Positions 1 to 64,000 of a stretch of 64,000 nt of DNA are shown piece by piece. The DNA is from Nitrospiria bacterium (GTDB lineage: Bacteria; Nitrospirota; UBA9217). The stretch is taken from the NCBI GenBank assembly GCA_919902495.1, contig CAKKRC010000075.1:1-64000 (forward strand), given 5' to 3'. The position numbers and the translations under genes are program-made. Every line of letters begins with the position of its first letter. The first letter of the stretch is position 1. The notes under the pieces are model-generated. The model was given only the letters and a program-made list of their open reading frames with translations, had not been told where the DNA came from and did not search any database.

Positions 1-172
1 GGGCCATCTCCTCCGGCTCGTGCATGAACACGGAATTCCCCGCGGCCACGCTGACGGGCAGGTCAATGGCCCCCGCGGCATACAAGATGGCATCGGCAAG
101 GGACGTCTTCCCTGCTGCGCCGTGGGACAGGATGGCTATATTGCGTACTTCCTTCACATCAGAGCTCGGCAT
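1..172 (-). CDS. EF-G-like translational GTPase, N-terminal fragment
   Basis: The 57 visible residues are the amino end of an elongation factor G-type GTPase; the rest lies beyond the window. The NIAIL beta strand is followed by a P-loop, SHGAAGKT at residues 16-23, and then a helix ending LYAAGAID, the order found at the start of EF-G. Ordinary EF-G has an A/G-H-x-D-A-G-K-T P-loop; here the first position is Ser and the Asp is Ala, as in the EF-G paralogue group (FusA2-like) rather than the housekeeping factor. The ATG at 172 is supported by AAAGGAG six bases upstream. No gene for S12, S7 or EF-Tu is adjacent, which also favours a paralogue. Its exact role is unknown to me. Confidence 0.75.
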   Translation of the reverse strand, partial: MPSSDVKEVRNIAILSHGAAGKTSLADAILYAAGAIDLPVSVAAGNSVFMHEPEEMA

Positions 173-236
173 AAGCGACTCCTTTGTAAGAGAATTTTGT
201 AACGGGGGACTAGAGGGACAAGCGAAGATCGTGTTC

Positions 237-503
237 TTACCAGATGTCGGACTTGTGCTTTCCTCCCTGTTTGAGCAGGATGTCAATGACCGCCTCACTG
301 AAGAAATTCGTGCTCTGGCGCAACGAGGGGTCCACCATGGTCTCGTAGTACTTCTTTCCCTCGGCAAGCTCTTCCGACAGGACATCAAAGAGGCTGTCCT
401 TCTCGATGCCCTCTTTCACCTTCGCCTGGTTATACAGCAGGATGTCGGAGAGGATGGTACGCGCCAGCCTCCTTGCTTCATCATTACTGGAGATCAATCG
501 CAT
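237..503 (-). CDS. small hypothetical protein, 88 aa
   Basis: I do not recognise this protein. It is charged and apparently helical, with no signal peptide or membrane segment. It starts MRLISSNDEARRLAR and ends in a lysine-rich tail. An AAGGCGG-like ribosome site lies about nine bases before the ATG. It sits 30 bases downstream of the RseC-like gene and upstream of the EF-G-like gene on the same strand, so the three may be co-transcribed. Support comes from its position, strand and ribosome site; there is no domain evidence. Confidence 0.5.
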   Translation of the reverse strand: MRLISSNDEARRLARTILSDILLYNQAKVKEGIEKDSLFDVLSEELAEGKKYYETMVDPSLRQSTNFFSEAVIDILLKQGGKHKSDIW

Positions 504-533
504 AAGGATAACCGCCTTGAGATGGGGTCTGCA

Positions 534-965
534 TCAGCCGAGGATCTCGACGATCACGGGCTTGTACTCCTGTGTCTTTTCGACCTTCTGATTATAGCGC
601 CGGAGGAAGAAAAAAGATACCACCATGAGGGTCATCCCCGAGATGAACGCCCAGAGATCAGAACTTGCCTCGCCGGAGAACTTTTGAGCAAGGTTCTTGC
701 CGATGATGGCGGCGGCGATAAACACGGTCATGGGAATACCGTACAGGATGATCGACGCCTTCAGATATACCTGAGGCGCTACCATGACCTTCACCTTCTG
801 TCCCTTTTTCGCTCCCAGGGGATTGGACGCCTCCATGTAGGAGTCTTCTCCCTGCGGATGACAGACCTCTGACGAGGCGCACTTTTCACAGGCGCTCTTG
901 GCGAGAATGGATACCTTGGCCAGGCCGCCGGTCGTTTCTACCACAATGCCCTCTTCTTCGATCAT
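534..965 (-). CDS. RseC/SoxR-reducing-system family membrane protein
   Basis: A 143-residue protein with the RseC/MucC layout. A cytoplasmic beta-rich amino part carries cysteines C26, C29 and C35 (C-x2-C-x5-C), followed by a basic stretch and two transmembrane helices at about residues 69-90 and 104-121, then a short polar tail. RseC proteins accompany the Rnf/SoxR electron-transfer system or the SigE anti-sigma complex. Neither is present here, so the role is unassigned; redox sensing or metal-centre reduction at the inner membrane is a family-based guess. The start has GAGG eight bases upstream. A short hairpin-forming repeat separates it from cimA. Confidence 0.8.
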   Translation of the reverse strand: MIEEEGIVVETTGGLAKVSILAKSACEKCASSEVCHPQGEDSYMEASNPLGAKKGQKVKVMVAPQVYLKASIILYGIPMTVFIAAAIIGKNLAQKFSGEASSDLWAFISGMTLMVVSFFFLRRYNQKVEKTQEYKPVIVEILG

Positions 966-981
966 GAGAAAACCTCAATGC

Positions 982-1042
982 CGCCGCGAAGACACGAAGG
1001 CACAAAGGCTTTGTTCTCTTCGAGTCTTTGTGTCTTTGCGGC
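982..1042. repeat. intergenic inverted repeat (AAGACAC / GTGTCTT word)
   Basis: The left half is rich in GAAGACACGAAGGCACAAAG and the right half ends CTTTGTGTCTTTGCGGC, so the interval can fold into one long imperfect hairpin. It fills the space between the RseC-like and cimA genes. The same CAAAG/CTTTG vocabulary recurs at 59941-60016. Confidence 0.7.
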
Positions 1043-1047
1043 AAGAC

Positions 1048-2652
1048 CTATGTCCTGCGTTTTTTTGACTTCGCCGTTCTCAGCAGTTTGTACTCGATGC
1101 TGTCCACCAGCGCCTGCCAGCTTGCCTCGATCACGTTCTCGGAAACGCCGACCGTGCCCCACTTCGATTTCCCGTCGCCCGATTCAATGAGAACGCGCAC
1201 GCGGGCAGCGGTACCCTCGGCCGCGGTCAGGACCCGGACCTTGTAGTCCAGCAGCTTGACAGTGTCCAGGCCCCTGCCCGGAAAATACTTCGGCAGGACC
1301 TTGCGGAGCGCCTTGTCGAGCGCGTTCACCGGGCCGTTCCCCCAGGCAGCCGTATGCTCGACCTGGCCTCCGACCTCGACCGTCACGGTCGCTTCGCTCA
1401 CCGGATGGGGGTCCACCTTCCGCTTTTCCGTCAGGATGCGGTAATCGATGCGATCGAACATGGTGAAGACCGATCGGTAGCTGTGGCGCGCCCGGAGCAT
1501 GAGCAGCTCAAGCGACCCCTCAGCCCCCTCGAACTCGTAGCCTTCGTTCTCCAGCTGCTTGATCTTCTTAAGGATCTCCGCGAGCTCGGGGTTGTCCTTC
1601 TTTATCGTGATGCCGAGCTCTGCCGCCTTCTGGATGATGTTGCTCTTCCCCGCGAGGTCGGAGACAAGGATCCGGCGCCGGTTGCCCACCTGTTCGGGGA
1701 TGATATGTTCGTAGGTCCGGGGCATCTTGGAGACGGCGTCCACATGCACGCCCGCCTTGTGAGCGAAGGCGCTGTCCCCCACGAAGGGAGACCACTTCCG
1801 ATGCGGCAGGTTGGCAAGCTCGTCGACGTACCGCGACAGCTCGCGAAGTTTCCGGAGGGTCGCATCGGTGACGCAGTCGATCCCCATCTTGAGCTTGAGG
1901 TCGGGGATGATGGCGCAGAGGTTAGCGTTGCCGCACCGTTCGCCGTAGCCGTTGATCGTGCCGTGGACCATCGCCGCACCAAGCCTGACCGCCGCCAGTG
2001 AGTTGGCGACCGCAACCTCCCCGTCATTGTGGGCGTGGATCCCGAAGGGCGTCCCGATGATCGCCCGCACCCGGACGATGATCTCCTCCACCTCGTGGGG
2101 CAGGGCGCCGCCGTTGGTATCGCACAGCACCAGACAGTCGGCGCCGGCCGCTTCGGCCGCGAGCAGCGTCTCGATCGCGTAGTCGGGATTGGCCTTGAAC
2201 CCGTCGAAGAAGTGCTCGGCATCATAGACCACCTCGTCCAAATGATCCTTCAAGAACGCCACCGAATCCTCGATCATCGCGAGGTTCTCGTTCAGCGTGG
2301 TCTTGAGCGCCTTGAGCACATGCAGGTCCCAGGTCTTGCCGAAGATCGTCGCGACCGGAGCCCCCGAGGTTGCCAGCGACTTGAGACTGGGGTCCTCGGA
2401 AGCCTTGAGACGGGCGCGCCGCGTCGCGCCGAAGGCCGCGAGCTTCGCCTTTTTGAGCTTCACGCGCCGCATCTCCTTGAAGAATTCAACGTCCCGGGGA
2501 TTGGATCCAGGCCAGCCGCCTTCGATGTAATGGACGCCGAAGGCATCAAGCTTCCGGGCAACGCGGATCTTGTCCTCCACCGAGAAGTTCAGGTCTTCCG
2601 CCTGCGCCCCGTCACGGAGCGTGGTATCGTATATAAGTACTTTCTGCTTCAT
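1048..2652 (-). CDS. cimA: (R)-citramalate synthase
   Basis: A 534-residue enzyme of the isopropylmalate/homocitrate synthase family. It condenses acetyl-CoA with pyruvate to citramalate, the first step of the threonine-independent route to 2-oxobutyrate and isoleucine. The TIM barrel opens with DTTLRDGAQ (residues 9-17). The metal-binding HAH is at H206-H208 and is followed by ND. The carboxyl third (from about residue 400) is a LeuA-type allosteric dimer domain. The sequence HYIEGGWPGSNP near residues 41-52 is typical of the CimA branch rather than LeuA. It lies next to lysC and shares the strand with the amino acid cluster. I see no good ribosome site at the ATG; a repeat hairpin lies about 50 bases upstream. 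Confidence 0.92.
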   Translation of the reverse strand: MKQKVLIYDTTLRDGAQAEDLNFSVEDKIRVARKLDAFGVHYIEGGWPGSNPRDVEFFKEMRRVKLKKAKLAAFGATRRARLKASEDPSLKSLATSGAPVATIFGKTWDLHVLKALKTTLNENLAMIEDSVAFLKDHLDEVVYDAEHFFDGFKANPDYAIETLLAAEAAGADCLVLCDTNGGALPHEVEEIIVRVRAIIGTPFGIHAHNDGEVAVANSLAAVRLGAAMVHGTINGYGERCGNANLCAIIPDLKLKMGIDCVTDATLRKLRELSRYVDELANLPHRKWSPFVGDSAFAHKAGVHVDAVSKMPRTYEHIIPEQVGNRRRILVSDLAGKSNIIQKAAELGITIKKDNPELAEILKKIKQLENEGYEFEGAEGSLELLMLRARHSYRSVFTMFDRIDYRILTEKRKVDPHPVSEATVTVEVGGQVEHTAAWGNGPVNALDKALRKVLPKYFPGRGLDTVKLLDYKVRVLTAAEGTAARVRVLIESGDGKSKWGTVGVSENVIEASWQALVDSIEYKLLRTAKSKKRRT

Positions 2653-2697
2653 AAAGTTTCGTGGGATGTTCTTTTGTATTTAAGTTCTACTTACTTA

Positions 2698-2783
2698 TTG
2701 CGGATTTCGGATTGCGGATTGCGGATTAACGGCGGAACTTCAGCGGGTTTTCAATCCGCAATCCGCAATCTACAATCCGCAAT
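2698..2783. repeat. AATCCGC inverted repeat between lysC and cimA
   Basis: Tandem GCGGATT words at 2698-2727 face tandem AATCCGC words at 2753-2782 across a 25-base spacer, making a near-perfect hairpin. The same word pair brackets the four-helix-bundle gene at 53383-53848 and occurs one-sided at 7494-7518. This copy looks like an empty element with no gene inside. Confidence 0.8.
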
Positions 2784-2785
2784 CG

Positions 2786-4003
2786 CTACGCCGCCTTGTC
2801 CATCTCGAAGGTCTCGTGCAGCACCCGGACGGCAAGTTCCGTGTACTTGGCTTCGATCACAATGGAGATCTTGATCTCCGACGTGCTGATCATCATGATG
2901 TTGATGCCCTCTTTGGCCATGGCGGAGAACATCTTCGCCGCCACACCGGAATGGGACCGCATACCCACACCGACGATGGAAACCTTGGCAATGTCCTCCT
3001 TCACGCTCACGCCCTTGGCGCTGATCTCGGCCACCACCTTTTTCATGACCTCGAGGATCTTCTTGGCATCGGTCTTCGGCACGGTAAAGGACATGTCGGT
3101 GAGGCCGCCCTCGCCGATGTTCTGGATGATCATATCCACCACGACATTATTCTCCGAAATGGTATTGAAGATCTTCGCCGCGACCCCCGGTTTGTCCGGC
3201 ACGCCCTGCACCGTCACCTTCACCTGGTTTTTATCGTATGCCACGCCGGACACCACAACCTTTTCCATGTCTGCATCCTCCTTGGTCACCAGGGTGCCGG
3301 GATTATCGTTGAAGCTGGAGAGCACCCTGATGGGAACATTGTATTTTTTCGCGAACTCGACCGAGCGGGTCTGGAGCACCTTGGCCCCCAAGCTCGCCAG
3401 TTCAAGCATCTCATCATAGGATATTTTATCCAGCTTCCGCGCCTGCGGCACCATGTTCGGGTCCGTGGTGTAAACACCGTCCACGTCCGTATAGATATCG
3501 CAGACATCGGCCTTTAGCGCTGCGGCGACCGCCACGGCCGACAGGTCCGAACCGCCGCGTCCCAGCGTGGTCACGTCATCGGTCACCGTTATGCCCTGAA
3601 AACCCGCCACGACCGCGATCTTGCCGTCCTTCAGCGCCTGCCGGACCCGTTCGCCCGAGATCTTTTCGATCCGTGCCTTTGTGTGAACGCAGTCCGAGAT
3701 GATCCCCGCCTGTCTGCCGGTAAAGGACTGCGCCTTGTGCCCGAGCGCCTGGATGGCCATCGCAAGCAGAGCGATGGTCACCCGTTCGCCCGTGGAGAGA
3801 AGCATATCCATCTCGCGCGGGTCGGGGTTCTCGTTGACCTGCGAAGAAAGATTGATGAGCTTGTCCGTTTCTCCGCTCATGGCGGAGACGACCACGACCA
3901 CGTCGTGTCCCTGTTCCCTGGTCCGGACGACCCGTTTTGCCACGTTCTTGATCCGCTCGGGATTCCCGACGGACGTTCCGCCGTATTTCTGTACTATCAG
4001 CAC
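2786..4003 (-). CDS. lysC: aspartate kinase
   Basis: Aspartokinase of 405 residues, catalysing ATP-dependent phosphorylation of aspartate, the entry to lysine, threonine and methionine. The kinase domain starts KYGGTS at residues 6-11 and runs to about residue 250. Two ACT domains follow, the first marked by [15 protein letters not shown] and the second by [19 protein letters not shown], which normally carry feedback inhibition by lysine or threonine. The start is GTG, with GGAGG six bases upstream. It belongs with hom, apgM and cimA on the minus strand. Length and domain order are standard. Confidence 0.95.
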
Positions 4004-4043
4004 CCTAACCCTCCATATGTTTCGATATGTTTCGATAAAATCA

Positions 4044-4146
4044 TTTCACCGCAGAGAACGCAGAGAGCGCTGAGACAATACCTTGAATCTTGTTTTTCAA
4101 TCTTGAATGTCTTTCTCTGCGGCCTCCGCGATCTCTGCGGTAAAAA
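4044..4146. repeat. CCGCAGAG / CTCTGCGG inverted repeat
   Basis: ACCGCAGAGAACGCAGAGAG on the left faces CTCTGCGG ... CTCTGCGGT on the right, with about 40 bases of low-complexity spacer. It fills the apgM-lysC interval. Just before it, TATGTTTCGA is duplicated in tandem (about 4017-4036), upstream of the lysC GTG and close to its ribosome site. A relative of this hairpin lies upstream of lexA (52027-52160). Confidence 0.75.
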
Positions 4147-4151
4147 AGCTG

Positions 4152-5378
4152 TTACTTTTTCAAAAAGTAATCCATCAGTTTATAGCCTTCTTTGAACACG
4201 ATGGCATCGCTTCGGTCCGCGATCCGCTCATCATAGGTCACCAGCCCGCCCTTCCGCTCCGACCTGCTGTCGTAGATCACAAAGGGGACCGGCTCCGCCG
4301 AGTGCGTCCGGATCTCGAGTGGCGTGGGGTGGTCCGGCAGCGCGAGGATGCGGTATTCGTCGAACTGCTTCATGCCGTGCATGACATTGCCCACGATGAA
4401 TTCATCAAAATCCTCGATGGCCTTGATCTTGTTCTTCACGTCGCCGGTGTGGCCTGCTTCATCCGGCGCCTCGACGTGCAGGTACACGATGTCCTTGGAT
4501 TTGAGCGCAAAGAGCGCGTGCTCCGCCTTGCCCACGTAATTGGTGTCTATCCAGCCCGTGGCACCCGGCACCGTGATGACCTCGAACCCCGCATAGACCC
4601 CCAGGCCCTTGGTCAGGTCCACGGCGGATATCACCGCCCCCTCAAGCCCGTATTTCTCGCGGAAGGTAGGCATGCTCGGCCGCTTCCCCTGCCCCCAGAG
4701 CCAGATGCTGTTGGCCGCTCGCTTGCCGGCCTCGAGCCTGCCCTTGTTCACCGGGTGGTTCGTGAGTATCTCGAAGGACGCCTCCATCAGCTCGTTGATT
4801 ACATCGTCCCCCTCACCGCGGGGCAGATAGTCCTGGATATCCTTGTCCTGAATGTCATGGGGCGGCGTGCAGTCGATGCGGTCCTTCCCGCCCTTCCAGA
4901 CCATGAGGTGGCGATAGCTCACGCCGGGGTAAAAACGTATGTGCTCGGTCCCCAGTTTGCCGCCGATCTCCTCGATGAGCGTGCGCGCCTCGCTCGTGGA
5001 TATATGGCCGGCGCTGAAGTCCTCCATCAAGAATGTTCTGCGGTGCTCCGCCGCCGGCCCGCCGCCGGCGACCTTGAGCGTCACCAGATTGCAGCGGAAC
5101 GCTACATCGTCGGGGCCGAGGGAAACCCCGATGCTCGCGGCCTCAAGCGGAGACCGGCCCGTATAGTACTTCCGCGGATCATATCCCAATACGGACAGGT
5201 TGGCCACATCGCTCCCGGGGGCATACCCATCAGGAACCGTGCTGACCATGCCGACGTGACCCGCGGATGCCAGCTGATCGAGGTTCGGGGTCTTCGCCGC
5301 CTGCAAGCAGGTCCTGCCGCCGAGATCAGCACGCGGCCGGTCAGCCATTCCATCTCCAAGTAAAATGATGTATTTCAT
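4152..5378 (-). CDS. apgM: ApgM-family phosphoglycerate mutase / predicted homoserine kinase analogue
   Basis: A 408-residue member of the archaeal-type cofactor-independent phosphoglycerate mutases (alkaline phosphatase superfamily). It begins MKYIILLGDGMADRP with the metal-binding GDG, followed by the catalytic-serine block GSDVANLSVLGYDP. Late in the protein HVEAPDEAGHTGD supplies metal ligands. I chose the ATG at 5378 rather than the longer frame because AGGTGA sits just upstream and the protein then begins at the family start. The family name implies glycolysis, but its position between hom and lysC matches the pattern in which ApgM-like proteins have been predicted to replace homoserine kinase in threonine synthesis. 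That second role is an inference from context. Confidence 0.85.
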   Translation of the reverse strand: MKYIILLGDGMADRPRADLGGRTCLQAAKTPNLDQLASAGHVGMVSTVPDGYAPGSDVANLSVLGYDPRKYYTGRSPLEAASIGVSLGPDDVAFRCNLVTLKVAGGGPAAEHRRTFLMEDFSAGHISTSEARTLIEEIGGKLGTEHIRFYPGVSYRHLMVWKGGKDRIDCTPPHDIQDKDIQDYLPRGEGDDVINELMEASFEILTNHPVNKGRLEAGKRAANSIWLWGQGKRPSMPTFREKYGLEGAVISAVDLTKGLGVYAGFEVITVPGATGWIDTNYVGKAEHALFALKSKDIVYLHVEAPDEAGHTGDVKNKIKAIEDFDEFIVGNVMHGMKQFDEYRILALPDHPTPLEIRTHSAEPVPFVIYDSRSERKGGLVTYDERIADRSDAIVFKEGYKLMDYFLKK

Positions 5379-5388
5379 GATCACCTGC

Positions 5389-5440
5389 GGTCGGTCAGTC
5401 AATGGTCGGCAGTCGACTGATGACTGTCGACTATTCCTGA
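5389..5440. repeat. short repeat of GTCGACT/GGTCGG words
   Basis: The interval between the NIL-domain gene and apgM consists of repeated GGTCGGCAGTCGAC- and GACTGTCGAC-type words that can pair with each other. It is a different word family from the neighbouring hairpins. Confidence 0.45.
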
Positions 5441-5680
5441 CTATTCCGCGTCATCACCCTCCACGGGTTCAACCTTGACGCCCCGTTCCCTTAAATACGC
5501 GATGCCCTCATCAAGCTTTTTCTCGGTACCTTCAAGCTCAAGCACAACTTCTCCGATGCTCTCGGCAACCTTGGCACGCCTGATGTTCGGCATGACATCG
5601 AACTTCTTGGCCATCGTGAAGATAATGGGCTCTTTGATCAGTTCTTGCGGGAATGTCAGCTTGATCCTCTTCGTAGCCAT
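5441..5680 (-). CDS. NIL-domain protein
   Basis: A 79-residue protein that is essentially one NIL domain: KRIKLTFPQELIKEPII, then MPNIRRAKV and VVLELEG. It has no attached ferredoxin or ABC-transporter part. In methionine transporters NIL domains bind methionine. In methanogens and some anaerobic bacteria an NIL-ferredoxin protein takes part in homocysteine formation. Here the gene lies directly downstream of the sulfur carrier gene and upstream of apgM/lysC, which fits a role as sensor or partner in homocysteine synthesis. The ATG has a GAGGTCAC ribosome site. Confidence 0.8.
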   Translation of the reverse strand: MATKRIKLTFPQELIKEPIIFTMAKKFDVMPNIRRAKVAESIGEVVLELEGTEKKLDEGIAYLRERGVKVEPVEGDDAE

Positions 5681-5712
5681 GTGACCTCCTCGGGTAACGG
5701 CTGAAGCTGTGA

Positions 5713-5805
5713 CGATGGGAAGTTGAGAAGATACAAATTCAAACCGAGCAAGATGATCGTATGGACTTTCTCAACTTCCTACGTTCCCAACCTCTCAACT
5801 TCGTT
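5713..5805. repeat. GAAGTTGAGA hairpin that runs into the sulfur carrier gene
   Basis: GGGAAGTTGAGAAG at about 5719 faces CTTTCTCAACTTCC and then CCCAACCTCTCAACTTCG up to about 5803. The last arm lies inside the coding sequence of the upstream sulfur carrier gene and encodes its last residues. The repeat therefore overlaps the gene's 3' end. Confidence 0.7.
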
Positions 5806-6084
5806 CTTTAACCTGCCGCCCGCGATAGCGGGCACGATCGAGATATTATCGCCGTCCTTCAGCACGGTCTCTTCCTTGTTGACAAAACGGATATCCTCAT
5901 CGTTCACATAGATATTGATGAAACGGCGGACCTTGCCGCCTTCGGACAAACGCTCCTTGATGCCGGGATAGTCCTTCTCCAGGGCATCCACCAGTTCCGC
6001 GATGTTCTTGGCGCTGCATTCCACCTCCGCCTTTCCATTCGTCAGTTTCTGCAGCGGCGTCGGTATCCTCACTTTCACACCCAT
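5779..6084 (-). CDS. HcyS/CysO-like sulfur carrier (MoaD/ThiS family)
   Basis: A 101-residue ubiquitin-like beta-grasp protein. It starts [27 protein letters not shown] and [16 protein letters not shown] follow. The diglycine is at G89-G90, but the protein continues with [11 protein letters not shown], so the carrier must be trimmed before its glycine can be adenylated and converted to a thiocarboxylate. The JAMM protease gene 47 bases upstream and the ThiF/MoeB-like gene beyond it are the expected trimming and activating enzymes, as in the HcyS-HcyD-HcyF set described from Wolinella. The tail is encoded by a dispersed repeat (see the repeat entry). MoaD for molybdopterin is less likely because no moa genes are near. 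Confidence 0.85.
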
Positions 6085-6131
6085 GGGCCTTCTCCTCCTG
6101 AATTATAAGAAATCACAAAACCATCAACGAA

Positions 6132-6584
6132 TCAATGCGTAGTGGTAGGGTCATCAAGCTGTTCAGTGACGGCAAGCGATATCTCGCTTACCGTGCCCTC
6201 ATCGATCCGGTAACCCCTGACTGCCGGATTGGCGCGGTCCAGGAGGGAAACGATGACATACACAGCGCTGGGATAGTTCGGCAGCCGGGTGCCCGGCCAG
6301 TACGCCCTTTCCACATCCACGCTTGAGGGATAGGCATGGCCGCCCGGGTGGGAATGGTACATGCCCACCATTGCGAGATCTGCTTCCCGAATGTCCTTCA
6401 TCACCCGGAACTGCTCCTCCGGGTCCATTTCATAGGTGGTCGGGCCCGGTCTCGCATTCGTCATGCGGTATACCTTTTCCACCATGCCGTCACGACCGCC
6501 CAGGATGCCGCATGCTTCGTTGGGATACCCGGCGAGGCAATGGTCAAGAATTCTTGCGAGATCGCTCTTGGTTATCGTCAACAT
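6132..6584 (-). CDS. JAMM/MPN+ metalloprotease (HcyD/Mec+-like)
   Basis: A 150-residue single-domain JAB1/MPN+ peptidase. The active-site set is complete: E23 in NEACGILGG, then H77 and H79 in HSHPGGHAYPSSVD, with S87 and D90. This is the stand-alone prokaryotic form that removes residues after the diglycine of ubiquitin-like sulfur carriers. Its neighbours, a carrier with an 11-residue tail and a ThiF/MoeB enzyme, make that the obvious substrate relation here. A modest AGGAAA lies about ten bases before the ATG. Confidence 0.88.
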   Translation of the reverse strand: MLTITKSDLARILDHCLAGYPNEACGILGGRDGMVEKVYRMTNARPGPTTYEMDPEEQFRVMKDIREADLAMVGMYHSHPGGHAYPSSVDVERAYWPGTRLPNYPSAVYVIVSLLDRANPAVRGYRIDEGTVSEISLAVTEQLDDPTTTH

Positions 6585-6588
6585 GCTG

Positions 6589-6640
6589 AATTATTTCCTG
6601 TCCCCGCGTCTCCCCTTCCCCGTGTCACCGTGTCAGTTTT
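6589..6640. repeat. GACACGGTGACACGGGGA-type tandem words
   Basis: Read on the minus strand, the short space between the MoeB-like and JAMM genes is a run of related words, GACACGGTGACACGGGGAAG followed by GGGGAGACGCGGGGACAGG. It is another intergenic word family. It also supplies the purine-rich stretch that acts as the ribosome site of the JAMM gene. Confidence 0.45.
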
Positions 6641-6642
6641 TC

Positions 6643-7446
6643 TCAGTGGCTCATCGAGCAGAAGTGCTCGTAGTCGATAAGTTCCTTGATCGTCGGATGT
6701 TCCCCGCACACCGGGCATTCGCGGTTCTTCGGCACTTTTACGGTCCGGAAGCTCATGTCGAGAGCGTTCCAGAGAAGCAGTTTTCCCTTCAGGGGCTCGC
6801 CGATGCCGAGGATCGCCTTGATGACCTCGGTGGCCTGGAGCGTTCCGATGACGCCGGTCACCGCTCCGAGAATGCCTGCCTCCTGGCACGAAGGGACCAT
6901 TCCCGGCGGCGGCGGTATCTCGAACAGGCACCGGTAACAGGGTCCGTCACCCGGGTAGATGGACATCAGCTGCCCTTCGAACCGGAACACCGCGGCGCTG
7001 ATGAGCGTTTTCTTGAGCATGACGCAGGCATCGTTCACCAGGTACCGCGTCGGGAAATTGTCGCTCCCGTCAACAACAATATCGTAGTCCTTGATGATGT
7101 TCTTGATGTTCGCCGACGTAAGCCGCTCCTTGTGCGTCACGACGTTCACGTCGTGGTTCAGGGTCTCATAGGTCTCTTTCGCGGAGTCGGCCTTGAGCAC
7201 GCCGATACGGCTTGAATTGTGGGCGATCTGGCGCTGGAGGTTCGATATTTCCACGCGGTCGTTGTCGATCACGCCGATGGTCCCCACACCGGCGGCGGCA
7301 AGGTAGTACCCCACCGGTGAACCGAGGCCGCCGGCGCCCACGAGCACGACCTTCGCGTTCAGCAGCCGCTCCTGCCCTTCGCCGCCGACCTCGGGCAGAA
7401 GGATATGACGGCTGTATCGCAGTATCTGGTCTTCGGTAAATTCCAT
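6643..7446 (-). CDS. ThiF/MoeB/HesA-family adenylyltransferase (HcyF-like)
   Basis: An E1-like enzyme of 267 residues that adenylates the C-terminal glycine of a ubiquitin-like sulfur carrier. The ATP site GAGGLGSPV is at residues 38-46. DNDRVEISNLQRQ (61-73) follows, with D127 in DGSDNF. Zinc is held by C170/C173 and C244/C247. C187 in VPSCQEAGILG aligns with the catalytic cysteine region. There is no C-terminal rhodanese domain, so sulfur must come from elsewhere; the TusA-like protein encoded next door is a candidate. I took the ATG at 7446, with GGGAGAAGACCT before it, rather than a longer frame that runs through an AATCCGC repeat. Confidence 0.88.
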   Translation of the reverse strand: MEFTEDQILRYSRHILLPEVGGEGQERLLNAKVVLVGAGGLGSPVGYYLAAAGVGTIGVIDNDRVEISNLQRQIAHNSSRIGVLKADSAKETYETLNHDVNVVTHKERLTSANIKNIIKDYDIVVDGSDNFPTRYLVNDACVMLKKTLISAAVFRFEGQLMSIYPGDGPCYRCLFEIPPPPGMVPSCQEAGILGAVTGVIGTLQATEVIKAILGIGEPLKGKLLLWNALDMSFRTVKVPKNRECPVCGEHPTIKELIDYEHFCSMSH

Positions 7447-7493
7447 AGGTCTTCTCCCGGATTTCAGATCACTAAATGCTTGTCTCTCCAGAA

Positions 7494-7518
7494 TCCGCAA
7501 TCCGCAATCCGCAATTCT
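7494..7518. repeat. AATCCGC direct repeats
   Basis: Three tandem AATCCGCA words lie between the MoeB-like and TusA-like genes. Only a degenerate CGGATTT near 7457 could form the other arm. It belongs to the same family as 2698-2783 and 53383-53848. Confidence 0.6.
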
Positions 7519-7777
7519 ATTTTTTAACTTTCTCCCTGTCCTTGCGGACAACAATGCGCCATTCTTTTTCACTGGTCTGTTCCACGAGCAGGACCTTTTG
7601 CCCTTCGTTCTCCATGCTCTTGGGAACGTTCTCGACGGCTGCCTTGTGGTCAAGGATGATCTCAAGCACCTCTCCCACGTTCATCTTCTCGATCGCCAGT
7701 TTGGAGCGCACGAATGTATACGGACATACCTGACCCCTGATGTCGATCGTCCTGTCGACTTTTATGTCATCGGACAT
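7517..7777 (-). CDS. TusA/SirA-like sulfurtransferase
   Basis: An 86-residue protein with the TusA fold: VDRTIDIRGQVCPYTFVRSK at residues 7-26, where C18 is the expected persulfide-carrying cysteine in the CP motif, then GEVLEIILDHKAAVENVP and a basic tail. TusA proteins relay sulfur from cysteine desulfurases or other donors. The position between hom and the adenylyltransferase gene suggests that it feeds sulfur to the carrier protein. GGAG lies about six bases before the ATG at 7777; the upstream ATG at 7789 has no such site, so the shorter start is preferred. Confidence 0.85.
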   Translation of the reverse strand: MSDDIKVDRTIDIRGQVCPYTFVRSKLAIEKMNVGEVLEIILDHKAAVENVPKSMENEGQKVLLVEQTSEKEWRIVVRKDREKVKK

Positions 7778-7809
7778 CTTTTTCTCCATTGCGCATCAAT
7801 GATCGCGGA

Positions 7810-9123
7810 TCACTTCTGCCCTTCTTCCACCCGTATCACCATGGTGGGACCGGCAACGCAGTCCATCGTGTTGATCTCGGCCAAAGCGCTCCGCACATTG
7901 CGCTCCACCGCTTCGTGGGTCATCATGACCAGGGGAACAGCCTCCGCGGCGCCGCGTCCCTTCTGGATCACCGACTCGATGCTGATGTTGTTCTTTCCGA
8001 GCACTCCCGAGATCCGCGAAAGGACGCCCGGCTTGTCCAGGGCGGTGAACCGCAAATAGTAGCACGACGTAATATCGTCCATTTTCCGGATCTTCAGGGC
8101 CTCGCGTTCCTTGAACGCGGCAACGGGCATTCTGCCCGCGCAGCCCGCCACCATGTCCCTGCCGATGTCCATGATGTCGCTGACCACGGCGCTCCCCGTG
8201 GGCATGTCGCCGGCGCCCCTGCCGGAGAACATCGTTGAACCAACGGCATTGCCGACGACGTTCAGTGCGTTGAAGACCCCATCCACCGTGGCGATGGAAA
8301 AATCCCCGGGAAGCATGGTGGGATGCACCCGCGCCTCGACCTCGCGGCCGGACCGTTTGGTGATGGCAAGAAGCTTGATCTTGTAGCCGAGGTCTCGGGC
8401 GAATTCGATGTCCAGGGGAGTGATCTTCGAAATGCCCTCGGTATAGATGTCATCGAACTTCACCGGCGTGCCGAAGGCCAGCATGGTCAGGATCGCGAGC
8501 TTATGCGCTGAGTCGATCCCCTCGATGTCGAATGTCGGGTCGGCCTCGGCATACCCTTTCGCCTGTGCCTCCTTCAGCACCTCGTCGAACTTCCTCCCTT
8601 CATTCGTCATGAGGGTCAGGATATAATTGCACGTACCGTTCACGATCCCGTAGATGGATTCGATCTGGTTCGCCGCGAGTCCGTCCCTGAGCGCTCTGAG
8701 GATGGGAATGCCACCGGCCACGGACGCCTCGAAGCCCACGGTCACTCCGGACTTTTCCGCGGCGGCATAGATCTCCTCGCCGTGGACGGCAAGGAGCGCC
8801 TTGTTCGCCGTCACCACGTGCTTCTTGTTCTTGATCGCTTCAAGGATGAACTCTTTGGCGGGTTTGTAACCGCCGATAAGCTCCACCACGATGTCGATGC
8901 CGGGATCGGTGATGAGCCCTTTCGCGTCGTTCGTAAGCTGCACATCGCCGAGTTTGACACCCCGGTCGCGCTTGATGTCCAGGTCGGCGATCTTTTTGAG
9001 CTTCACCGGGATGCCCAGCCTGCGCTTGATGATGTCCGCGTTCTCGATAAGGATGCCCGCAGTGCCCGCGCCTACCGTGCCGAAACCGATGATGCCGACG
9101 TTGATGGATTTCTTCGAAGTCAT
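7810..9123 (-). CDS. hom: homoserine dehydrogenase
   Basis: A 437-residue monofunctional homoserine dehydrogenase, which reduces aspartate semialdehyde to homoserine. The NAD(P) site GIIGFGTVGAGT is at about residues 10-21. VVTANKALLA and GIVNGTCNYILT are the substrate-domain signatures. A C-terminal ACT domain (YYLRFTALDKPGVLSRISG) is present for feedback control. It is the first gene of the minus-strand amino acid and sulfur relay cluster. A strong promoter lies about 250 bases upstream, leaving a long leader. The ATG has an AGGAAGAG ribosome site. Confidence 0.95.
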   Translation of the reverse strand: MTSKKSINVGIIGFGTVGAGTAGILIENADIIKRRLGIPVKLKKIADLDIKRDRGVKLGDVQLTNDAKGLITDPGIDIVVELIGGYKPAKEFILEAIKNKKHVVTANKALLAVHGEEIYAAAEKSGVTVGFEASVAGGIPILRALRDGLAANQIESIYGIVNGTCNYILTLMTNEGRKFDEVLKEAQAKGYAEADPTFDIEGIDSAHKLAILTMLAFGTPVKFDDIYTEGISKITPLDIEFARDLGYKIKLLAITKRSGREVEARVHPTMLPGDFSIATVDGVFNALNVVGNAVGSTMFSGRGAGDMPTGSAVVSDIMDIGRDMVAGCAGRMPVAAFKEREALKIRKMDDITSCYYLRFTALDKPGVLSRISGVLGKNNISIESVIQKGRGAAEAVPLVMMTHEAVERNVRSALAEINTMDCVAGPTMVIRVEEGQK

Positions 9124-9526
9124 TTCAACTCTTCCTCTCTGAATATCTTAGATCCCCCCAAAAAAAAAACGAAATGATCTTCACCTGCCGACGATCGGCC
9201 AGAGAACTGTGTGAGCTCTTGCATGCCGATATTTTTACGTTTATTTGTCGGTTGATGCTTGTGATCCGGGGTCCGCCATGGTAAGCGCGAAATGGGAAAG
9301 GCCTTCCTTATATCCTCTTGTTTCTAAAGAAATTATTATGCTTGTCGGTGTTGAGAAGAGAACAAGGCTGATAATAAAACACCTTGGAACGTTTGTCAAT
9401 ATAAAATCCAGAATGCAGGAGGGAATTCCATCGGGAAATTGAATGGTTATCTTATTTGCTGATGGCGAGGCGACGCGAGCGACGGGCATAGCTGTAACGC
9501 GGTCCGCGATAACGAAACGCTGAGGA
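9124..9526 (-). other. 403-bp gap: long hom leader with hairpin and T tract
   Basis: I see no convincing gene here. Between the hom promoter and ATG the predicted transcript has a leader of about 240 bases. It contains a GCCGA-TCG-TCGGC hairpin (near 9186-9198) followed, 16 bases later, by ten consecutive T residues and six G residues about 40 bases before the hom ATG. The hairpin-to-T distance is too long for a standard terminator. Part upstream of the promoter (9400-9526) shows nothing recognisable. Confidence 0.5.
9371..9399 (-). promoter_or_regulatory. sigma-70 promoter of the hom cluster
   Basis: On the minus strand TTGACA (9399-9394) is separated by exactly 17 bases from TATTAT (9376-9371). 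This is a near-consensus housekeeping promoter pointing at hom, with a predicted start near 9364. Confidence 0.7.
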
Positions 9527-11113
9527 TCAGAACCTCTTTTCCTTCATCAGGTCTTCTTTGAACTTCTCCACCCGCCGGTCCTGCTCGGCTGAATTCCATC
9601 CAAGCTCCCGAGCCATGGTCCCGGCGATCTGCCGTGCCTGCGGCTCGCCGCGGGAAGCAGTGATGCCCGTATGCATTCTCCGAAGAAGGACATCGGAGAT
9701 GGTCTTCGCGCCTTCTTCACGGATACTGTACAGGATCTGGGCGTAGATGTCCATGCTATCCGGCGATATCGGCTCAGCGAGACGCGGGTCGTCCTTCGTG
9801 TAGAGCAATATCCTTTCCACACGCGCTCCGTAGAAATGAATAAGATGCCGCACGATCCCGGGTTCGACGCCAAAGCGTTCTGCCAGCTGCGGCACGGTCT
9901 CTCTCACGTACTCGTTCAGTTCCGCCGGAAGGCTTCCGGCAAGTGGTTCCCTCTGTGTCACGCACAGGGTCTTCTTCCCCAATTTTTTGCATGCTTCATC
10001 CACGACGTCCTCCGCCATATTGCGATAGGTCGTGAACTTGCCGCCGGCAATGGTGATGATGCGCCCCGTCCGCCCCTCCGGGATCACCCGGTGCTTGCGC
10101 GAGATCCTGCTCTCCCGCTCGCCCTCGAACGCCAGCGGACGTATGCCCGCGTAGGTGTAGAGGATCGAGCTCCTTGTGAGGTTCAGTCCGGGCAGGACGC
10201 GTCTGCTCTCGTTCAGGAGATAGTCGACATCGCCGGTATCGGCATGCACCTCGTCCAGGTCGCCGTCGTACTTCGTATCGGTCGTGCCGATAAGGGACCA
10301 TCGGTCCATCGGGATGATGAAGAACATCCTGCCGTCCTTCGACGCCACGAAGAGCGACTGCTCGGACAACTTCGGCACGATCAGGTGAATGCCCTTGGTC
10401 GGACAGATGATCTTTTTCCTGTCGATCCCGCCGGCTTTGCGGACCTGATCGACCCAGGGCCCGCCCGCGTTGATAAGCACCCGGGAACGGAAGGTCAAGG
10501 TAGATCCCGATAGCGTATCGCGGGCTTTCACGATAACGCCGCCGTCGATCTCCTCAATCTTCTCGGCCCCTGTGTAGTTCATCACCGTTGCGCCCGCCTC
10601 CCGCGCGGCCACGATGTTCTCGATCACCAGCCGCTCCGGCAGGATGATCTGGTGGTCGTAGAACAGCGCGCTCCCCGTGAGCCCCGTACGGTTCAGATGG
10701 GGCTCCAGGGAAAGGGTCTTTTCCGTTCCGGACGTGAAGTAATGAGGGATGTCCTTCTCACGGGACAAGAGTTCATAGAGGTGGATGCCGACGGAGATGG
10801 CGGCCCTTCCGTGAGGATCGCCCTGGTAGATGGGGATCAGGATCGGCATGGGCGTTATGAGGTACGGCGCCTGCCTGCGGAGGATGGCCCGTTCCCGGAG
10901 CGCCTCGGCAACGAGGTCCACCTCGAAGTTCGCAAGATACCGCAGCCCGCCGTGCACGAGGCGCGTGGTCTTCGAGCTCACCCCGGACGCGTAATCGCGC
11001 TTTTCCAGAAGCAGCGTCGAAAGCCCGCGCAGCGCGGCGTCCCGCGCCACCCCCGCGCCGGTTATCCCGCCGCCGATGACGATGAGGTCGAATATCTTCT
11101 GAAGAGGGTTCAT
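9527..11113 (-). CDS. glpD: glycerol-3-phosphate dehydrogenase (quinone-linked)
   Basis: A 528-residue FAD enzyme that oxidises sn-glycerol-3-phosphate to dihydroxyacetone phosphate and passes electrons to quinone at the inner membrane. The FAD-binding start FDLIVIGGGITGAGVARDA and the block SSKTTRLVHGGLRYL are family signatures. The C-terminal helical DAO_C-like domain is present, ending in a Lys/Arg-rich tail. The ATG overlaps the stop of the upstream secreted protein gene by four bases (ATGA). With the downstream-acting glycerophosphodiesterase gene nearby it suggests use of phospholipid head groups. Confidence 0.94.
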   Translation of the reverse strand: MNPLQKIFDLIVIGGGITGAGVARDAALRGLSTLLLEKRDYASGVSSKTTRLVHGGLRYLANFEVDLVAEALRERAILRRQAPYLITPMPILIPIYQGDPHGRAAISVGIHLYELLSREKDIPHYFTSGTEKTLSLEPHLNRTGLTGSALFYDHQIILPERLVIENIVAAREAGATVMNYTGAEKIEEIDGGVIVKARDTLSGSTLTFRSRVLINAGGPWVDQVRKAGGIDRKKIICPTKGIHLIVPKLSEQSLFVASKDGRMFFIIPMDRWSLIGTTDTKYDGDLDEVHADTGDVDYLLNESRRVLPGLNLTRSSILYTYAGIRPLAFEGERESRISRKHRVIPEGRTGRIITIAGGKFTTYRNMAEDVVDEACKKLGKKTLCVTQREPLAGSLPAELNEYVRETVPQLAERFGVEPGIVRHLIHFYGARVERILLYTKDDPRLAEPISPDSMDIYAQILYSIREEGAKTISDVLLRRMHTGITASRGEPQARQIAGTMARELGWNSAEQDRRVEKFKEDLMKEKRF

Positions 11114-11991
11114 TCTGCCCTGCCTTGCTGTGCCGGATACGCGACCCGGTACTGAAGCCTGCCGGTCCGGTCATGATCGAAATAGCCGAACGTTCCCAGG
11201 TCCCCGTAGGATTCGAGGGACCCGAGCAGCTTCCCGTCTGCGCCGAACATCCGCTGAAAACGATAGGTTGCCCCTTCTCGGGGAGTCGAGACGTAGTCGA
11301 TGACCTGTACCCGCTCCACCTTGCCGCCCTGTTCCCGGTCCTCCTTCTTCTCGCCGACGAGATTGATGAACGACGAATTGGTGTCGGTCGACGACCAGCC
11401 CATGCGCAGATACTCCCCCTTCTCCGTCTTGATCGAGTGAATGTAATACCCCATGATCTCATGCACGAGCCAGGGCAGGGCATCGGGCCGGAAAGGCCCC
11501 TTCACCCGGGAGACCACCGCGCCGTTGAAATCATAGGTGGCGAACACCGGACCCGGCTCATTCGGCAGCAGAGCCGCATCGTTCCGCACCCTGGCGAGCG
11601 TGTCTGCGGAATAGCCTTTTCCGTCCACCCGGGCAAGTCGCACGGAGGAAGCGATCCGTTCTTTGAAGAGCAGAAGCTGCTTGACCAGTTCGTTCACGAA
11701 CGGCTGGGGGACCTGGACAGCGTTATCACGCGGGCGCTGGTCCTTCGGGTCGCTTCTACGCGGACGCTTGCCCTTCTGCTCGCTGTCACGCCGGCCTCCG
11801 TCCTTCTGCTCAAACAGGTCGGCGCCCTGGAACAGGATGATGCAGCGTCCCGACCCTGCCGCCGACAGGAATTCCTGCTCCGACAACAGGGGAAGATCCT
11901 TCTCCGCTGCGTAGATCGTCCCGTTATACTGTCCTTGGAGAACGAACGGGATTGCGATAAGAAATATGAACGGTCTGACGAAGTTCTTCAT
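11110..11991 (-). CDS. secreted/periplasmic protein of unknown function coupled to glpD
   Basis: I do not recognise this 293-residue protein. It begins MKNFVRPFIFLIAIPFVLQG, a signal peptide or single membrane anchor with a likely cut near AAE. Residues of about 60-92 form a very polar insert rich in Arg, Lys, Asp and Gln, unlike the flanks. The second half is Tyr/Gly/Asp-rich, ending with FGYFDHDRTGRLQYR. Its stop overlaps the glpD start (ATGA), so the two are translationally coupled. The nearest purine-rich ribosome site is 16 bases from the ATG, which is unusually far. A role in glycerophosphodiester handling at the envelope can only be guessed from position. Confidence 0.7.
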   Translation of the reverse strand: MKNFVRPFIFLIAIPFVLQGQYNGTIYAAEKDLPLLSEQEFLSAAGSGRCIILFQGADLFEQKDGGRRDSEQKGKRPRRSDPKDQRPRDNAVQVPQPFVNELVKQLLLFKERIASSVRLARVDGKGYSADTLARVRNDAALLPNEPGPVFATYDFNGAVVSRVKGPFRPDALPWLVHEIMGYYIHSIKTEKGEYLRMGWSSTDTNSSFINLVGEKKEDREQGGKVERVQVIDYVSTPREGATYRFQRMFGADGKLLGSLESYGDLGTFGYFDHDRTGRLQYRVAYPAQQGRAE

Positions 11992-12142
11992 GATATTCTG
12001 ATCAAAGCTCCTTCCAATAATACAATTACCTGCTATTGGCGAATTTGCATAACCATGGAAAACCCACTTTCATCATATTTTTTAGGCATAACGCAAAACG
12101 ATATCCCACTTATACATATAATACTCATAATTACATCACAAT

Positions 12143-12829
12143 CTATCCCACTATTGATCTTAGCATTGCCGGTTCATTACTATAGATCCCATCGGCGCCC
12201 CAAGAGATAAGCCGTTCTGCTTCCTCCCTGGTATCGATGGTCCAAACATAGACTTCGATCTTCTTGCTATGCAAAGAATCTATGAGTTCCTGCGAAACGG
12301 TCTTCCTGTTCAAGCTGATGACAGGATATCCCTTTGCCCGGTATGCGGTCACATCCGATGGTGCGAAGGCGTCAAAGATCCCTGCCGCCCGTACGTTCGG
12401 CATCACCCGTTTCGCATCGATGACCTCCCGTTCTTTGAACGATGAGATCATCAGTTTCCCCTGGTAATCCGTTCCGACGATGTGAGCGGCCGTCAGCGCA
12501 CCGGCACCATCGCTTTTTATCTCAATGTTCAGCCCGACCTTGCCCGCGACAAGGGCAAGCACATCGTTCAGGCTCGGAATAGGCTCGCCGTTCTTCAGCC
12601 TGACCCTGGCAATATCGTCCGCCAGGGACCGTTCGATATCGATGTTGTTGTCCGCGGTCCTCCCGGTCTCCTTATCGTGCATCACGTAGAGGCAGTTATC
12701 GCGGCTTTTCCGGATGTCGAACTCGATCATATCCACCGGAATGGAAAGGGCAAGGCGGAAGGCCTCGAGGGAATTCTCGAGAGCGCGGGAGGAGTCTCCC
12801 CGATGGGCGATGACGAGGGATTTGGGCAT
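12143..12829 (-). CDS. glycerophosphodiester phosphodiesterase
   Basis: A 228-residue GDPD enzyme (GlpQ/UgpQ type) that hydrolyses glycerophosphodiesters to glycerol-3-phosphate and an alcohol. Motifs in order: AHRGDSSRALENS (catalytic His and Arg, residues 8-20), EFDIRKSRDN, VMHDKETGRT (second catalytic His), NIEIKSD and a closing WGADGIYSNEP. No signal peptide is seen, so it is the cytoplasmic UgpQ type. The product would feed GlpD, encoded downstream on the same strand. A gap of about 150 AT-rich bases separates it from the secreted protein gene. Confidence 0.92.
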   Translation of the reverse strand: MPKSLVIAHRGDSSRALENSLEAFRLALSIPVDMIEFDIRKSRDNCLYVMHDKETGRTADNNIDIERSLADDIARVRLKNGEPIPSLNDVLALVAGKVGLNIEIKSDGAGALTAAHIVGTDYQGKLMISSFKEREVIDAKRVMPNVRAAGIFDAFAPSDVTAYRAKGYPVISLNRKTVSQELIDSLHSKKIEVYVWTIDTREEAERLISWGADGIYSNEPAMLRSIVG

Positions 12830-12975
12830 GGCTGGATTATATCAGACGGGCAGGCTCCCTGTCACCATGTACCTGGATCATCGAATAACCTGTTTTCATC
12901 CTGAGGTGAACCTTATTCCGACGGGAGCGAAAGAGCGTTCCTGTGCTTCGGACAGGCAGGCGGTCAAATAAACCG

Positions 12976-13005
12976 TTGACAGGAAAAAAGGATATACGGT
13001 AAACT
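12976..13005 (+). promoter_or_regulatory. candidate promoter for the 13.1-kb glycosyltransferase gene
   Basis: TTGACA (12976-12981), an 18-base spacer and TAAACT (13000-13005) point to the plus-strand gene starting at 13116. The 286-bp space from 12830 separates two divergent genes; nothing else was recognised in it. Confidence 0.45.
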
Positions 13006-13115
13006 GCAAAAACGGGTACCACCTTGATCTTGATCGTGCCCGTACGCATGCTGTGCTGTCTGCCTCCCGCTGCGGGCTTGCGCCTGCTCGTTCACTCGAT
13101 ATCCAGGAGCGTTTT

Positions 13116-14684
13116 GTGTCCTTTTCCCACGGCCCGGACAAGTCACTATACAAGTCACTATACCAGACGATCATCCCCTACCAGGTGCCGTTCATTGCAT
13201 TGGCACTCCTCCTCCTTGCGACATCCCTGTACGATCTCACTTCAGCGCAGTTCAGCGCACCGACGATCATGCGTCAGGCCCAGACCGCCATGCTGTCTGA
13301 GAATTTCGCTCGTGAAGGGTTCAGGCTGCAGGGGCTGTATCTGAATATTCACGGCCACGACCGGCCAGTCATGGCCTATGAGTTCCCTGTCTACAATGCT
13401 ATCGTCGGCATTCTGTTCCTCGCGATCAATTTCAGCCCGATCTGGGGCAAGTTGATAAGCGTACTGGCTTCCGTGCTGGCGCTGTATTTCTTTGCGACCC
13501 TTGTATCGCGACGATATGGTCAGCAGGTGACCCTGTTCGCCGGAGTGTTCTTCCTGCTGTCACCGCTGACCATCATGATGCAGTCAGCGTTCCAGCCTGA
13601 TGCGCTGGCAGTCATGTTCACCCTGTCTGCGCTGCTGGTTTTAGACCGCTGGCACCGGGACAACTCGTATCCATCGCTGGTCCTGTTCAGTCTCCTGCTG
13701 CTCCTCGGCGGGCTTACGAAATATCCGGCGCTGGTACCTTTTGGGCCCGTCATGATCCTTGCCTTTTTTTCGAAGAACGGGCGTTTTCGGACACCTCGCC
13801 TGCTCGAGTTGTTCATCATCATTGTCCTGTTCGCAGTACCGCTGGTGCTCTGGTACACCTATCGCGCGCAGATCACCCATAGCGATTTTGGAACGACCGG
13901 GATGAACTCGATGTTCCTGTTCGGGGATTTAAAACGTTTTTTATCCCCTGCCTACTACATTACCCCTCTCTATATCATCAGTGTCCTGGCGTGCTCCGGC
14001 ATGGGCGCTCTCTTTCTCCTTTTCGGACTGTTCACCAGATCGCCGCTCAACATTGCCATGGCGCTCGGCATCCCGCTTTTTTTTCTCGTCATCCCGACGG
14101 CCAGTGAACAGCATTACTATTTCTTCCCCTGCATCCCCCTGGTGGCGCTGATCATGGCACGGGGCGCTGTTCGGTTCAATGAGCTATGCGGGCAGAGAGA
14201 TATTGTCTTGTTGAAATACGCAACCTATTCCCTCTACGCGCTTGCATGTTTCAGCCTTGCATTGTATATTATGGTCTTACGTCAGGATAACGTGATGTAT
14301 GATGCTGCCAAGACCGTCAATAGGGTATCGGCGCCGCAGGACCTCATCTTCGTCATGAACATGCACAATCGGACGAATGGCTTTGGAGGAAACAACCCGA
14401 CGCTGTTCTACCTGTCGGGAAGAAAAGGCTGGAACATAACGAACACCTTCACGCTCGAGACCAGCCTGGCGCAGATCGAGAAACGGAGGGAGCAGGGCGC
14501 GAAGTGGGTCGTCATAACCTGGTATACTCCCGATCTCGAAACCGTCTTAGAACCATATATCCCGAAAAGCGCGCACACCAGGATCGATCCCGGCATTGAC
14601 GGGAAACACTATTATCAGGAACTGAAAAAGCGCTATACGATCGAGTTCGAATCAAAGAACTACGCGGTGCTCAAATTATTTTGA
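13116..14684 (+). CDS. GT-C family membrane glycosyltransferase (ArnT/PMT-like)
   Basis: A 522-residue integral membrane protein with about a dozen hydrophobic helices followed by a soluble C-terminal domain (from about residue 400: NGFGGNNPTLFYLSG, then WVVITWYTPDLE). This is the plan of polyprenyl-phosphate-dependent GT-C transferases such as ArnT/PMT relatives, which move a sugar from a lipid carrier to an acceptor in the periplasm. I chose GTG at 13116 because AGGAGC lies five bases before it; an in-frame ATG at 13053 lacks a ribosome site. It precedes an epimerase/methyltransferase cassette and probably acts on the same glycan. Donor and acceptor are unknown. Confidence 0.72.
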   Translation: MSFSHGPDKSLYKSLYQTIIPYQVPFIALALLLLATSLYDLTSAQFSAPTIMRQAQTAMLSENFAREGFRLQGLYLNIHGHDRPVMAYEFPVYNAIVGILFLAINFSPIWGKLISVLASVLALYFFATLVSRRYGQQVTLFAGVFFLLSPLTIMMQSAFQPDALAVMFTLSALLVLDRWHRDNSYPSLVLFSLLLLLGGLTKYPALVPFGPVMILAFFSKNGRFRTPRLLELFIIIVLFAVPLVLWYTYRAQITHSDFGTTGMNSMFLFGDLKRFLSPAYYITPLYIISVLACSGMGALFLLFGLFTRSPLNIAMALGIPLFFLVIPTASEQHYYFFPCIPLVALIMARGAVRFNELCGQRDIVLLKYATYSLYALACFSLALYIMVLRQDNVMYDAAKTVNRVSAPQDLIFVMNMHNRTNGFGGNNPTLFYLSGRKGWNITNTFTLETSLAQIEKRREQGAKWVVITWYTPDLETVLEPYIPKSAHTRIDPGIDGKHYYQELKKRYTIEFESKNYAVLKLF

Positions 14685-14751
14685 CCTGCTCCGTATTCCG
14701 CGTGTAACGGATCGAAACGCACCGTGAGCGCATGTCCCGGAAAGGACCCCC

Positions 14752-15807
14752 TTGAAATCCATCCTTATAACAGGATCGTCAGGCCTGATCGGCTCGGAAG
14801 TTACGACATTTTTCCATAATCTCGGCCATGCGGTCCATGGGCTCGACAACAACCAGCGCGCCGTTTTTTTTGGCCCCCCGGGTGATACGCGCTGGAGCCA
14901 ACAACGCCTCACCGCCTCGCTCCCGAACTTCCGGCATCACGAGCTCGACATCCGCGACCGGCAGGGCATCCTTGCGCTGGTGCAGGAACTGCGGCCCGTC
15001 GCTATCATCCACACGGCGGCCCAGCCCTCCCACGACCGTGCGGCCGCTATCCCCTTTGATGATTTCGACACCAATGCGGTCGGCACCCTGAACCTTCTTG
15101 AGGCTGCACGGCAGTTTTGTCCCGAATCGCCGTTCATACATATGTCCACGAACAAGGTGTATGGGGACAGGCCGAATACTATCGCGCTGCGGGAACTGGA
15201 CACTCGCTGGGACTACGACGACCCCCGGTACAGCAACGGGATCGCCGAGGATTTCCCGATCGACCAGTCCAAGCACTCACTGTTCGGCGCCTCCAAGGTG
15301 GCTTCGGATGTCATGGTCCAGGAGTATGGCCGCTACTTCAACATGCCGACCTGTTGCCTCCGCGGGGGGTGCCTCACCGGTCCCAACCATTCCGGCGTCG
15401 AGCTCCACGGTTTCCTGAGCTACCTCGTCAGGTGCAATCTCACGGGCAAGGAATACTCGGTCTTCGGCTACAAGGGCAAGCAGGTCAGGGACAATATCCA
15501 CTCCGAGGATGTGGCCCGCTTCATTCATGCGTTCTATCAGACGCCACGGTCCGGCGAAGTCTACAATCTGGGCGGAGGCAAGAATAACTCGTGCTCGATC
15601 CTGGAAGCTTTTTCCCTCGTTGAGGAGTTCAGCGGGAAAAAACAGGTTTATACCTATGTCGAACAGAACCGCATCGGCGACCACATCTGCTACTACAGCG
15701 ACCTTCGGAAGATGAAAGAGCACTACCCGCAATGGGACATTACGAAGACCTTGCGCCAGACGATCGGAGAGATCGTCGGCTCCTGGCAGAAAAGGATCAC
15801 CATCTGA
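14752..15807 (+). CDS. NAD-dependent sugar epimerase (CDP-paratose 2-epimerase-like)
   Basis: An extended SDR enzyme of 351 residues. It starts [17 protein letters not shown] (GxxGxxG NAD site at residues 8-14). [18 protein letters not shown] follows, characteristic of the CDP-paratose/tyvelose 2-epimerase group. The catalytic Ser-Tyr-Lys region is atypical: STNKVYGD followed by SLFGASK, where Phe stands in the usual Tyr position. The start is TTG, with AAAGGA five bases upstream. The stop overlaps the next ATG by one base. The substrate is unknown; a CDP- or UDP-hexose is likely from the family. Confidence 0.75.
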
Positions 15808-16499
15808 TGGACCCGCTGTCGAAGACCCTGCAGGGACTCTATGCCGCGAGGTTCGCCGGCACGGCCGACTATCGCAACAGCGTCTGGAGGGTCCTCTGTA
15901 CCGATTTTTTCTCTGCCTTCATCACGGAACGCTCGACGGTGCTGGACCTGGGCGCAGGCTGGGGTGAGTTCATCAACAACATCCCCGCTGATCACAAGAT
16001 CGCCATGGACCTGAACCCGGACACCGGGGCCCTGCTTGCGCCCGGCATTCGGCTCATCCAGCAGGATTGCTCGGTCAGATGGCCGGTCAATGATAATGCA
16101 CTTGACGTGGTTTTCACGAGCAATTTTCTCGAACATCTGACGGACAAGGCGAGCATACAGCGGACCATTGCAGAAGCATACCGATGCCTGAAGGACAACG
16201 GCGCCATTATCTGCCTCGGCCCGAACATCAAATATCTCCCTGGGGAATACTGGGACTTCTGGGACCACCAGGTCCCCCTGACCGACAAGTCGTGCTGCGA
16301 ACTTTTGCAGATTGAGGGCTTCCACATCGAGCGATCGATACCCAGGTTCCTTCCCTACTCGATGTCATCGTCCGGCAGACCGCCGCTCTTTCTCGTCAAA
16401 TGGTACTGCAATCTTCCTGTCCTGTGGCCGCTCTTTGGCAAGCAGTTCCTGATCGTTGCAAAGAAAGGTCCTGCGGCCGAACGGAGCATACGATCATGA
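15807..16499 (+). CDS. class I SAM-dependent methyltransferase
   Basis: A 231-residue methyltransferase with motif I VLDLGAGWGEFI, an acidic strand end at IAMDLNPD, and VVFTSNFLEHL as the motif II/III region. WDFWDHQVPLT is a motif often seen in methyltransferases of polysaccharide loci. The ATG at 15807 overlaps the stop of the epimerase gene (TGATG), and AAAGGATC precedes it. Its stop overlaps the next gene (ATGA). It probably methylates a sugar intermediate made by the flanking epimerases. Confidence 0.82.
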   Translation: MDPLSKTLQGLYAARFAGTADYRNSVWRVLCTDFFSAFITERSTVLDLGAGWGEFINNIPADHKIAMDLNPDTGALLAPGIRLIQQDCSVRWPVNDNALDVVFTSNFLEHLTDKASIQRTIAEAYRCLKDNGAIICLGPNIKYLPGEYWDFWDHQVPLTDKSCCELLQIEGFHIERSIPRFLPYSMSSSGRPPLFLVKWYCNLPVLWPLFGKQFLIVAKKGPAAERSIRS

Positions 16500-17566
16500 G
16501 GATCCTCATCACCGGCATCTGCGGGTTCGCGGGCAGCACGATCGCCAAGGCGTGGATCGAAGCCAAGCCGGACCTTGCCGTTCTCGGTCTGGATAATTTC
16601 ATTCGTCCGGGAAGCGAGCTCAACCGGTCCGCCCTGCGCAAGCTCGGCGTTACGCTCGTGCATGGCGACATCCGGTCCGCATCGGACCTTGACGCGCTGC
16701 CTGCTGTGGACTGGGTGATCGATGCCGCAGCCAACGCAAGCGTGCTGGCCGGCATTGACGGCCAGATGAGCAGCCGACAGTTGGTAGAACACAACCTGCT
16801 CGGCACGGTCAATCTCCTGGAATACTGCAAAAGGACCGGAGCGGGATTCATTCTCCTCAGCACCAGCAGGGTCTACAGCATCGAACAACTGGCCGGCATT
16901 CCCGTTGAAGCCGGCGGCGAGGCGTTTCGCCTCAAACCCGGCCAGGACCTGCCGCCGGGCCTCAGCAGCAGGGGGATCGGCGAGGCGTTCAGCACCCGCT
17001 CGCCCATTTCGCTCTATGGCAGCACCAAACTGGCATCAGAGGCGCTCGCCCTGGAGTATGGCGACACCTTCGGTTTTCCTGTCTGGATCGATCGCTGCGG
17101 CGTCCTTGCCGGCGCAGGCCAGTTCGGCCGTCCCGACCAGGGAATCTTCGCGTTCTGGATCAACGCCTGGAGACGGCGCCGTCCGCTCACGTATATCGGC
17201 TTTGGAGGCAAAGGCTACCAGGTGCGGGACTGCCTCCATCCGCGCGATCTGATGCCTCTCCTGATCAAGCAGACATCTCCGGGTAGCGCGGCACCGACCC
17301 GGGTGATCAATCTCGGAGGCGGCGTGGAGAATGCCATGTCACTGGCCGAGTTGAGCGCCTGGTGCAGAAACAGATTCGGAGAACATGTCGTGGCCGGAAA
17401 ACCGGAAATGCGCCGATTCGATATTCCCTGGATGGTCATGGACTCTTCCCTTGCCCGGGAGATCTGGGGATGGTGTCCCGCTACTTCCCTGCACGGCATC
17501 CTGGATGAGATCGCACTCCATGCCGAACAACATCCCCATTGGCTGGAATGGTCAGGGACCCCATGA
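16496..17566 (+). CDS. NAD-dependent sugar epimerase (second CDP-paratose-epimerase-like SDR)
   Basis: A 356-residue extended SDR starting MRILITGICGFAGSTIAKAW. Here the fold keeps SLYGSTKLASEALALEYG, with the catalytic Tyr and Lys that the first epimerase lacks in part. It contains YIGFGGKGYQVRDCLHP and VINLGGG, as in the first copy, so the two are distant paralogues. The methyltransferase lies between them and a GT2 follows, all with 1-4 base overlaps. The start codon sits inside the stop overlap of the preceding gene. Confidence 0.78.
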   Translation: MRILITGICGFAGSTIAKAWIEAKPDLAVLGLDNFIRPGSELNRSALRKLGVTLVHGDIRSASDLDALPAVDWVIDAAANASVLAGIDGQMSSRQLVEHNLLGTVNLLEYCKRTGAGFILLSTSRVYSIEQLAGIPVEAGGEAFRLKPGQDLPPGLSSRGIGEAFSTRSPISLYGSTKLASEALALEYGDTFGFPVWIDRCGVLAGAGQFGRPDQGIFAFWINAWRRRRPLTYIGFGGKGYQVRDCLHPRDLMPLLIKQTSPGSAAPTRVINLGGGVENAMSLAELSAWCRNRFGEHVVAGKPEMRRFDIPWMVMDSSLAREIWGWCPATSLHGILDEIALHAEQHPHWLEWSGTP

Positions 17567-18336
17567 AATCCATGTCTGAGAGCAAACGACCGTTGAGAAG
17601 CATCTCCATCGTCATCCCCGCCCGCGATGAGGAAGGTTGCATTTGCGCCACGGTCGAACATCTGCACGTGGAGTTGCGGCTCCACAACATCGAGCATGAG
17701 ATCGTCGTCGTTGATGACGGCAGCACGGACCGCACCTGGAGCCTGCTCCAGGGTCTGCATGAGCGCATCCCTCAGTTGAAACCGGTCCAGAATCCCGGCC
17801 CCCACGGGTTCGGACGGGCGATCATCTACGGATTGGAGCGGATCTCGGGCGATGCCGTGGTCATCATGATGGCCGATGAGTCCGACGATCACCGGGACGT
17901 GGTGAGATATTGGGACGAGCTCAATAAGGGATTCGACTGCGTTTTCGGAAGCCGGTTCGTGAAAGGCGGCGGTGTTATCGATTATCCGTGGCTGAAGCTG
18001 CGCATCAATCGCCTGGCGAACACATTTCTTCGGTTGTTGTTCAGAATGAAATTGAACGATACGACCAATGCGTTCAAAGCGTACCGCCGCGAGGTGATCG
18101 AAGGCTGCAAGCCTCTCATCGCCCAGCACTTCAACCTGACCGTCGAGATCCCTCTCAAGGCGATCGTCCGCGGATACAGCTGGACCGTGATCCCTATCAC
18201 GTGGCGCAATCGACGCTCGGGCGAAGCAAAGCTCAAAATAAAGGAAATGGGAAGCCGATATCTCTTTATCTGCCTCTATATCTGGCTCGAAAAATACCTC
18301 TCCCGCGGCGATTATCAGATGCGCCGCTCCCACTAG
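17563..18336 (+). CDS. GT2 glycosyltransferase (polyprenyl-phosphate sugar synthase-like)
   Basis: A 257-residue GT-A enzyme: SIVIPARDEEGCI at the start, VVVDDGSTDRTWS for nucleotide-sugar binding and a later FGSRFVKGGG. It resembles DPM1/ArnC-like enzymes that charge a polyprenyl phosphate, but lacks the C-terminal membrane helices of ArnC. Such an enzyme would supply the lipid-linked donor for the GT-C transferase at 13.1 kb. The ATG at 17563 overlaps the previous stop (ATGA). It is the last gene before a convergent lipase gene. Confidence 0.82.
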   Translation: MKSMSESKRPLRSISIVIPARDEEGCICATVEHLHVELRLHNIEHEIVVVDDGSTDRTWSLLQGLHERIPQLKPVQNPGPHGFGRAIIYGLERISGDAVVIMMADESDDHRDVVRYWDELNKGFDCVFGSRFVKGGGVIDYPWLKLRINRLANTFLRLLFRMKLNDTTNAFKAYRREVIEGCKPLIAQHFNLTVEIPLKAIVRGYSWTVIPITWRNRRSGEAKLKIKEMGSRYLFICLYIWLEKYLSRGDYQMRRSH

Positions 18337-18344
18337 CCATCCTC

Positions 18345-18456
18345 AGGAACGCCTCATGCGGGTGGATGCTTTCGATACCATGGTCTGCTGTGCTGGTCCT
18401 GCCGGACAACGTGAGGATTACTGCCTGAGGCGGTGATCGGGTGGGCGTTTTTTCTG
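18345..18456. terminator. possible terminator region between convergent genes
   Basis: The converging GT2 and patatin genes leave 127 bases. CCTCAG near 18343 can pair with CTGAGG near 18426. A run of six T after GGGCG at about 18448-18454 could end the plus-strand transcript. The stem is imperfect and the loop long. Confidence 0.3.
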
Positions 18457-18463
18457 CCTCCGG

Positions 18464-19414
18464 TTACTTCGGCCCTACGACCTTCTCCAGAATAATGTCC
18501 TTGATGACCTTGATCTGGTCCACAAGCTTTCTCGGCGGGACCGCGGCACGATGGATGGCGCTCCGGATGGCCACCATGCGTTCGAGCGTGGCAAGTTCCC
18601 CCTGCCGGATGAGCTCGCCGGGCTCGCTGAAGTCCGCCCAGTGAATATGGCCCACGGCCGGATGGATCGCAACATCAGCCTCTTCGAGGAGAAGCTCGTT
18701 CAGGTACACGCGGGTGACCGCGTCGGCCCTGAGCACAATGTCCAGGCCCGACGTATCGCTGAACTTGGCGATCTCGCTCGAGACATCTACCGCGATGACC
18801 ACGTCGGCACCCATGTTCTGAGCGCAAATAACGGGGACGCGCTCCACCCATCCCCCGTCGACCAGCATCATATCGCCATCCTTCACCGGCGGAAAGATAC
18901 CCGGCAGAGCGCAGCTCGCCCGGACCGCTGTCCTCAGCGAGCCGCTCGTATAGACAACGCGTCTGCCGTTGCGGATATCCGTGGCAACGCACCCGAATGG
19001 GATCTTGGTGTCCTCTATATTGATATCGGGGATCAGAGGGTTCAGGAACTCCTCATACTCCTCTTCCGATATGAAGGCGGGCTTGGTGGCGGTAACTCCC
19101 CAGAAATACCCCTTCCGGATAAGGTTCGCCATGTCGGCAAAAAAACCGTGATTATTGCTGGGCTGTTCCAAACGGCGGATGAACTCAAGGCGGGTCTTGC
19201 GGGAGCGGAAACTTCGAAGATACTGGTCCACCCTGCCGATCCAGTACTCTGCATCCGGCTGGGACGCATACAAGCCCCCCACGAGGGCGCCGAGACTGGT
19301 TCCCGCGATCATATCAACGGGGAGTTTGGCATCCTCGAACACCTTGAGCACGCCGAGATGCGCCAGCCCCCGAGCAGCCCCGCCGCCCAATGCCAGACAT
19401 ACCTTCGGTTCCAT
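18464..19414 (-). CDS. patatin-like phospholipase (RssA family)
   Basis: A 316-residue patatin-family hydrolase: oxyanion loop GGGAARGLAHLG, nucleophile elbow GTSLG, and catalytic Asp in VDGGWVERVP. This is the bacterial RssA/YlbK type, a cytoplasmic or membrane-associated lipid acyl hydrolase. The C-terminal part carries a charged helix and ends KDIILEKVVGPK. The open frame extends 92 codons further, but the ATG at 19414 has AGGAACC upstream and starts exactly where the family starts. Upstream lie about 340 noncoding bases shared with the divergent regulator gene. Substrate unknown. Confidence 0.85.
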   Translation of the reverse strand: MEPKVCLALGGGAARGLAHLGVLKVFEDAKLPVDMIAGTSLGALVGGLYASQPDAEYWIGRVDQYLRSFRSRKTRLEFIRRLEQPSNNHGFFADMANLIRKGYFWGVTATKPAFISEEEYEEFLNPLIPDINIEDTKIPFGCVATDIRNGRRVVYTSGSLRTAVRASCALPGIFPPVKDGDMMLVDGGWVERVPVICAQNMGADVVIAVDVSSEIAKFSDTSGLDIVLRADAVTRVYLNELLLEEADVAIHPAVGHIHWADFSEPGELIRQGELATLERMVAIRSAIHRAAVPPRKLVDQIKVIKDIILEKVVGPK

Positions 19415-19756
19415 CAATGGTTCCTGACCTTTAGGGGATTTTGCCTCATCGATCGACAAATCATAACATCGGTTGCGGAAAGAGTAAAGAAGATTCCTAG
19501 GCAACGGACCTAGGCGGGAGACCCGACGGTTTTCGTAATGGCACTGACCGGAATGGATCACCTCCCGATAAACCGCTCTCCTGTTCAACCCCGCAGGGAG
19601 CAGGTCTGAAGCAAAGCATCCCCGCCCTAGGGTTTGATGATCAGGCGGCGGATTCTCAGCAAGGAACACGAGATGACCATCCAGTTTCATTTTATGAACA
19701 TGAAAAAGTCATAATTTTCCTTGACATGAAATAAAACTCGTGGTAGTGTTCACATT
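19415..19756. other. 342-bp intergenic space between patatin gene and regulator
   Basis: The stretch is open in the patatin frame but shows no coding signature. It holds a short CCTAGGCAACGGACCTAGG-like inverted repeat near 19496-19513. The 70 bases next to the regulator hold the promoter and operator described separately. Nothing else was recognised. Confidence 0.5.
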
Positions 19757-19763
19757 ATGAACA
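19685..19763 (+). promoter_or_regulatory. promoter and candidate operators of the glycan-locus regulator
   Basis: TTGACA (19721-19726), 17 bases, then TAGTGT (19744-19749) ends seven bases before the ATG at 19757, so transcription should begin at or next to the start codon. TTATGAACA occurs twice in direct orientation, at 19692-19700 and 19755-19763, on either side of the promoter. GTTCACATTATGAAC (19748-19762) is an inverted repeat across the start. TTTCAT/ATGAAA arms surround the upstream copy. These look like binding sites for autoregulation. Confidence 0.5.
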
Positions 19764-20383
19764 ATGCATTGCCCAGTTCCTCTCCATCGGAAACAGGTCG
19801 CTATCGGGACCTTCAGATCCTTGACGAGCTCTCGAACAATGACGCCCTGACGCAACGCGACCTGAGCAAACGGATGGGCATCGCTCTCGGTCTCGTAAAC
19901 TCGTATCTTAAGAACCTCATCGCCAAAGGCTATATCACCGTCAAGAACATCCCGTCGAAGCGCTACGCATACTATCTCACGCCGACCGGCTTCGCGGAGA
20001 AATCCCGACTCGCCTACGACCTTCTGCACGACTACACCCGCATCTATCGCGAGGCCAAGAACAACTATCGGCAGCTCTTCTTCGAACTTGAACGATCGGG
20101 GGCGAAGCGCATCGTCTTCGCCGGGGCCGACGAAGTGGCGGAGTTCGCGTATATCACGCTGCAGGAGACCGGCCTCGAACTTGCGGGCATCGTTGACGGG
20201 GACCGGGCGGGTGAGCAGTTCTTCCGGATGGAGATCCAGCCGGTCGAACACATCGGGAATATTCCGCACGATTACATCGTCATCACATCCTATCTGAAGA
20301 GCGAACTAATGACCAAAACGCTGCTCCAGAACGGGATCGACGAAAAGAGCATCAAGATCGTCTTCACCAAGCCCCGGGCATGA
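19757..20383 (+). CDS. winged-helix regulator of the surface glycan locus
   Basis: A 208-residue two-domain protein. Residues 17-85 form a winged helix-turn-helix (LTQRDLSKRMGIALGLVNSYLKNLIAKGYI, with a wing at KNIPSKRYAYYLTPTG). Residues of about 115-205 form a Rossmann-like alpha/beta domain (KRIVFAGADEVAEFAYITLQE, then IVDGD) that could bind a sugar nucleotide or cofactor. Regulators of this plan are often seen at the head of polysaccharide loci. It is the first gene of the long plus-strand cluster, 34 bases before pseB. No ribosome site precedes the ATG, in line with a leaderless message. Confidence 0.78.
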   Translation: MNNALPSSSPSETGRYRDLQILDELSNNDALTQRDLSKRMGIALGLVNSYLKNLIAKGYITVKNIPSKRYAYYLTPTGFAEKSRLAYDLLHDYTRIYREAKNNYRQLFFELERSGAKRIVFAGADEVAEFAYITLQETGLELAGIVDGDRAGEQFFRMEIQPVEHIGNIPHDYIVITSYLKSELMTKTLLQNGIDEKSIKIVFTKPRA

Positions 20384-20417
20384 CCGCCCGCCGGCAGCGA
20401 ACAAAGGAGTCGAGACC

Positions 20418-21428
20418 ATGTTGAACGGCAGATCCATCCTTGTCACCGGCGGTACCGGTTCGTTCGGGAAGAAGTTCATCGACACCATCCTGCGTAAATA
20501 TCCGCAGCTCCAGCGGGTCGTGGTCTACTCCCGCGACGAGCTCAAGCAGTATGAGATGGCGCAGCAGTATCCGGACCCCCCGTTCCCCCAGCTGCGTTTC
20601 TTCATCGGGGACGTCAGGGACCGGGATCGGCTCGCCCGGGCGCTCGAAGGCATTGACATCGTGGTGCATGCCGCCGCGTTGAAGCAGGTCCCGTCGTGCG
20701 AATACAACCCCTTCGAAGCGGTCAAGACCAACATCCTGGGCGCTCAGAACGTGATCGAAGCATCGATCGACAAGGGCATCAAACGCGTCGTGGCGCTGAG
20801 CACGGACAAGGCTGCGGCGCCGATCAATCTCTACGGCGCCACCAAACTTTGTTCGGACAAGCTCTTCGTCGCTGCCAACAACTTTCGCGGAGGTCATGAC
20901 ATCAAGTTCTCCGTGGTCCGCTACGGAAATGTCATGGGAAGCAGGGGAAGCGTGATCCCCTACTTTCTCGCCAAGAGAAAGGACGGCGTGCTGCCCATCA
21001 CGGATGAGCGGATGACGCGTTTCAATATCAGTCTTGAAGAGGGTGTGGACCTGGTCCTGTACGCCCTCGAGAACATGTGGGGCGGCGAGACCTTCGTACC
21101 GAGGATCCCCAGCTACCGGATCGTCGATGTTGCCGCGGCCGTGGCGCCGAAGGCGCGGCGCGAGATCGTGGGCATCCGGCCCGGCGAGAAGCTGCACGAG
21201 GAGATGATCACCGAGACCGATGCGCTCAACTCGCTGGAGTTCGACCGGTATTATGTGATCCTGCCCTCCACGCCGACCTGGGACGTGAAGAAGTTCCGGG
21301 AAGCCTTTAACGGACGGCCCTGTCCGGTCGGATTCCGCTACAACAGCGGGGACAATACCGAATGGCTTTCGGTGGCGCAAATCCGGCAATTGATCAGACA
21401 GCACGTGGACCCCGCATTCACCGCGTAA
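20418..21428 (+). CDS. pseB: UDP-GlcNAc 4,6-dehydratase/5-epimerase
   Basis: A 336-residue SDR of the inverting dehydratase family, the first step of pseudaminic acid synthesis: UDP-GlcNAc to UDP-2-acetamido-2,6-dideoxy-L-arabino-hex-4-ulose. It begins MLNGRSILVTGGTGSFGKKF (GGTGSFG). It has HAAALKQVP, STDKAAAPINLYGATKL with the active Tyr and Lys, and RYGNVMGSRGSVIP. The late block GIRPGEKLHEEMI is typical of this group. AAAGGAG lies upstream of the ATG. It is followed 12 bases later by pseC. Confidence 0.95.
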   Translation: MLNGRSILVTGGTGSFGKKFIDTILRKYPQLQRVVVYSRDELKQYEMAQQYPDPPFPQLRFFIGDVRDRDRLARALEGIDIVVHAAALKQVPSCEYNPFEAVKTNILGAQNVIEASIDKGIKRVVALSTDKAAAPINLYGATKLCSDKLFVAANNFRGGHDIKFSVVRYGNVMGSRGSVIPYFLAKRKDGVLPITDERMTRFNISLEEGVDLVLYALENMWGGETFVPRIPSYRIVDVAAAVAPKARREIVGIRPGEKLHEEMITETDALNSLEFDRYYVILPSTPTWDVKKFREAFNGRPCPVGFRYNSGDNTEWLSVAQIRQLIRQHVDPAFTA

Positions 21429-21440
21429 CGGGAGAGGTAC

Positions 21441-22607
21441 ATGAACAGAAAGCCGATACCCTATGCCCGCCAGTCGATCTCCGAGGCCGATATCCAGGCG
21501 GTCGTCGAGGTCCTGCGGTCCGACTGGCTGACCCAGGGGCCGGTCATCGAGCGGTTCGAAAGGGCCGTTGCCGGGCATTGCGGCGCCACCTACGCCGTAG
21601 CGGTCAACAGCGGCACCTCGGCGCTCCACATCGCCTGCCTGGCCGCCGGGCTCGGCCCCGGCGACACCCTCTGGACCACTCCCAACACCTTCGTTGCATC
21701 GGCGAACTGCGGGCTTTACTGCGGCGCGTCCATCGATTTCGTTGACATAGATCCCGGAACATACAATCTGAGTCCCGACGAACTGGAGCGGAAGCTGGAC
21801 CATGCGGCGAAGGACGGAACCCTGCCGAAGGTCCTGATACCGGTCCATTTTTCCGGTCAATCCTGCACCATGGATCGGATCACGGAGCTGGCAGGCCGTT
21901 ACGGCATCGCGGTTATCGAGGATGCCTGCCATGCGACGGGCGGGAGCTACCAGGGCTCGCGTATCGGGTCCTGCGCCTTCTCTGCCATGACCGTGTTCAG
22001 TTTCCATCCTGTCAAGATCATCACGACCGGCGAAGGCGGCATGGTCCTGACGAACCGGAAGGACCTGTACGAAAAGCTTATCCGCCTGCGCTCCCACGGC
22101 ATCATCCGCGACCCCGCGCACATGGAAGGCGAAAGCCACGGGCCGTGGTACTACCAGCAGCAGGACCTGGGATTCAACTACCGGATCACCGACATGCAGG
22201 CGGCCCTTGGCATGAGCCAGATGAAGCGCATCGACGAGTTCGTCAGGCGGCGCAGCGTGCTTGCACGCCAATATGATGAAGGGCTCCGGGGGCTTCCCCT
22301 CACGCTTCCCTCCCGGCATCCAGACGCCGGGTCGGCACATCACCTCTATGTGGTCCGGGTGCCTGCGGTCTCGGGCAGGACCCGCGCCGAGCTCTTTACC
22401 GGCCTGCGGGAAGCGGGCATCCTGGCGAACGTGCATTACATCCCGGTCCACCTGCAGCCGCTGTACCAGCGGCGCGGGTTCCATGCCGGCGATTTCCCGC
22501 ATGCCGAGCAGTATTACCGTGAAGCGATCAGCCTGCCGATGTATTTCGGGCTGACCGATGACGAGCAGGCCTATGTGATCGGGACGCTCAGGAAGCTCCT
22601 GTCATGA
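21441..22607 (+). CDS. pseC: UDP-4-amino-4,6-dideoxy-L-AltNAc transaminase
   Basis: A 388-residue DegT/ArnB-family PLP aminotransferase that acts on the PseB product. It starts with the family signature RKPIPYARQSISEADI. The PLP lysine is K192 in FSFHPVKIITTGEGG. EDACHATGG binds the cofactor pyridine nitrogen. YRITDMQAALG and a closing PLYQRRGFHAGDFPHAEQYY complete the family pattern. An AGAGG-type ribosome site precedes the ATG. The stop overlaps the next gene by four bases. Confidence 0.94.
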   Translation: MNRKPIPYARQSISEADIQAVVEVLRSDWLTQGPVIERFERAVAGHCGATYAVAVNSGTSALHIACLAAGLGPGDTLWTTPNTFVASANCGLYCGASIDFVDIDPGTYNLSPDELERKLDHAAKDGTLPKVLIPVHFSGQSCTMDRITELAGRYGIAVIEDACHATGGSYQGSRIGSCAFSAMTVFSFHPVKIITTGEGGMVLTNRKDLYEKLIRLRSHGIIRDPAHMEGESHGPWYYQQQDLGFNYRITDMQAALGMSQMKRIDEFVRRRSVLARQYDEGLRGLPLTLPSRHPDAGSAHHLYVVRVPAVSGRTRAELFTGLREAGILANVHYIPVHLQPLYQRRGFHAGDFPHAEQYYREAISLPMYFGLTDDEQAYVIGTLRKLLS

Positions 22608-23491
22608 AGCTCGGCCTGGGAACGGTTCAGTTCGGCCTCGACTACGGCATCAGCAATCAAGGCGGACAGACAACGGAAAACGAGGCGGCAGGGATCCTCG
22701 CCTTGGCGGCATCGAAGGGGGTCCAGATCATCGATACGGCGGTCCTGTACGGATCGAGCGAACAGGTCCTGGGACGGGTGCTCCCCGCGAACCACCGCTT
22801 CCAGATCGTGACCAAGACACCGCGTTTTGCGAACGACCGGGCGGACGGACAGGTCCTCGAGGATGCGTGCCTGAGGTCCCTGAACTATCTGAAGCAGGAC
22901 TCGCTCTACGGACTGCTGGTCCATCATGCGGACGACCTGCTCGCACCAGGCGGCAATGTTCTGATGGAACGCATGGTGGAATTGAAACGACGGGGGCTGG
23001 TCCGGAAAATAGGAGCTTCTGTGTACACAGCGTCACAGATCGATGGCATCATGGACCGCTTCGCTATCGACCTGGTCCAGCTTCCGGTGAACGTCCTGGA
23101 CCAGCGCCTGATCCGGAGCGGTCATCTGGCAAAGCTGAAGAAGGCAGGCGTCGAGATCCATGCCCGATCGGTCTTCCTGCAAGGCCTGCTCCTGATGGAA
23201 GCCCGCGACCTGCCGCCTTATTTCACGCCGGTCCGTGGGCATCTGGAAGACTACCATGTTTATTTGCGGGAGCGCGGCATTTCTCCGCTCCGGGCGGCGC
23301 TCGGGTTTGCGGCAGGCATACCGGAAATCGACGTGATCGTCTGCGGGGTGAACGATCGTATGCAACTGAACGAGATCATCGCGAACGCCGCGGCCCTCGA
23401 CCCGGCTGACTTTGCCCGGTTCGCGGTCACAGATGAGGCCATGGTGGACCCATCACGATGGCAGACCGGGGACCGGGGAGGAGGCAGATGA
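22604..23491 (+). CDS. aldo/keto reductase
   Basis: A 295-residue AKR-family NAD(P)H oxidoreductase. It begins MKLGLGTVQFGLDYGISNQGGQ. The DTAVLYGSSEQVLG block carries the catalytic Asp and Tyr, and LVHHADDLL and GASVYTASQID mark later barrel strands. AKRs of this subgroup recur with SpsF-type cytidylyltransferases and GSA-aminotransferase-like enzymes in nonulosonic acid loci, but the step is not defined. It overlaps pseC (ATGA) and the next gene (ATGA), so it belongs to the same transcript. Redox processing of a sugar or small carbonyl building block is the likeliest role. Confidence 0.82.
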   Translation: MKLGLGTVQFGLDYGISNQGGQTTENEAAGILALAASKGVQIIDTAVLYGSSEQVLGRVLPANHRFQIVTKTPRFANDRADGQVLEDACLRSLNYLKQDSLYGLLVHHADDLLAPGGNVLMERMVELKRRGLVRKIGASVYTASQIDGIMDRFAIDLVQLPVNVLDQRLIRSGHLAKLKKAGVEIHARSVFLQGLLLMEARDLPPYFTPVRGHLEDYHVYLRERGISPLRAALGFAAGIPEIDVIVCGVNDRMQLNEIIANAAALDPADFARFAVTDEAMVDPSRWQTGDRGGGR

Positions 23492-24258
23492 TCCTTGCCA
23501 TCCTGCAGGCACGGGTCTCCTCCACACGGTTGCCGGGAAAGGTCCTCACGCCCATCCTCGGCAAACCGATGCTGCTGCTGCAGATCGAACGGGTGCGGCG
23601 CGCGAAGGGATTCGACAAGCTCCTGGTCGCCACAAGCACCGATCCGTCCGATGACGCCATCGAGGCGCTCTGCCGGAAGAACACCATCGACTGTTCCCGC
23701 GGCAGCCTCCGGGATGTGCTGGACCGGTTCTACCATGCGGCGCTTCCCTTCATGCCGGAGCATGTGGTACGGCTCACCGGCGACTGCCCGCTCGCTGATC
23801 CTGAGGTCATCGACCGGGTGATCGACGTGCATCTGAAAGGGTCGTTCGACTATACGAGCAACGCGTTGGAACCGACGTATCCCGATGGCCTCGATGCGGA
23901 GGTCGTACGCTTTGCCAGCCTCGAGCAGGCATGGCGTGAGGCAACGCTCCCGTCCCACCGTGAGCATGTGACGCTCTATGTGTATCAGCACCCGGAGCGG
24001 TTCCAGACCGCGAACGTAAGAAGTGAACAGGACCTCTCCGCCCTTCGCTGGACCGTGGATGAGCCGGCAGATCTCGAAGTGGTCAGAGGTATCTACGAAG
24101 GTCTCTATCCGGAGAACCCGGCATTCACGACCCGGGATATTTTATCGTTCCTGGACACCCATGGGGACCTCAAGGTCCTGAACACAGCGCACCGCCGGAA
24201 CGAGGGCCTTGCCCGATCGATCGCCAGGGACCCCCGCACAACGCAGGGGCGGTCGTAG
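23488..24258 (+). CDS. SpsF-type cytidylyltransferase (PseF candidate 1)
   Basis: A 256-residue nucleotidyltransferase of the acylneuraminate cytidylyltransferase family. The nucleotide-binding loop reads QARVSSTRLPGKV (residues 7-19), the SpsF form, rather than the PARGGSKxIPxKN of classical PseF/NeuA. VVRLTGDCPLADPEVID is the metal-binding region. Start ATG at 23488 with GGAGGAGGCAG upstream and ATGA overlap with the AKR gene. It could make CMP-pseudaminic acid or a CMP-linked precursor. A second enzyme of the same type is encoded at 28432-29172, so which one activates the nonulosonic acid cannot be told from sequence. Confidence 0.85.
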   Translation: MILAILQARVSSTRLPGKVLTPILGKPMLLLQIERVRRAKGFDKLLVATSTDPSDDAIEALCRKNTIDCSRGSLRDVLDRFYHAALPFMPEHVVRLTGDCPLADPEVIDRVIDVHLKGSFDYTSNALEPTYPDGLDAEVVRFASLEQAWREATLPSHREHVTLYVYQHPERFQTANVRSEQDLSALRWTVDEPADLEVVRGIYEGLYPENPAFTTRDILSFLDTHGDLKVLNTAHRRNEGLARSIARDPRTTQGRS

Positions 24259-24269
24259 AAAGAGGAGCC

Positions 24270-25559
24270 ATGTCAGAACGCTACCGTCGTTCCGAAGAAC
24301 TGCTCGAACGGGCCCAGCGCACCATCCCCCTGGGGTCCCAGACCTTCAGCAAGAGCAAGACCCAGTATCCCTTCGGCGTCTCTCCCTACTTCATCACCCG
24401 GGGCAAGGGCAGCCGCGTCTGGGACGCCGACGGCAACGAGTACATCGACTTCGTCAGTTCTCTCTGCGCCGTCACCCTGGGCTACAACGACCCTGACGTG
24501 ACAGCGGCGGTGCGGGCCCAGCTCGACGACGGCGTCATCTTCTCCCTCCCCCACCCCCTCGAGATGGAGGTCGCTGAAAAGATCGTCGAGATGGTCCCCT
24601 GCGCCGAAATGGTGCGGTTCGGCAAGAACGGCTCCGACGCAACGACCGGCGCCGTGCGGCTTGCGCGGGCGTACACCGGCCGGGACCATGTGGCGGTCTG
24701 CGGATACCACGGCTGGCAGGACTGGTACATCGGCTCTACGGCGCGCAACAAAGGGGTGCCGCAGGCGACGCGCGACTTGACCCACGCTTTCATCTATAAC
24801 GATATCGATTCGCTCCAGAACATATTTTCGGACCATCGTGACAACGTCGCCGCCGTGATCATGGAACCCATGAACGCCGTGGAGCCCCGCGACGGGTTCC
24901 TCGAGAAGGTAAAGGACCTGGCGCACAGGAACGGCGCGGTATTCATTTTTGATGAGACCATCACCGGCTTCCGCTTCGCGAACGGCGGGGCCCAGGAACT
25001 GTTCGGCGTCATCCCCGATCTCGCCACCTTCGGCAAAGGCCTGGCGAACGGATACCCGGTCTCGGCCGTCGTGGGCAGGGCGGAGATCATGCGCCAGGCG
25101 GAAGAGGTCTTCTTCTCGTTCACCTTCGGCGGAGAGACCCTGTCGCTGGCGGCTGCCATGGCAAGCCTGACCAAGATGCAGACGCTGCCGGTCGTGCGGA
25201 CGCTCTGGGAGCAGGGCGCCAAGGTGTTCGACGGCACGCAAGCGCTCATCAGCAAGCACGGCATCGGTCATGCGATGACCACGGGCGGCAAGCCCTGCTG
25301 GTCGTTCCTGCTGTTCCAGGACACACCGAAGTGCTCGCAGTGGGAGCTCAAGACACTGTTCCTGCAGGAAGTGTTCGCACGCGGGATGCTTACCATCGGG
25401 ACCCACAATATGAGCTATGCCCATTCCGATGACGACATAGCAGCGCTGCTGCGGGCCTACGATGAGGTGTTCGGCATCCTCCGGGGCGCGCTCGATCGCG
25501 GAGATATCTCTGCCCGGCTGAGGACCGCTCCGCTGGTCCCGCTGTTCCGCGTCCGATGA
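24270..25559 (+). CDS. GSA-aminomutase-like class III aminotransferase
   Basis: A 429-residue fold-type I PLP enzyme resembling glutamate-1-semialdehyde 2,1-aminomutase. RAQRTIPLGSQTFSKSKTQYP opens the protein, FDETITGFRFANGGAQ supplies the pyridine-binding Asp, and K256 in TFGKGLANGYP is the PLP lysine. In nonulosonic acid loci this branch is not expected to work in haem synthesis. No other hem genes are near. It lies between the cytidylyltransferase and the PseG-PseH fusion, whose ATG overlaps its stop. Amination or isomerisation of a sugar-derived aldehyde is an inference. Confidence 0.84.
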   Translation: MSERYRRSEELLERAQRTIPLGSQTFSKSKTQYPFGVSPYFITRGKGSRVWDADGNEYIDFVSSLCAVTLGYNDPDVTAAVRAQLDDGVIFSLPHPLEMEVAEKIVEMVPCAEMVRFGKNGSDATTGAVRLARAYTGRDHVAVCGYHGWQDWYIGSTARNKGVPQATRDLTHAFIYNDIDSLQNIFSDHRDNVAAVIMEPMNAVEPRDGFLEKVKDLAHRNGAVFIFDETITGFRFANGGAQELFGVIPDLATFGKGLANGYPVSAVVGRAEIMRQAEEVFFSFTFGGETLSLAAAMASLTKMQTLPVVRTLWEQGAKVFDGTQALISKHGIGHAMTTGGKPCWSFLLFQDTPKCSQWELKTLFLQEVFARGMLTIGTHNMSYAHSDDDIAALLRAYDEVFGILRGALDRGDISARLRTAPLVPLFRVR

Positions 25560-27100
25560 AGGTCCTGTTCCGCGCAGATGCCTCCGCGGGCATCGGGACC
25601 GGCCACGTGATGCGGTGCCTCGCATTCGGCCAGGCGGTCAACGAGGCCGGCGGTGACTGTTCGTTCGTTGTACGGTCGGACCAGGCGGGGATCGTCGACC
25701 GCATCCGGCGCGAAGGATTCGGAGTGCGGGAGCTTACGGACGGAGGTGACCCTGCGGAGACCCTTTCCCTGCTTTCGCAGGAACACCCGGACTGGGTGGT
25801 CCTGGACGGCTACGCATTTGGAATTGCCCTGCAGCAGGCGGTCGTCAGCGCAGGGTACCGTCTGCTGGTGATCGATGATCTGGCGCATCTGGACCGCTAT
25901 CACGCTGACGCGGTCCTGAACCAGAATGCCGGCGCCGAGCGGCTCACCTACCGGACACCGCGCGGAACGCGGCTGCTGCTTGGTCCGCAGTACGCGGTCC
26001 TCCGCAGGGAATTCCGCCGCTTCCGGGATGCAGGCAGGGAGTTCCCCTCCCGCGGGCGCAACCTGCTGGTGACGATGGGTGGCTCGGACCCGGCGAACGC
26101 AACCCGGTCGGTGCTTGCAGCGCTCGACGGGCTGAACGCACCGATGTATGTTCGCGCCGTGGTGGGCGCAGCTAATCCCCACCTGGCATCGCTGCACAGC
26201 GCCGTGGAGCAAAGCCGTCACCGGATCGAGGTCCTGACCGGCGTGGAGGAAATGGCGCCGCTCATGGCATGGGCGGACCTGGCGATATCGGCCGGAGGAT
26301 CAACGGTGTGGGAGCTTGCATGCCTGGGCGTGCCCTCGCTCCTGTGCATCATCGCGCAGAACCAGGAGCCGTCAGTGCAGGAGATGGAACGGCAGGGCCT
26401 GTGCCATTCACTCGGATGGCTGAAAGACCGCTCGGCCCGGGATATCGCGTCTGCGATCGAGGCTCTCGCTTGTGACCAGGAACTGCGACGGACACTGAGC
26501 GCGCGGTCGCGTGCCTTCGTAGACGGACAGGGAGTAGGGCGGATCATTTCCGCCCTGCAGGAGCTCTCGGCAGCGCCCCGAACGTGGCTGCTCAAGGCAG
26601 ACCTGCAGCTCGATGAGGTCACCTTCACGAACTTTATCAACTTAGACGAAGCACAGCGGGAACTGGTGCGCACCTGGCGCAACCGCGATGAGATCAGGAA
26701 ATGGATGTTCACCGAACGCATCATTGCTCCCGAAGAACACCGGCAGTTCATCGACCGGCTCAAGGACGGGACCGCGAGCGCGTACTGGATGGCAGCGGTA
26801 AACAGCAGGCCCTCGGGGGTCGTAAGCTTCCAGCGTATCGACCTCGCGAACAGGAGCGGCTACCTCGGGATCTACACGGTCGAACAAGGCATGGGCAGAA
26901 GCATCATGAGACAGTTCGTTCGACTCTGGTTCGACCTTCTCGGTATGCAGACGCTGCGATGTGAAGTGCGTGAAGGGAATGACCGGGCATATGCCTTCTA
27001 CACGTCCGCAGGATTCCGGGAGACCGGACGCGCGGTACATGCTTTGGAAGGAACGGACAAGCCGGCAAGGATACTTGAGCTCGTGAGGCCCTCATCATGA
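25556..27100 (+). CDS. pseG: PseG-PseH fusion: UDP-sugar hydrolase plus N-acetyltransferase
   Basis: A 514-residue fusion of two pseudaminic acid enzymes. Residues 1-340 are PseG: FRADASAGIGTGHVMRCLAFG with the active-site His at residue 17, a GT-B-like fold and AISAGGSTVWELACLGVP. It removes UDP from UDP-2,4-diacetamido-2,4,6-trideoxy-L-altrose. Residues of about 350-510 are a GNAT domain of the PseH type (LVRTWRNRDEIRKWMFT, IYTVEQGMGRSIM, CEVREGNDRAYAFYTSAGF), which acetylates the 4-amino group one step earlier. In the fused protein acetylation and hydrolysis would be channelled. It overlaps the preceding gene by four bases. PseG and PseH are separate in Campylobacter and Helicobacter. Confidence 0.9.
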   Translation: MKVLFRADASAGIGTGHVMRCLAFGQAVNEAGGDCSFVVRSDQAGIVDRIRREGFGVRELTDGGDPAETLSLLSQEHPDWVVLDGYAFGIALQQAVVSAGYRLLVIDDLAHLDRYHADAVLNQNAGAERLTYRTPRGTRLLLGPQYAVLRREFRRFRDAGREFPSRGRNLLVTMGGSDPANATRSVLAALDGLNAPMYVRAVVGAANPHLASLHSAVEQSRHRIEVLTGVEEMAPLMAWADLAISAGGSTVWELACLGVPSLLCIIAQNQEPSVQEMERQGLCHSLGWLKDRSARDIASAIEALACDQELRRTLSARSRAFVDGQGVGRIISALQELSAAPRTWLLKADLQLDEVTFTNFINLDEAQRELVRTWRNRDEIRKWMFTERIIAPEEHRQFIDRLKDGTASAYWMAAVNSRPSGVVSFQRIDLANRSGYLGIYTVEQGMGRSIMRQFVRLWFDLLGMQTLRCEVREGNDRAYAFYTSAGFRETGRAVHALEGTDKPARILELVRPSS

Positions 27101-27139
27101 ACGTTCATCAATCGAGACGGAACGAGGTGACAGCTCATC

Positions 27140-28417
27140 ATGGATAAACTTGCTCTTCTCGGCGGCAAACCCGTGCTTGACCAGCCCCTCCCCCGCTACC
27201 AGTCGGTCGGGAAGGAAGAGGCCGAAGCAGTGGCCCGGGTGATCGAGTCCGGTTGTCTTTCCGCGTTCTACGGGAGCTGGGGGGACGAGTTCCTCGGCGG
27301 ACCCCAGGTCAAGGCCTTTGAACAGGCGTGGCGCGACCGGTTCAGGGTCAAGCATGCCGTGTCGGTGAACTCCGCCACATCGGGTCTGTTCGCGGCGATG
27401 GGCGCCATCGGCATCGGCCCGGGGGACGAAGTGATCGTCTCGCCCTACACCATGTCCGCGACCGCTATGGCGCCGCTGGCCTATGGCGGCATCCCGGTCT
27501 TCGCCGATATCGAACCGGACACGTTCTGCCTCGACCCAGACGCGGTCAGAAAGGCCATCACCCCCCGGACCAGGGCCATCGTGGTGACCAATCTCTTTGG
27601 CCACCCCGCCGCGCTCACCGAGCTCATGTCCATCGCCCGGGAGCGCGGCATCAAGCTCGTGGAGGACAACGCGCAGGGGCCGCTTGCCATGGAACAGGGC
27701 CGCTATGCCGGGACCATCGGCCACATCGGCGTCTTCAGCCTGAACTATCACAAGCATATCCATACGGGCGAAGGCGGCATGTGCGTCACGAACGATGACG
27801 AACTTGCGCTCAGGATGCAGCTCATCCGGAACCACGGCGAGAACTGCACCGAGGCGTCGGGGGTCGCAAGCCTCGCTAACCTCGTGGGATGCAACTACCG
27901 GATGACGGAACTGAGCGCTGCCGTCGGGATCGAGCAGCTCCGAAGGAGCGACCTCCACGTGGGCATGCGCGAACGCATCGGTCAGCGGCTTGCCGACGGA
28001 CTGCAGGGCCTCGAAGGCCTGGTCCCGCCGATGACCCGCGCCGGCTGCCGTCACGTCTATTATGTCTGGGCCGCGCGGCTGGAGGAGGACAAGGCGGGCG
28101 TCCCGCGCAGCCTCTTCAGCAAGGCGCTGTCCGCGGAAGGGTTCCCGCACTTCACGGCCTATGTTCGGCCGCTCTACCTGCTCCCGCTCTTCCAGAAGCG
28201 GATCGCGCTCGGAGCATCAGGGTTCCCCTTTACCCTCACTGATATAAAATATGAGAAAGGGATGTGCCCGGTCGTCGAACGGATATGGGAAAAAGAGCTC
28301 ATCGGTTTCGAGACCTGCATGCATGCAGCCGATGACCGCCAGGTGGACCTCCTGATAGAGGCCGTGCGCAAAGTGCACGGGCAGCGGCAGGAGCTTGCCC
28401 GGTCAGCGGCATCGTAG
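27140..28417 (+). CDS. DegT/DnrJ/EryC1/StrS aminotransferase
   Basis: A 425-residue sugar aminotransferase-family enzyme, longer than PseC. It starts LALLGGKPVLDQPLPRY. PLP lysine K205 lies in SLNYHKHIHTGEGG, with EDNAQGPLA for the cofactor Asp region and MTELSAAVGIEQL. It resembles the AHBA/glutamine:scyllo-inosose branch, which often transaminates keto-sugars made by Gfo/Idh oxidoreductases. Such an oxidoreductase is encoded two genes downstream. Its presence in addition to PseC suggests a second amino-sugar. The stop is 14 bases before the next ATG. Confidence 0.86.
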   Translation: MDKLALLGGKPVLDQPLPRYQSVGKEEAEAVARVIESGCLSAFYGSWGDEFLGGPQVKAFEQAWRDRFRVKHAVSVNSATSGLFAAMGAIGIGPGDEVIVSPYTMSATAMAPLAYGGIPVFADIEPDTFCLDPDAVRKAITPRTRAIVVTNLFGHPAALTELMSIARERGIKLVEDNAQGPLAMEQGRYAGTIGHIGVFSLNYHKHIHTGEGGMCVTNDDELALRMQLIRNHGENCTEASGVASLANLVGCNYRMTELSAAVGIEQLRRSDLHVGMRERIGQRLADGLQGLEGLVPPMTRAGCRHVYYVWAARLEEDKAGVPRSLFSKALSAEGFPHFTAYVRPLYLLPLFQKRIALGASGFPFTLTDIKYEKGMCPVVERIWEKELIGFETCMHAADDRQVDLLIEAVRKVHGQRQELARSAAS

Positions 28418-28431
28418 AGCGAAAGGGAACC

Positions 28432-29172
28432 ATGACACGAGTCATCGCCAGCATAGAAGCGAGAATGGGATCGACCCGGCTGCCGGGCAAGGTCCTGGCC
28501 GACGTCTGCGGACAGCCGGCGCTGACGCGCCTCGTCCGCAGGCTCAGGCGGTCCCGGGCTATCAACGGCATCATCCTGGCGACCACCGCGTCGCCCAAGG
28601 ACGATCAGCTGGAGCAGTGGGCGAGGAACGAAGGCATCCCCTGCCACCGCGGCAGCGAGGAAGACGTACTGCAGCGCGTGGTGGACGCCCATCGGAGCAT
28701 GCAGGCCGACGTGATCGTCGAAGTGACCGGAGACTGCACCCTGCTCGATCCGGAGATCATCGATATGGGGATCGAGACCTTTCTGCAGAACGACTGCGAT
28801 GTGGTGACGACGGTCCGCAGGGAGACGTTCCCCCAGGGCATGGACGTGCAGGTGTTCCGGTTCCGGGACCTCGATGCCGTGGCACGGACCGTGACCGATC
28901 CGGCGGTCCGCGAACACGTGTCCCTCTATTTTTACGAACATCCCGAGCGCTACCGCATCATCCATCTCTTCGCGCCGGAACGATGGCAGGCCCCGGAGCT
29001 TAGGCTGATGCTCGATTACCCCGAGGACCTGAAGCTGATCACCGAGATCTACCGGCGTCTGGAACCCGTGCATGGCGATGCCTTCGGCCTGGAGGAGATC
29101 ATGAGTTTGCTTCGAAAGGAGCCGTCGCTTGCCGAGATCAACCGGCACTGCACGGCAAAACCTGTCAGATGA
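28432..29172 (+). CDS. SpsF-type cytidylyltransferase (PseF candidate 2)
   Basis: A 246-residue nucleotidyltransferase with the loop EARMGSTRLPGKVL (residues 8-21) and VEVTGDCTLLDPEIID. It has the same architecture as the 23488-24258 protein but is clearly diverged, so the two are ancient paralogues rather than a recent duplication. It overlaps the Gfo/Idh gene by four bases. Paired with the DegT aminotransferase and Gfo/Idh genes around it, it may activate a different sugar acid from the first copy. Confidence 0.85.
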   Translation: MTRVIASIEARMGSTRLPGKVLADVCGQPALTRLVRRLRRSRAINGIILATTASPKDDQLEQWARNEGIPCHRGSEEDVLQRVVDAHRSMQADVIVEVTGDCTLLDPEIIDMGIETFLQNDCDVVTTVRRETFPQGMDVQVFRFRDLDAVARTVTDPAVREHVSLYFYEHPERYRIIHLFAPERWQAPELRLMLDYPEDLKLITEIYRRLEPVHGDAFGLEEIMSLLRKEPSLAEINRHCTAKPVR

Positions 29173-30194
29173 ACGGACGGACGAAATTACGAACGATCGT
29201 CATCGGCTTCGGCAAGATCGGCGCAGGCTATGCCGATGACCCGCTCATGGCGAAGTACTACCCCTATGCATCCCACGCGCAAGTTCTGGCACAGCACCCG
29301 GACTATGCCTGGGACGCCGTCGTGGACCTGTCGGATGATGCGCTTGCAGTTGCACGGACCAAATGGAACATCCCGATAACCTGCCGCTCGATCGAGGAGC
29401 TCCCGAAAGGGTTTGCGCCTGATGTCGCGGTGCTTGCCACACCTCCGGACTCGAGGATCGGGCTGCTCGAGCAACTGCCGTCGGTGCGCGCCGTCCTCGC
29501 GGAGAAGCCCCTGGGCAGCACGCTGGACGCATCACGCCGCTTCCTCGACTGGTGCGAGGGCAAGGGCATCATCGTCCAGGTGAACTACTGGCGCAGGGCC
29601 GACGAGCAGTTCCGCCGGTTTGCAGAGGGCGGGCTGGAAGAGCAGGTGGGACGTCCCCAGGTGATCTTCGGCCTGTACGGCGGCGGGCTTTTGAACAACG
29701 GCAGTCATATTGTCGATCTCATTCGCATGCTCTGCGGAGAGGCAACTTCGGCCCGGGCGCTGCCGGGTTTCCCGCCCTACCCCGCCGGACCGATCCCGGG
29801 CGACAAGAACGTGGCGTTCAGCATGCTGCTTCAGCAGGGAGGCACCGCGATGGTCCACCCCCTGCGATTCGAGCACTACCGGGAGAACGGTATCGACATC
29901 TGGGGAGACCGCGGTCGGCTCTCCATACTGGTCTCGGGCCTCGGCATCTCGCGGTATCCGGTCTTACAGAACCGCGCCATGCAGGACCAGCGCGAAGTGG
30001 CCTCGGACCAGCCGGAGCGGGTCGCCTCGACCGTGGGAACTGCGCTATACCGGATGTACGACAATCTTGCTGCCGCGCTCCGGAGCGGACAGAAGCTCTG
30101 GAGCCCCGGAGAGTCCGCTCTCAGGACAGCTGAAACGGTCCAGGCGATCATTGATTCCTCCTCGGGCGGCAACGGGACGGACACTCATGCCTGA
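29169..30194 (+). CDS. Gfo/Idh/MocA-family sugar oxidoreductase
   Basis: A 341-residue NAD(P)-dependent dehydrogenase. The Rossmann domain begins RTIVIGFGKIGAGYADDP. VLATPPDSR and the EKPLG motif (VLAEKPLGSTLD, residues of about 110-121) give the family's catalytic Lys. YWRRADEQFRRF and NNGSHIVDLI mark the second domain. It would oxidise a nucleotide or free sugar to the keto form used by the nearby DegT aminotransferase. The start overlaps the cytidylyltransferase stop (ATGA). Confidence 0.86.
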   Translation: MNGRTKLRTIVIGFGKIGAGYADDPLMAKYYPYASHAQVLAQHPDYAWDAVVDLSDDALAVARTKWNIPITCRSIEELPKGFAPDVAVLATPPDSRIGLLEQLPSVRAVLAEKPLGSTLDASRRFLDWCEGKGIIVQVNYWRRADEQFRRFAEGGLEEQVGRPQVIFGLYGGGLLNNGSHIVDLIRMLCGEATSARALPGFPPYPAGPIPGDKNVAFSMLLQQGGTAMVHPLRFEHYRENGIDIWGDRGRLSILVSGLGISRYPVLQNRAMQDQREVASDQPERVASTVGTALYRMYDNLAAALRSGQKLWSPGESALRTAETVQAIIDSSSGGNGTDTHA

Positions 30195-31347
30195 CAGGAA
30201 AGCATTGGATATTGCTCATCGCGATCTCGACGTTCTGATATTCGTCGAGGACCCGGGTGCCGCTAACTTCATCGCAACGCTTCCGCGAACGATGGGCGAA
30301 CAAGGTTTTCGGGTAAAAATACTTGCCGCCGGCAGCGCGCGGCAGTACCTGCGGGAGCGGAACGTACTATGGGAGGAGATGCCTGCTGATGCCGCATCGG
30401 TCATCGAAGCGGCGAGGCCACGCCTCCTGGTGACCGGGACTTCGGCGAATCCCAACACAGCCGCATTCGCCCTGACCACTGCGGCCCGGTCCGCCGGCGT
30501 GACCAGCGTAGGGATCGTCGATGCACGGTCCAATGCAGGGTTCCGGTTCCGGGGCAGGTCGAACGATCCCCTTGCCTTCGCGCCGGATCGCATCATCATG
30601 CCCGATGAACATACGCGGAAAGCGTTCGCCGCTCTCGGCATGGCGAATGAAAGGATGAGCATCTGCACACATCCGCAGCACGAACAGGTGCGGTCCGAGG
30701 CTCAGCGGCTCGCTATGGTGACCCGCCATGAGTTGAGGCAGTCCCTGTTCCCCGATGCGCAGGGAAGGAAGATCTTGTTGTTCATCGCCGAGCCCAAGGG
30801 TGGGCCGGATCCCGATATCGATCGTCGCTCGGCAGAATATACGCTCACGGGCCGCGGCGGAAGCGATGACCGAACCGACATCGTTCTGGAAGAGGTCCTC
30901 GATGCCGTCAGAGAGATCGAGCCCAGGCCTTTCATGGTCCTGCGGCTGCATCCGCGTAACAAGGAAGAAGATTTTGCGCCCTACCTGAAGGAGATCGCAA
31001 TGGTCAGCAAGGGCGGTTCCCCGTTGGAGGCGGCATATGCAGCGGACCTTGTTGTGGGCATGACCTCGCTGCTCATGGAAGAGGCCGCGCTGCTGGGAAC
31101 GCAGGTGCTGTCGGTCCTTCCGCGCACGCGGGAGAAGACATGGCTGCCGGCCATCGAGGATGGCTCCATTCCCTGCGTCACGACCCGGGAGGATTTGCAG
31201 CGAAGGCTCGCGGAGCTGCTGAGCGGCAGGCAACCGGCAATGGCGAACAGGAACATGTCCGCGGCAGCGCCGACCCCGCGGGTCCAGGACATCCTGTTCG
31301 AGATGCTCGCCACGGGCTGCGTCCGAACTACAGCAAAGGAGCGATGA
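30187..31347 (+). CDS. GT-B-like protein of unknown function in the glycan locus
   Basis: I do not recognise the family of this 386-residue protein. Its alternating alpha/beta pattern, FVEDPGAANFIATLPRTM at the start, LLFIAEPKGGPD in the middle and LVVGMTSLLMEEAALLGTQVL near the end, resembles GT-B fold enzymes such as UDP-GlcNAc 2-epimerases and lipid-linked sugar transferases; the last block is the usual nucleotide-sugar contact region. There is no signal peptide or membrane segment. ATG at 30187 overlaps the previous gene by eight bases. It is a candidate for a new sugar-modifying or sugar-transferring step. Confidence 0.75.
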   Translation: MPDRKALDIAHRDLDVLIFVEDPGAANFIATLPRTMGEQGFRVKILAAGSARQYLRERNVLWEEMPADAASVIEAARPRLLVTGTSANPNTAAFALTTAARSAGVTSVGIVDARSNAGFRFRGRSNDPLAFAPDRIIMPDEHTRKAFAALGMANERMSICTHPQHEQVRSEAQRLAMVTRHELRQSLFPDAQGRKILLFIAEPKGGPDPDIDRRSAEYTLTGRGGSDDRTDIVLEEVLDAVREIEPRPFMVLRLHPRNKEEDFAPYLKEIAMVSKGGSPLEAAYAADLVVGMTSLLMEEAALLGTQVLSVLPRTREKTWLPAIEDGSIPCVTTREDLQRRLAELLSGRQPAMANRNMSAAAPTPRVQDILFEMLATGCVRTTAKER

Positions 31348-31357
31348 ACACGACACT

Positions 31358-31921
31358 ATGGCACGATCACCGGTCCTCGAAACAAAGAATGTACGAATTA
31401 TACCGTTCTCCGATGAATTCCTCACGGAGCGGTACGTTGGCTGGCTGAACGATCCCGAGATCGTGCGCTTCAGCCGGCAGCGTGAACGAACCCATACCCT
31501 TGCGTCGTGCCGCGACTATATGAAGACCTTCGACGGCACGCCGAACCACTTTTGGGCGATCGTCTCCCGGGACCCTGGCCAGGGGCACATCGGCAACATG
31601 AGCGCCTATGTGGACACAACGCACCAGGTGGCGGACCTTGGCATCCTGATCGGGGAACGGTCCGTCCGGGGACGCGGGTACGGCACCGAGGCATGGATCG
31701 CGGTCTGCGACTACCTGTTCCGCTCCACGCGGATCAGGAAGATCACCGCAGGCGCACTGGCGGTGAACAGCGCCATGGCCGCACTTGCCCGGAACGCAGG
31801 CATGATCGAGGACGGGCGGCGGATACGTCAGTATCTGTTCGAAGGCGCGGAAACGGATGTGGTGCACTGGGCGCTGTTCCGGAAGGACTGGCTTGAACGC
31901 AGCGCAGGAGGGAGCCGATGA
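31358..31921 (+). CDS. GNAT-family N-acetyltransferase
   Basis: A 187-residue RimJ/RimL-type GNAT. VRIIPFSDEFLTERYVGWLND opens the fold. The acetyl-CoA loop is RSVRGRGYGTEAW (Q/R-x-x-G-x-G/A), and KITAGALAVNSAMAALARNAGM is the closing helix. This is a second acetyltransferase beside the PseH domain fused to PseG. It could acylate another amino group of the nonulosonic acid or of the accessory sugar. The stop overlaps the PseI start (ATGA). Confidence 0.85.
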   Translation: MARSPVLETKNVRIIPFSDEFLTERYVGWLNDPEIVRFSRQRERTHTLASCRDYMKTFDGTPNHFWAIVSRDPGQGHIGNMSAYVDTTHQVADLGILIGERSVRGRGYGTEAWIAVCDYLFRSTRIRKITAGALAVNSAMAALARNAGMIEDGRRIRQYLFEGAETDVVHWALFRKDWLERSAGGSR

Positions 31922-32985
31922 CGATGCAGGACCCGCGGGACATCACCATTGCCGGCAGGACGATCGGTGCCGGCCACCCTCCCTTCATCATCGCCGAGAT
32001 GTCGGGCAATCACAATCATTCGCTGGAACGGGCCCTTGCCATCGTGGAGGCGGCATCCCGCGCCGGCGCCCATGCCGTGAAGCTCCAGACCTACACCGCC
32101 GACACGCTCACGATCGATGTGGACCGCGATGAGTTCATCATCCGTGACGAGAAAAGCCTGTGGAAGAACAGGTCCCTGTACGAACTGTACCAGGAAGCGC
32201 ACACGCCCTGGGAGTGGCACCGTCCGATCATGGACCGCTGCCGCGAACTCGGGATCATCTGCTTCAGCACGCCCTTCGACGAAACGGCCGTGGACTTCCT
32301 GGAGGAGCTTAACGTACCGGCCCATAAAATCGCTTCCTTCGAGAACACCCATCTTCCCCTGATCCGGAAAGTCGCGGCAACGGGAAAACCGCTGTTTATC
32401 TCCACCGGCATGGCGACGGAAGAAGAGATCGACGAAGCGTTGAGCACGGCGATCGATGCCGGCGGGAACGACATCATTCTCCTCAAGTGCACGAGCACCT
32501 ACCCTGCTGCGCCGGAGAGCACAAACATCCTGACCATTCCGCACATGAGCGACCACTTCGGCGTACCTGTCGGGCTCTCGGACCACACCCTGGGCATCGG
32601 CGTCGCGGTCGCGAGCGTGGCGCTCGGCGCTGTAGCCGTGGAGAAGCACTTCACCCTGCGACGCGCCGACGGCGGGGTGGATGCTTCCTTCTCGATGGAG
32701 CCTGAGGAGCTGCGGGCGCTGGTGGTAGAAACGGAACAAGCATGGAAGGCGCTGGGACGCGTGAGCTACGGTCCGACGGCGAACGAGAAGGCCTCCCTGA
32801 AGTTCCGGCGCTCCCTTTATGTGGTGCGAGACATGACCGTTGGAGAGACATTCACAAAAGAGAACATCCGGGTGATCAGACCGGGATCTGGTCTGGCCCC
32901 GAAGCATCTGGACGCTGTGCTGGGAAAACGGGCAGCGCGGGACATCAAGCGCGGCACACCGCTGACCTGGGAGGCAGTCGAATAA
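31918..32985 (+). CDS. pseI: pseudaminic acid synthase
   Basis: A 355-residue NeuB-family enzyme that condenses phosphoenolpyruvate with the 6-deoxy diacetamido-altrose to give pseudaminic acid. FIIAEMSGNHNHSLERAL, KLQTYTADTLTID and CFSTPFDETAVDFLEEL build the TIM barrel, and LSDHTLGIGVAVASVALGA carries conserved metal and substrate ligands. A C-terminal SAF (antifreeze-like) domain runs from about residue 295. The SGNHN and YTADT blocks fit PseI better than NeuB, which usually reads AEIGxNHxG. The ATG overlaps the previous gene by four bases; the next gene starts one base after its stop. Confidence 0.92.
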   Translation: MTMQDPRDITIAGRTIGAGHPPFIIAEMSGNHNHSLERALAIVEAASRAGAHAVKLQTYTADTLTIDVDRDEFIIRDEKSLWKNRSLYELYQEAHTPWEWHRPIMDRCRELGIICFSTPFDETAVDFLEELNVPAHKIASFENTHLPLIRKVAATGKPLFISTGMATEEEIDEALSTAIDAGGNDIILLKCTSTYPAAPESTNILTIPHMSDHFGVPVGLSDHTLGIGVAVASVALGAVAVEKHFTLRRADGGVDASFSMEPEELRALVVETEQAWKALGRVSYGPTANEKASLKFRRSLYVVRDMTVGETFTKENIRVIRPGSGLAPKHLDAVLGKRAARDIKRGTPLTWEAVE

Positions 32986-32986
32986 G

Positions 32987-34078
32987 ATGAAGTTCCTTCC
33001 GACAAGCTTACTGGGAACGGCGGCGTGGGACGAGTTCTGCCGCCAGAGCGACGATGCAGGGTTCCGCCATACGAGCACGTGGATCGACTATACCCTGCAC
33101 ATGCGCGGCCCGGGCGGGTCCACCGACCTCTCGTTCGGCGTCATGGATGAAGGGAAACTCGTCGCTGTGGCGCCTCTTATCAAGGAGCGCATCCATCAGC
33201 GGCCGGAGCTCTTCGAGTTCGGGTTCGCGGGATGGAACATCCCCTATCCCGCCCTGATCAACGGTCTCGGGGACAGGCACCGCGAGAAGATGACCAAGGA
33301 GATATTTCAGGAGATCGACCGTCTGGCCCGCCAAGAGGTGATTGCCTATGCCGCAGTCGAGGTGAACCCGCTCCTGTCCCTGCGGGACGATCCGCCGCAT
33401 CTGTGCAATCCGCTTCCTTTCCTCGGATTCCATGCTACGGAGATCGCGACGCATATCATAGGCCTTGACCGGGATGAGGATTCCCTTCTGCGGGACATGC
33501 GCAAAGGCCATAAGAGCGATATCACGGCCGCCCGGAACAATGGCCTGTCCGGCCGTGTGTTCGATGCCGCATCCATCACCGATGACGCCTTCGCCGCCTA
33601 CCGCCGGCTTCATCTCCGGGCGGCAGGCAGGCAGACCCGGCCTGACCGTACGTGGGAGCTTATGCACGAATGGATCAAGAGCGGCTTCGCTGTCCTCGGC
33701 ATCGTGAGTGGACGCTCCGGCGCTCCCCTTGCCGCTGCGCTGTGCCTTACGTACAAGCATGCGGCCTACTACGGCTCGAGCTGTGTGGACCCGGAGTTCG
33801 CGAACGAGCGGGGGGCAATGCACCTGCTGTTGTGGGAGGTCATGGTGCATCTAAAAGCAGCGGGACTGCAGTGGTTCGAGACCGGCTGGCAGCACACCCC
33901 CACGATGTCCCAGGAGGTCCCTTCGAAGAAGGAGGTAGCGATCTCCCATTTCAAGCGCGGGTTCGGCGGACGCAATGTCCCCTATTTCCGGGGCGAGCGG
34001 TTCTATGATCCAGAATATCTCAGGGAGATCTCCGGGCATCGTGTGCAGAAATGGATCGAGGAGTGGGGCGTTGAGTGA
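32987..34078 (+). CDS. FemAB/BioF2-like acyltransferase
   Basis: A 363-residue GNAT-superfamily protein with the double-domain FemAB plan: HTSTWIDYTLHMRG in the first half, LLRDMRKGHKSDITAARNNGL as the central RKG/K-x-x-R motif, and YYGSSCVDPEFANERGAMHLLLWEVMVHLKAAG at the acyl donor site. FemAB proteins use aminoacyl-tRNA or acyl-CoA; related ones occur in exopolysaccharide loci with uncertain substrates. Here it may attach an amino acid or acyl group to the nonulosonic acid. It follows pseI by one base and overlaps the flippase gene by eight. Confidence 0.75.
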   Translation: MKFLPTSLLGTAAWDEFCRQSDDAGFRHTSTWIDYTLHMRGPGGSTDLSFGVMDEGKLVAVAPLIKERIHQRPELFEFGFAGWNIPYPALINGLGDRHREKMTKEIFQEIDRLARQEVIAYAAVEVNPLLSLRDDPPHLCNPLPFLGFHATEIATHIIGLDRDEDSLLRDMRKGHKSDITAARNNGLSGRVFDAASITDDAFAAYRRLHLRAAGRQTRPDRTWELMHEWIKSGFAVLGIVSGRSGAPLAAALCLTYKHAAYYGSSCVDPEFANERGAMHLLLWEVMVHLKAAGLQWFETGWQHTPTMSQEVPSKKEVAISHFKRGFGGRNVPYFRGERFYDPEYLREISGHRVQKWIEEWGVE

Positions 34079-35579
34079 TCCATCGGGGAACAGCGCCCCG
34101 CTCGCGGGGACGCAGCGCGGATTCCTGAAGTCCATGCTCTCTGCCACCGGCGTCAGCATTGCCGCGCAGCTGCTCGCCTTCCTCCGCCAGATCATGACGG
34201 CAGCCTATTTCGGCGTTGCCCGGGAGCTCGATATCTACTTCATGACCTACGCCATCGCCACCATCATGGTCCTGTCGTTCGGCGCCATCCTCGACTCGGT
34301 CGGCATCCCGCACCTTGTCCGGACCCGGGAGGAGCAGGGAGAAGCGACCTTCCGGGAGCTGGCCGGATCGCTCGTGGCGTTCTCGGTCGTCCTTGCACTT
34401 GTACTGAGCGCCCTGTTCATTGCGGCCACCCCCCTGGTCGCACGGTTCATGGCAGCGGGCTTCCCCGAGGCCGACCGGCAGGAGATCCGTTCCATGGCCG
34501 TGTCCTTTCTTCCCTGGACATGCATCGCCTTGCCCTATTATGCCCTCTGCTCCGTGTTCAAGAGCGTCCACCGGTTCTCCCTTGTGTTCACCGGCGAGGT
34601 CGTGATCGCCCTTGGTTCGGTCCTTTTCCTGGCCCTTCATCACTCATCGGTCACGGCGCTTCCGCTCTCCTATTTCGCGGGGTATGTGTTCGCGTCCGTT
34701 CTGCTCCTTGCCTATGCAGCAGGACGTTTCAGGCTCTGGGGTTCGCTCAGGACCGATGCCATGAAGGGCGTGACCCGGAACTTCTTCGAACTCTTTGGCG
34801 CGAACCAGCTGGCGTCGCTTGCGACGGTCATCGAACGCTTCTTCCAGTCCTTTCTGCCGGCAGGCGGCATCTCTGCGCTCAACTATTCTTCCCAGATGAC
34901 CGTGGCCGCGACGAGCGTGCTCACCTTCCGGGAGATCTTCATTGTTCCGCTGTCGTCGGCTGACCGCAGGGCAGAAAAGCTCGAACGGCTCGTCATCGCC
35001 ATCACGGTCGTCGTCGTGCCGGTGATGATCTTCATCGCAGCCTACGCGGGCGACATCGTGGCGGTCCTGTTCGAGCGCGGGCGGTTCGACCAGAGCGCAA
35101 AGGCCGTCACCGCCGCGACCCTGTCGGTGTACGCGCTGGTCCTCCTGCCTTCGACAGCCGGCCTGCCCGTCTTCCGCATGTTCCAGGTGATCGACCGCAT
35201 CAGGATGACCGCGGTGGTGTATCTCCTCGGGGCCCTCAACTTCGCCGTCTTCGGAAGCATCTTCCTGTTCGGGGCGCGGATGGGCACCCCCGGCATGGCG
35301 CTGACCGTTGTCGTGAACAGCTATCTCTCCGTGCTTGTCTCGCTGGTGCTTTTGAGAAAGTGCGGGGTCATGACCAATTGGGTCCGCATGTCGGCCTATG
35401 GTGTCTACACAGCATTCATCAGTCTCGCGGCGCTCGGTCTGATCAGGGTGCTGCCGCTTGCAGCACCGCACAACCCGTTCGTCGCATTGCTCGTGTCAGG
35501 ATGTCTGTTCAGCATGCTCGTGCTTCTGGGATATCTGCCGTTATGGAGAAGGCTCAAACAGGTCATTTACAATGTCTAA
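34071..35579 (+). CDS. MurJ/MVF-family lipid-linked oligosaccharide flippase
   Basis: A membrane protein of about 502 residues with some 13-14 transmembrane helices. SMLSATGVSIAAQLLAFLRQIMTAAYFG near the amino end is a hallmark of the MurJ branch of MOP exporters. Alone in a glycan locus it most likely acts as a Wzx-like flippase for a lipid-linked oligosaccharide, but a lipid II role cannot be excluded. I placed the start at TTG 34071, which follows GGAGTGGGGCG and overlaps the FemAB stop; an ATG at 34134 is the alternative. The stop overlaps the next gene by eight bases. Confidence 0.82.
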   Translation: MSDPSGNSAPLAGTQRGFLKSMLSATGVSIAAQLLAFLRQIMTAAYFGVARELDIYFMTYAIATIMVLSFGAILDSVGIPHLVRTREEQGEATFRELAGSLVAFSVVLALVLSALFIAATPLVARFMAAGFPEADRQEIRSMAVSFLPWTCIALPYYALCSVFKSVHRFSLVFTGEVVIALGSVLFLALHHSSVTALPLSYFAGYVFASVLLLAYAAGRFRLWGSLRTDAMKGVTRNFFELFGANQLASLATVIERFFQSFLPAGGISALNYSSQMTVAATSVLTFREIFIVPLSSADRRAEKLERLVIAITVVVVPVMIFIAAYAGDIVAVLFERGRFDQSAKAVTAATLSVYALVLLPSTAGLPVFRMFQVIDRIRMTAVVYLLGALNFAVFGSIFLFGARMGTPGMALTVVVNSYLSVLVSLVLLRKCGVMTNWVRMSAYGVYTAFISLAALGLIRVLPLAAPHNPFVALLVSGCLFSMLVLLGYLPLWRRLKQVIYNV

Positions 35580-36846
35580 GAAAGCAAACCTTCTCATCGT
35601 TTCCTACCATCTTCCTCCCTACCTGGAGCCCCAGGCGATCCAGGTAGGCCGGCTACTCGCGCACTTGCCGGACTCGTTCCAGCAGTACATCGTGACCGCC
35701 GACGACTCAGGCTCGCACCGCGACCATGAGCTTTACCCGGATTTACCGAAGCGATTTGCTGACCAGATCCGGATCCCCCATGCCGGGACCCTCGTCTGGC
35801 TGGTCATGAGGAAACTGCTGTTCCCCTTCTTCCGGACCCCCGACGACCGTCTGTGGTGGCATGTCCGGGCATACCGGCGCATCGTCAGGAAATGGGCCTC
35901 CGTGGACCTTGACGCGCTCGTCACGTTCTCGTATCCCCTCAGTTCAAACGTGCTGGGGCTCTGGCTGAAGCGGCACTTTCGCATCCCCTGGGTGGCCTTC
36001 TTCAGCGATCCCTGGGTCGACAGCCCCTATACCCGCTACCGGCTGATCTTTAAGACGGTCAACTCCTGGCTCGAGCGCCGGACACTTGTTCATGCCGACC
36101 GGATCGTCTTTGCCTCTCAAGAGATGCATGACGCCTATGTCAGGAAATACCCCTTCATCAGGGACAAGGCGGCAACGCTGGAGCATTCCTTTGATCCGGT
36201 CTTGTATCCAACGGCTCCCATGCGTGACAACCGGAGGCTCATCGTAAGATATCTCGGCACGCTCAACCGCGTGCGGACCCCCACCGCGATGCTGACCGCC
36301 CTTGGAGAGCTCATCGGGAAGAAGGCCATTACCGGCCAGGACGTGCTGTTCGAGCTCTATGGAGGCGCGGACAACCTGAGCCGCCTCCTCCTGTCGCAGC
36401 TCACAACCAAATACGGGCTCGAAGGCATAGTCGTCAGAAAGGGATCGGTCCCCTACCGCGACAGCCTTGCGGTCATGGAAGGCGCTGATGTGCTTCTGGT
36501 CATCGATGCCGATATCGCCGGAAGCGTGTTCCTGCCATCCAAACTGATCGATTACATCGGAGCGGGCAGACCGGTCCTCGGCATCACGCCTCCCGACAGC
36601 GCCACGGCCCGGGTCATCAGGAGCGCGGGCGGCTGGGTCGTGTCCCCGCGTGATCATGCTGCGTTCGCCGGGACGCTGCTGTCCATCATCGACCATCACC
36701 GGAAGGGAACGCTGGACCGGTTCGAACCTCCGGCAGCGGTAAAGGAACGATACTCCATCGATCACCATGCGGCCATGGCTACGGGGATCCTGCGCACAGC
36801 CATCGAGAGCACCGGACGGACCATTCCCGCAGAAAGGCATGAATAA
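35572..36846 (+). CDS. glycosyltransferase, GT-B fold (GT4-like)
   Basis: A 424-residue protein with the two Rossmann domains of GT-B enzymes: LLIVSYHLPPYLEPQAIQVGRL at the start, IVRYLGTLNRVRTPTAML at the domain junction and VFLPSKLIDYIGAGRPVLGITPP at the donor site. This fits retaining GT4 enzymes of surface polysaccharides. The ATG at 35572 overlaps the flippase stop. Donor and acceptor unknown. Confidence 0.82.
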   Translation: MSKKANLLIVSYHLPPYLEPQAIQVGRLLAHLPDSFQQYIVTADDSGSHRDHELYPDLPKRFADQIRIPHAGTLVWLVMRKLLFPFFRTPDDRLWWHVRAYRRIVRKWASVDLDALVTFSYPLSSNVLGLWLKRHFRIPWVAFFSDPWVDSPYTRYRLIFKTVNSWLERRTLVHADRIVFASQEMHDAYVRKYPFIRDKAATLEHSFDPVLYPTAPMRDNRRLIVRYLGTLNRVRTPTAMLTALGELIGKKAITGQDVLFELYGGADNLSRLLLSQLTTKYGLEGIVVRKGSVPYRDSLAVMEGADVLLVIDADIAGSVFLPSKLIDYIGAGRPVLGITPPDSATARVIRSAGGWVVSPRDHAAFAGTLLSIIDHHRKGTLDRFEPPAAVKERYSIDHHAAMATGILRTAIESTGRTIPAERHE

Positions 36847-36849
36847 CAT

Positions 36850-37611
36850 ATGAGACTCCGTTCCAGCGGACAGATAACGGCAGACGAAAGCAGGAAGAAA
36901 CGCATGCATCCGCGGATCTGGCACTGGGATTATCTCGGGCTGCGCCCCCTGCTGCGTGAGGTGAAAGGCTTCTCCCGTACCCTTCGGGAGGAGCAGGCCA
37001 TGCGCATCCTGGACCTTGGCTGCGGGGTGAAGCCCTACACGGACCTGTTCTCCTTCGCAGCGCAGTACACCGGTTTCGATGTAGCCCTGCATGAGCATGT
37101 CGATGTCGTCGGCGTGAACTGGGACCTTCCCTTCGCGGACGACTCCTATGACGCGCTGCTCTCCACGCAGGTCCTGGAGCACACGGAGAAGCTCCCTGAG
37201 ACCATCGCCGAGATCAGGCGGGTCGTGAAGGACAAGGGACTGATCCTCATCTCGGCGCCCATGACCTTCCCGGAGCATGACATCCCCCACGACTTCTGGA
37301 GGTTCACCCGCTACGGCCTCCGCTCGCTCTTTCAGGACTTCGAGATCCTGGCCGTAAAGCCCCAGACCGGGTACCTCAGCACGCTGCTGCTGCTCTGGAA
37401 CGTGTTCCTGTGCTACATCCCGGGCTCGCAGTACTTCCTCTGGCCTTTTTTTATAATGCACAATCTTCTGGCCCTGGGCCTGGACCGGCTCGCGAGCATG
37501 GCCGGCACGAGCGGTTCTGCAGCACTGAAGGACGGATATGACCGCGGGTACCTTGCGCTGCCGGAAAGCTATGTCATTCTTTTGCGGAACAGAAAGGGAC
37601 CGAAGGGGTGA
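36850..37611 (+). CDS. class I SAM-dependent methyltransferase
   Basis: A 253-residue methyltransferase with motif I ILDLGCGVKPYTDLF, GFDVALHEHVDVVG as the acidic second strand and LLSTQVLEHTEKLPETIAEI, followed by FPEHDIPHDFWRFTRYGL, a block common among methyltransferases in polysaccharide loci. A hydrophobic stretch (SQYFLWPFFIMHNLLALGL) near residue 200 may touch the membrane. It precedes, with a four-base overlap, an alpha-toroid protein gene. Likely a sugar O-methyltransferase. Confidence 0.82.
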   Translation: MRLRSSGQITADESRKKRMHPRIWHWDYLGLRPLLREVKGFSRTLREEQAMRILDLGCGVKPYTDLFSFAAQYTGFDVALHEHVDVVGVNWDLPFADDSYDALLSTQVLEHTEKLPETIAEIRRVVKDKGLILISAPMTFPEHDIPHDFWRFTRYGLRSLFQDFEILAVKPQTGYLSTLLLLWNVFLCYIPGSQYFLWPFFIMHNLLALGLDRLASMAGTSGSAALKDGYDRGYLALPESYVILLRNRKGPKG

Positions 37612-38762
37612 GTTCATCGATGCTGCAACAGCTCTTCACCCTGCTCAGGAACGCCGATGAGCTGTTCGTCGCCCTCAGGGCGATGCGCGGGACGAACACG
37701 CACGAGGACAGCTGGCATCTCAAGCTTGCCGGCGACTGGCTTGTTCGTGCGCAGACCGTTCACCACGACGGCGGGTACGCGCACTCCTACGCGCTCCACG
37801 CGGGCTGGCAGCCGTCCTATCCTGAAACGACCGGCTACATCATCCCCACCATGCTGCGCCTGAGCGATCATCTGGGCGATGCCCGGTATGCCGACTCCGC
37901 AGTGAATGCAGGCAACTGGCTGCTCGGCATCCAGCAGCCGGATGGCGCCTTCCCGGATATTGCAGGCCAGAAGCAGGTCTTCGATACCGGGCAGATCATC
38001 GAAGGGCTGCTTGAGCTCCATCGCAGGACCGGCCAGGTTGGCTTCCTTGATGCAGCGATCCGTGCCGGCGACTTTCTCACGGGATGCCAGGATCCCGGGG
38101 GATGCTGGACCGCCTTTTCGTATAACGGTCTCCCGCATACCTATTACACGCGGGTCGCTGCCAACCTGCTCCATCTTCACGCAGCGACCGGGGACGGGAA
38201 GTACCGGACCGCCGCTCTGCGGAACCTTGACTGGACGCTCTCGCAGCAGGGGGCGAACGGTTATTTTGCTTCCATGTCATTCGAACCCGGCTCTCTTCCG
38301 CTGCTGCATACCATCATCTACGTCCTTGAAGGGCTGCTCGACAGCTACCGCATCACGGGCGATGAGAAGCTCATGACCGCGGTCCGCATCACCGCGGGGA
38401 AACTGGTTGCAATCAATAACGGGAGAGATTATATTCTACAAGCTCGGTATAACAGCGCATGGGGATCGCCTTGCCGTGAGCACTGCACCACGGGCCTCGC
38501 CCAATGGGCGGGCCTGCTGCTTGACATCTATTCCCTCGATCATGTCGCCGAACATCGTTTGCTCGCAGAACGAACGCTCAGGTTCCTCAAGACCCGACAG
38601 CTTCGCCATGCGGATCCGGATATCAGCGGAGCGATCTCCGGCAGCATCCCCCTCTGGGGGAGCTACTTCCGCTTTGCGTTCAACAACTGGACGATAAAGT
38701 TCTTCATCGATGCCCTGCTCCGCTGGGAGCAGATCACCTCCGAAAGGACAACAGGGAACTGA
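37608..38762 (+). CDS. alpha/alpha-toroid protein of the glycan locus, function unknown
   Basis: A 384-residue protein made of repeated helical hairpins with motifs such as GYIIPTMLRLSDHLGDARYADSA, FDTGQIIEGLLELHRRTG, WTAFSYNGLPHTYYTRVAANL and LLHTIIYVLEGLLDSYRITG. This is the six-barrel (alpha/alpha)6 pattern of N-acylglucosamine 2-epimerases, unsaturated glucuronyl hydrolases and prenyltransferase-type cyclases. I cannot choose among them. The start is GTG overlapping the previous stop (GTGA); an ATG four codons later is possible. A glycan-modifying epimerase or hydrolase is a fair guess from position. Confidence 0.75.
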   Translation: MSSSMLQQLFTLLRNADELFVALRAMRGTNTHEDSWHLKLAGDWLVRAQTVHHDGGYAHSYALHAGWQPSYPETTGYIIPTMLRLSDHLGDARYADSAVNAGNWLLGIQQPDGAFPDIAGQKQVFDTGQIIEGLLELHRRTGQVGFLDAAIRAGDFLTGCQDPGGCWTAFSYNGLPHTYYTRVAANLLHLHAATGDGKYRTAALRNLDWTLSQQGANGYFASMSFEPGSLPLLHTIIYVLEGLLDSYRITGDEKLMTAVRITAGKLVAINNGRDYILQARYNSAWGSPCREHCTTGLAQWAGLLLDIYSLDHVAEHRLLAERTLRFLKTRQLRHADPDISGAISGSIPLWGSYFRFAFNNWTIKFFIDALLRWEQITSERTTGN

Positions 38763-38763
38763 C

Positions 38764-40242
38764 ATGAGAATTCTCCTCGTTCTTCCGCCAACCGCGGAAC
38801 GGCCGACCTACCCCGAACCTCCGGCCGGCCTGCTGTACGTGGCAAGCGCCCTTCAGCGGGCAGGCCATGAACCCACGGTGCTCGATGCTTACCGGAACAC
38901 CATATCGCCCGCGCAGCTCGTTGCTACGGTCCGCGAAGGTTCGTACGACATCGTCGGTTTCGGCGGCATCACCACGTGCTACGCCTATGTCAAACTGGCT
39001 TCACGGCTCATCCGCGAGACGCTCCCTTCGGTCCACCTGATCGCCGGCGGCGTGCTCAGTTCCGCCCTTGACCTGCTCCTCACCCACACACCGATCGATG
39101 TCGTCTGCCTCCGGGAAGGAGAGGTCACCGCGGTCAACATCGTGAACCGTCTTGCCGAAGGAAAGCGGGATTTCGACGATATCAAGGGTGTCGCCTTCAC
39201 AAGGAACGGCGAGACCGTAAAGACCCCGGCGCAGCCTATGATCGCCAACCTCGATGAGATCCCCTTCCCGAACTACGATCTGATCGATATGGAGATCTAC
39301 GCCCTGGACGCCATGCGGGACCCCATTTTCAGCGTCGAGCCTTCCAGCAGGACCTTCTACCGGCCCGGGATGCGTGTATTCAACCTTAAGACGGCGCGCG
39401 GCTGCACCAATGCCTGCACGTTCTGCTACCGCCACCTGCTCGGATACCGGCAGCACTCGCTGGACTATGTCATCGGCCATATCAAGCATCTCCGCGACCG
39501 GTACAACATACACTTCCTCAGGTTCGGTGACGAGCTTTTCACGAGGAACAAGCAGTGGGTCATCGACCTTGCCCGGCGGCTCCGTGACGAGCGGATCGAC
39601 ATCCGCTACGTGGTCCATGGCGTCCGCACCGACAACGTGGACCGGGAACTGATGGACGCGATCAAGGCGTCAGGCGGCGTCACCGCCTTCATCGGCTTTG
39701 AATCCGGCAGCCAGACCATCCTGGACGTAATGCGGAAGAACGTTACGGTCGAGCAGAACATCTCCGCGATCAGGACCATCAGGGAGAGTGGACTGGATGT
39801 GCTGGCCCAGACGGTCATCGCCATGCCGGGAGAAACGACCCGGACCATCGACGAGACCATTGACTCCCTGGTCCGGTCCGAGATCGATGTGGAATGGGTC
39901 TCGATCAACTATGCGCAGGCCTATCCGGGCACCTGGCTCTGGGATTACGCCGTCTCGCACAACATGATCACGGACAAGGAGCGGTACCTGCTCGGCCTGG
40001 GGAGCTCCAACAGCCTGCTGCTCAATTACACGACCGTCCCGCAGATGGAGACGGCGCGATGGGAGTGGCGCATCCGGAAGGCCCTGCTCCTAGCCCGCTA
40101 TCGCAGGCACGGCAGGATCATCGATCGGATCAAATCATGGGACCCGCGGTTGTACTCCTTTCTCGTCGCCGTTCAGCGGGAAGGATTTGTGAGCGCCGTG
40201 AAAAGCGGTTTCCAGTATGTTCTGAGTAAGTATCACGGTTAG
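38764..40242 (+). CDS. B12-binding-domain radical SAM enzyme
   Basis: A 492-residue protein. Residues 1-150 are a cobalamin-binding-like domain (ILLVLPPTAERPTYPEPPAGLLYVASAL, then VGFGGITTCYAYVKLA). The radical SAM domain carries the [4Fe-4S] cysteines C214, C218 and C221 in GCTNACTFCYRH. LRFGDELFTRNKQWV and VTAFIGFESGSQTILD are later strands. The B12 His-x-x-Gly of methylcobalamin enzymes is not obvious, so cofactor use is uncertain. Class B radical SAM enzymes often C-methylate or rearrange unactivated carbons; a modification of the surface glycan is inferred from context. Confidence 0.84.
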   Translation: MRILLVLPPTAERPTYPEPPAGLLYVASALQRAGHEPTVLDAYRNTISPAQLVATVREGSYDIVGFGGITTCYAYVKLASRLIRETLPSVHLIAGGVLSSALDLLLTHTPIDVVCLREGEVTAVNIVNRLAEGKRDFDDIKGVAFTRNGETVKTPAQPMIANLDEIPFPNYDLIDMEIYALDAMRDPIFSVEPSSRTFYRPGMRVFNLKTARGCTNACTFCYRHLLGYRQHSLDYVIGHIKHLRDRYNIHFLRFGDELFTRNKQWVIDLARRLRDERIDIRYVVHGVRTDNVDRELMDAIKASGGVTAFIGFESGSQTILDVMRKNVTVEQNISAIRTIRESGLDVLAQTVIAMPGETTRTIDETIDSLVRSEIDVEWVSINYAQAYPGTWLWDYAVSHNMITDKERYLLGLGSSNSLLLNYTTVPQMETARWEWRIRKALLLARYRRHGRIIDRIKSWDPRLYSFLVAVQREGFVSAVKSGFQYVLSKYHG

Positions 40243-40251
40243 CGGAGAGCG

Positions 40252-41376
40252 ATGCACTACCTCGTCTGGGGATATTATGGTTTCGACAACCTGGGTGACG
40301 AGCTCATGCTCGGGGTCATTGCTGCGCGCATCAGGGAGCGCGACCCCGGCGCTACAGTCTCGGTGCGGTGCCTCGAGGCGCCCGACATCCGGGGCATTGA
40401 CCCGTTCCCGGTGGAGCAAATGATAGCCGGACGCAGCCCCCTGATGCTGATTCCCTATATGCTCCGCATCATGAAGAAACTGATGGAGATCGATGTGCTT
40501 GTTATCGGCGGGGGTACGCTCTTCCTGGACAAGGGACGCCACAACGCTTCCATGCTTGTGCTCGCGGTCATCTGCCAGGCTGCGCGCCTGTTCGGCAAGC
40601 GCATCGTCATCATCGGCGCCGGGATCGATACCCTCGCGCTGGGGATCAACCGATTGTATCTCAAGTTGATCCTTTCGGCCAGCTGGTATGCCTGTTTCCG
40701 TGATGATCACTCGTACAACATCGCACGATCCCTGGGAACACGGACACAGATACAGCGCGGATCCGACATTCTTTTCGACCCGTCGTTCATGGGCCGTTTT
40801 GACACGTCGCATCTGGGAACGCATGACCGCGTCGTCCTCTCCTTCTCGGACCATTTCCGCACCTGGCACTCGCCCGAGCGCCGCGAACAGCTCTCCGCTC
40901 GCATCCGTACCCTGCTCGGGACCGTCAGGGAACGCTTTCCCGGTAAACAGATCATTCTCTGCGCCTTCCAGCAGCGATACGGAGAACAGGACCTTGAATA
41001 CCTTCGCTCGATCATGACCGGCCTTCCGGGCAAAGATCCCGCATCTGAAAAGTCTGTGGAACTCCTCGTTCCCCGATCGGATAAGGATATCCAGGACCTG
41101 TTCGGCAATGCCGCGTTCGTGATCGGCATGCGTTTTCACGCCCTCGTGCTGAGCGCCATCTTCGGCCGTCCGTTCCTGGGTATCGATATCGAAACGAAGA
41201 TCCGTGAGCTGTGTAAGGATTTTTCCATGCCATCGATTGGAATCGATGAGTTCCTTGCCCGCGGCATTGACGCCGAAGACCTTGACCGGCTGATGTCCAG
41301 TGACCCGTCCCGCGAGCACCTTGACCGTCAGTGCAGGCTCACTGCGGCGAACTTCTCCTGGCTGGAGCACGCATGA
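40252..41376 (+). CDS. polysaccharide pyruvyl transferase family protein
   Basis: A 374-residue protein of the CsaB/WcaK family, which transfers a pyruvyl group from phosphoenolpyruvate onto a sugar to form a ketal. The opening LVWGYYGFDNLGDELMLGVIA (G-x-x-N-x-GD) and the late block FVIGMRFHALVLSAIFGRPFLGI (G-x-R-x-H) are the family's two signatures. VLVIGGGTLFLD lies between. PEP is also the co-substrate of PseI in this locus. It overlaps the next gene by four bases. Confidence 0.86.
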   Translation: MHYLVWGYYGFDNLGDELMLGVIAARIRERDPGATVSVRCLEAPDIRGIDPFPVEQMIAGRSPLMLIPYMLRIMKKLMEIDVLVIGGGTLFLDKGRHNASMLVLAVICQAARLFGKRIVIIGAGIDTLALGINRLYLKLILSASWYACFRDDHSYNIARSLGTRTQIQRGSDILFDPSFMGRFDTSHLGTHDRVVLSFSDHFRTWHSPERREQLSARIRTLLGTVRERFPGKQIILCAFQQRYGEQDLEYLRSIMTGLPGKDPASEKSVELLVPRSDKDIQDLFGNAAFVIGMRFHALVLSAIFGRPFLGIDIETKIRELCKDFSMPSIGIDEFLARGIDAEDLDRLMSSDPSREHLDRQCRLTAANFSWLEHA

Positions 41377-42863
41377 ACATCCTGCTTCATTGTATTCCCG
41401 GCTACATGCCCTTTTTTCTCGAGGTCATCCGGCGCTCACAGATGCAAAAGCTGCCTGTCGACTGGAGCATCCTGAACTACTCCAACGGCGAAGGCCTGCT
41501 CGCTGAAGCGAGAACGCTGGTCGGCAATGACCGCGTCCTCGATCTGCAGGAGAAGCTTACTGCGTTCATGCAGCAGGACCGGGTCGAGCTTGACCTGCTC
41601 AAGGACCTCCCGACGCCGGTCTATCAGTGCATCGCGACATCAAAAGTGATCAAGGGCCATCATTCCATCCCGACAAAGGACCGCCGGTATCAGTTGCAGC
41701 TCATCATCGGCACCTACGTGGCCTACAAGGATTTCCTGCTCGCCCACCGTCCCGACTTCGTCTTCTTCCCGATCATTGAATCGTACGATTCCATGGTCCT
41801 CTACCATCTTTGCAGTGAACTGGGCATCCAGCGGGTCATCTACGGACATGCGAGGAACCTCGGTGTATCCTACTTCACCGATGCCATCGGCGAGCCGCTT
41901 CCCCCCTATACCCTGCATGAGCCGTTGAGCGAGAGTGACCGGCTGCGAGCCGGGGAGTTCCTCCAGGCGTTCAGGACCGACTATCGTCCGCCGTTCGAGA
42001 TCAAGCTGCACCCGAGCGAAGAGGAGGTCATCAACACATCACGCCTGGACCTGAACCTGTTCCAGAAGGCGGTCAAATTCCTCAGGATCCGTCTGGGCGG
42101 CTTCGAACCCCACGTGGTCGACCGGTATACGCTCCTGCACAATCTGAAGATCCATTTCCATCCCCTGACCATGGCGTATCGCCGGATGAAGGGAGAGCTG
42201 CTCTACCGCCGTCTCTTTGACATCACCACCGTCGACGAACTGCCGAACAGGTTCATCTACCTGCCGCTCCAGTACACCCCGGAGACATCGATCAACACGC
42301 CCGCTCCGTTCTTCATCGATCAATCGCGCGTTATCGACCTCGTTCTGAGCGCAATGCCGCCCGACCATGTCCTGGTCGTAAAAGAACATCCTGCGATGCG
42401 CGGCGAGCGGGCGCTCTCCTTCTACCGGGAACAGAAACGGAAAGCGGGTGTTGTCCTCGCTGACTATGCGATATCCAATATCGAGGTCGTGAAGCGTGCC
42501 GCCTTGACGGTCTCGGTGACGGGCACGTCCTGTCTCGAGGCCTTTCTCCTGGGCAGGCCATCGCTTCATATCTCCCGCGCGTTCTTCAGCGACTGGATAC
42601 ATACGTTCGACTCCTTCTGGAACTTCGGCGCTCAGATGCGCGAGGCGCTCCGTTCCGGGAACGTGCCGGAGGAGAAGATCATTGATTTCGTCGGCAGGAC
42701 CCTGAGGATCGGCGCACATTTCTACGTCTACTCGGCGGGAGGCGGCCCCTATGGCCGGCGCGACCTCCTGATGAACACGAAAAACATCGACGCGTTCCTT
42801 GCGGCGCTTGTCCGTCATCTCGAGCGTCTGGACGGAAGCGCTGCATCCCGGGAGGTCTCATGA
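41373..42863 (+). CDS. surface polysaccharide protein with GT-B-like C-terminal half, function unknown
   Basis: I do not recognise this 496-residue protein with confidence. The C-terminal half has LPLQYTPETSINTPAPFFIDQ, HVLVVKEHPAMRGERALSFY and LTVSVTGTSCLEAFLLGRPSLHI, which resembles capsule polysaccharide export/synthesis proteins and CDP-glycerol-type transferases (the KEHP and TGTSxxEA blocks). There are no membrane segments. It overlaps the pyruvyl transferase gene and the radical SAM gene by four bases each (ATGA). A transferase or modification role in the glycan is likely. Confidence 0.74.
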   Translation: MNILLHCIPGYMPFFLEVIRRSQMQKLPVDWSILNYSNGEGLLAEARTLVGNDRVLDLQEKLTAFMQQDRVELDLLKDLPTPVYQCIATSKVIKGHHSIPTKDRRYQLQLIIGTYVAYKDFLLAHRPDFVFFPIIESYDSMVLYHLCSELGIQRVIYGHARNLGVSYFTDAIGEPLPPYTLHEPLSESDRLRAGEFLQAFRTDYRPPFEIKLHPSEEEVINTSRLDLNLFQKAVKFLRIRLGGFEPHVVDRYTLLHNLKIHFHPLTMAYRRMKGELLYRRLFDITTVDELPNRFIYLPLQYTPETSINTPAPFFIDQSRVIDLVLSAMPPDHVLVVKEHPAMRGERALSFYREQKRKAGVVLADYAISNIEVVKRAALTVSVTGTSCLEAFLLGRPSLHISRAFFSDWIHTFDSFWNFGAQMREALRSGNVPEEKIIDFVGRTLRIGAHFYVYSAGGGPYGRRDLLMNTKNIDAFLAALVRHLERLDGSAASREVS

Positions 42864-44572
42864 AGGTCCTGTTCGTCTATCCGGAACACTATCTCAACAT
42901 CGGGATCCCCGGCGGCATATCGTTCCTGGGCGCTGTCTTGAAGCAGCATGGACACGAGGTCAAGGTCTTCGACACCGCGTTCCTGAAGGTCGATCCCGAC
43001 TTCGACCAGCGCTACCTCCACAGCGAGAGCCATGGCGGCAGCAGGGAGATGGACAAGGCCGGCCTCCAGATATTCAAGAAGACGGCCTACACCATCGAGG
43101 ACCTGGTCAAGAACGACCCGGTCGTTACGTATCAGGCTGAGTTCCAGCGAACGATCGATTCGTTCTCGCCCGACCTGATCGCGATCTCATCGATGACCTC
43201 GACCTTCGATTTCGCCATGAGCCTCGTGCGAAGCGTCAGGCATCACGCGCTGGTCGCCGTCGGAGGCGTCCATGCCACCATCGCCACCGACGATGTCCTT
43301 TCCCAGAAAGAGGTCGACATTGCGTGCATCGGCGAGGCCGATGACGTTTTCGCCGAGCTCTGCGACCTGATGCAGGCGGGCAAGGACCATACAGCGGTCC
43401 GTTCAATGTGTTTCCGGATGCCGGACGGCAGCATCAAGCGGAACCCGCTGGCGCCGCGCGTCGACCTGGACCGGCTCCCCTGCCCTGACTGGGGGCTGTT
43501 CGACGTACGTCACCTGTACCGGCCGTTCGTCGGGCACATCTATAAGGGCTCCTTCTACGTCCAGTCGCGCGGTTGCCCCCAGCAATGCACCTACTGCATC
43601 AATTCCACGGTGGCAAAGATGACGAGCGGAAGCAGGGACTACTTCCGTCTCCAGCGTCCGGCGGTCACCATCGCCCATCTCACGGAACTCAAGGAACGCC
43701 ACAGCGCGACCTGGTACAAGTTCGCCGATGACAGTTTCCTGCTGCCGCCCCTCAGCCACCTTGAGGAACTCGCCGCCGGATTAAAACCGCTCGGCATCCA
43801 GTTCGGCTGTTCCGTCATGCCGAACACGATCACTGAAGAGAAGGTCCGCATGGCGAAGGACATGGGATGCGTAGCCATGAGCGTCGGCGTCGAGAGCGGC
43901 AACGCCGGCATCCGGCGCATGATCAAGCGGAACTACAACGACGAGCAGCTCGTGAAGAACCTGCACATGATCCAGGACCATGGCATCCGGCTTTCGACGT
44001 TCAACATCATCGGATTCCCCGGGGAGACGCGGGAGAACGTCTTCGAGACCATCGAGCTGAACCGCCGGATCGGCACCACCGCGTCGAACGTCTACATCCT
44101 GTATCCCTATCCCGGGACCCCCATCCAGATCGAGCACAACATTCCGGTCAGGGGCAAGGATGGCAAGATCCCGCCGGTCTCGCGGGCCAAGGAGCTCCGC
44201 CTGTCGAAGATGGGACCCGATGAGCTTGACGGCCTCCAGCAGACGTTCAACCTCTATCTGAACCTGCCCAAGTCGCTCTGGCCGGTGGTACGCATGGCGG
44301 AGCGTTCCACGGATATCGGCCGTTCCCTGTTCGTCATATTGGGAAGCTATTCCACAGCGGTCATGTCGGAAGAGACACTAGATGCTGTCGTCATCGATCA
44401 GGTATCGTCATCGCAAGGACAGGCGATCCGCTTTGAAAAGGCGTTCACGCTGCCGGCTCAGCTCGCCGGAATCCTTGCGTTGCCCCTTGATGCCGATGAT
44501 CTCAAGACGGTGATCGCGTCATTGCGTGATTACGAAGAGAAGGACATGGCGCACATCAAACTGCTTTACTAG
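42860..44572 (+). CDS. B12-binding-domain radical SAM enzyme (second)
   Basis: A 570-residue protein. The N-terminal cobalamin-binding-like domain starts VLFVYPEHYLNIGIPGGISFL and includes AVGGVHATIATDD and IACIGEADD. The radical SAM cysteines are C239, C243 and C246 in GCPQQCTYC, followed by FADDSFLLPPLSHLEEL and VGVESGNAGIRRMIKRNYNDEQ. A C-terminal extension of about 100 residues has no recognised motif. It is distinct from the 38764 protein and not a recent duplicate. It presumably acts on the same glycan or its lipid carrier. The ATG overlaps the upstream stop. Confidence 0.84.
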   Translation: MKVLFVYPEHYLNIGIPGGISFLGAVLKQHGHEVKVFDTAFLKVDPDFDQRYLHSESHGGSREMDKAGLQIFKKTAYTIEDLVKNDPVVTYQAEFQRTIDSFSPDLIAISSMTSTFDFAMSLVRSVRHHALVAVGGVHATIATDDVLSQKEVDIACIGEADDVFAELCDLMQAGKDHTAVRSMCFRMPDGSIKRNPLAPRVDLDRLPCPDWGLFDVRHLYRPFVGHIYKGSFYVQSRGCPQQCTYCINSTVAKMTSGSRDYFRLQRPAVTIAHLTELKERHSATWYKFADDSFLLPPLSHLEELAAGLKPLGIQFGCSVMPNTITEEKVRMAKDMGCVAMSVGVESGNAGIRRMIKRNYNDEQLVKNLHMIQDHGIRLSTFNIIGFPGETRENVFETIELNRRIGTTASNVYILYPYPGTPIQIEHNIPVRGKDGKIPPVSRAKELRLSKMGPDELDGLQQTFNLYLNLPKSLWPVVRMAERSTDIGRSLFVILGSYSTAVMSEETLDAVVIDQVSSSQGQAIRFEKAFTLPAQLAGILALPLDADDLKTVIASLRDYEEKDMAHIKLLY

Positions 44573-44622
44573 GGATGGCCAGCAGATGCCTCCCTGCATT
44601 TCGCCGTACCGGGGGAATGGAC

Positions 44623-45801
44623 ATGCCAAACAAGGTTCTCACCATATTCGGCACCCGGCCCGAAGCCATCAAGCTGGCGCCGGTCATCAAGGCCCTCGAA
44701 GCAGAGCCGTCGGTCACGTCCGTCGTGTGCATCACGGCCCAGCACCGGCAGATGCTCGACCAGGTGCTGCGCACCTTCAGCATTGTTCCAAAGCACGATC
44801 TGAACATCATGGCGGCGGGCCAGGACCTGTTCGATATCACGGTCCGGTCCCTGGAAGGATTGAAGGCTGTCATGGAGCAGGAACGGCCGGACCTCGTGCT
44901 TGTCCAGGGCGACACGACGACAGCGTTCACCGCGGGACTTGCCGCCTACTACAGCAGGGTCCCTCTCGGGCATGTGGAAGCAGGCCTGCGCACCTACCTG
45001 AAATACAGCCCCTTTCCCGAGGAGATCAACCGGCGCCTCGTGAGCGCCATGGCGGACCTCCATTTCGCCCCGACGGAGTGGGCAAAGTCGAACCTGCTGG
45101 CCGAACGGATACCGGCCGACCGCATCTCGGTCACCGGCAATACGGTCGTTGACGCCTTGCTCTGGACCGTGAAGCAGCAGACGCCCGCGGAGCGTGCTGC
45201 CTTGCAGCGCCTCTTCCGCGACACCTGGGGCATCGCGGTGCCTCCGGCACCGGGCCGGCGGCTGATCCTGGTGACCGGTCACCGTCGCGAGAACTTCGGC
45301 AAGCCCTTCGAGGAAATATGCCGGGCGCTCCGGAAACTGGCGGAGAGGAAGGATGTGGAGATCGTCTATCCGGTCCACCTGAATCCCAACGTCCAGGGGC
45401 CGGTCCGCGCCATCCTGAGCGGCTTGCCGAACATCCGCCTCATCGAGCCGCTGGACTATTCCCCGTTCGTGTTCCTGATGAACAGCGCCTATCTTATTCT
45501 TACCGATTCCGGCGGCATCCAGGAGGAGGCACCCTCTCTCGGCAAGCCGGTCCTCGTCATGCGGGACACCACAGAGCGGCCGGAAGGTATTCAGGCAGGG
45601 ACCGTCAAGCTGGTGGGAACGAACGAAGCAACCATCGTCCGCGAAGCCGGGGAACTGCTCGATGACCCCGGCACGTATGAAGCGATGTCCCGGGCGGCCA
45701 ATCCCTACGGCGACGGCCGGGCGGCGGAGCGCATCGCCTCGGTCATCCTGAAGAACCTGGGGAATCCATCGCCCCTTCGCTCACCCGTGACCGACCTATG
45801 A
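44623..45801 (+). CDS. wecB: UDP-N-acetylglucosamine 2-epimerase (non-hydrolysing)
   Basis: A 392-residue enzyme interconverting UDP-GlcNAc and UDP-ManNAc. VLTIFGTRPEAIKLAPVIKAL is the diagnostic start; HVEAGLRTYLKYSPFPEEINR, VTGHRRENFGKPF and LTDSGGIQEEAPSLGKPVLVMRDTTERPEG follow. I chose the ATG at 44623, preceded by GGGGGA at good spacing, over one at 44617. No wecC is next to it, so the ManNAc is probably used directly as a glycan component. It overlaps the next glycosyltransferase gene by four bases. Confidence 0.93.
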   Translation: MPNKVLTIFGTRPEAIKLAPVIKALEAEPSVTSVVCITAQHRQMLDQVLRTFSIVPKHDLNIMAAGQDLFDITVRSLEGLKAVMEQERPDLVLVQGDTTTAFTAGLAAYYSRVPLGHVEAGLRTYLKYSPFPEEINRRLVSAMADLHFAPTEWAKSNLLAERIPADRISVTGNTVVDALLWTVKQQTPAERAALQRLFRDTWGIAVPPAPGRRLILVTGHRRENFGKPFEEICRALRKLAERKDVEIVYPVHLNPNVQGPVRAILSGLPNIRLIEPLDYSPFVFLMNSAYLILTDSGGIQEEAPSLGKPVLVMRDTTERPEGIQAGTVKLVGTNEATIVREAGELLDDPGTYEAMSRAANPYGDGRAAERIASVILKNLGNPSPLRSPVTDL

Positions 45802-46961
45802 CCGGAAAATTGAACATCGCGGAGGTGGTCGCCACCTTTCCTCCCTATCACGGGGGCATGGGATATGTATGCTACCATAACGCCCGCGAACTGGCGCGCC
45901 GGGGCCATTCAGTAACGGTCTTCACCCTGGAGCACGGCAGGCTCTCCTACGACGCTGATCCACGCGAGTTCGCCATCGTACGTCTCAGGACGCCGCTCCT
46001 CATGGGCGACGGCGGTATCGTCCCGCAGCTCTGCTGCCTCCTCAGGAAGTTCGATGTTGTCCATCTGCATTATCCTTTCTACGGCGGCGCCGAGTATACC
46101 GCTTTTGCATCGTTCCTTTCCAAGGTTCCTCTCCTGCTCACCTACCACATGGACGTCTTCGGGAACACCCTGCTCAAACGGCTGCTGATCGGCATGTACG
46201 AGACGCTGTTCATGAAAGCGACCATTCACCGGGCGGACCGCATCGGCGCCCTTACCCGGGAACATCTGAACAGCAGCAAGATCGCGGGATTCATGGACCG
46301 GAGCAGGATCGTGGAGATCCCGAATGGCGTGGACGAAGAACGGTTCAGGCCGCGGGAAAAGGACCGGGCGCTCGTTGAACGCCATGGGCTTCAGGGGAAG
46401 ACCGTTATCCTGTTTGTCGGAAATCTCCAGCCGTTCAAGGGACTGCATCTGCTGATCGAGGCCCTGGCAGGGATACGGGACGGCACGCTCATGCTGCTGG
46501 TGGTGGGGGGGGGCTACCGGGAGGATGAATATCGCAGACAGGTACGCGAACTGAATATGACCGACCGTGTCATCTTCGCCGGCCCGCAGTCGCCTGATGA
46601 GAACCTGCCGGCCTACTACAACCTCGGAGACGTCCTCGTTCTTCCTTCAACGCATTCCGAGGCCTTCCCGCTGGTCGTGCTCGAGGCATTTTCGTCGGGG
46701 ATCCCCGTCATCGTATCGTCGCTGCCAGGTCCTTCGGGGATCGTTGATGACGGCAGGGACGGCCTGATCGCACAGGCCGGCAGTGTGAATGACCTGAGGG
46801 ATAAGATCCTGTATCTTGTATCTCACCGCGAGGAACGAAGGGCCTGGGGGGATGCCGGACGGGGAAAGGTCCTGAGCAGGTACAGCTGGTCCAGGGTCGG
46901 CGGCGTGCTGGAACAGCACCTGCTGGACCTGTGCGCGCGGCCCGCTGACCCCTTGCGTTGA
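45798..46961 (+). CDS. GT4-family glycosyltransferase
   Basis: A 387-residue GT-B enzyme with VVATFPPYHGGMGYVCYHNARELARRG (acceptor-side glycine loop), VEIPNGVDEERFRP, ILFVGNLQPFKGLHLLIEAL and VLPSTHSEAFPLVVLEAFSSGIPVIVS, the E-x7-E retaining-transferase motif. It is the last gene of the plus-strand cluster and converges with the gene at 46967 with five bases between the stops, so there is no room for a separate terminator. Donor sugar unknown. Confidence 0.9.
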   Translation: MTGKLNIAEVVATFPPYHGGMGYVCYHNARELARRGHSVTVFTLEHGRLSYDADPREFAIVRLRTPLLMGDGGIVPQLCCLLRKFDVVHLHYPFYGGAEYTAFASFLSKVPLLLTYHMDVFGNTLLKRLLIGMYETLFMKATIHRADRIGALTREHLNSSKIAGFMDRSRIVEIPNGVDEERFRPREKDRALVERHGLQGKTVILFVGNLQPFKGLHLLIEALAGIRDGTLMLLVVGGGYREDEYRRQVRELNMTDRVIFAGPQSPDENLPAYYNLGDVLVLPSTHSEAFPLVVLEAFSSGIPVIVSSLPGPSGIVDDGRDGLIAQAGSVNDLRDKILYLVSHREERRAWGDAGRGKVLSRYSWSRVGGVLEQHLLDLCARPADPLR

Positions 46962-46966
46962 TCGTC

Positions 46967-48169
46967 CTATCGTGTTTCCTGACCGGCAAGAGCAACCGGC
47001 GCCTTCCGCTTCTCCCACCACGCGAACAGTTCCTCGTATGCAACGACAAAGACGATGAAGAACCCGATCGAAGGCATGTAGACGCGGTGCTCGAAGATAA
47101 CGTCGATGATCGGCACCACGCTCTGGGTCGGCGAAAGGCCGATATAGAACCATGCGACGCCGAACGGTATCAGGAGCAACGTTCTTCTGCGGTACAGCAT
47201 AAAGGCGCCGATCGTGACGACAAGATGGCCCAGGAACGATATGATCGTAGGCAGTTCGAAGAGCGTCTTTGCGACCGGATATTCGTAATCGAGGTTCTGG
47301 TTGATCGGCAGGAACAGCAGCCGGACATAGGTCCAGATAACGTTCATTGAGGTCAGGAAATAGGTCTGGGCGTTGAGCCCGCCCGGTGACTGGATCGAAA
47401 AGCCGATGCCGGCCGACCCCCCCGGCGTGAACAGGTTCAGGCTCTTCAGCACGATGTACCAGGGGACCGTGACCACGGCGTACATCAGCCATCTCCCGAG
47501 GACAGGGCGTACCTTGCCTTCAGCGATGAACAGGATATCATAGACCAGCAGGACCGCCGGCAGCGTGACCGCCCATTCCTTGGACCCCATCGAAAGGACC
47601 GCGGTAATGAACATCCCGATCGTATATCCAAATTTGCCTGACCGCGCCCCCTTGATAAAGAGCAGGAACGTTGCGAGATAGAAGCAGGTCGCCAGAAGCT
47701 CTGTCCGGCTGATGATGTAGGTCACCGATTCCGTTTGGATCGGGTGGACACCGAACAGCAATGCCGCGAACAGGGCCATGCGTTTCGCGCGGTCCTCGTA
47801 TTTCCCTCCCAGCACCGGCATCGACAGCGTCCACAGGAGCAGAAAATACACGAAGACGCTGTTGACGATATGGATCCCTATGTTGAACATGTGCCAGCCA
47901 ACGACATTGAGGCCGCTGACAGCGTAGTTCAGCATGAGCGACAGATAGACGACGGGCCGCAGCCCCTGAATGAGCTCTCCGATATTTTCAACGGTGATGT
48001 GCCTGATCGTGGCATTTTCGATGATCGCGGGATTATCGTCAAAGTGGAAGCTGGCGGTAAATGTGTTGGAATAGGCGATGAGGACCATTGCAGCGATGAC
48101 GCCGGCGGCTAGCAGGTTGAAGCGCTTATGATTAAACAGGCTGTTCACTCTGTCTATAAGGCTTTGCAT
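46967..48169 (-). CDS. TMTC-like membrane protein lacking the TPR tail
   Basis: A 400-residue protein with about ten transmembrane helices. Its periplasmic first loop FHFDDNPAIIEN, the HPIQTESVTYIISRTELLA block and the EHRVYMPSIGFF block are signatures of the TMTC/DUF1736 branch of protein O-mannosyltransferase-like enzymes. Relatives usually continue into TPR repeats, but this one stops just after the last helix. I set the start at ATG 48169; GTG 48175 has a closer AAGGGG, and an ATG at 48235 has no ribosome site. A GT-C transferase using lipid-linked sugar is likely, acting with the GT2 genes upstream. Confidence 0.75.
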   Translation of the reverse strand: MQSLIDRVNSLFNHKRFNLLAAGVIAAMVLIAYSNTFTASFHFDDNPAIIENATIRHITVENIGELIQGLRPVVYLSLMLNYAVSGLNVVGWHMFNIGIHIVNSVFVYFLLLWTLSMPVLGGKYEDRAKRMALFAALLFGVHPIQTESVTYIISRTELLATCFYLATFLLFIKGARSGKFGYTIGMFITAVLSMGSKEWAVTLPAVLLVYDILFIAEGKVRPVLGRWLMYAVVTVPWYIVLKSLNLFTPGGSAGIGFSIQSPGGLNAQTYFLTSMNVIWTYVRLLFLPINQNLDYEYPVAKTLFELPTIISFLGHLVVTIGAFMLYRRRTLLLIPFGVAWFYIGLSPTQSVVPIIDVIFEHRVYMPSIGFFIVFVVAYEELFAWWEKRKAPVALAGQETR

Positions 48170-48282
48170 GGACACGTTACCCCTTCCCGCTTCCCGTCGA
48201 ATTATTTTCTTACGTTCGGTGACGGATTTTACCATGGATGACCGACATTGTAAAGTTCGTTATGGAGACGCCTCTCCTGCTG

Positions 48283-48654
48283 TCACGGCCCGTCCTGCGC
48301 GGAGCCATGCCGTCGGCTGAGCTCATCCAGGGAGTGACGCAGAAGCGCGACCTCCTGGGCCAGCCGTTTGTTCTTGTCGGAAAGGCCCGATATGACCGCC
48401 GAGAAATGGAGCGTAATGAGCAGCAGGAAGATAAAGGCGATCAGAAAGAGCAGTGAGGGCGGATAGTATATCCCGATAAGTTTGGAAAAGAACTCCAGCA
48501 GGCTCCGTGACAGGGACAGAATGAGCAGCACGACGCTCGAGAAAAGCCAAAGAAGGGAATATCGCTCCTTTAGTCTCCCTCTCCGTATAAGTTCGAGGAC
48601 AAGGAACAACAATGTTGCACTTCCCGCTATCGCCAGTATCTTGACTATATCCAT
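48283..48654 (-). CDS. DUF2304 membrane protein
   Basis: A 123-residue protein with three hydrophobic helices (residues of about 4-22, 35-52 and 67-92) and a charged coiled-coil tail (NKRLAQEVALLRHSLDELSRRHG). The central RLKERYSLLWLFSSVVLLIL matches DUF2304. These proteins commonly sit beside DPM1-like GT2 genes, as here (nine bases downstream of one). They may help form an active membrane complex. Function is not established. Confidence 0.85.
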   Translation of the reverse strand: MDIVKILAIAGSATLLFLVLELIRRGRLKERYSLLWLFSSVVLLILSLSRSLLEFFSKLIGIYYPPSLLFLIAFIFLLLITLHFSAVISGLSDKNKRLAQEVALLRHSLDELSRRHGSAQDGP

Positions 48655-48663
48655 GGGTTCACC

Positions 48664-49353
48664 TCACTTCTTCAGAAGATCTATGAACACGGCAAGCAAG
48701 ACCTTGACCATGTAATATGCTGATCGTATGGGCGTGATGGAAGAACGCCCGCCGGTCCGGTCCCGCATCACGACCGGCACCTCCCCGATGTTCATTCCAG
48801 CGCGGTGGAGCAAAACAAGACTTTCCACTTCAGGATAATCCTCCGGATAGTTCCGCGCGAAGAACTCGATCACCCGGCGGTTTGCAGCGCGAAATCCCGA
48901 CGTCGTATCCGTAACACGCATCCCGAGGATCGCGGAGAGTACTGTGGAAAATATCCAGATCCCGAGCATCCGGAAAAAGGACGGCCGGTACTCTCCCGGT
49001 CTCAAGAAGCGTGATCCCACGATGATATCGGCACTGCCTTGCTGCAGGCCCTCGCAAAGCGCCTTGATCTCTGATGCTACATGCTGGCCATCGCCATCGA
49101 ACTGTATCGCGCTATCATAGCCCTTCTGCTCGGCATAACGGTATCCCGTCTGCATCGCCCCGCCGATCCCCAGGTTGAACGGCAGCCCGAGGACCATGAC
49201 GCCCAGATCACGGGCGACCGTTTCGGTCCTGTCCTTCGATCCATCGTTGACCACAAGAATGTCCGCTTGGGGAACATGGTCCTGAAGGTCACGGATGACG
49301 CCGGGAAGGCTTTTTTCTTCGTTGTATGCAGGGATAATGACCAGAATGTTCAT
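48664..49353 (-). CDS. GT2 glycosyltransferase (polyprenyl-phosphate sugar synthase-like)
   Basis: A 229-residue GT-A enzyme: ILVIIPAYNEEKSLPGVI at the start, ILVVNDGSKDRTETVARD as the nucleotide site, NLGIGGAMQTGYRYA and QFDGDGQHVASEI with the metal-binding D-x-D, and a final VVMRDRTGGRSSITP. This is the DPM1-like form that charges undecaprenyl or dolichyl phosphate. The ATG at 49353 is supported by similarity to the family start. It begins two bases after the stop of the GT2 gene upstream. Confidence 0.88.
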   Translation of the reverse strand: MNILVIIPAYNEEKSLPGVIRDLQDHVPQADILVVNDGSKDRTETVARDLGVMVLGLPFNLGIGGAMQTGYRYAEQKGYDSAIQFDGDGQHVASEIKALCEGLQQGSADIIVGSRFLRPGEYRPSFFRMLGIWIFSTVLSAILGMRVTDTTSGFRAANRRVIEFFARNYPEDYPEVESLVLLHRAGMNIGEVPVVMRDRTGGRSSITPIRSAYYMVKVLLAVFIDLLKK

Positions 49354-49355
49354 TT

Positions 49356-50378
49356 TTAATCTTTCAGTGCGATCTCTGCAGTGGACAGTGAGAATCGCCG
49401 GTGAAGTTGATAGAAGGCTTGCCGCCCAAGTCGTTTTTTGGTTGTGAATCCCCTTCTCCACCGTATGATCCTGGGCAGGGCATGCGCGGCCGCACACCAT
49501 GCCTTCAACAGTATCAGTCCTGCCCTGGCCAGAGAGTTCTGTGTGGTAAACTTGCCGCTCGCTCCCCTGCCGGTCAGCGCACCGTACAAGGACAGAACAA
49601 GGCGTTTGAACGTAAAATACGGGCTCAGCAGCACCAGTTCGACCGGATAATATTTAAGGAGCACCCAGATCCGGTTCCGTTCGACCAGAAATGCCTTCAT
49701 CGGAGAATACGCCGATGTGGACGAGGAATATTTGTGGTAAACGACGGCATCCGGTACATAGACGCAATCCCATCCGGCGAGCCTGCCGCGCAATCCCAGA
49801 TCGACGTCATCTGCATACGCAAAGAACTCGTCGTCGAACGATCCTATCTCATCGAGCATGACCTTGCGATAAAGAGCGGCGCAGCCGCTTGGGAACAGGA
49901 TATCCTGTTGATGATCGAACTGCCCACGATCGACCTCCAGCCGTCCCCTTCCCCGCGCAAGACCATCCCAGTACAAAAGAAGTCCGGTATTGTCGATCAC
50001 CTTCGGTGATTGATAGGACAGGATCTTAGATGCCCACATTCCCACGCGCGGTCCATGGTCCGCTGCGTCCACAAGGGCGGACAACCAGTGAGGGTCCGCT
50101 TTCGTATCATTGTTCAGCAGAGCTACATATTGCGCTGACGACACCTGTATGCCGGCATTGTTGCCGCCCGCGAAACCCCGATTTTCCTGCAGGACCACGA
50201 CATGAACTTCCGGGAACTGCGTTCGCACATGCTCTGCGGACCCATCAGTAGAACCATTATCGACAAGAATTATCTCAAAATCCCGAAAGGTCTGCATTCG
50301 GAGGGATTCGAGGCATTCGGTCAAAAGATGCTTGCCGTTCCAATTTACAATAATAACAGAAACAGTAGGATAGAGCAG
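49356..50378 (-). CDS. GT2 glycosyltransferase (rhamnosyltransferase-like), apparent CTG start
   Basis: An inverting GT2 enzyme of about 340 residues with a GT-A domain: VSVIIVNWNGKH, VDNGSTDGSAEHV, ENRGFAGGNNAGI, FAYADDVDLGLRGR and a C-terminal amphipathic helix pair. The canonical opening strand is only present if translation begins upstream of the TTG at 50324. The in-frame codon fitting best is CTG at 50378, five bases after AGGGGG; a TGA stop lies a little further upstream with no ATG, GTG or TTG between. This is the first gene of the minus-strand GT2/GT2/DUF2304/TMTC group. Confidence 0.82.
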   Translation of the reverse strand: MLYPTVSVIIVNWNGKHLLTECLESLRMQTFRDFEIILVDNGSTDGSAEHVRTQFPEVHVVVLQENRGFAGGNNAGIQVSSAQYVALLNNDTKADPHWLSALVDAADHGPRVGMWASKILSYQSPKVIDNTGLLLYWDGLARGRGRLEVDRGQFDHQQDILFPSGCAALYRKVMLDEIGSFDDEFFAYADDVDLGLRGRLAGWDCVYVPDAVVYHKYSSSTSAYSPMKAFLVERNRIWVLLKYYPVELVLLSPYFTFKRLVLSLYGALTGRGASGKFTTQNSLARAGLILLKAWCAAAHALPRIIRWRRGFTTKKRLGRQAFYQLHRRFSLSTAEIALKD

Positions 50379-50473
50379 TGTATCCCCCTCACCGCATCCC
50401 GCATATCAGGCTGCTTATAATAATCTATCCTCATCGGCCAGTCAATAGCCCTGCCGGTGAGCAAATTCGCCTG

Positions 50474-50502
50474 TTGACACAGACAAGTATTTTTGGTATT
50501 TT
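50474..50502 (+). promoter_or_regulatory. sigma-70 promoter of the lytic transglycosylase gene
   Basis: TTGACA (50474-50479), 17 bases, TATTTT (50497-50502), followed by more AT-rich sequence. It is located 40 bases upstream of the ATG at 50542. Confidence 0.6.
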
Positions 50503-50541
50503 ATAAATAATATCAGCTGGTTATTAGATCCGACCGGGAAG

Positions 50542-51297
50542 ATGAACATGACAGGAATACATCGATGGTCCATTGCGGTAGGCGTTCTGTTGCTGGCAGG
50601 GGTCATAACGACAGCAAACGCAGATATCTACCAGTTCGTTGACGAGAACGGCGTGGTCCATATGACCAATGTCCCGGGCGGACGGGTTAAAAAACCAACG
50701 AAGATCCTGATGGAGAACAGAAAAACGGCCTCATCATCGGCATCCCCTTCCCGCAGGACCGATAACCGCAGCCAACTGGCGGACAGCATTCCTGTCTCCT
50801 ATATAAACATCATCAATGCCGCCTGCAGTCGGTTCGGTGTTGACCCGTCATTGGTCCATGCCATCGTGAAGGTAGAGTCGGATTTCAATCCCTATGCCAT
50901 ATCGCGAAAGGGCGCGATGGGGCTCATGCAGCTCATGCCCCAGACCGCCAATACTATGAACGTCCGCAACACCTTCAGCCCCGATGAGAACATCGAGGGC
51001 GGCGTGAAATACCTCCGCTACCTGCTTGACCGGTACGAGGGCAACATATCGCTTGCCCTGGCTGCTTACAACGCCGGCGAAACAGCGGTAAAAAAATGGG
51101 GTACGATCCCGCCATTTAAAGAGACTCAGGACTATGTGAAAAAGATCCTGCAGATCTACAACTGGACCGGCAAGACCTTCGTGCCCCGTTACACAATCTA
51201 TGTCGGTGCCGGCGCTGATGGAACGATCCTGCTCACCGATAATCCGTCTAACCACCCGGACAAGACGCTCCGGCGCAAGATGGGACAGAGCCTCTGA
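50542..51297 (+). CDS. secreted lytic transglycosylase (DUF4124 plus SLT domain)
   Basis: A 251-residue periplasmic enzyme. A signal peptide (SIAVGVLLLAGVITTANA) is followed by a small DUF4124 domain (IYQFVDENGVVHMTNVPGG), a Ser-rich linker and an SLT domain. There VDPSLVHAIVKVESDFNPYA holds the catalytic Glu (E in VKVESDF), then KGAMGLMQLMP and LALAAYNAGETAV. It cleaves peptidoglycan to 1,6-anhydro-muropeptides. The C-terminal DGTILLTDNPSN repeats a DUF4124-like hairpin. Start ATG at 50542, with 50548 possible. Its own promoter is upstream, divergent from the GT2 gene. Confidence 0.9.
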   Translation: MNMTGIHRWSIAVGVLLLAGVITTANADIYQFVDENGVVHMTNVPGGRVKKPTKILMENRKTASSSASPSRRTDNRSQLADSIPVSYINIINAACSRFGVDPSLVHAIVKVESDFNPYAISRKGAMGLMQLMPQTANTMNVRNTFSPDENIEGGVKYLRYLLDRYEGNISLALAAYNAGETAVKKWGTIPPFKETQDYVKKILQIYNWTGKTFVPRYTIYVGAGADGTILLTDNPSNHPDKTLRRKMGQSL

Positions 51298-51320
51298 TAT
51301 TGTTGATCTAACACTGTGTC

Positions 51321-51376
51321 CTCGCTTAGAAGCGCCTACTTTTGGCTGCGTGATCTGCGAGAGACGACTTTTGGTT
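51321..51376. repeat. 30-bp direct repeat, copy 1, followed by a diverged copy
   Basis: The 30 bases at 51321-51350 are identical to 52122-52151; the core is AAGCGCCTACTTTTGGC. A shorter relative, GCGAGAGACGACTTTTGGTT, follows at 51357-51376. It lies just downstream of the transglycosylase gene and of the lexA stop. Confidence 0.8.
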
Positions 51377-51390
51377 CAGCCTTTCCCGAT

Positions 51391-52005
51391 TCAGGATATT
51401 CTCCTCATCACCCCCACGACCTTGCCAATGATGCGCAGATCTCCGCCGTCAAAATAAAGCGGCTCCATGGTCCGGTTCTCCGGCTGCAGCCGCACACGGC
51501 CGTTCTCCAGATAGAACCGCTTGACCGTTGCTTCGCCATCGACCAGGGCAACGACGATGTCACCGTTGGCCGCTGTGGATTGTTCCTGGACCACGACCGT
51601 GTCCCCGTCAAGGATGTGTGCATCCATCATGCTGTCGCCCCGGACACCCAGGGCAAAGACCTGTTGTGATGATCTGAGATCGAAGAGAGAACGGTCCACC
51701 GTAAGATCGCCGTCCTTGTTCTCCGGCGACAGCACCGGCATGCCGGCGGCGACCCGTCCGAGGAGCGGGACGAGACTGGCCGGCCGCGAGCCGCCTATCA
51801 CGGCTATGCCGCGAGATCTGCCGCGCTCACGGCTGATATAGCCGCCCCGTTCGAGGACCAACAGGTGCTTCTCAACACCGTTCGTTGAACGTATGCCGAA
51901 CTTCGCGCCGATCTCCCGCAGGGTCGGCGGCATGCCGCGGCTCGCAGTCGTATCCCGGATAAATTCAAGTATTGCTTGCTGACGTTCGGATATTTTGTAT
52001 TTCAT
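51391..52005 (-). CDS. lexA: LexA repressor
   Basis: A 204-residue SOS repressor and autoprotease. The winged-helix domain is at residues 1-65 (MPPTLREIGAKFGIRSTNGVEKHL). The cleavage bond is A87-G88 in RVAAGMPVL, with catalytic S125 in GDSMMDAHI and K162 in ATVKRFY, all intact. It lies downstream of dinB on the same strand, 161 bases away, with a repeat-rich gap. The GAAC-N4-GTTC box at 54107-54118 fits a Gram-positive-type LexA site; no such box is seen directly upstream of lexA. A TTAGTACTAA palindrome at 52049-52058 is the only nearby candidate. Confidence 0.95.
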   Translation of the reverse strand: MKYKISERQQAILEFIRDTTASRGMPPTLREIGAKFGIRSTNGVEKHLLVLERGGYISRERGRSRGIAVIGGSRPASLVPLLGRVAAGMPVLSPENKDGDLTVDRSLFDLRSSQQVFALGVRGDSMMDAHILDGDTVVVQEQSTAANGDIVVALVDGEATVKRFYLENGRVRLQPENRTMEPLYFDGGDLRIIGKVVGVMRRIS

Positions 52006-52026
52006 ATCAGATCCTTAAAATCCTTT

Positions 52027-52160
52027 TTCACCGCAGAGGGCGCAGAGTTTAGTACTAAGATGAGACGGTAAGTTTAGGTCTTTATTTCGAGTTTTATTCT
52101 ATTCTCCGCGAGCTCAGCGATCTCGCTTAGAAGCGCCTACTTTTGGCTGCGGTAAAAAAG
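52027..52160. repeat. CCGCAGAG-type inverted repeat upstream of lexA, split by the 30-bp repeat
   Basis: ACCGCAGAGGGCGCAGAG at 52031-52047 faces CTCCGCGAGCTCAGCGATCTC near 52104. The expected CTGCGGTAAAAAAG end is separated from that arm by about 23 bases containing AAGCGCCTACTTTTGGC. In the related hairpin at 4044-4146 the same junction is uninterrupted, so the 30-bp repeat copy 2 (52122-52151) looks inserted here. Confidence 0.7.
52049..52058. promoter_or_regulatory. TTAGTACTAA palindrome upstream of lexA
   Basis: A perfect 10-bp palindrome, 44 bases upstream of the lexA ATG and the only dyad there. It could be an operator of lexA, but it may also be a chance part of the repeat region. Confidence 0.3.
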
Positions 52161-52166
52161 TGCCGT

Positions 52167-53438
52167 TCAGTACTCCCGGTCCCCTCCCGGCCGCCATGCC
52201 GGTGAGATCACCCGCTCATGCTGATATCGTTCGGCAAGCGTGCCCCAGGTGACCGTGAAGTCACCATACCGGTCATTGATATCATCCATGGCCTCCGTCG
52301 TAAACTTGCGTTTGCGTTCGTCCGAAAACAGCGGGACCTGCGACATATGCCTTTCAAGGCTTGACACGCTCACTCCGACGAGACGGACCGGCTGGTCGAG
52401 GGAGATCCTTGCCAGAATCGCCGAGGCCGTCGCAAAGATGTCCAGCCCGTGCTCCACGGGACGCGGAAGCCGCTGCTGCCTCGAAAAGGTCTGGAAATCC
52501 GCATACCGGAGGGTCAGAGATACTGTACGACCGGTGTACCCCCCGCGCCGCAGCCTGCGTCCCACCTTTTCGCAAAGCTGCAGCAGATGCCGCTGGATCA
52601 TCTCGAGTTCCCCGCAATCCTGGTCAAGCGTCATACTGTGGCCCACGGACTTGGAATCCTCTTCGTCCTGCTCGGCCCGCGAGACAACGGGGTCGTCGTC
52701 GATGCCCCGCCCCATGTCCCGCAGCCGTTCGCCGAGAATGCCGAACGGCGCGGTCAGCTTCGCGAGCGGCGCCCGCCCCAGTTCCCCGCAGGTCCTGATA
52801 CCCATGGCAGCGAGCTGGTGCGTCAGGCTGGGGCCGATGCCGCACAGTTCCTTGACGGGCAGGTCCTCGAGCACCTCCTGTTCGTCGCCGGGGGAAATGA
52901 GCACGATGCCGTCGGGCTTCAACATGTCGCTGCCCAGTTTGGCGAGCAGCTTGTTCCGCGCGATGCCGACCGAGCAGGTGAGCCCCATGATCTCCCAGAT
53001 CTCATTTTTCAGGCGAACCGCGATCTGCACCGGATCGCCCATAAGCGACTCGCAGCCTGTAACATCGAGGAACGCCTCATCGATGGAGAACAGCTCGACG
53101 AGCGGCGTGAACCGCTCCCAGATCGTGATGAGCTGCTTGCAGGCCGAGGAATACTTTCCCGGCGAGGCAGGGACCAGCACGATGTCCGGGCAAAGATTCC
53201 GCGCCTCGTGGTATTGCATCCCGGTCTTGACGCCGAAAGCGCGCGCCTCATAGGACGGTGAGAGGATGACGCCGCGGCGCTCGGATCCGACCACTGCAAT
53301 GGGCTTTCCGCGAAGCGCGGGATCCGACCGTTGCTCGACCGAAGCGAAGAACGCATTCATGTCGATATGGAGAATGGAACGCATTGCGGATTGCGGATTT
53401 CTGATTGCGGATTGTAGCGTCGATAGATCAAGGCTCAT
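52167..53438 (-). CDS. dinB: DNA polymerase IV
   Basis: A 423-residue Y-family polymerase for error-prone lesion bypass. HIDMNAFFASVEQ is the first metal site (about residues 25-37), YEARAFGVKTGM follows, and SIDEAFLDVTG is the catalytic acidic pair. GIARNKLLAKLGSDMLKPDG, a helix-hairpin-helix and a little-finger domain complete it, with no beta-clamp motif obvious beyond SQVPLF. The ATG at 53438 has AAAGGACG upstream and overlaps the stop of the previous gene (ATGA). It yields 18 extra residues (including LQSAIRNPQSA) encoded by an AATCCGC repeat; the ancestral start was probably the ATG at 53384, which now lacks a ribosome site. Confidence 0.93.
   Translation of the reverse strand: MSLDLSTLQSAIRNPQSAMRSILHIDMNAFFASVEQRSDPALRGKPIAVVGSERRGVILSPSYEARAFGVKTGMQYHEARNLCPDIVLVPASPGKYSSACKQLITIWERFTPLVELFSIDEAFLDVTGCESLMGDPVQIAVRLKNEIWEIMGLTCSVGIARNKLLAKLGSDMLKPDGIVLISPGDEQEVLEDLPVKELCGIGPSLTHQLAAMGIRTCGELGRAPLAKLTAPFGILGERLRDMGRGIDDDPVVSRAEQDEEDSKSVGHSMTLDQDCGELEMIQRHLLQLCEKVGRRLRRGGYTGRTVSLTLRYADFQTFSRQQRLPRPVEHGLDIFATASAILARISLDQPVRLVGVSVSSLERHMSQVPLFSDERKRKFTTEAMDDINDRYGDFTVTWGTLAERYQHERVISPAWRPGGDREY
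53383..53415. repeat. GCGGATT arm at the dinB 5' end
   Basis: Tandem GCGGATT words end exactly at the ATG (53384) that encodes MRSILHIDMN of DinB. It is the left arm of an inverted pair whose right arm is 53815-53848; the four-helix-bundle gene lies between. Confidence 0.8.
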
Positions 53439-53794
53439 GATCTTCGTCCTTTTCTGGCCGTGTTGATAGAGCAAACCATGATCGCCAATATTTCATTTGC
53501 TTCCGTTACGATATCCTTAAGCCGCTGCCTTTCTAATATCCCGCTCTCGATAAGAAGTTCCATCCAGTATATGGACTCATCAGCCTCTTCCTCGACTATC
53601 GTCATTTTGCTGATAAAATCCGCGGAAGATCGCGCCCGACATGCAGACCGATAGTTCGCACCCACTGACGTCCCTGACCTTATCAGTTGCCGACCTATTA
53701 CCTCTCCTGTTTTACCCTTAGGCAGCGACTCCACCAACCTGATGATCCTTAATGCAAAATCCTTGGTCCTCTTTTTCAATTCCTCAGGAGTCAT
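53435..53794 (-). CDS. four-helix-bundle protein (S23/IVS family)
   Basis: A 119-residue protein of the family first met as the product of 23S rRNA intervening sequences and related to Avd of diversity-generating retroelements. Hallmarks: DFALRIIRLVESLPKG, VIGRQLIRSGTSVGANYRSACRARSSADFISKMTIVEEEADESIYWMELL, and a last helix LKDIVTEANEILAIM. Its biochemical role is not known; it may bind nucleic acid as a pentamer. It sits inside the SOS cluster between inverted AATCCGC arms. Its stop overlaps the dinB start (ATGA), so the two are translationally coupled. Confidence 0.9.
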   Translation of the reverse strand: MTPEELKKRTKDFALRIIRLVESLPKGKTGEVIGRQLIRSGTSVGANYRSACRARSSADFISKMTIVEEEADESIYWMELLIESGILERQRLKDIVTEANEILAIMVCSINTARKGRRS

Positions 53795-53814
53795 ACCTCG
53801 TCCTTTTGATTTTC

Positions 53815-53848
53815 AAATCCGCAATCCGCAATCCGAAATCCGCAATTT
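53815..53848. repeat. AATCCGC arm upstream of the four-helix gene
   Basis: Four AATCCGC-type words abut the TAA stop of the first SOS gene. Together with 53383-53415 they bracket the four-helix-bundle gene as inverted repeats. Confidence 0.8.
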
Positions 53849-54092
53849 AAGATTCTTCCGCCCGCGCCAGCCGCCAGTGCAGGCTGTCGCTCTGAAAACA
53901 GATCTCGTACAGCCCCTTCCCGTCACTCACGGAAAAATGATGGATCGTGGAACTCCCCTCGAAGGTCGTCCAGATAAAGGTCGTCTCCTTGATCCTGACC
54001 TGTCTGCCGTTCCAGGCAAACCAGACGGGGCGGATCGTTCCCCTGCTGAATACTGCGCCGACCTTGACCGGTTCATCTATGACGATTGCCAT
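53847..54092 (-). CDS. small protein of the SOS cluster (DUF6504-like)
   Basis: An 81-residue protein I can place only tentatively. PVWFAWNGRQVRIKETTFIWTTF, then IHHFSVSDGKGLYEICFQ and LHWRLARAEE match the pattern of DUF6504, a short beta-rich domain that occurs with Y-family polymerases (ImuB) in actinobacteria. It is the first gene after the LexA-box promoter and precedes the four-helix gene and dinB. It is probably translated from a leaderless mRNA, since the promoter -10 ends seven bases before the ATG and no ribosome site exists. Confidence 0.65.
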   Translation of the reverse strand: MAIVIDEPVKVGAVFSRGTIRPVWFAWNGRQVRIKETTFIWTTFEGSSTIHHFSVSDGKGLYEICFQSDSLHWRLARAEES

Positions 54093-54098
54093 GATGCC

Positions 54099-54127
54099 AA
54101 TATAGTGAACATTTGTTCACCTGTCAA
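54099..54127 (-). promoter_or_regulatory. SOS promoter with LexA box in the spacer
   Basis: On the minus strand TTGACA (54127-54122) and TATATT (54104-54099) are 17 bases apart. The spacer is the dyad GTGAACAAATGTTCAC plus one base, containing GAAC-N4-GTTC (54107-54118), the LexA site known from Gram-positive bacteria. LexA bound here would block RNA polymerase directly. Confidence 0.8.
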
Positions 54128-54192
54128 GTTTTATTGTATATGACATGAAAAAAAACATATTATATACATTATTTCATATAGATACATTAGCA

Positions 54193-54207
54193 CTGCAATA
54201 TTTTTCA
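54193..54207. promoter_or_regulatory. 15-bp element shared with the prp promoter region, copy 1
   Basis: CTGCAATATTTTTCA occurs here, about 95 bases before the sigma-54 activator gene, and again at 56043-56057 upstream of prpB, in the same orientation. It is a candidate activator binding site allowing autoregulation. Confidence 0.5.
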
Positions 54208-54301
54208 AAGTATTACTTTACATTTCATCGAAATTACTGTAGTTTTTTCATATGATCCAGTGCTATCAAAAAAGGAGCGTCCTGGAAACGCCATTCCTCC
54301 T

Positions 54302-56029
54302 ATGACTTCCATTACCCAGCAAGAGATCGAGATAATCCTGAACTCCACCCATGACGGAATGATCGCCGTCAACGAAACAGGCATCGTGACCCTCTTCAAC
54401 AAAGCGGCGGAACGCATTACCGGCCTGAAAGCCGACAATGTTCTCGGGCGCGAGGCGGTCCAGGTCATTCCTAATACCAGGCTTCATATTATTCTTGCCA
54501 AAGGCATCGAAGACCTGAACAAGCAGCAGGACCTTGCTTCCACCACCAGCATCACGAACCGCGTCCCCCTCCGGAACGACACAGGCCAGGTCGTCGGCGC
54601 TGTTGCCGTGTTCCGCGATATCACCGAGGTCAGGATGCTTACCGACCAGGTTTCAGACCTCTGGAAGTCGCGCAACCTGCTTGAAGCAGTGATCGATGCG
54701 ACGGAAGACGCCATTTCCGTTGCCGACGAAAAGGGAAACACGATCATCGTGAACTCGGCGTACACCAGGATCACGGGGCTTCCGCCCGAGGCGGTGTTGA
54801 ACAAGCCGGTGACCGTGGACATTGCCGAGGGCGAAAGCATGCACCTTCAGATCCTCAGGACCGGCAAGCCCGTCCGGAACGTCAGGATGAAGGTAGGGCC
54901 GGCCAAGAAAGAGGTCATCGTCAATGTCGCGCCCATCTTCATCGACGGCGCGATCCACGGCAGCGTGGGAACGATCCATGACATTTCCGAGATCATGGCA
55001 CTTACCGATGAGCTCGCCAAGGCAAAAAAACTGATCCGCCACCTCCATGCCCGGTATACGTGGGGCGATATCATCGGCATCAGCCCGGCCATGGTCGCGG
55101 CAAAGGACCAGGCCCGCCGGGCCGCGGAAACGCCCGCCACGGTGCTGCTGCGGGGAGAGAGCGGGACCGGCAAGGAACTCTTTGCCCATGCCATTCACAA
55201 CGCGAGCACCCGCCAGAAAGGGCAGTTCGTTCGGGTCAACTGCGCTGCCCTGTCCGAGAACCTTCTGGAGAGCGAGCTCTTCGGATACGTGGAAGGCGCC
55301 TTTACCGGCGCCCTGAAAGGCGGCAAGAAAGGCCTCTTCGAGGAGGCGAACAACGGCACCATCTTTCTCGATGAGATCGGCGAGATCAGCCTGTCACTCC
55401 AGAGGAAACTGCTTCGGGTCCTGCAGGAGCGGGAGATCGTCCGCGTCGGCAGCACCGTGCCTGTCCCCGTCGACGTGCGGGTGATAACCGCCACCAACAT
55501 CAATCTTGAGCAGAAGGTGAAGGACGGCACCTTCAAAGGCGACCTCTACTACCGCCTGAACGTCCTTCCGATCGCCATCCCGCCGCTCCGGACACGCGAG
55601 GAGGATGTCCCGCGGCTCGTCGAACATATCATCTTCCGGCTGAACCAGGAATTCGGCAGGCAGGTGATGGGCATGGCCCCTGAAGCCGTTGCGGAACTGA
55701 TGAAATATCCATGGCCCGGCAATGTAAGGGAACTCGAGAACGTGCTCGGCAGGGCAATGATCAACATGCGGCCCCAGGAACGCGTGATCGACACGCAGCA
55801 TCTGCCGCTCCTGGAGTGCGAGAAGATCAACGAGGCATTCCTTGCCCTGGAACAGACAGCGGTCGTGCGCCCCCTCGCGGACGTTGTTGCCGATGCGGAG
55901 CGCGCGGCGATCACGCGGGCCCTCACGGGATCAGGAGGAAATCGGGAAAAGGCAGCCAAGCTTCTGGATGTTGCCCTAAGGAATTTCTATTACAAGATCA
56001 AGAAGTACGGAATCGTGGCATCGAAGTAA
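54302..56029 (+). CDS. sigma-54-dependent activator with two PAS domains (PrpR-like role)
   Basis: An enhancer-binding protein of about 575 residues. Two PAS domains (about 5-115 and 120-230: [20 protein letters not shown], then [16 protein letters not shown]) precede the AAA+ domain with Walker A GESGTGKE (285-292) and the sigma-54 contact GAFTGA (332-337). A Fis-type helix-turn-helix ends the protein ([23 protein letters not shown]). It has PAS sensors instead of the PrpR_N domain of E. coli PrpR. Its position before the methylcitrate genes and their -24/-12 promoter make it their likely activator. The start is uncertain: AAGGAG lies 24 bases before the ATG, and a GTG at 54260 is in frame. 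Confidence 0.88.
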
Positions 56030-56042
56030 TGCAGCATCCTGC

Positions 56043-56057
56043 CTGCAATATTTTTCA
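56043..56057. promoter_or_regulatory. 15-bp element shared with the activator gene upstream region, copy 2
   Basis: CTGCAATATTTTTCA, identical to 54193-54207, begins a 140-bp AT-rich enhancer-like region. TATTGC a little further on can pair with its GCAATA, and TTGCAATAA recurs near 56133. The distance of about 130 bases to the -24 element suits an enhancer-bound activator. Confidence 0.5.
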
Positions 56058-56181
56058 TTTATTGCTAAATTTTGCGCTATAATAATCAGCATATAGCTCA
56101 AGCATAAGCACCTATCTATTTTATTTCTTGCAATAACAACTGCTTACATAATTCCAGAACAATATAATAAATCATTGGACA

Positions 56182-56198
56182 TTGGCGCGGGTTTTGCT
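56182..56198 (+). promoter_or_regulatory. sigma-54 promoter of the methylcitrate genes
   Basis: TTGGCGCGGGTTTTGCT matches the -24/-12 consensus (TTGGCAC...TTTGCT) with GG (56184-56185) and GC (56196-56197) ten bases apart. Start of transcription is expected near 56208, about 50 bases before prpB. Confidence 0.8.
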
Positions 56199-56258
56199 CT
56201 TATAGTGTAAGTGTAAGGCTGAGGTGGAACTCTCTGATCGTTCCGAGGAGGATTTCGT

Positions 56259-57149
56259 ATGACAAGACCGATCTCGCCAGGCGCCCGATTCCGGGCTGCT
56301 GTGCGTGAAGAAAAGCCGCTCCAGGTCGTAGGCGCGATCAATGCCTATGCAGCGCGCCTGGCTGAACGCTCGGGATTCAAAGCGCTCTACGTATCCGGAG
56401 GCGGTGTTGCAGCCGGTTCGCTTGGCGTTCCCGACCTGGGCATCACCACGCTGGAGGATGTTCTGACCGATGTCCGCCGTATCACCGATATTACCGATCT
56501 GCCGGTGCTGGTTGACATCGATACCGGATGGGGCGGTGCTTTCAACATCGCCCGCGCGATCAGGTCCATGATCAAGCACGGAGCAGCAGCGGTTCATATC
56601 GAGGACCAGGTCCAGGCCAAGCGGTGCGGCCACCGTCCCGGCAAGGCCATTGTCAGCAAGGAAGAGTTGGTGGACCGGATCAAGGCAGCCGTCGACGCGA
56701 AGACCGATTCCGACTTCGTCATCATGGCGCGGACCGACGCCCTCGCCGTCGAGGGACTTGACGCCGCGATCGACCGGGCCTGCGCCTGCGTTGAAGCCGG
56801 CGCGGACATGATCTTTCCCGAGGCGATCACCGATCTCTCGATGTATAAGAAATTCGCCCAGGCAGTGAAGGTCCCCATCCTCGCCAATATCACCGAGTTC
56901 GGCTCAACTCCCCTCTATACCGTGGAAGAACTTCGCGGCGCCGACGTTTCCCTCATCCTCTACCCTCTTTCCGCGTTCAGGGCCATGAGCAAGGCAGCGC
57001 TCTCCGTGTATGGCACGATCCGCAAGGAGGAATCACAGAAGAATGTGATCGGCCTGATGCAGACCCGCGCGGAACTCTACGATTATCTTGACTACCATGC
57101 TTTCGAGCAGAAGCTTGACGCGATCTTTTCTAAGGAGGAAAAATCATGA
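56259..57149 (+). CDS. prpB: 2-methylisocitrate lyase
   Basis: A 296-residue member of the isocitrate lyase/PEP mutase superfamily that splits 2-methylisocitrate into pyruvate and succinate. The catalytic KRCGH is at residues 121-125. [21 protein letters not shown] and [18 protein letters not shown] are also diagnostic. Length and motifs match PrpB rather than the longer AceA. GGAGG precedes the ATG. The stop overlaps prpC by four bases. Confidence 0.95.
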
Positions 57150-58303
57150 GCGCAGAGACAGAGGTGATATCGACCAAAGTAAAGAAATCCGTCGCACTTT
57201 CCGGCGTTATGGCGGGCAACACCGCCGTATGCACGGTGGGAAGGACCGGGAACGACCTTCATTACCGGGGCTATGACATTGTTGAGCTCGCGCGGCAGTC
57301 GACGTTCGAAGAAGTGGCCTTTCTGCTCATTCACGGCGACCTGCCGTCCGAGTCGGACCTGAAGGACTACCGCAAGAAACTGAAGAGCCTGCGGGGCCTG
57401 CCGGTACAGGTGAAAACGGTGTTGGAGCACATCCCGGCAGCGGCCCATCCCATGGACGTGCTGCGGACCGGCTGTTCCATCCTCGGCACCGTGCTTCCCG
57501 AAAAGGAGGACCGCAATATCCAGGGCACGCGGGACGTCATCGACCGGCTGGTGGCTTCGTTCGGATCGATGCTCATCTATTGGTGGCACTACAGCCAGAG
57601 CGGCAACCGGATCGACGTCGAAACGGACGACGAGACCGTGGCCGGACATTTCCTGCACCTCCTGCATGGCAGGAAGCCTTCGACCCTTCATGAGAAAGCG
57701 CTCGATCAGTCACTGATCCTCTACGCGGAGCATGAGTTCACCGCGTCGACCTTTGCCGCGCGCGTGATCACCGGAACGCTTTCCGATGTGCACTCCGCCA
57801 TCACCGGCGCCATCGGGGCACTCCGGGGACCGAAGCACGGCGGCGCCAACGAAGCGGCCCACGAGATCCAGAGGCGCTACCGCAACGCCGACGAAGCGGA
57901 AGCCGACATCAAGACCCGCGTGGCGAACAAGGAGATCATCATCGGCTTCGGACACCCCGTCTACACGGTGAGCGATCCGCGAAATCCCATCATCAAAGAG
58001 CTGGCGAAGAATCTCTGCAGCGACGGCGGCAATATGAAGCTCTTCTCCGTCGCCGACCGTATCGAGGCGGTCATGAAACGGGAGAAGAACATGTTCGCCA
58101 ATCTGGACTGGTATTCCGCGGTATCGTATCACATGATGGGTGTGCCCACCCCCATGTTCACGCCCATCTTCGTCATATCACGGACCACCGGCTGGGGCGC
58201 GCACATTATCGAACAACGCCTCGACAACAAGATCATCAGACCCTCGGCAAACTATATCGGCGAAGAGGACCGGAAGTACGTGCCGATAAAAGACCGAAAG
58301 TAA
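57146..58303 (+). CDS. prpC: 2-methylcitrate synthase
   Basis: A 385-residue citrate synthase-family enzyme, condensing propionyl-CoA with oxaloacetate. [26 protein letters not shown] is typical of methylcitrate synthases. The catalytic His and Asp regions are [28 protein letters not shown] and [24 protein letters not shown]. Context (prpB, prpD, acnA, prpE) decides in favour of PrpC over GltA. GGAGG in TAAGGAGG lies upstream of its ATG. A long hairpin follows its stop. Confidence 0.93.
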
Positions 58304-58388
58304 GAAGGTAAGAGGGAAAGAAGGAAAGATGACGCCTGTTCCAACAGGCAGTTTGCTTACCTTCCTACTTTCCTACCCTCTTACCTTC
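58304..58388. repeat. long hairpin between prpC and prpD
   Basis: GAAGGTAAGAGGGAAAGAAGG at 58304 onward faces CTTACCTTCCTACTTTCCTA and CTCTTACCTTC up to 58388, with a nested GCCTGTTCCAACAGGC hairpin at the top. On the transcript this makes a very stable stem that could limit exonuclease decay or uncouple prpC and prpD expression. Confidence 0.75.
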
Positions 58389-58453
58389 TGATTTAATCCG
58401 CATCCATGGCAATGCCATCTCATTACCTGAAATGATGAAAGGATAATTGAACA

Positions 58454-59905
58454 ATGAGTTCTCACATTTCCAACGTCCGACCCGATCCGGACAAGGTCCT
58501 CACCGATATCGCAGACTATGTCTGCAATTACACGGTCGCCTCGCAGGAGGCCTACGATACCGCCCGGCATTGTCTGATCGACACCCTGGGCTGCGGTCTT
58601 GAGGCGCTCGGGTATCCCGCTTGCACGAAGCTCCTGGGACCGATCGTCCCGGGCACGGTCGTCCCGCATGGCGCGAAGGTCCCCGGCACCCAGTTCCAGC
58701 TCGATCCGGTCCAGGCGGCCTTCAATATCGGCGCCATGATCCGCTGGCTTGACTTCAACGATACCTGGCTTGCCGCGGAATGGGGCCATCCTTCCGACAA
58801 CCTGGGCGGCATCCTCGCGGCTGCCGACTATATCTCCCGCAAGGCGGTGCCCGAAGGCAGAAAACCGCTGACCATGAAGGACGTTCTGACCGCCATGATC
58901 AAGGCCCACGAGATCCAGGGCGTGCTCGCACTGGAGAACTCCTATAACCGCGTCGGCCTCGACCACGTCGTCCTGGTGAAAGTGGCCACGACCGCCGTGG
59001 TGACCCAAATGCTCGGCGGCAGCCGCGAGGAGGTCATCAACGCGGTATCCAATGCCTGGATCGACGGCCAGTCCCTCAGGACCTACCGCCATTCCCCCAA
59101 TACGGGCTCGCGGAAATCCTGGGCGGCCGGCGACGCTACGGCCCGCGGGGTTCGGCTCAGCCTCATGGCCTTGAAGGGTGAAATGGGCTATCCTTCCGCT
59201 TTGACGGCAAAGACCTGGGGCTTTTATGATGTACTGTTCAAGGGGAATGAGTTCAAGTTCCAGCGGCCCTATGGGTCCTACGTCATGGAGCACGTGCTTT
59301 TCAAGATATCCTTCCCCGCGGAATTCCATTCCCAGACAGCCGTGGAATGCGCCATGACCCTCCACGGAAAACTGAAGGCGATCGGCAAGACCGCGGACGA
59401 CATCAAAAAGATATCCATTCGCACCCATGAGGCGGCCATCCGCATCATCGACAAGAAAGGACCGCTCAACAATCCCGCCGACCGGGACCACTGCATCCAG
59501 TACATGGTCGCCGTGCCGCTCCTCTTCGGACGGCTCACCGCCGCCGATTACGAGGACAGCGTTGCGAACGATCCCCGCATCGATGCGCTGCGCGACAAGA
59601 TCGAATGCAGCGAGGACAAGCAGTTCACGAAGGACTATCATGACCCCGAGAAGCGCTCCATCGCCAACGGTCTGACCGTGGAGCTGAAGGACGGCACCAA
59701 AATGCCGGAAGTGATGGTAGAATACCCCATCGGCCACCGCCGCCGCCGCAAGGAAGGCATGCCGGTCCTGGTCGAGAAGTTCAAGACCAACCTCGCACGC
59801 CGGTTCCCCTCGAAGCAGCAGAAGTCGATCCTCGATGTCAGTCTCGATCATGCCGCGCTGGGGGCGATGCCGGTGAACGAGTATGTGGATCTGTTCGTGA
59901 TATAA
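58454..59905 (+). CDS. prpD: 2-methylcitrate dehydratase
   Basis: A 483-residue MmgE/PrpD-family enzyme that dehydrates 2-methylcitrate to 2-methyl-cis-aconitate without an Fe-S cluster. [53 protein letters not shown] and [23 protein letters not shown] are family blocks, and the length matches E. coli PrpD. A second hydratase gene (acnA) follows after a 150-bp repeat-rich gap and should complete the isomerisation. AAAGGA lies about ten bases before the ATG. Confidence 0.94.
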
Positions 59906-59940
59906 GGATTAAGATACGAACGGATTAAATCCAGACCTTT

Positions 59941-60035
59941 TTCTCGCAAAGCCGCAAAGACGCAAAGGTTTAAGACAAGACATTGCCTTCTTTGCGAGCT
60001 TAGCGTCTTTGCGAGAGACGCCTTTCGCTTTGGGT
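59941..60035. repeat. CGCAAAGACGCAAAG / CTTTGCG inverted repeat with a diverged tag copy
   Basis: TTCTCGCAAAGCCGCAAAGA at 59941 onward faces CTTTGCGAGCTTAGCGTCTT up to 60016. Directly attached is GAGACGCCTTTCGCTTTGGG (about 60015-60033), a diverged relative of the tag found at 51321, 52122 and 62779. It ends 24 bases before the acnA start. Confidence 0.6.
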
Positions 60036-60057
60036 GTGAGGTCTAAAGGTATCTAAT

Positions 60058-62772
<2,715 letters not shown>

Positions 62773-62778
62773 CCTCCC

Positions 62779-62808
62779 CTCGCCTAGAGGCGCCTACTTT
62801 TGGTAGCA
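62779..62808. repeat. diverged copy of the 30-bp lexA-flanking repeat
   Basis: Aligned without gaps to 51321-51350, this 30-base stretch differs at about six positions and keeps GCGCCTACTTTTGG intact. It interrupts a CCTCCCCTCGC/AAGGGGAGG inverted repeat, suggesting insertion into a hairpin tip. Confidence 0.7.
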
Positions 62809-62844
62809 AGGGGAGGACTCTTTGGTACCCCTCGATGGTAAAGC

Positions 62845-62902
62845 CCCCTCTCCCTTTTTCCCTCTCCCACGAGGGGAGAGGGGCAGGGGTGAGGGGAGAT
62901 GT
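62845..62902. repeat. CCCTCTCCC / GGGGAGAGGG hairpin
   Basis: Two CCCTCTCCC-type words followed by GAGGGGAGAGGGGCAGGGG make a GC-rich stem downstream of acnA. No T tract follows, so it is not a standard terminator. Confidence 0.6.
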
Positions 62903-62968
62903 TAAAGGGGCTGGGGAGGTAGTTAGAATCTTTTCACTAGTTTCAATTTGAGGCGTCCAAATCAGCCC

Positions 62969-62998
62969 TTGACAGGGGCACAGGCTGCTCATTATAGT
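62969..62998 (+). promoter_or_regulatory. sigma-70-like promoter of prpE
   Basis: TTGACA (62969-62974), 18 bases, TATAGT (62993-62998), about 105 bases upstream of the prpE ATG. It suggests prpE can be transcribed independently of the sigma-54 promoter. Confidence 0.55.
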
Positions 62999-63103
62999 AC
63001 TGCACATTGCTGCAGAAATTCAGTCCTTTCAGAACACAGCGGACAGGGATCTTTCAGGGAGGCCCCGGTCCTGCTTACACATATTGCTACAGGGGAGGAA
63101 CAG

Positions 63104-64000
63104 CATGGGAAAGTACGAGGACGTTTTTCAAAGAAGCATCCAGGACCCCGCGGGATTCTGGGGAGAAGCCGCGCAGGCCATCACCTGGGACAAGAAGTGG
63201 GACAAGGTACTCGATGATTCCAAGAAGCCTTTCTACCGCTGGTTCACCGGCGGTGAGATGAACACCTGCTTCAACGCCGTCGACCGTCATGTGAACAGCG
63301 GCAGAGGCGACCAGACGGCGATCATCTACGACAGCCCGGTGACCAATACGGTCCAGAAGTTCACCTACAAGGAACTCCTTGACCAGGTCTCCCGGTTCGC
63401 CGGCGTCTTAAAAGACTCGGGCGTCACGAAGGGTACGACCGTCATCATCTACATGCCCATGATCCCGCAGGCCGCCATCGCCATGCTTGCCTGCGCGCGG
63501 CTGGGCGCTGTCCACTCAGTTGTCTTCGGCGGGTTCGCGCCCCACGAGCTCGCCATCAGGATCAATGACGCAAAACCGAGGGTCATGATCACCGCGTCGG
63601 GCGCGCTCGAAGGGAAGAAGCTCCTTGAATACAAGCCCCTGCTCGACAAGGCCATCCAGGAGGCAGAGCACAAACCGGAGAAATGCATCATCTTCCAGCG
63701 GCAGATCGTCAAAGCCCCCTTGATCGCCGGCCGCGACTTTGACTGGGACGAGCTCATGGCCAAGGCGAAGCCGGTCGGCTGCACGCCCGTCAAGGCGACC
63801 GATCCTCTGTACATCCTCTATACCTCGGGCACCACCGGCAAGCCCAAGGGCGTGGTGCGGGACAACGGCGGTCACGCCGTAGCGCTCTGCTGGAGCATGG
63901 AGAACATCTACGGCGTAAAACCGGGCGACGTCTACTGGGCCGCGTCCGACGTGGGATGGGTCGTGGGCCACTCCTATATCGTCTACGCCCCGCTGCTTGC
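63104..64000 (+). CDS. prpE: propionyl-CoA (acyl-CoA) synthetase, N-terminal part
   Basis: The first 299 residues of an AMP-forming acyl-CoA synthetase; the gene runs off the window. VFQRSIQDPAGFWGEAAQAITWDKKWDKVLDDSKKPFYRWFTGG is the N-terminal ACAS domain of the PrpE/ACSS3 branch. GAVHSVVFGGFAPHELAIRINDAKP and the P-loop YTSGTTGKPKGVV follow, then DVGWVVGHSYIVYAPL. It would make propionyl-CoA for PrpC. Acetyl-CoA synthetase is the alternative, but the shorter N-terminus and location argue for PrpE. GGGAGGAACAGC precedes the ATG. Confidence 0.9.

Follow-up and report, generated by a model that had tools for sequence, protein, structure and literature searches.

S23 genes between inverted arrays of private short repeats, a probable mobile element found across many phyla

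The closest described setting for S23 genes is the IVS of 23S rRNA in Coxiella and Leptospira, where, as at the locus reported here, an S23p ORF lies within inverted ends; in the Coxiella IVS, tandem GACAGAT heptamers precede the S23p start (PMC4990558). RNase III cuts the IVS described so far out of the rRNA, which sets them apart from our focal element. The latter also differs in being intergenic, in carrying arrays on both sides, in having private repeat units per S23 subfamily and in being accompanied by dispersed gene-less arrays. REP/RAYT systems combine dispersed repeats, full and gene-less forms and a single cognate gene, as the S23 element does. However, REP/RAYT have a Y1 transposase and their ends are single imperfect palindromes, whereas the S23 element has no Y1 or other transposase domain and its ends are tandem 7-9-mers. 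A further point of comparison is Avd of the diversity-generating retroelements (DGRs), which has the same fold as S23 and whose homology to PF05635 has already been noted (PMC10053308); unlike DGRs, the S23 loci examined lack both a reverse transcriptase of the DGR type and template/variable repeats.

Short tandem repeats between genes have their own literature. In 7006 prokaryotic genomes surveyed in 2018, no intergenic repeat was more abundant than tandem heptamers, for whose function the authors saw no clear clue (PMC6344855). Xanthomonas has (GGGANTN)n arrays, mostly of four units and with 70 convergent pairs (PMC4692102), Geobacter has paired 7- and 8-mer arrays that were proposed as sites of global regulators (PMC2700814), Beggiatoaceae have the heptamer TAACTGA (PMC4679880) and Nostoc has the intergenic heptamer GGGGA(C/T)T (PMC4692102, PMC2700814 and PMC4679880 jointly). 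These published heptamers resemble S23-type arrays in having mostly four units, convergent pairs and hundreds of copies per genome, and the Xanthomonas GGGANTN, when rotated, fits the focal [G/T]NNGANT described below except perhaps at a weak first position. No paper linking heptamer arrays to S23 in general was found in the open-access literature, and the Xanthomonas, Nostoc, Beggiatoaceae and Geobacter papers, as searched, make no link to S23; here, heptamer arrays are tied to the S23 gene family.

An S23 gene inserted in an SOS operon

The window, by which we mean the whole 64,000-nt stretch of DNA analysed, comes from a Nitrospiria bacterium (genome G000). An intact ORF on its minus strand (53435..53794) encodes a 119-aa S23/four-helix-bundle protein, P0001, which in profile searches matched PF05635 (1.5e-17, 64.2 bits, cut-off 33.8) and TIGR02436 (6.9e-26, 90.6 bits, cut-off 24). 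Upstream of the gene, on its sense strand, stands an array of the unit GCGGATT (ATTGCGGATTTCGGATTGCGGATTGCGGATT; 53816..53846, minus strand), and downstream stands an inverted array (53383..53413, plus strand), the inverted word being AATCCGC. The two arms are 31 nt each and 90% complementary, and they pair with each other in the predicted fold of the element RNA; their inverted-alignment score was 25, against at most 17 when 300 bracketed positions were drawn at random from the window. S23 is the sole gene between the arrays, with no transposase or recombinase, and the region 53300-53900 gave no Rfam match.

The initial annotation had described this segment as bounded exactly by its neighbours within an SOS operon, and this description held at both borders. 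The right array begins directly after the TAA stop codon of an 81-aa ORF upstream in the operon (53847..54092, minus strand; no family match), and the left array finishes on the ATG (53384-53382) where homology to DinB starts. The dinB gene (DNA polymerase IV, with IMS domains) was placed at 52167..53474 on the minus strand, its conserved start, judged from relatives, being 53384. A possible upstream dinB start on the same strand overlaps the S23 stop, giving the ATGA coupling that had been read into the inserted segment. Because of this overlap dinB may have an N-terminal extension, which overlaps the downstream array and may translate it into SAIRNPQSA. The operon's SOS character is borne out by lexA (51391..52005, minus strand; TIGR00498), by dinB itself and by a LexA/SOS-box-like palindrome, GAACATTTGTTC, adjoining the 81-aa gene at 54107..54118. 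Since a box this loose should match once by chance, it is its position that counts as evidence; the motif also lies directly upstream of dinB in G011 (L123).

The window also contains arrays that enclose no gene. A gene-less copy of the inverted repeat, previously placed at 2698-2783, is real and occupies 2694..2784 (inverted arrays 2694-2731 and 2750-2784; RNA fold -49.7 kcal/mol). There are, in addition, a solo GCGGATT-type array without an inverted partner (7485..7520), a gene-less hairpin with an 8-mer unit of the GAAGGTAA type (58296..58389), a unit type that also flanks S23 at a locus of G003 (L113), and gene-less inverted arrays with a 9-mer unit of the CCGCAGAGA type, as around GxxExxY genes, at about 4048..4144. 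Single AATCCGC words were not enriched in the window (21 observed, 15.5 expected). Genome array counts come from pattern searches, which across G000 found 241 double heptamers and 2 of the reversed pattern. The median number of focal-type three-unit arrays was 37.5 in the 26 relatives with S23 and 0 in the 15 without (p=2e-6), an excess that was also present outside the window's family (p=3e-4); two S23-less genomes showed 13 and 11 such arrays, the 13 being no more than its control. In G036, which has nine S23 matches, the reversed control pattern was hit 298 times (0-29 elsewhere), marking a further heptamer family that is abundant there.

Arrays without S23 far outnumber arrays with S23 in G000, and the arrays could therefore be independent host repeats, produced by slippage or by some other dispersed element, which merely serve S23 as landing sites. 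Such an origin does not readily account for S23-less relatives being almost without focal arrays, and we return to it below with the evidence from units and sites.

Array architecture and private units across the S23 family

Each of the seven PF05635 matches of G000 lies between inverted short tandem repeats of a different unit. GCGGATT is carried by the focal gene alone, and the units at the others include GACTGCC, GACGCGGG, GAAGTTGG and GCAAATT. AATCCGC proved not to be a general mark: the 7-9-mer differs from one S23 subfamily to the next, and one shared repeat marking the family is rejected. Among the G000 matches, L007 (contig C45) is a weak, S23-like one that forms part of a larger protein, whose gene neighbours a type I restriction-like gene; here 9-mer arrays lie within the coding frame.

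Among the 41 relatives, and in named genomes belonging to many phyla, S23 genes likewise lie between inverted arrays. We compiled a non-redundant set of 211 S23 genes. They represent about 20 phylum-level groups, into which the records were sorted manually by title, with three left unplaced. An inverted flank score of at least 15 was reached by 88% of these genes, compared with 3.2% of 565 shifted positions; about 12% had no clear array pair. Among other ORFs of the same loci, 4.9% of 268 passed the inverted-array test, and three of the six best-scoring ones were GxxExxY or S23 genes themselves. The unit period was 7 in 175 S23 genes, 8 in 23 and 9 in five, and it was equal on both sides in 176/211 as against 95/565 controls. 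Arrays in direct orientation were not enriched around S23. Even outside the focal cluster, 86% of genes in S23 subfamilies had inverted arrays. These figures derive mostly from draft MAGs and from elements related by transfer, so that the statistics are not fully independent, and the shuffles and shifted positions are imperfect nulls. The initial annotation had named a lack of association between repeats and family elsewhere as evidence that would count against it, and the opposite was found. Short intergenic repeats are, in general, easily found, and GC- or AT-rich ones might pair around small intergenic genes by chance or composition; however, shuffled, shifted, ORF-based and flank-swap controls were all far lower, which refutes this explanation and leaves it with practically no credibility.

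Several loci show further arrangements. Dense clusters of alternating arrays, with 36-bp spaced blocks, surround an S23 gene at L136 (1910-4030) and L140 (80-4031). On Planktothrix agardhii plasmids (L337-L339), S23 has hairpin arrays on both sides and is neighboured by drmD, the helicase gene of DISARM, in one direction and by a methyltransferase or restriction-modification gene in the other; array copy number varies among strains by whole units. Five S23 proteins matched no PADLOC model, and S23 as an anti-phage defence gene was rejected. Genes of the GxxExxY nuclease family (PF13366) lie in inverted arrays at 93% of 29 loci, against 1.9% of 53 controls, with units of 8-10 bp such as CACAGAGA (L067-L096, loci in relatives).

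The repeat unit follows the resident protein. Array similarity tracked protein identity with a Mantel r of 0.52 overall and 0.51 for cross-phylum pairs (0.514 with GC removed), where the permutation maximum was 0.065; the correlation was 0.30 within the focal cluster (permutation maximum 0.25) and 0.17 among non-focal genes (0.08). The profile search was run with a single protein, the broad alignment being short of conserved stretches. When flanks were swapped within a genome, different S23 genes matched in 3.3% of cases, against 89% for a gene's own upstream and downstream pairs. In the focal cluster, which comprises 85 genes, the unit is [G/T]NNGA[T/A/G]T, identical at both ends, with A5 and T7 most conserved; the cluster's arrays have 4-5 units as their mode and one polarity, with the G-rich sense strand upstream (160:18). 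From this covariation we infer that an S23 protein would specifically recognise its own array. Alternatively, the arrays might be passed on together with the gene as one block, which would give covariation without binding. That the unit depends on the resident S23 across phyla, and varies within a single genome, also argues against arrays that arose independently of the gene.

Filled and empty sites, and what might move the element

Close relatives had been suggested as the place to look for an empty site, and the sites compared are indeed polymorphic. At dinB, S23 is present in G000, G001 and G004, and the site is empty in G010 and G012, where the 81-aa gene adjoins dinB directly; the window's element would have landed between these two genes and joined the SOS operon. 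The unit differs by species among the filled dinB sites (GCGGATT, GCGGAGT), and both arrays of any one copy agree. The element occupies the ruvA-ruvB site of G000; the corresponding sites of G001, G002 and G010 are empty. The RR/HK site carries the complete element in G002 and G003 and a solo array alone in G000 and G004. The small intergenic insertion with one S23 gene that the initial annotation described therefore exists in full, gene-less and empty forms.

Related copies were also found at unrelated sites. The S23 genes of L045 and L050, from two genomes of one genus, are 96% identical, and those of L145 and L149, from one MAG, are 82% identical. In both pairs the copies are alike only between the arrays, with homology stopping in or just beside them; the empty sites are too diverged for an exact junction or a target-site duplication to be read. 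Two S23 copies in G026 are identical over 216 nt of reading frame and diverge more strongly in the arrays than within the gene itself, which suggests that arrays change fast, and the conserved core of the array is probably kept by selection. This one-contig genome has two near-identical S23 elements (L046 and L063) beside long, CRISPR-array-like runs of direct repeats. Plasmid records of Planktothrix, Calothrix and Trichormus/Scytonema showed changes in array copy number and no strain-level empty site. The S23 ORFs are under purifying selection where this is measurable (dN/dS about 0.05-0.14), and some copies contain stop codons.

Host repeats as landing sites would fit the solo RR/HK arrays, as well as near-identical plasmids that differ by whole array units. 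Related copies that retain both arrays at unrelated sites count against them, as do the unit's dependence on the resident S23 and the S23-less relatives, and on balance we regard this origin as unlikely. A purely regulatory role would have the S23 ring bind its own mRNA, as in TRAP-like autoregulation, while dispersed arrays regulate other genes and spread passively. The kept polarity and the purifying selection agree with such a role, as does the earlier suggestion for the Geobacter array pairs (PMC2700814). It leaves unexplained, however, the filled and empty sites, the copies at unrelated loci and the fact that a matching inverted array also follows the gene, and we consider it rather improbable.

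We therefore prefer a mobile element, for which the initial annotation had considered mobilisation in trans by a reverse transcriptase or a transposase. The former did not hold up as a required mobiliser and is rejected, 18 of the 26 S23 genomes being without RVT_1; G000 itself has a single RVT_1 gene, which is on a different contig and apparently of the group II intron type. The case for a transposase is mixed. Y1 transposases do co-occur with S23 (25/26 genomes with S23 versus 7/15 without, p=5e-4; p=0.019 outside the family), but the complete genome G036 has nine S23 matches and no Y1 match, and, as far as they could be checked, the Y1 genes in G000 carry inverted ends unrelated to S23 arrays. 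Three of the latter, of the REP-associated type (L130, L132 and L133), lie between non-periodic inverted ends of 20-30 nt, for example GGGGACGTTGTTACTTACGTTGC. As the link to Y1 is one of association only, Y1 was not retained as the mobiliser, and movement in trans by either enzyme seems to us a poor prospect. Strand transfer would presumably be carried out by a host-supplied enzyme, which need not be a reverse transcriptase, and the architecture shared with GxxExxY genes is the main reason to consider a common mobiliser.

The S23 fold and a reading of the element

The AlphaFold model of P0001 has a pLDDT of 96. Among PDB entries it comes closest to the S23 crystal structures 2rld (E 1e-6) and 2gsc, followed by Avd (8ub7 and 4dwl; TM about 0.7), and the S23 crystal structures have five chains per entry. 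On the basis of the model we infer that S23 is an Avd-like four-helix-bundle ring protein. Since the fold matches five-chain S23 structures and then Avd within a DGR ribonucleoprotein, single-stranded RNA is a plausible candidate ligand, and the match between a pentamer and the number of units is no more than suggestive.

Taken together, our data suggest that the array-S23-array unit is probably a widespread mobile element, whose spread or upkeep would depend on recognition of its own array. Such an element would comprise one S23 gene between two inverted arrays, each made of roughly 4-5 repeats of a 7-9-bp unit. The S23 ring would bind its own array, possibly with each subunit taking up one unit, in a single-stranded form (RNA transcript or ssDNA) whose polarity is kept. 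This recognition would be needed for the element, the gene-less hairpins and the solo arrays to spread or persist, the gene-less arrays being derivatives of the element.

As to classification, the focal element lies outside 23S rRNA and shares with IVS the stem-forming inverted ends around an S23 ORF; no S23 gene within an rRNA gene was found among 20 other sources of fetched loci. It has no transposase of its own, as an IS or transposon would, and no Y1 match, and the unrelated ends of the Y1 genes in G000 likewise separate it from REP/RAYT. Nor is the focal case a DGR, the RVT_1 gene of G000 being on another contig. By location it may thus stand outside IVS, and by its missing enzyme outside IS and REP/RAYT, or else it may be a free-living extension of IVS. 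A broader proposal, which we hold about as readily as we doubt it, is a class of mobile elements without transposase, in which a cognate ring protein reads the tandem 7-9-mers at the ends by way of a private repeat code. Diversification of the code would let orthogonal families coexist in one genome, intergenic heptamers would largely be ends or relics of such elements, and the 23S rRNA IVS would be copies that landed in rRNA. GxxExxY genes, a second and unrelated family, share the architecture.

S23 proteins have solved structures (2gsc in 2006 and 2rld in 2007) and no known function. Linking the S23 family with intergenic heptamers gives each a partner and makes both testable. If S23 does bind its own array, the family would represent a transposase-free mobile element together with a naturally diversified code of protein-repeat recognition.
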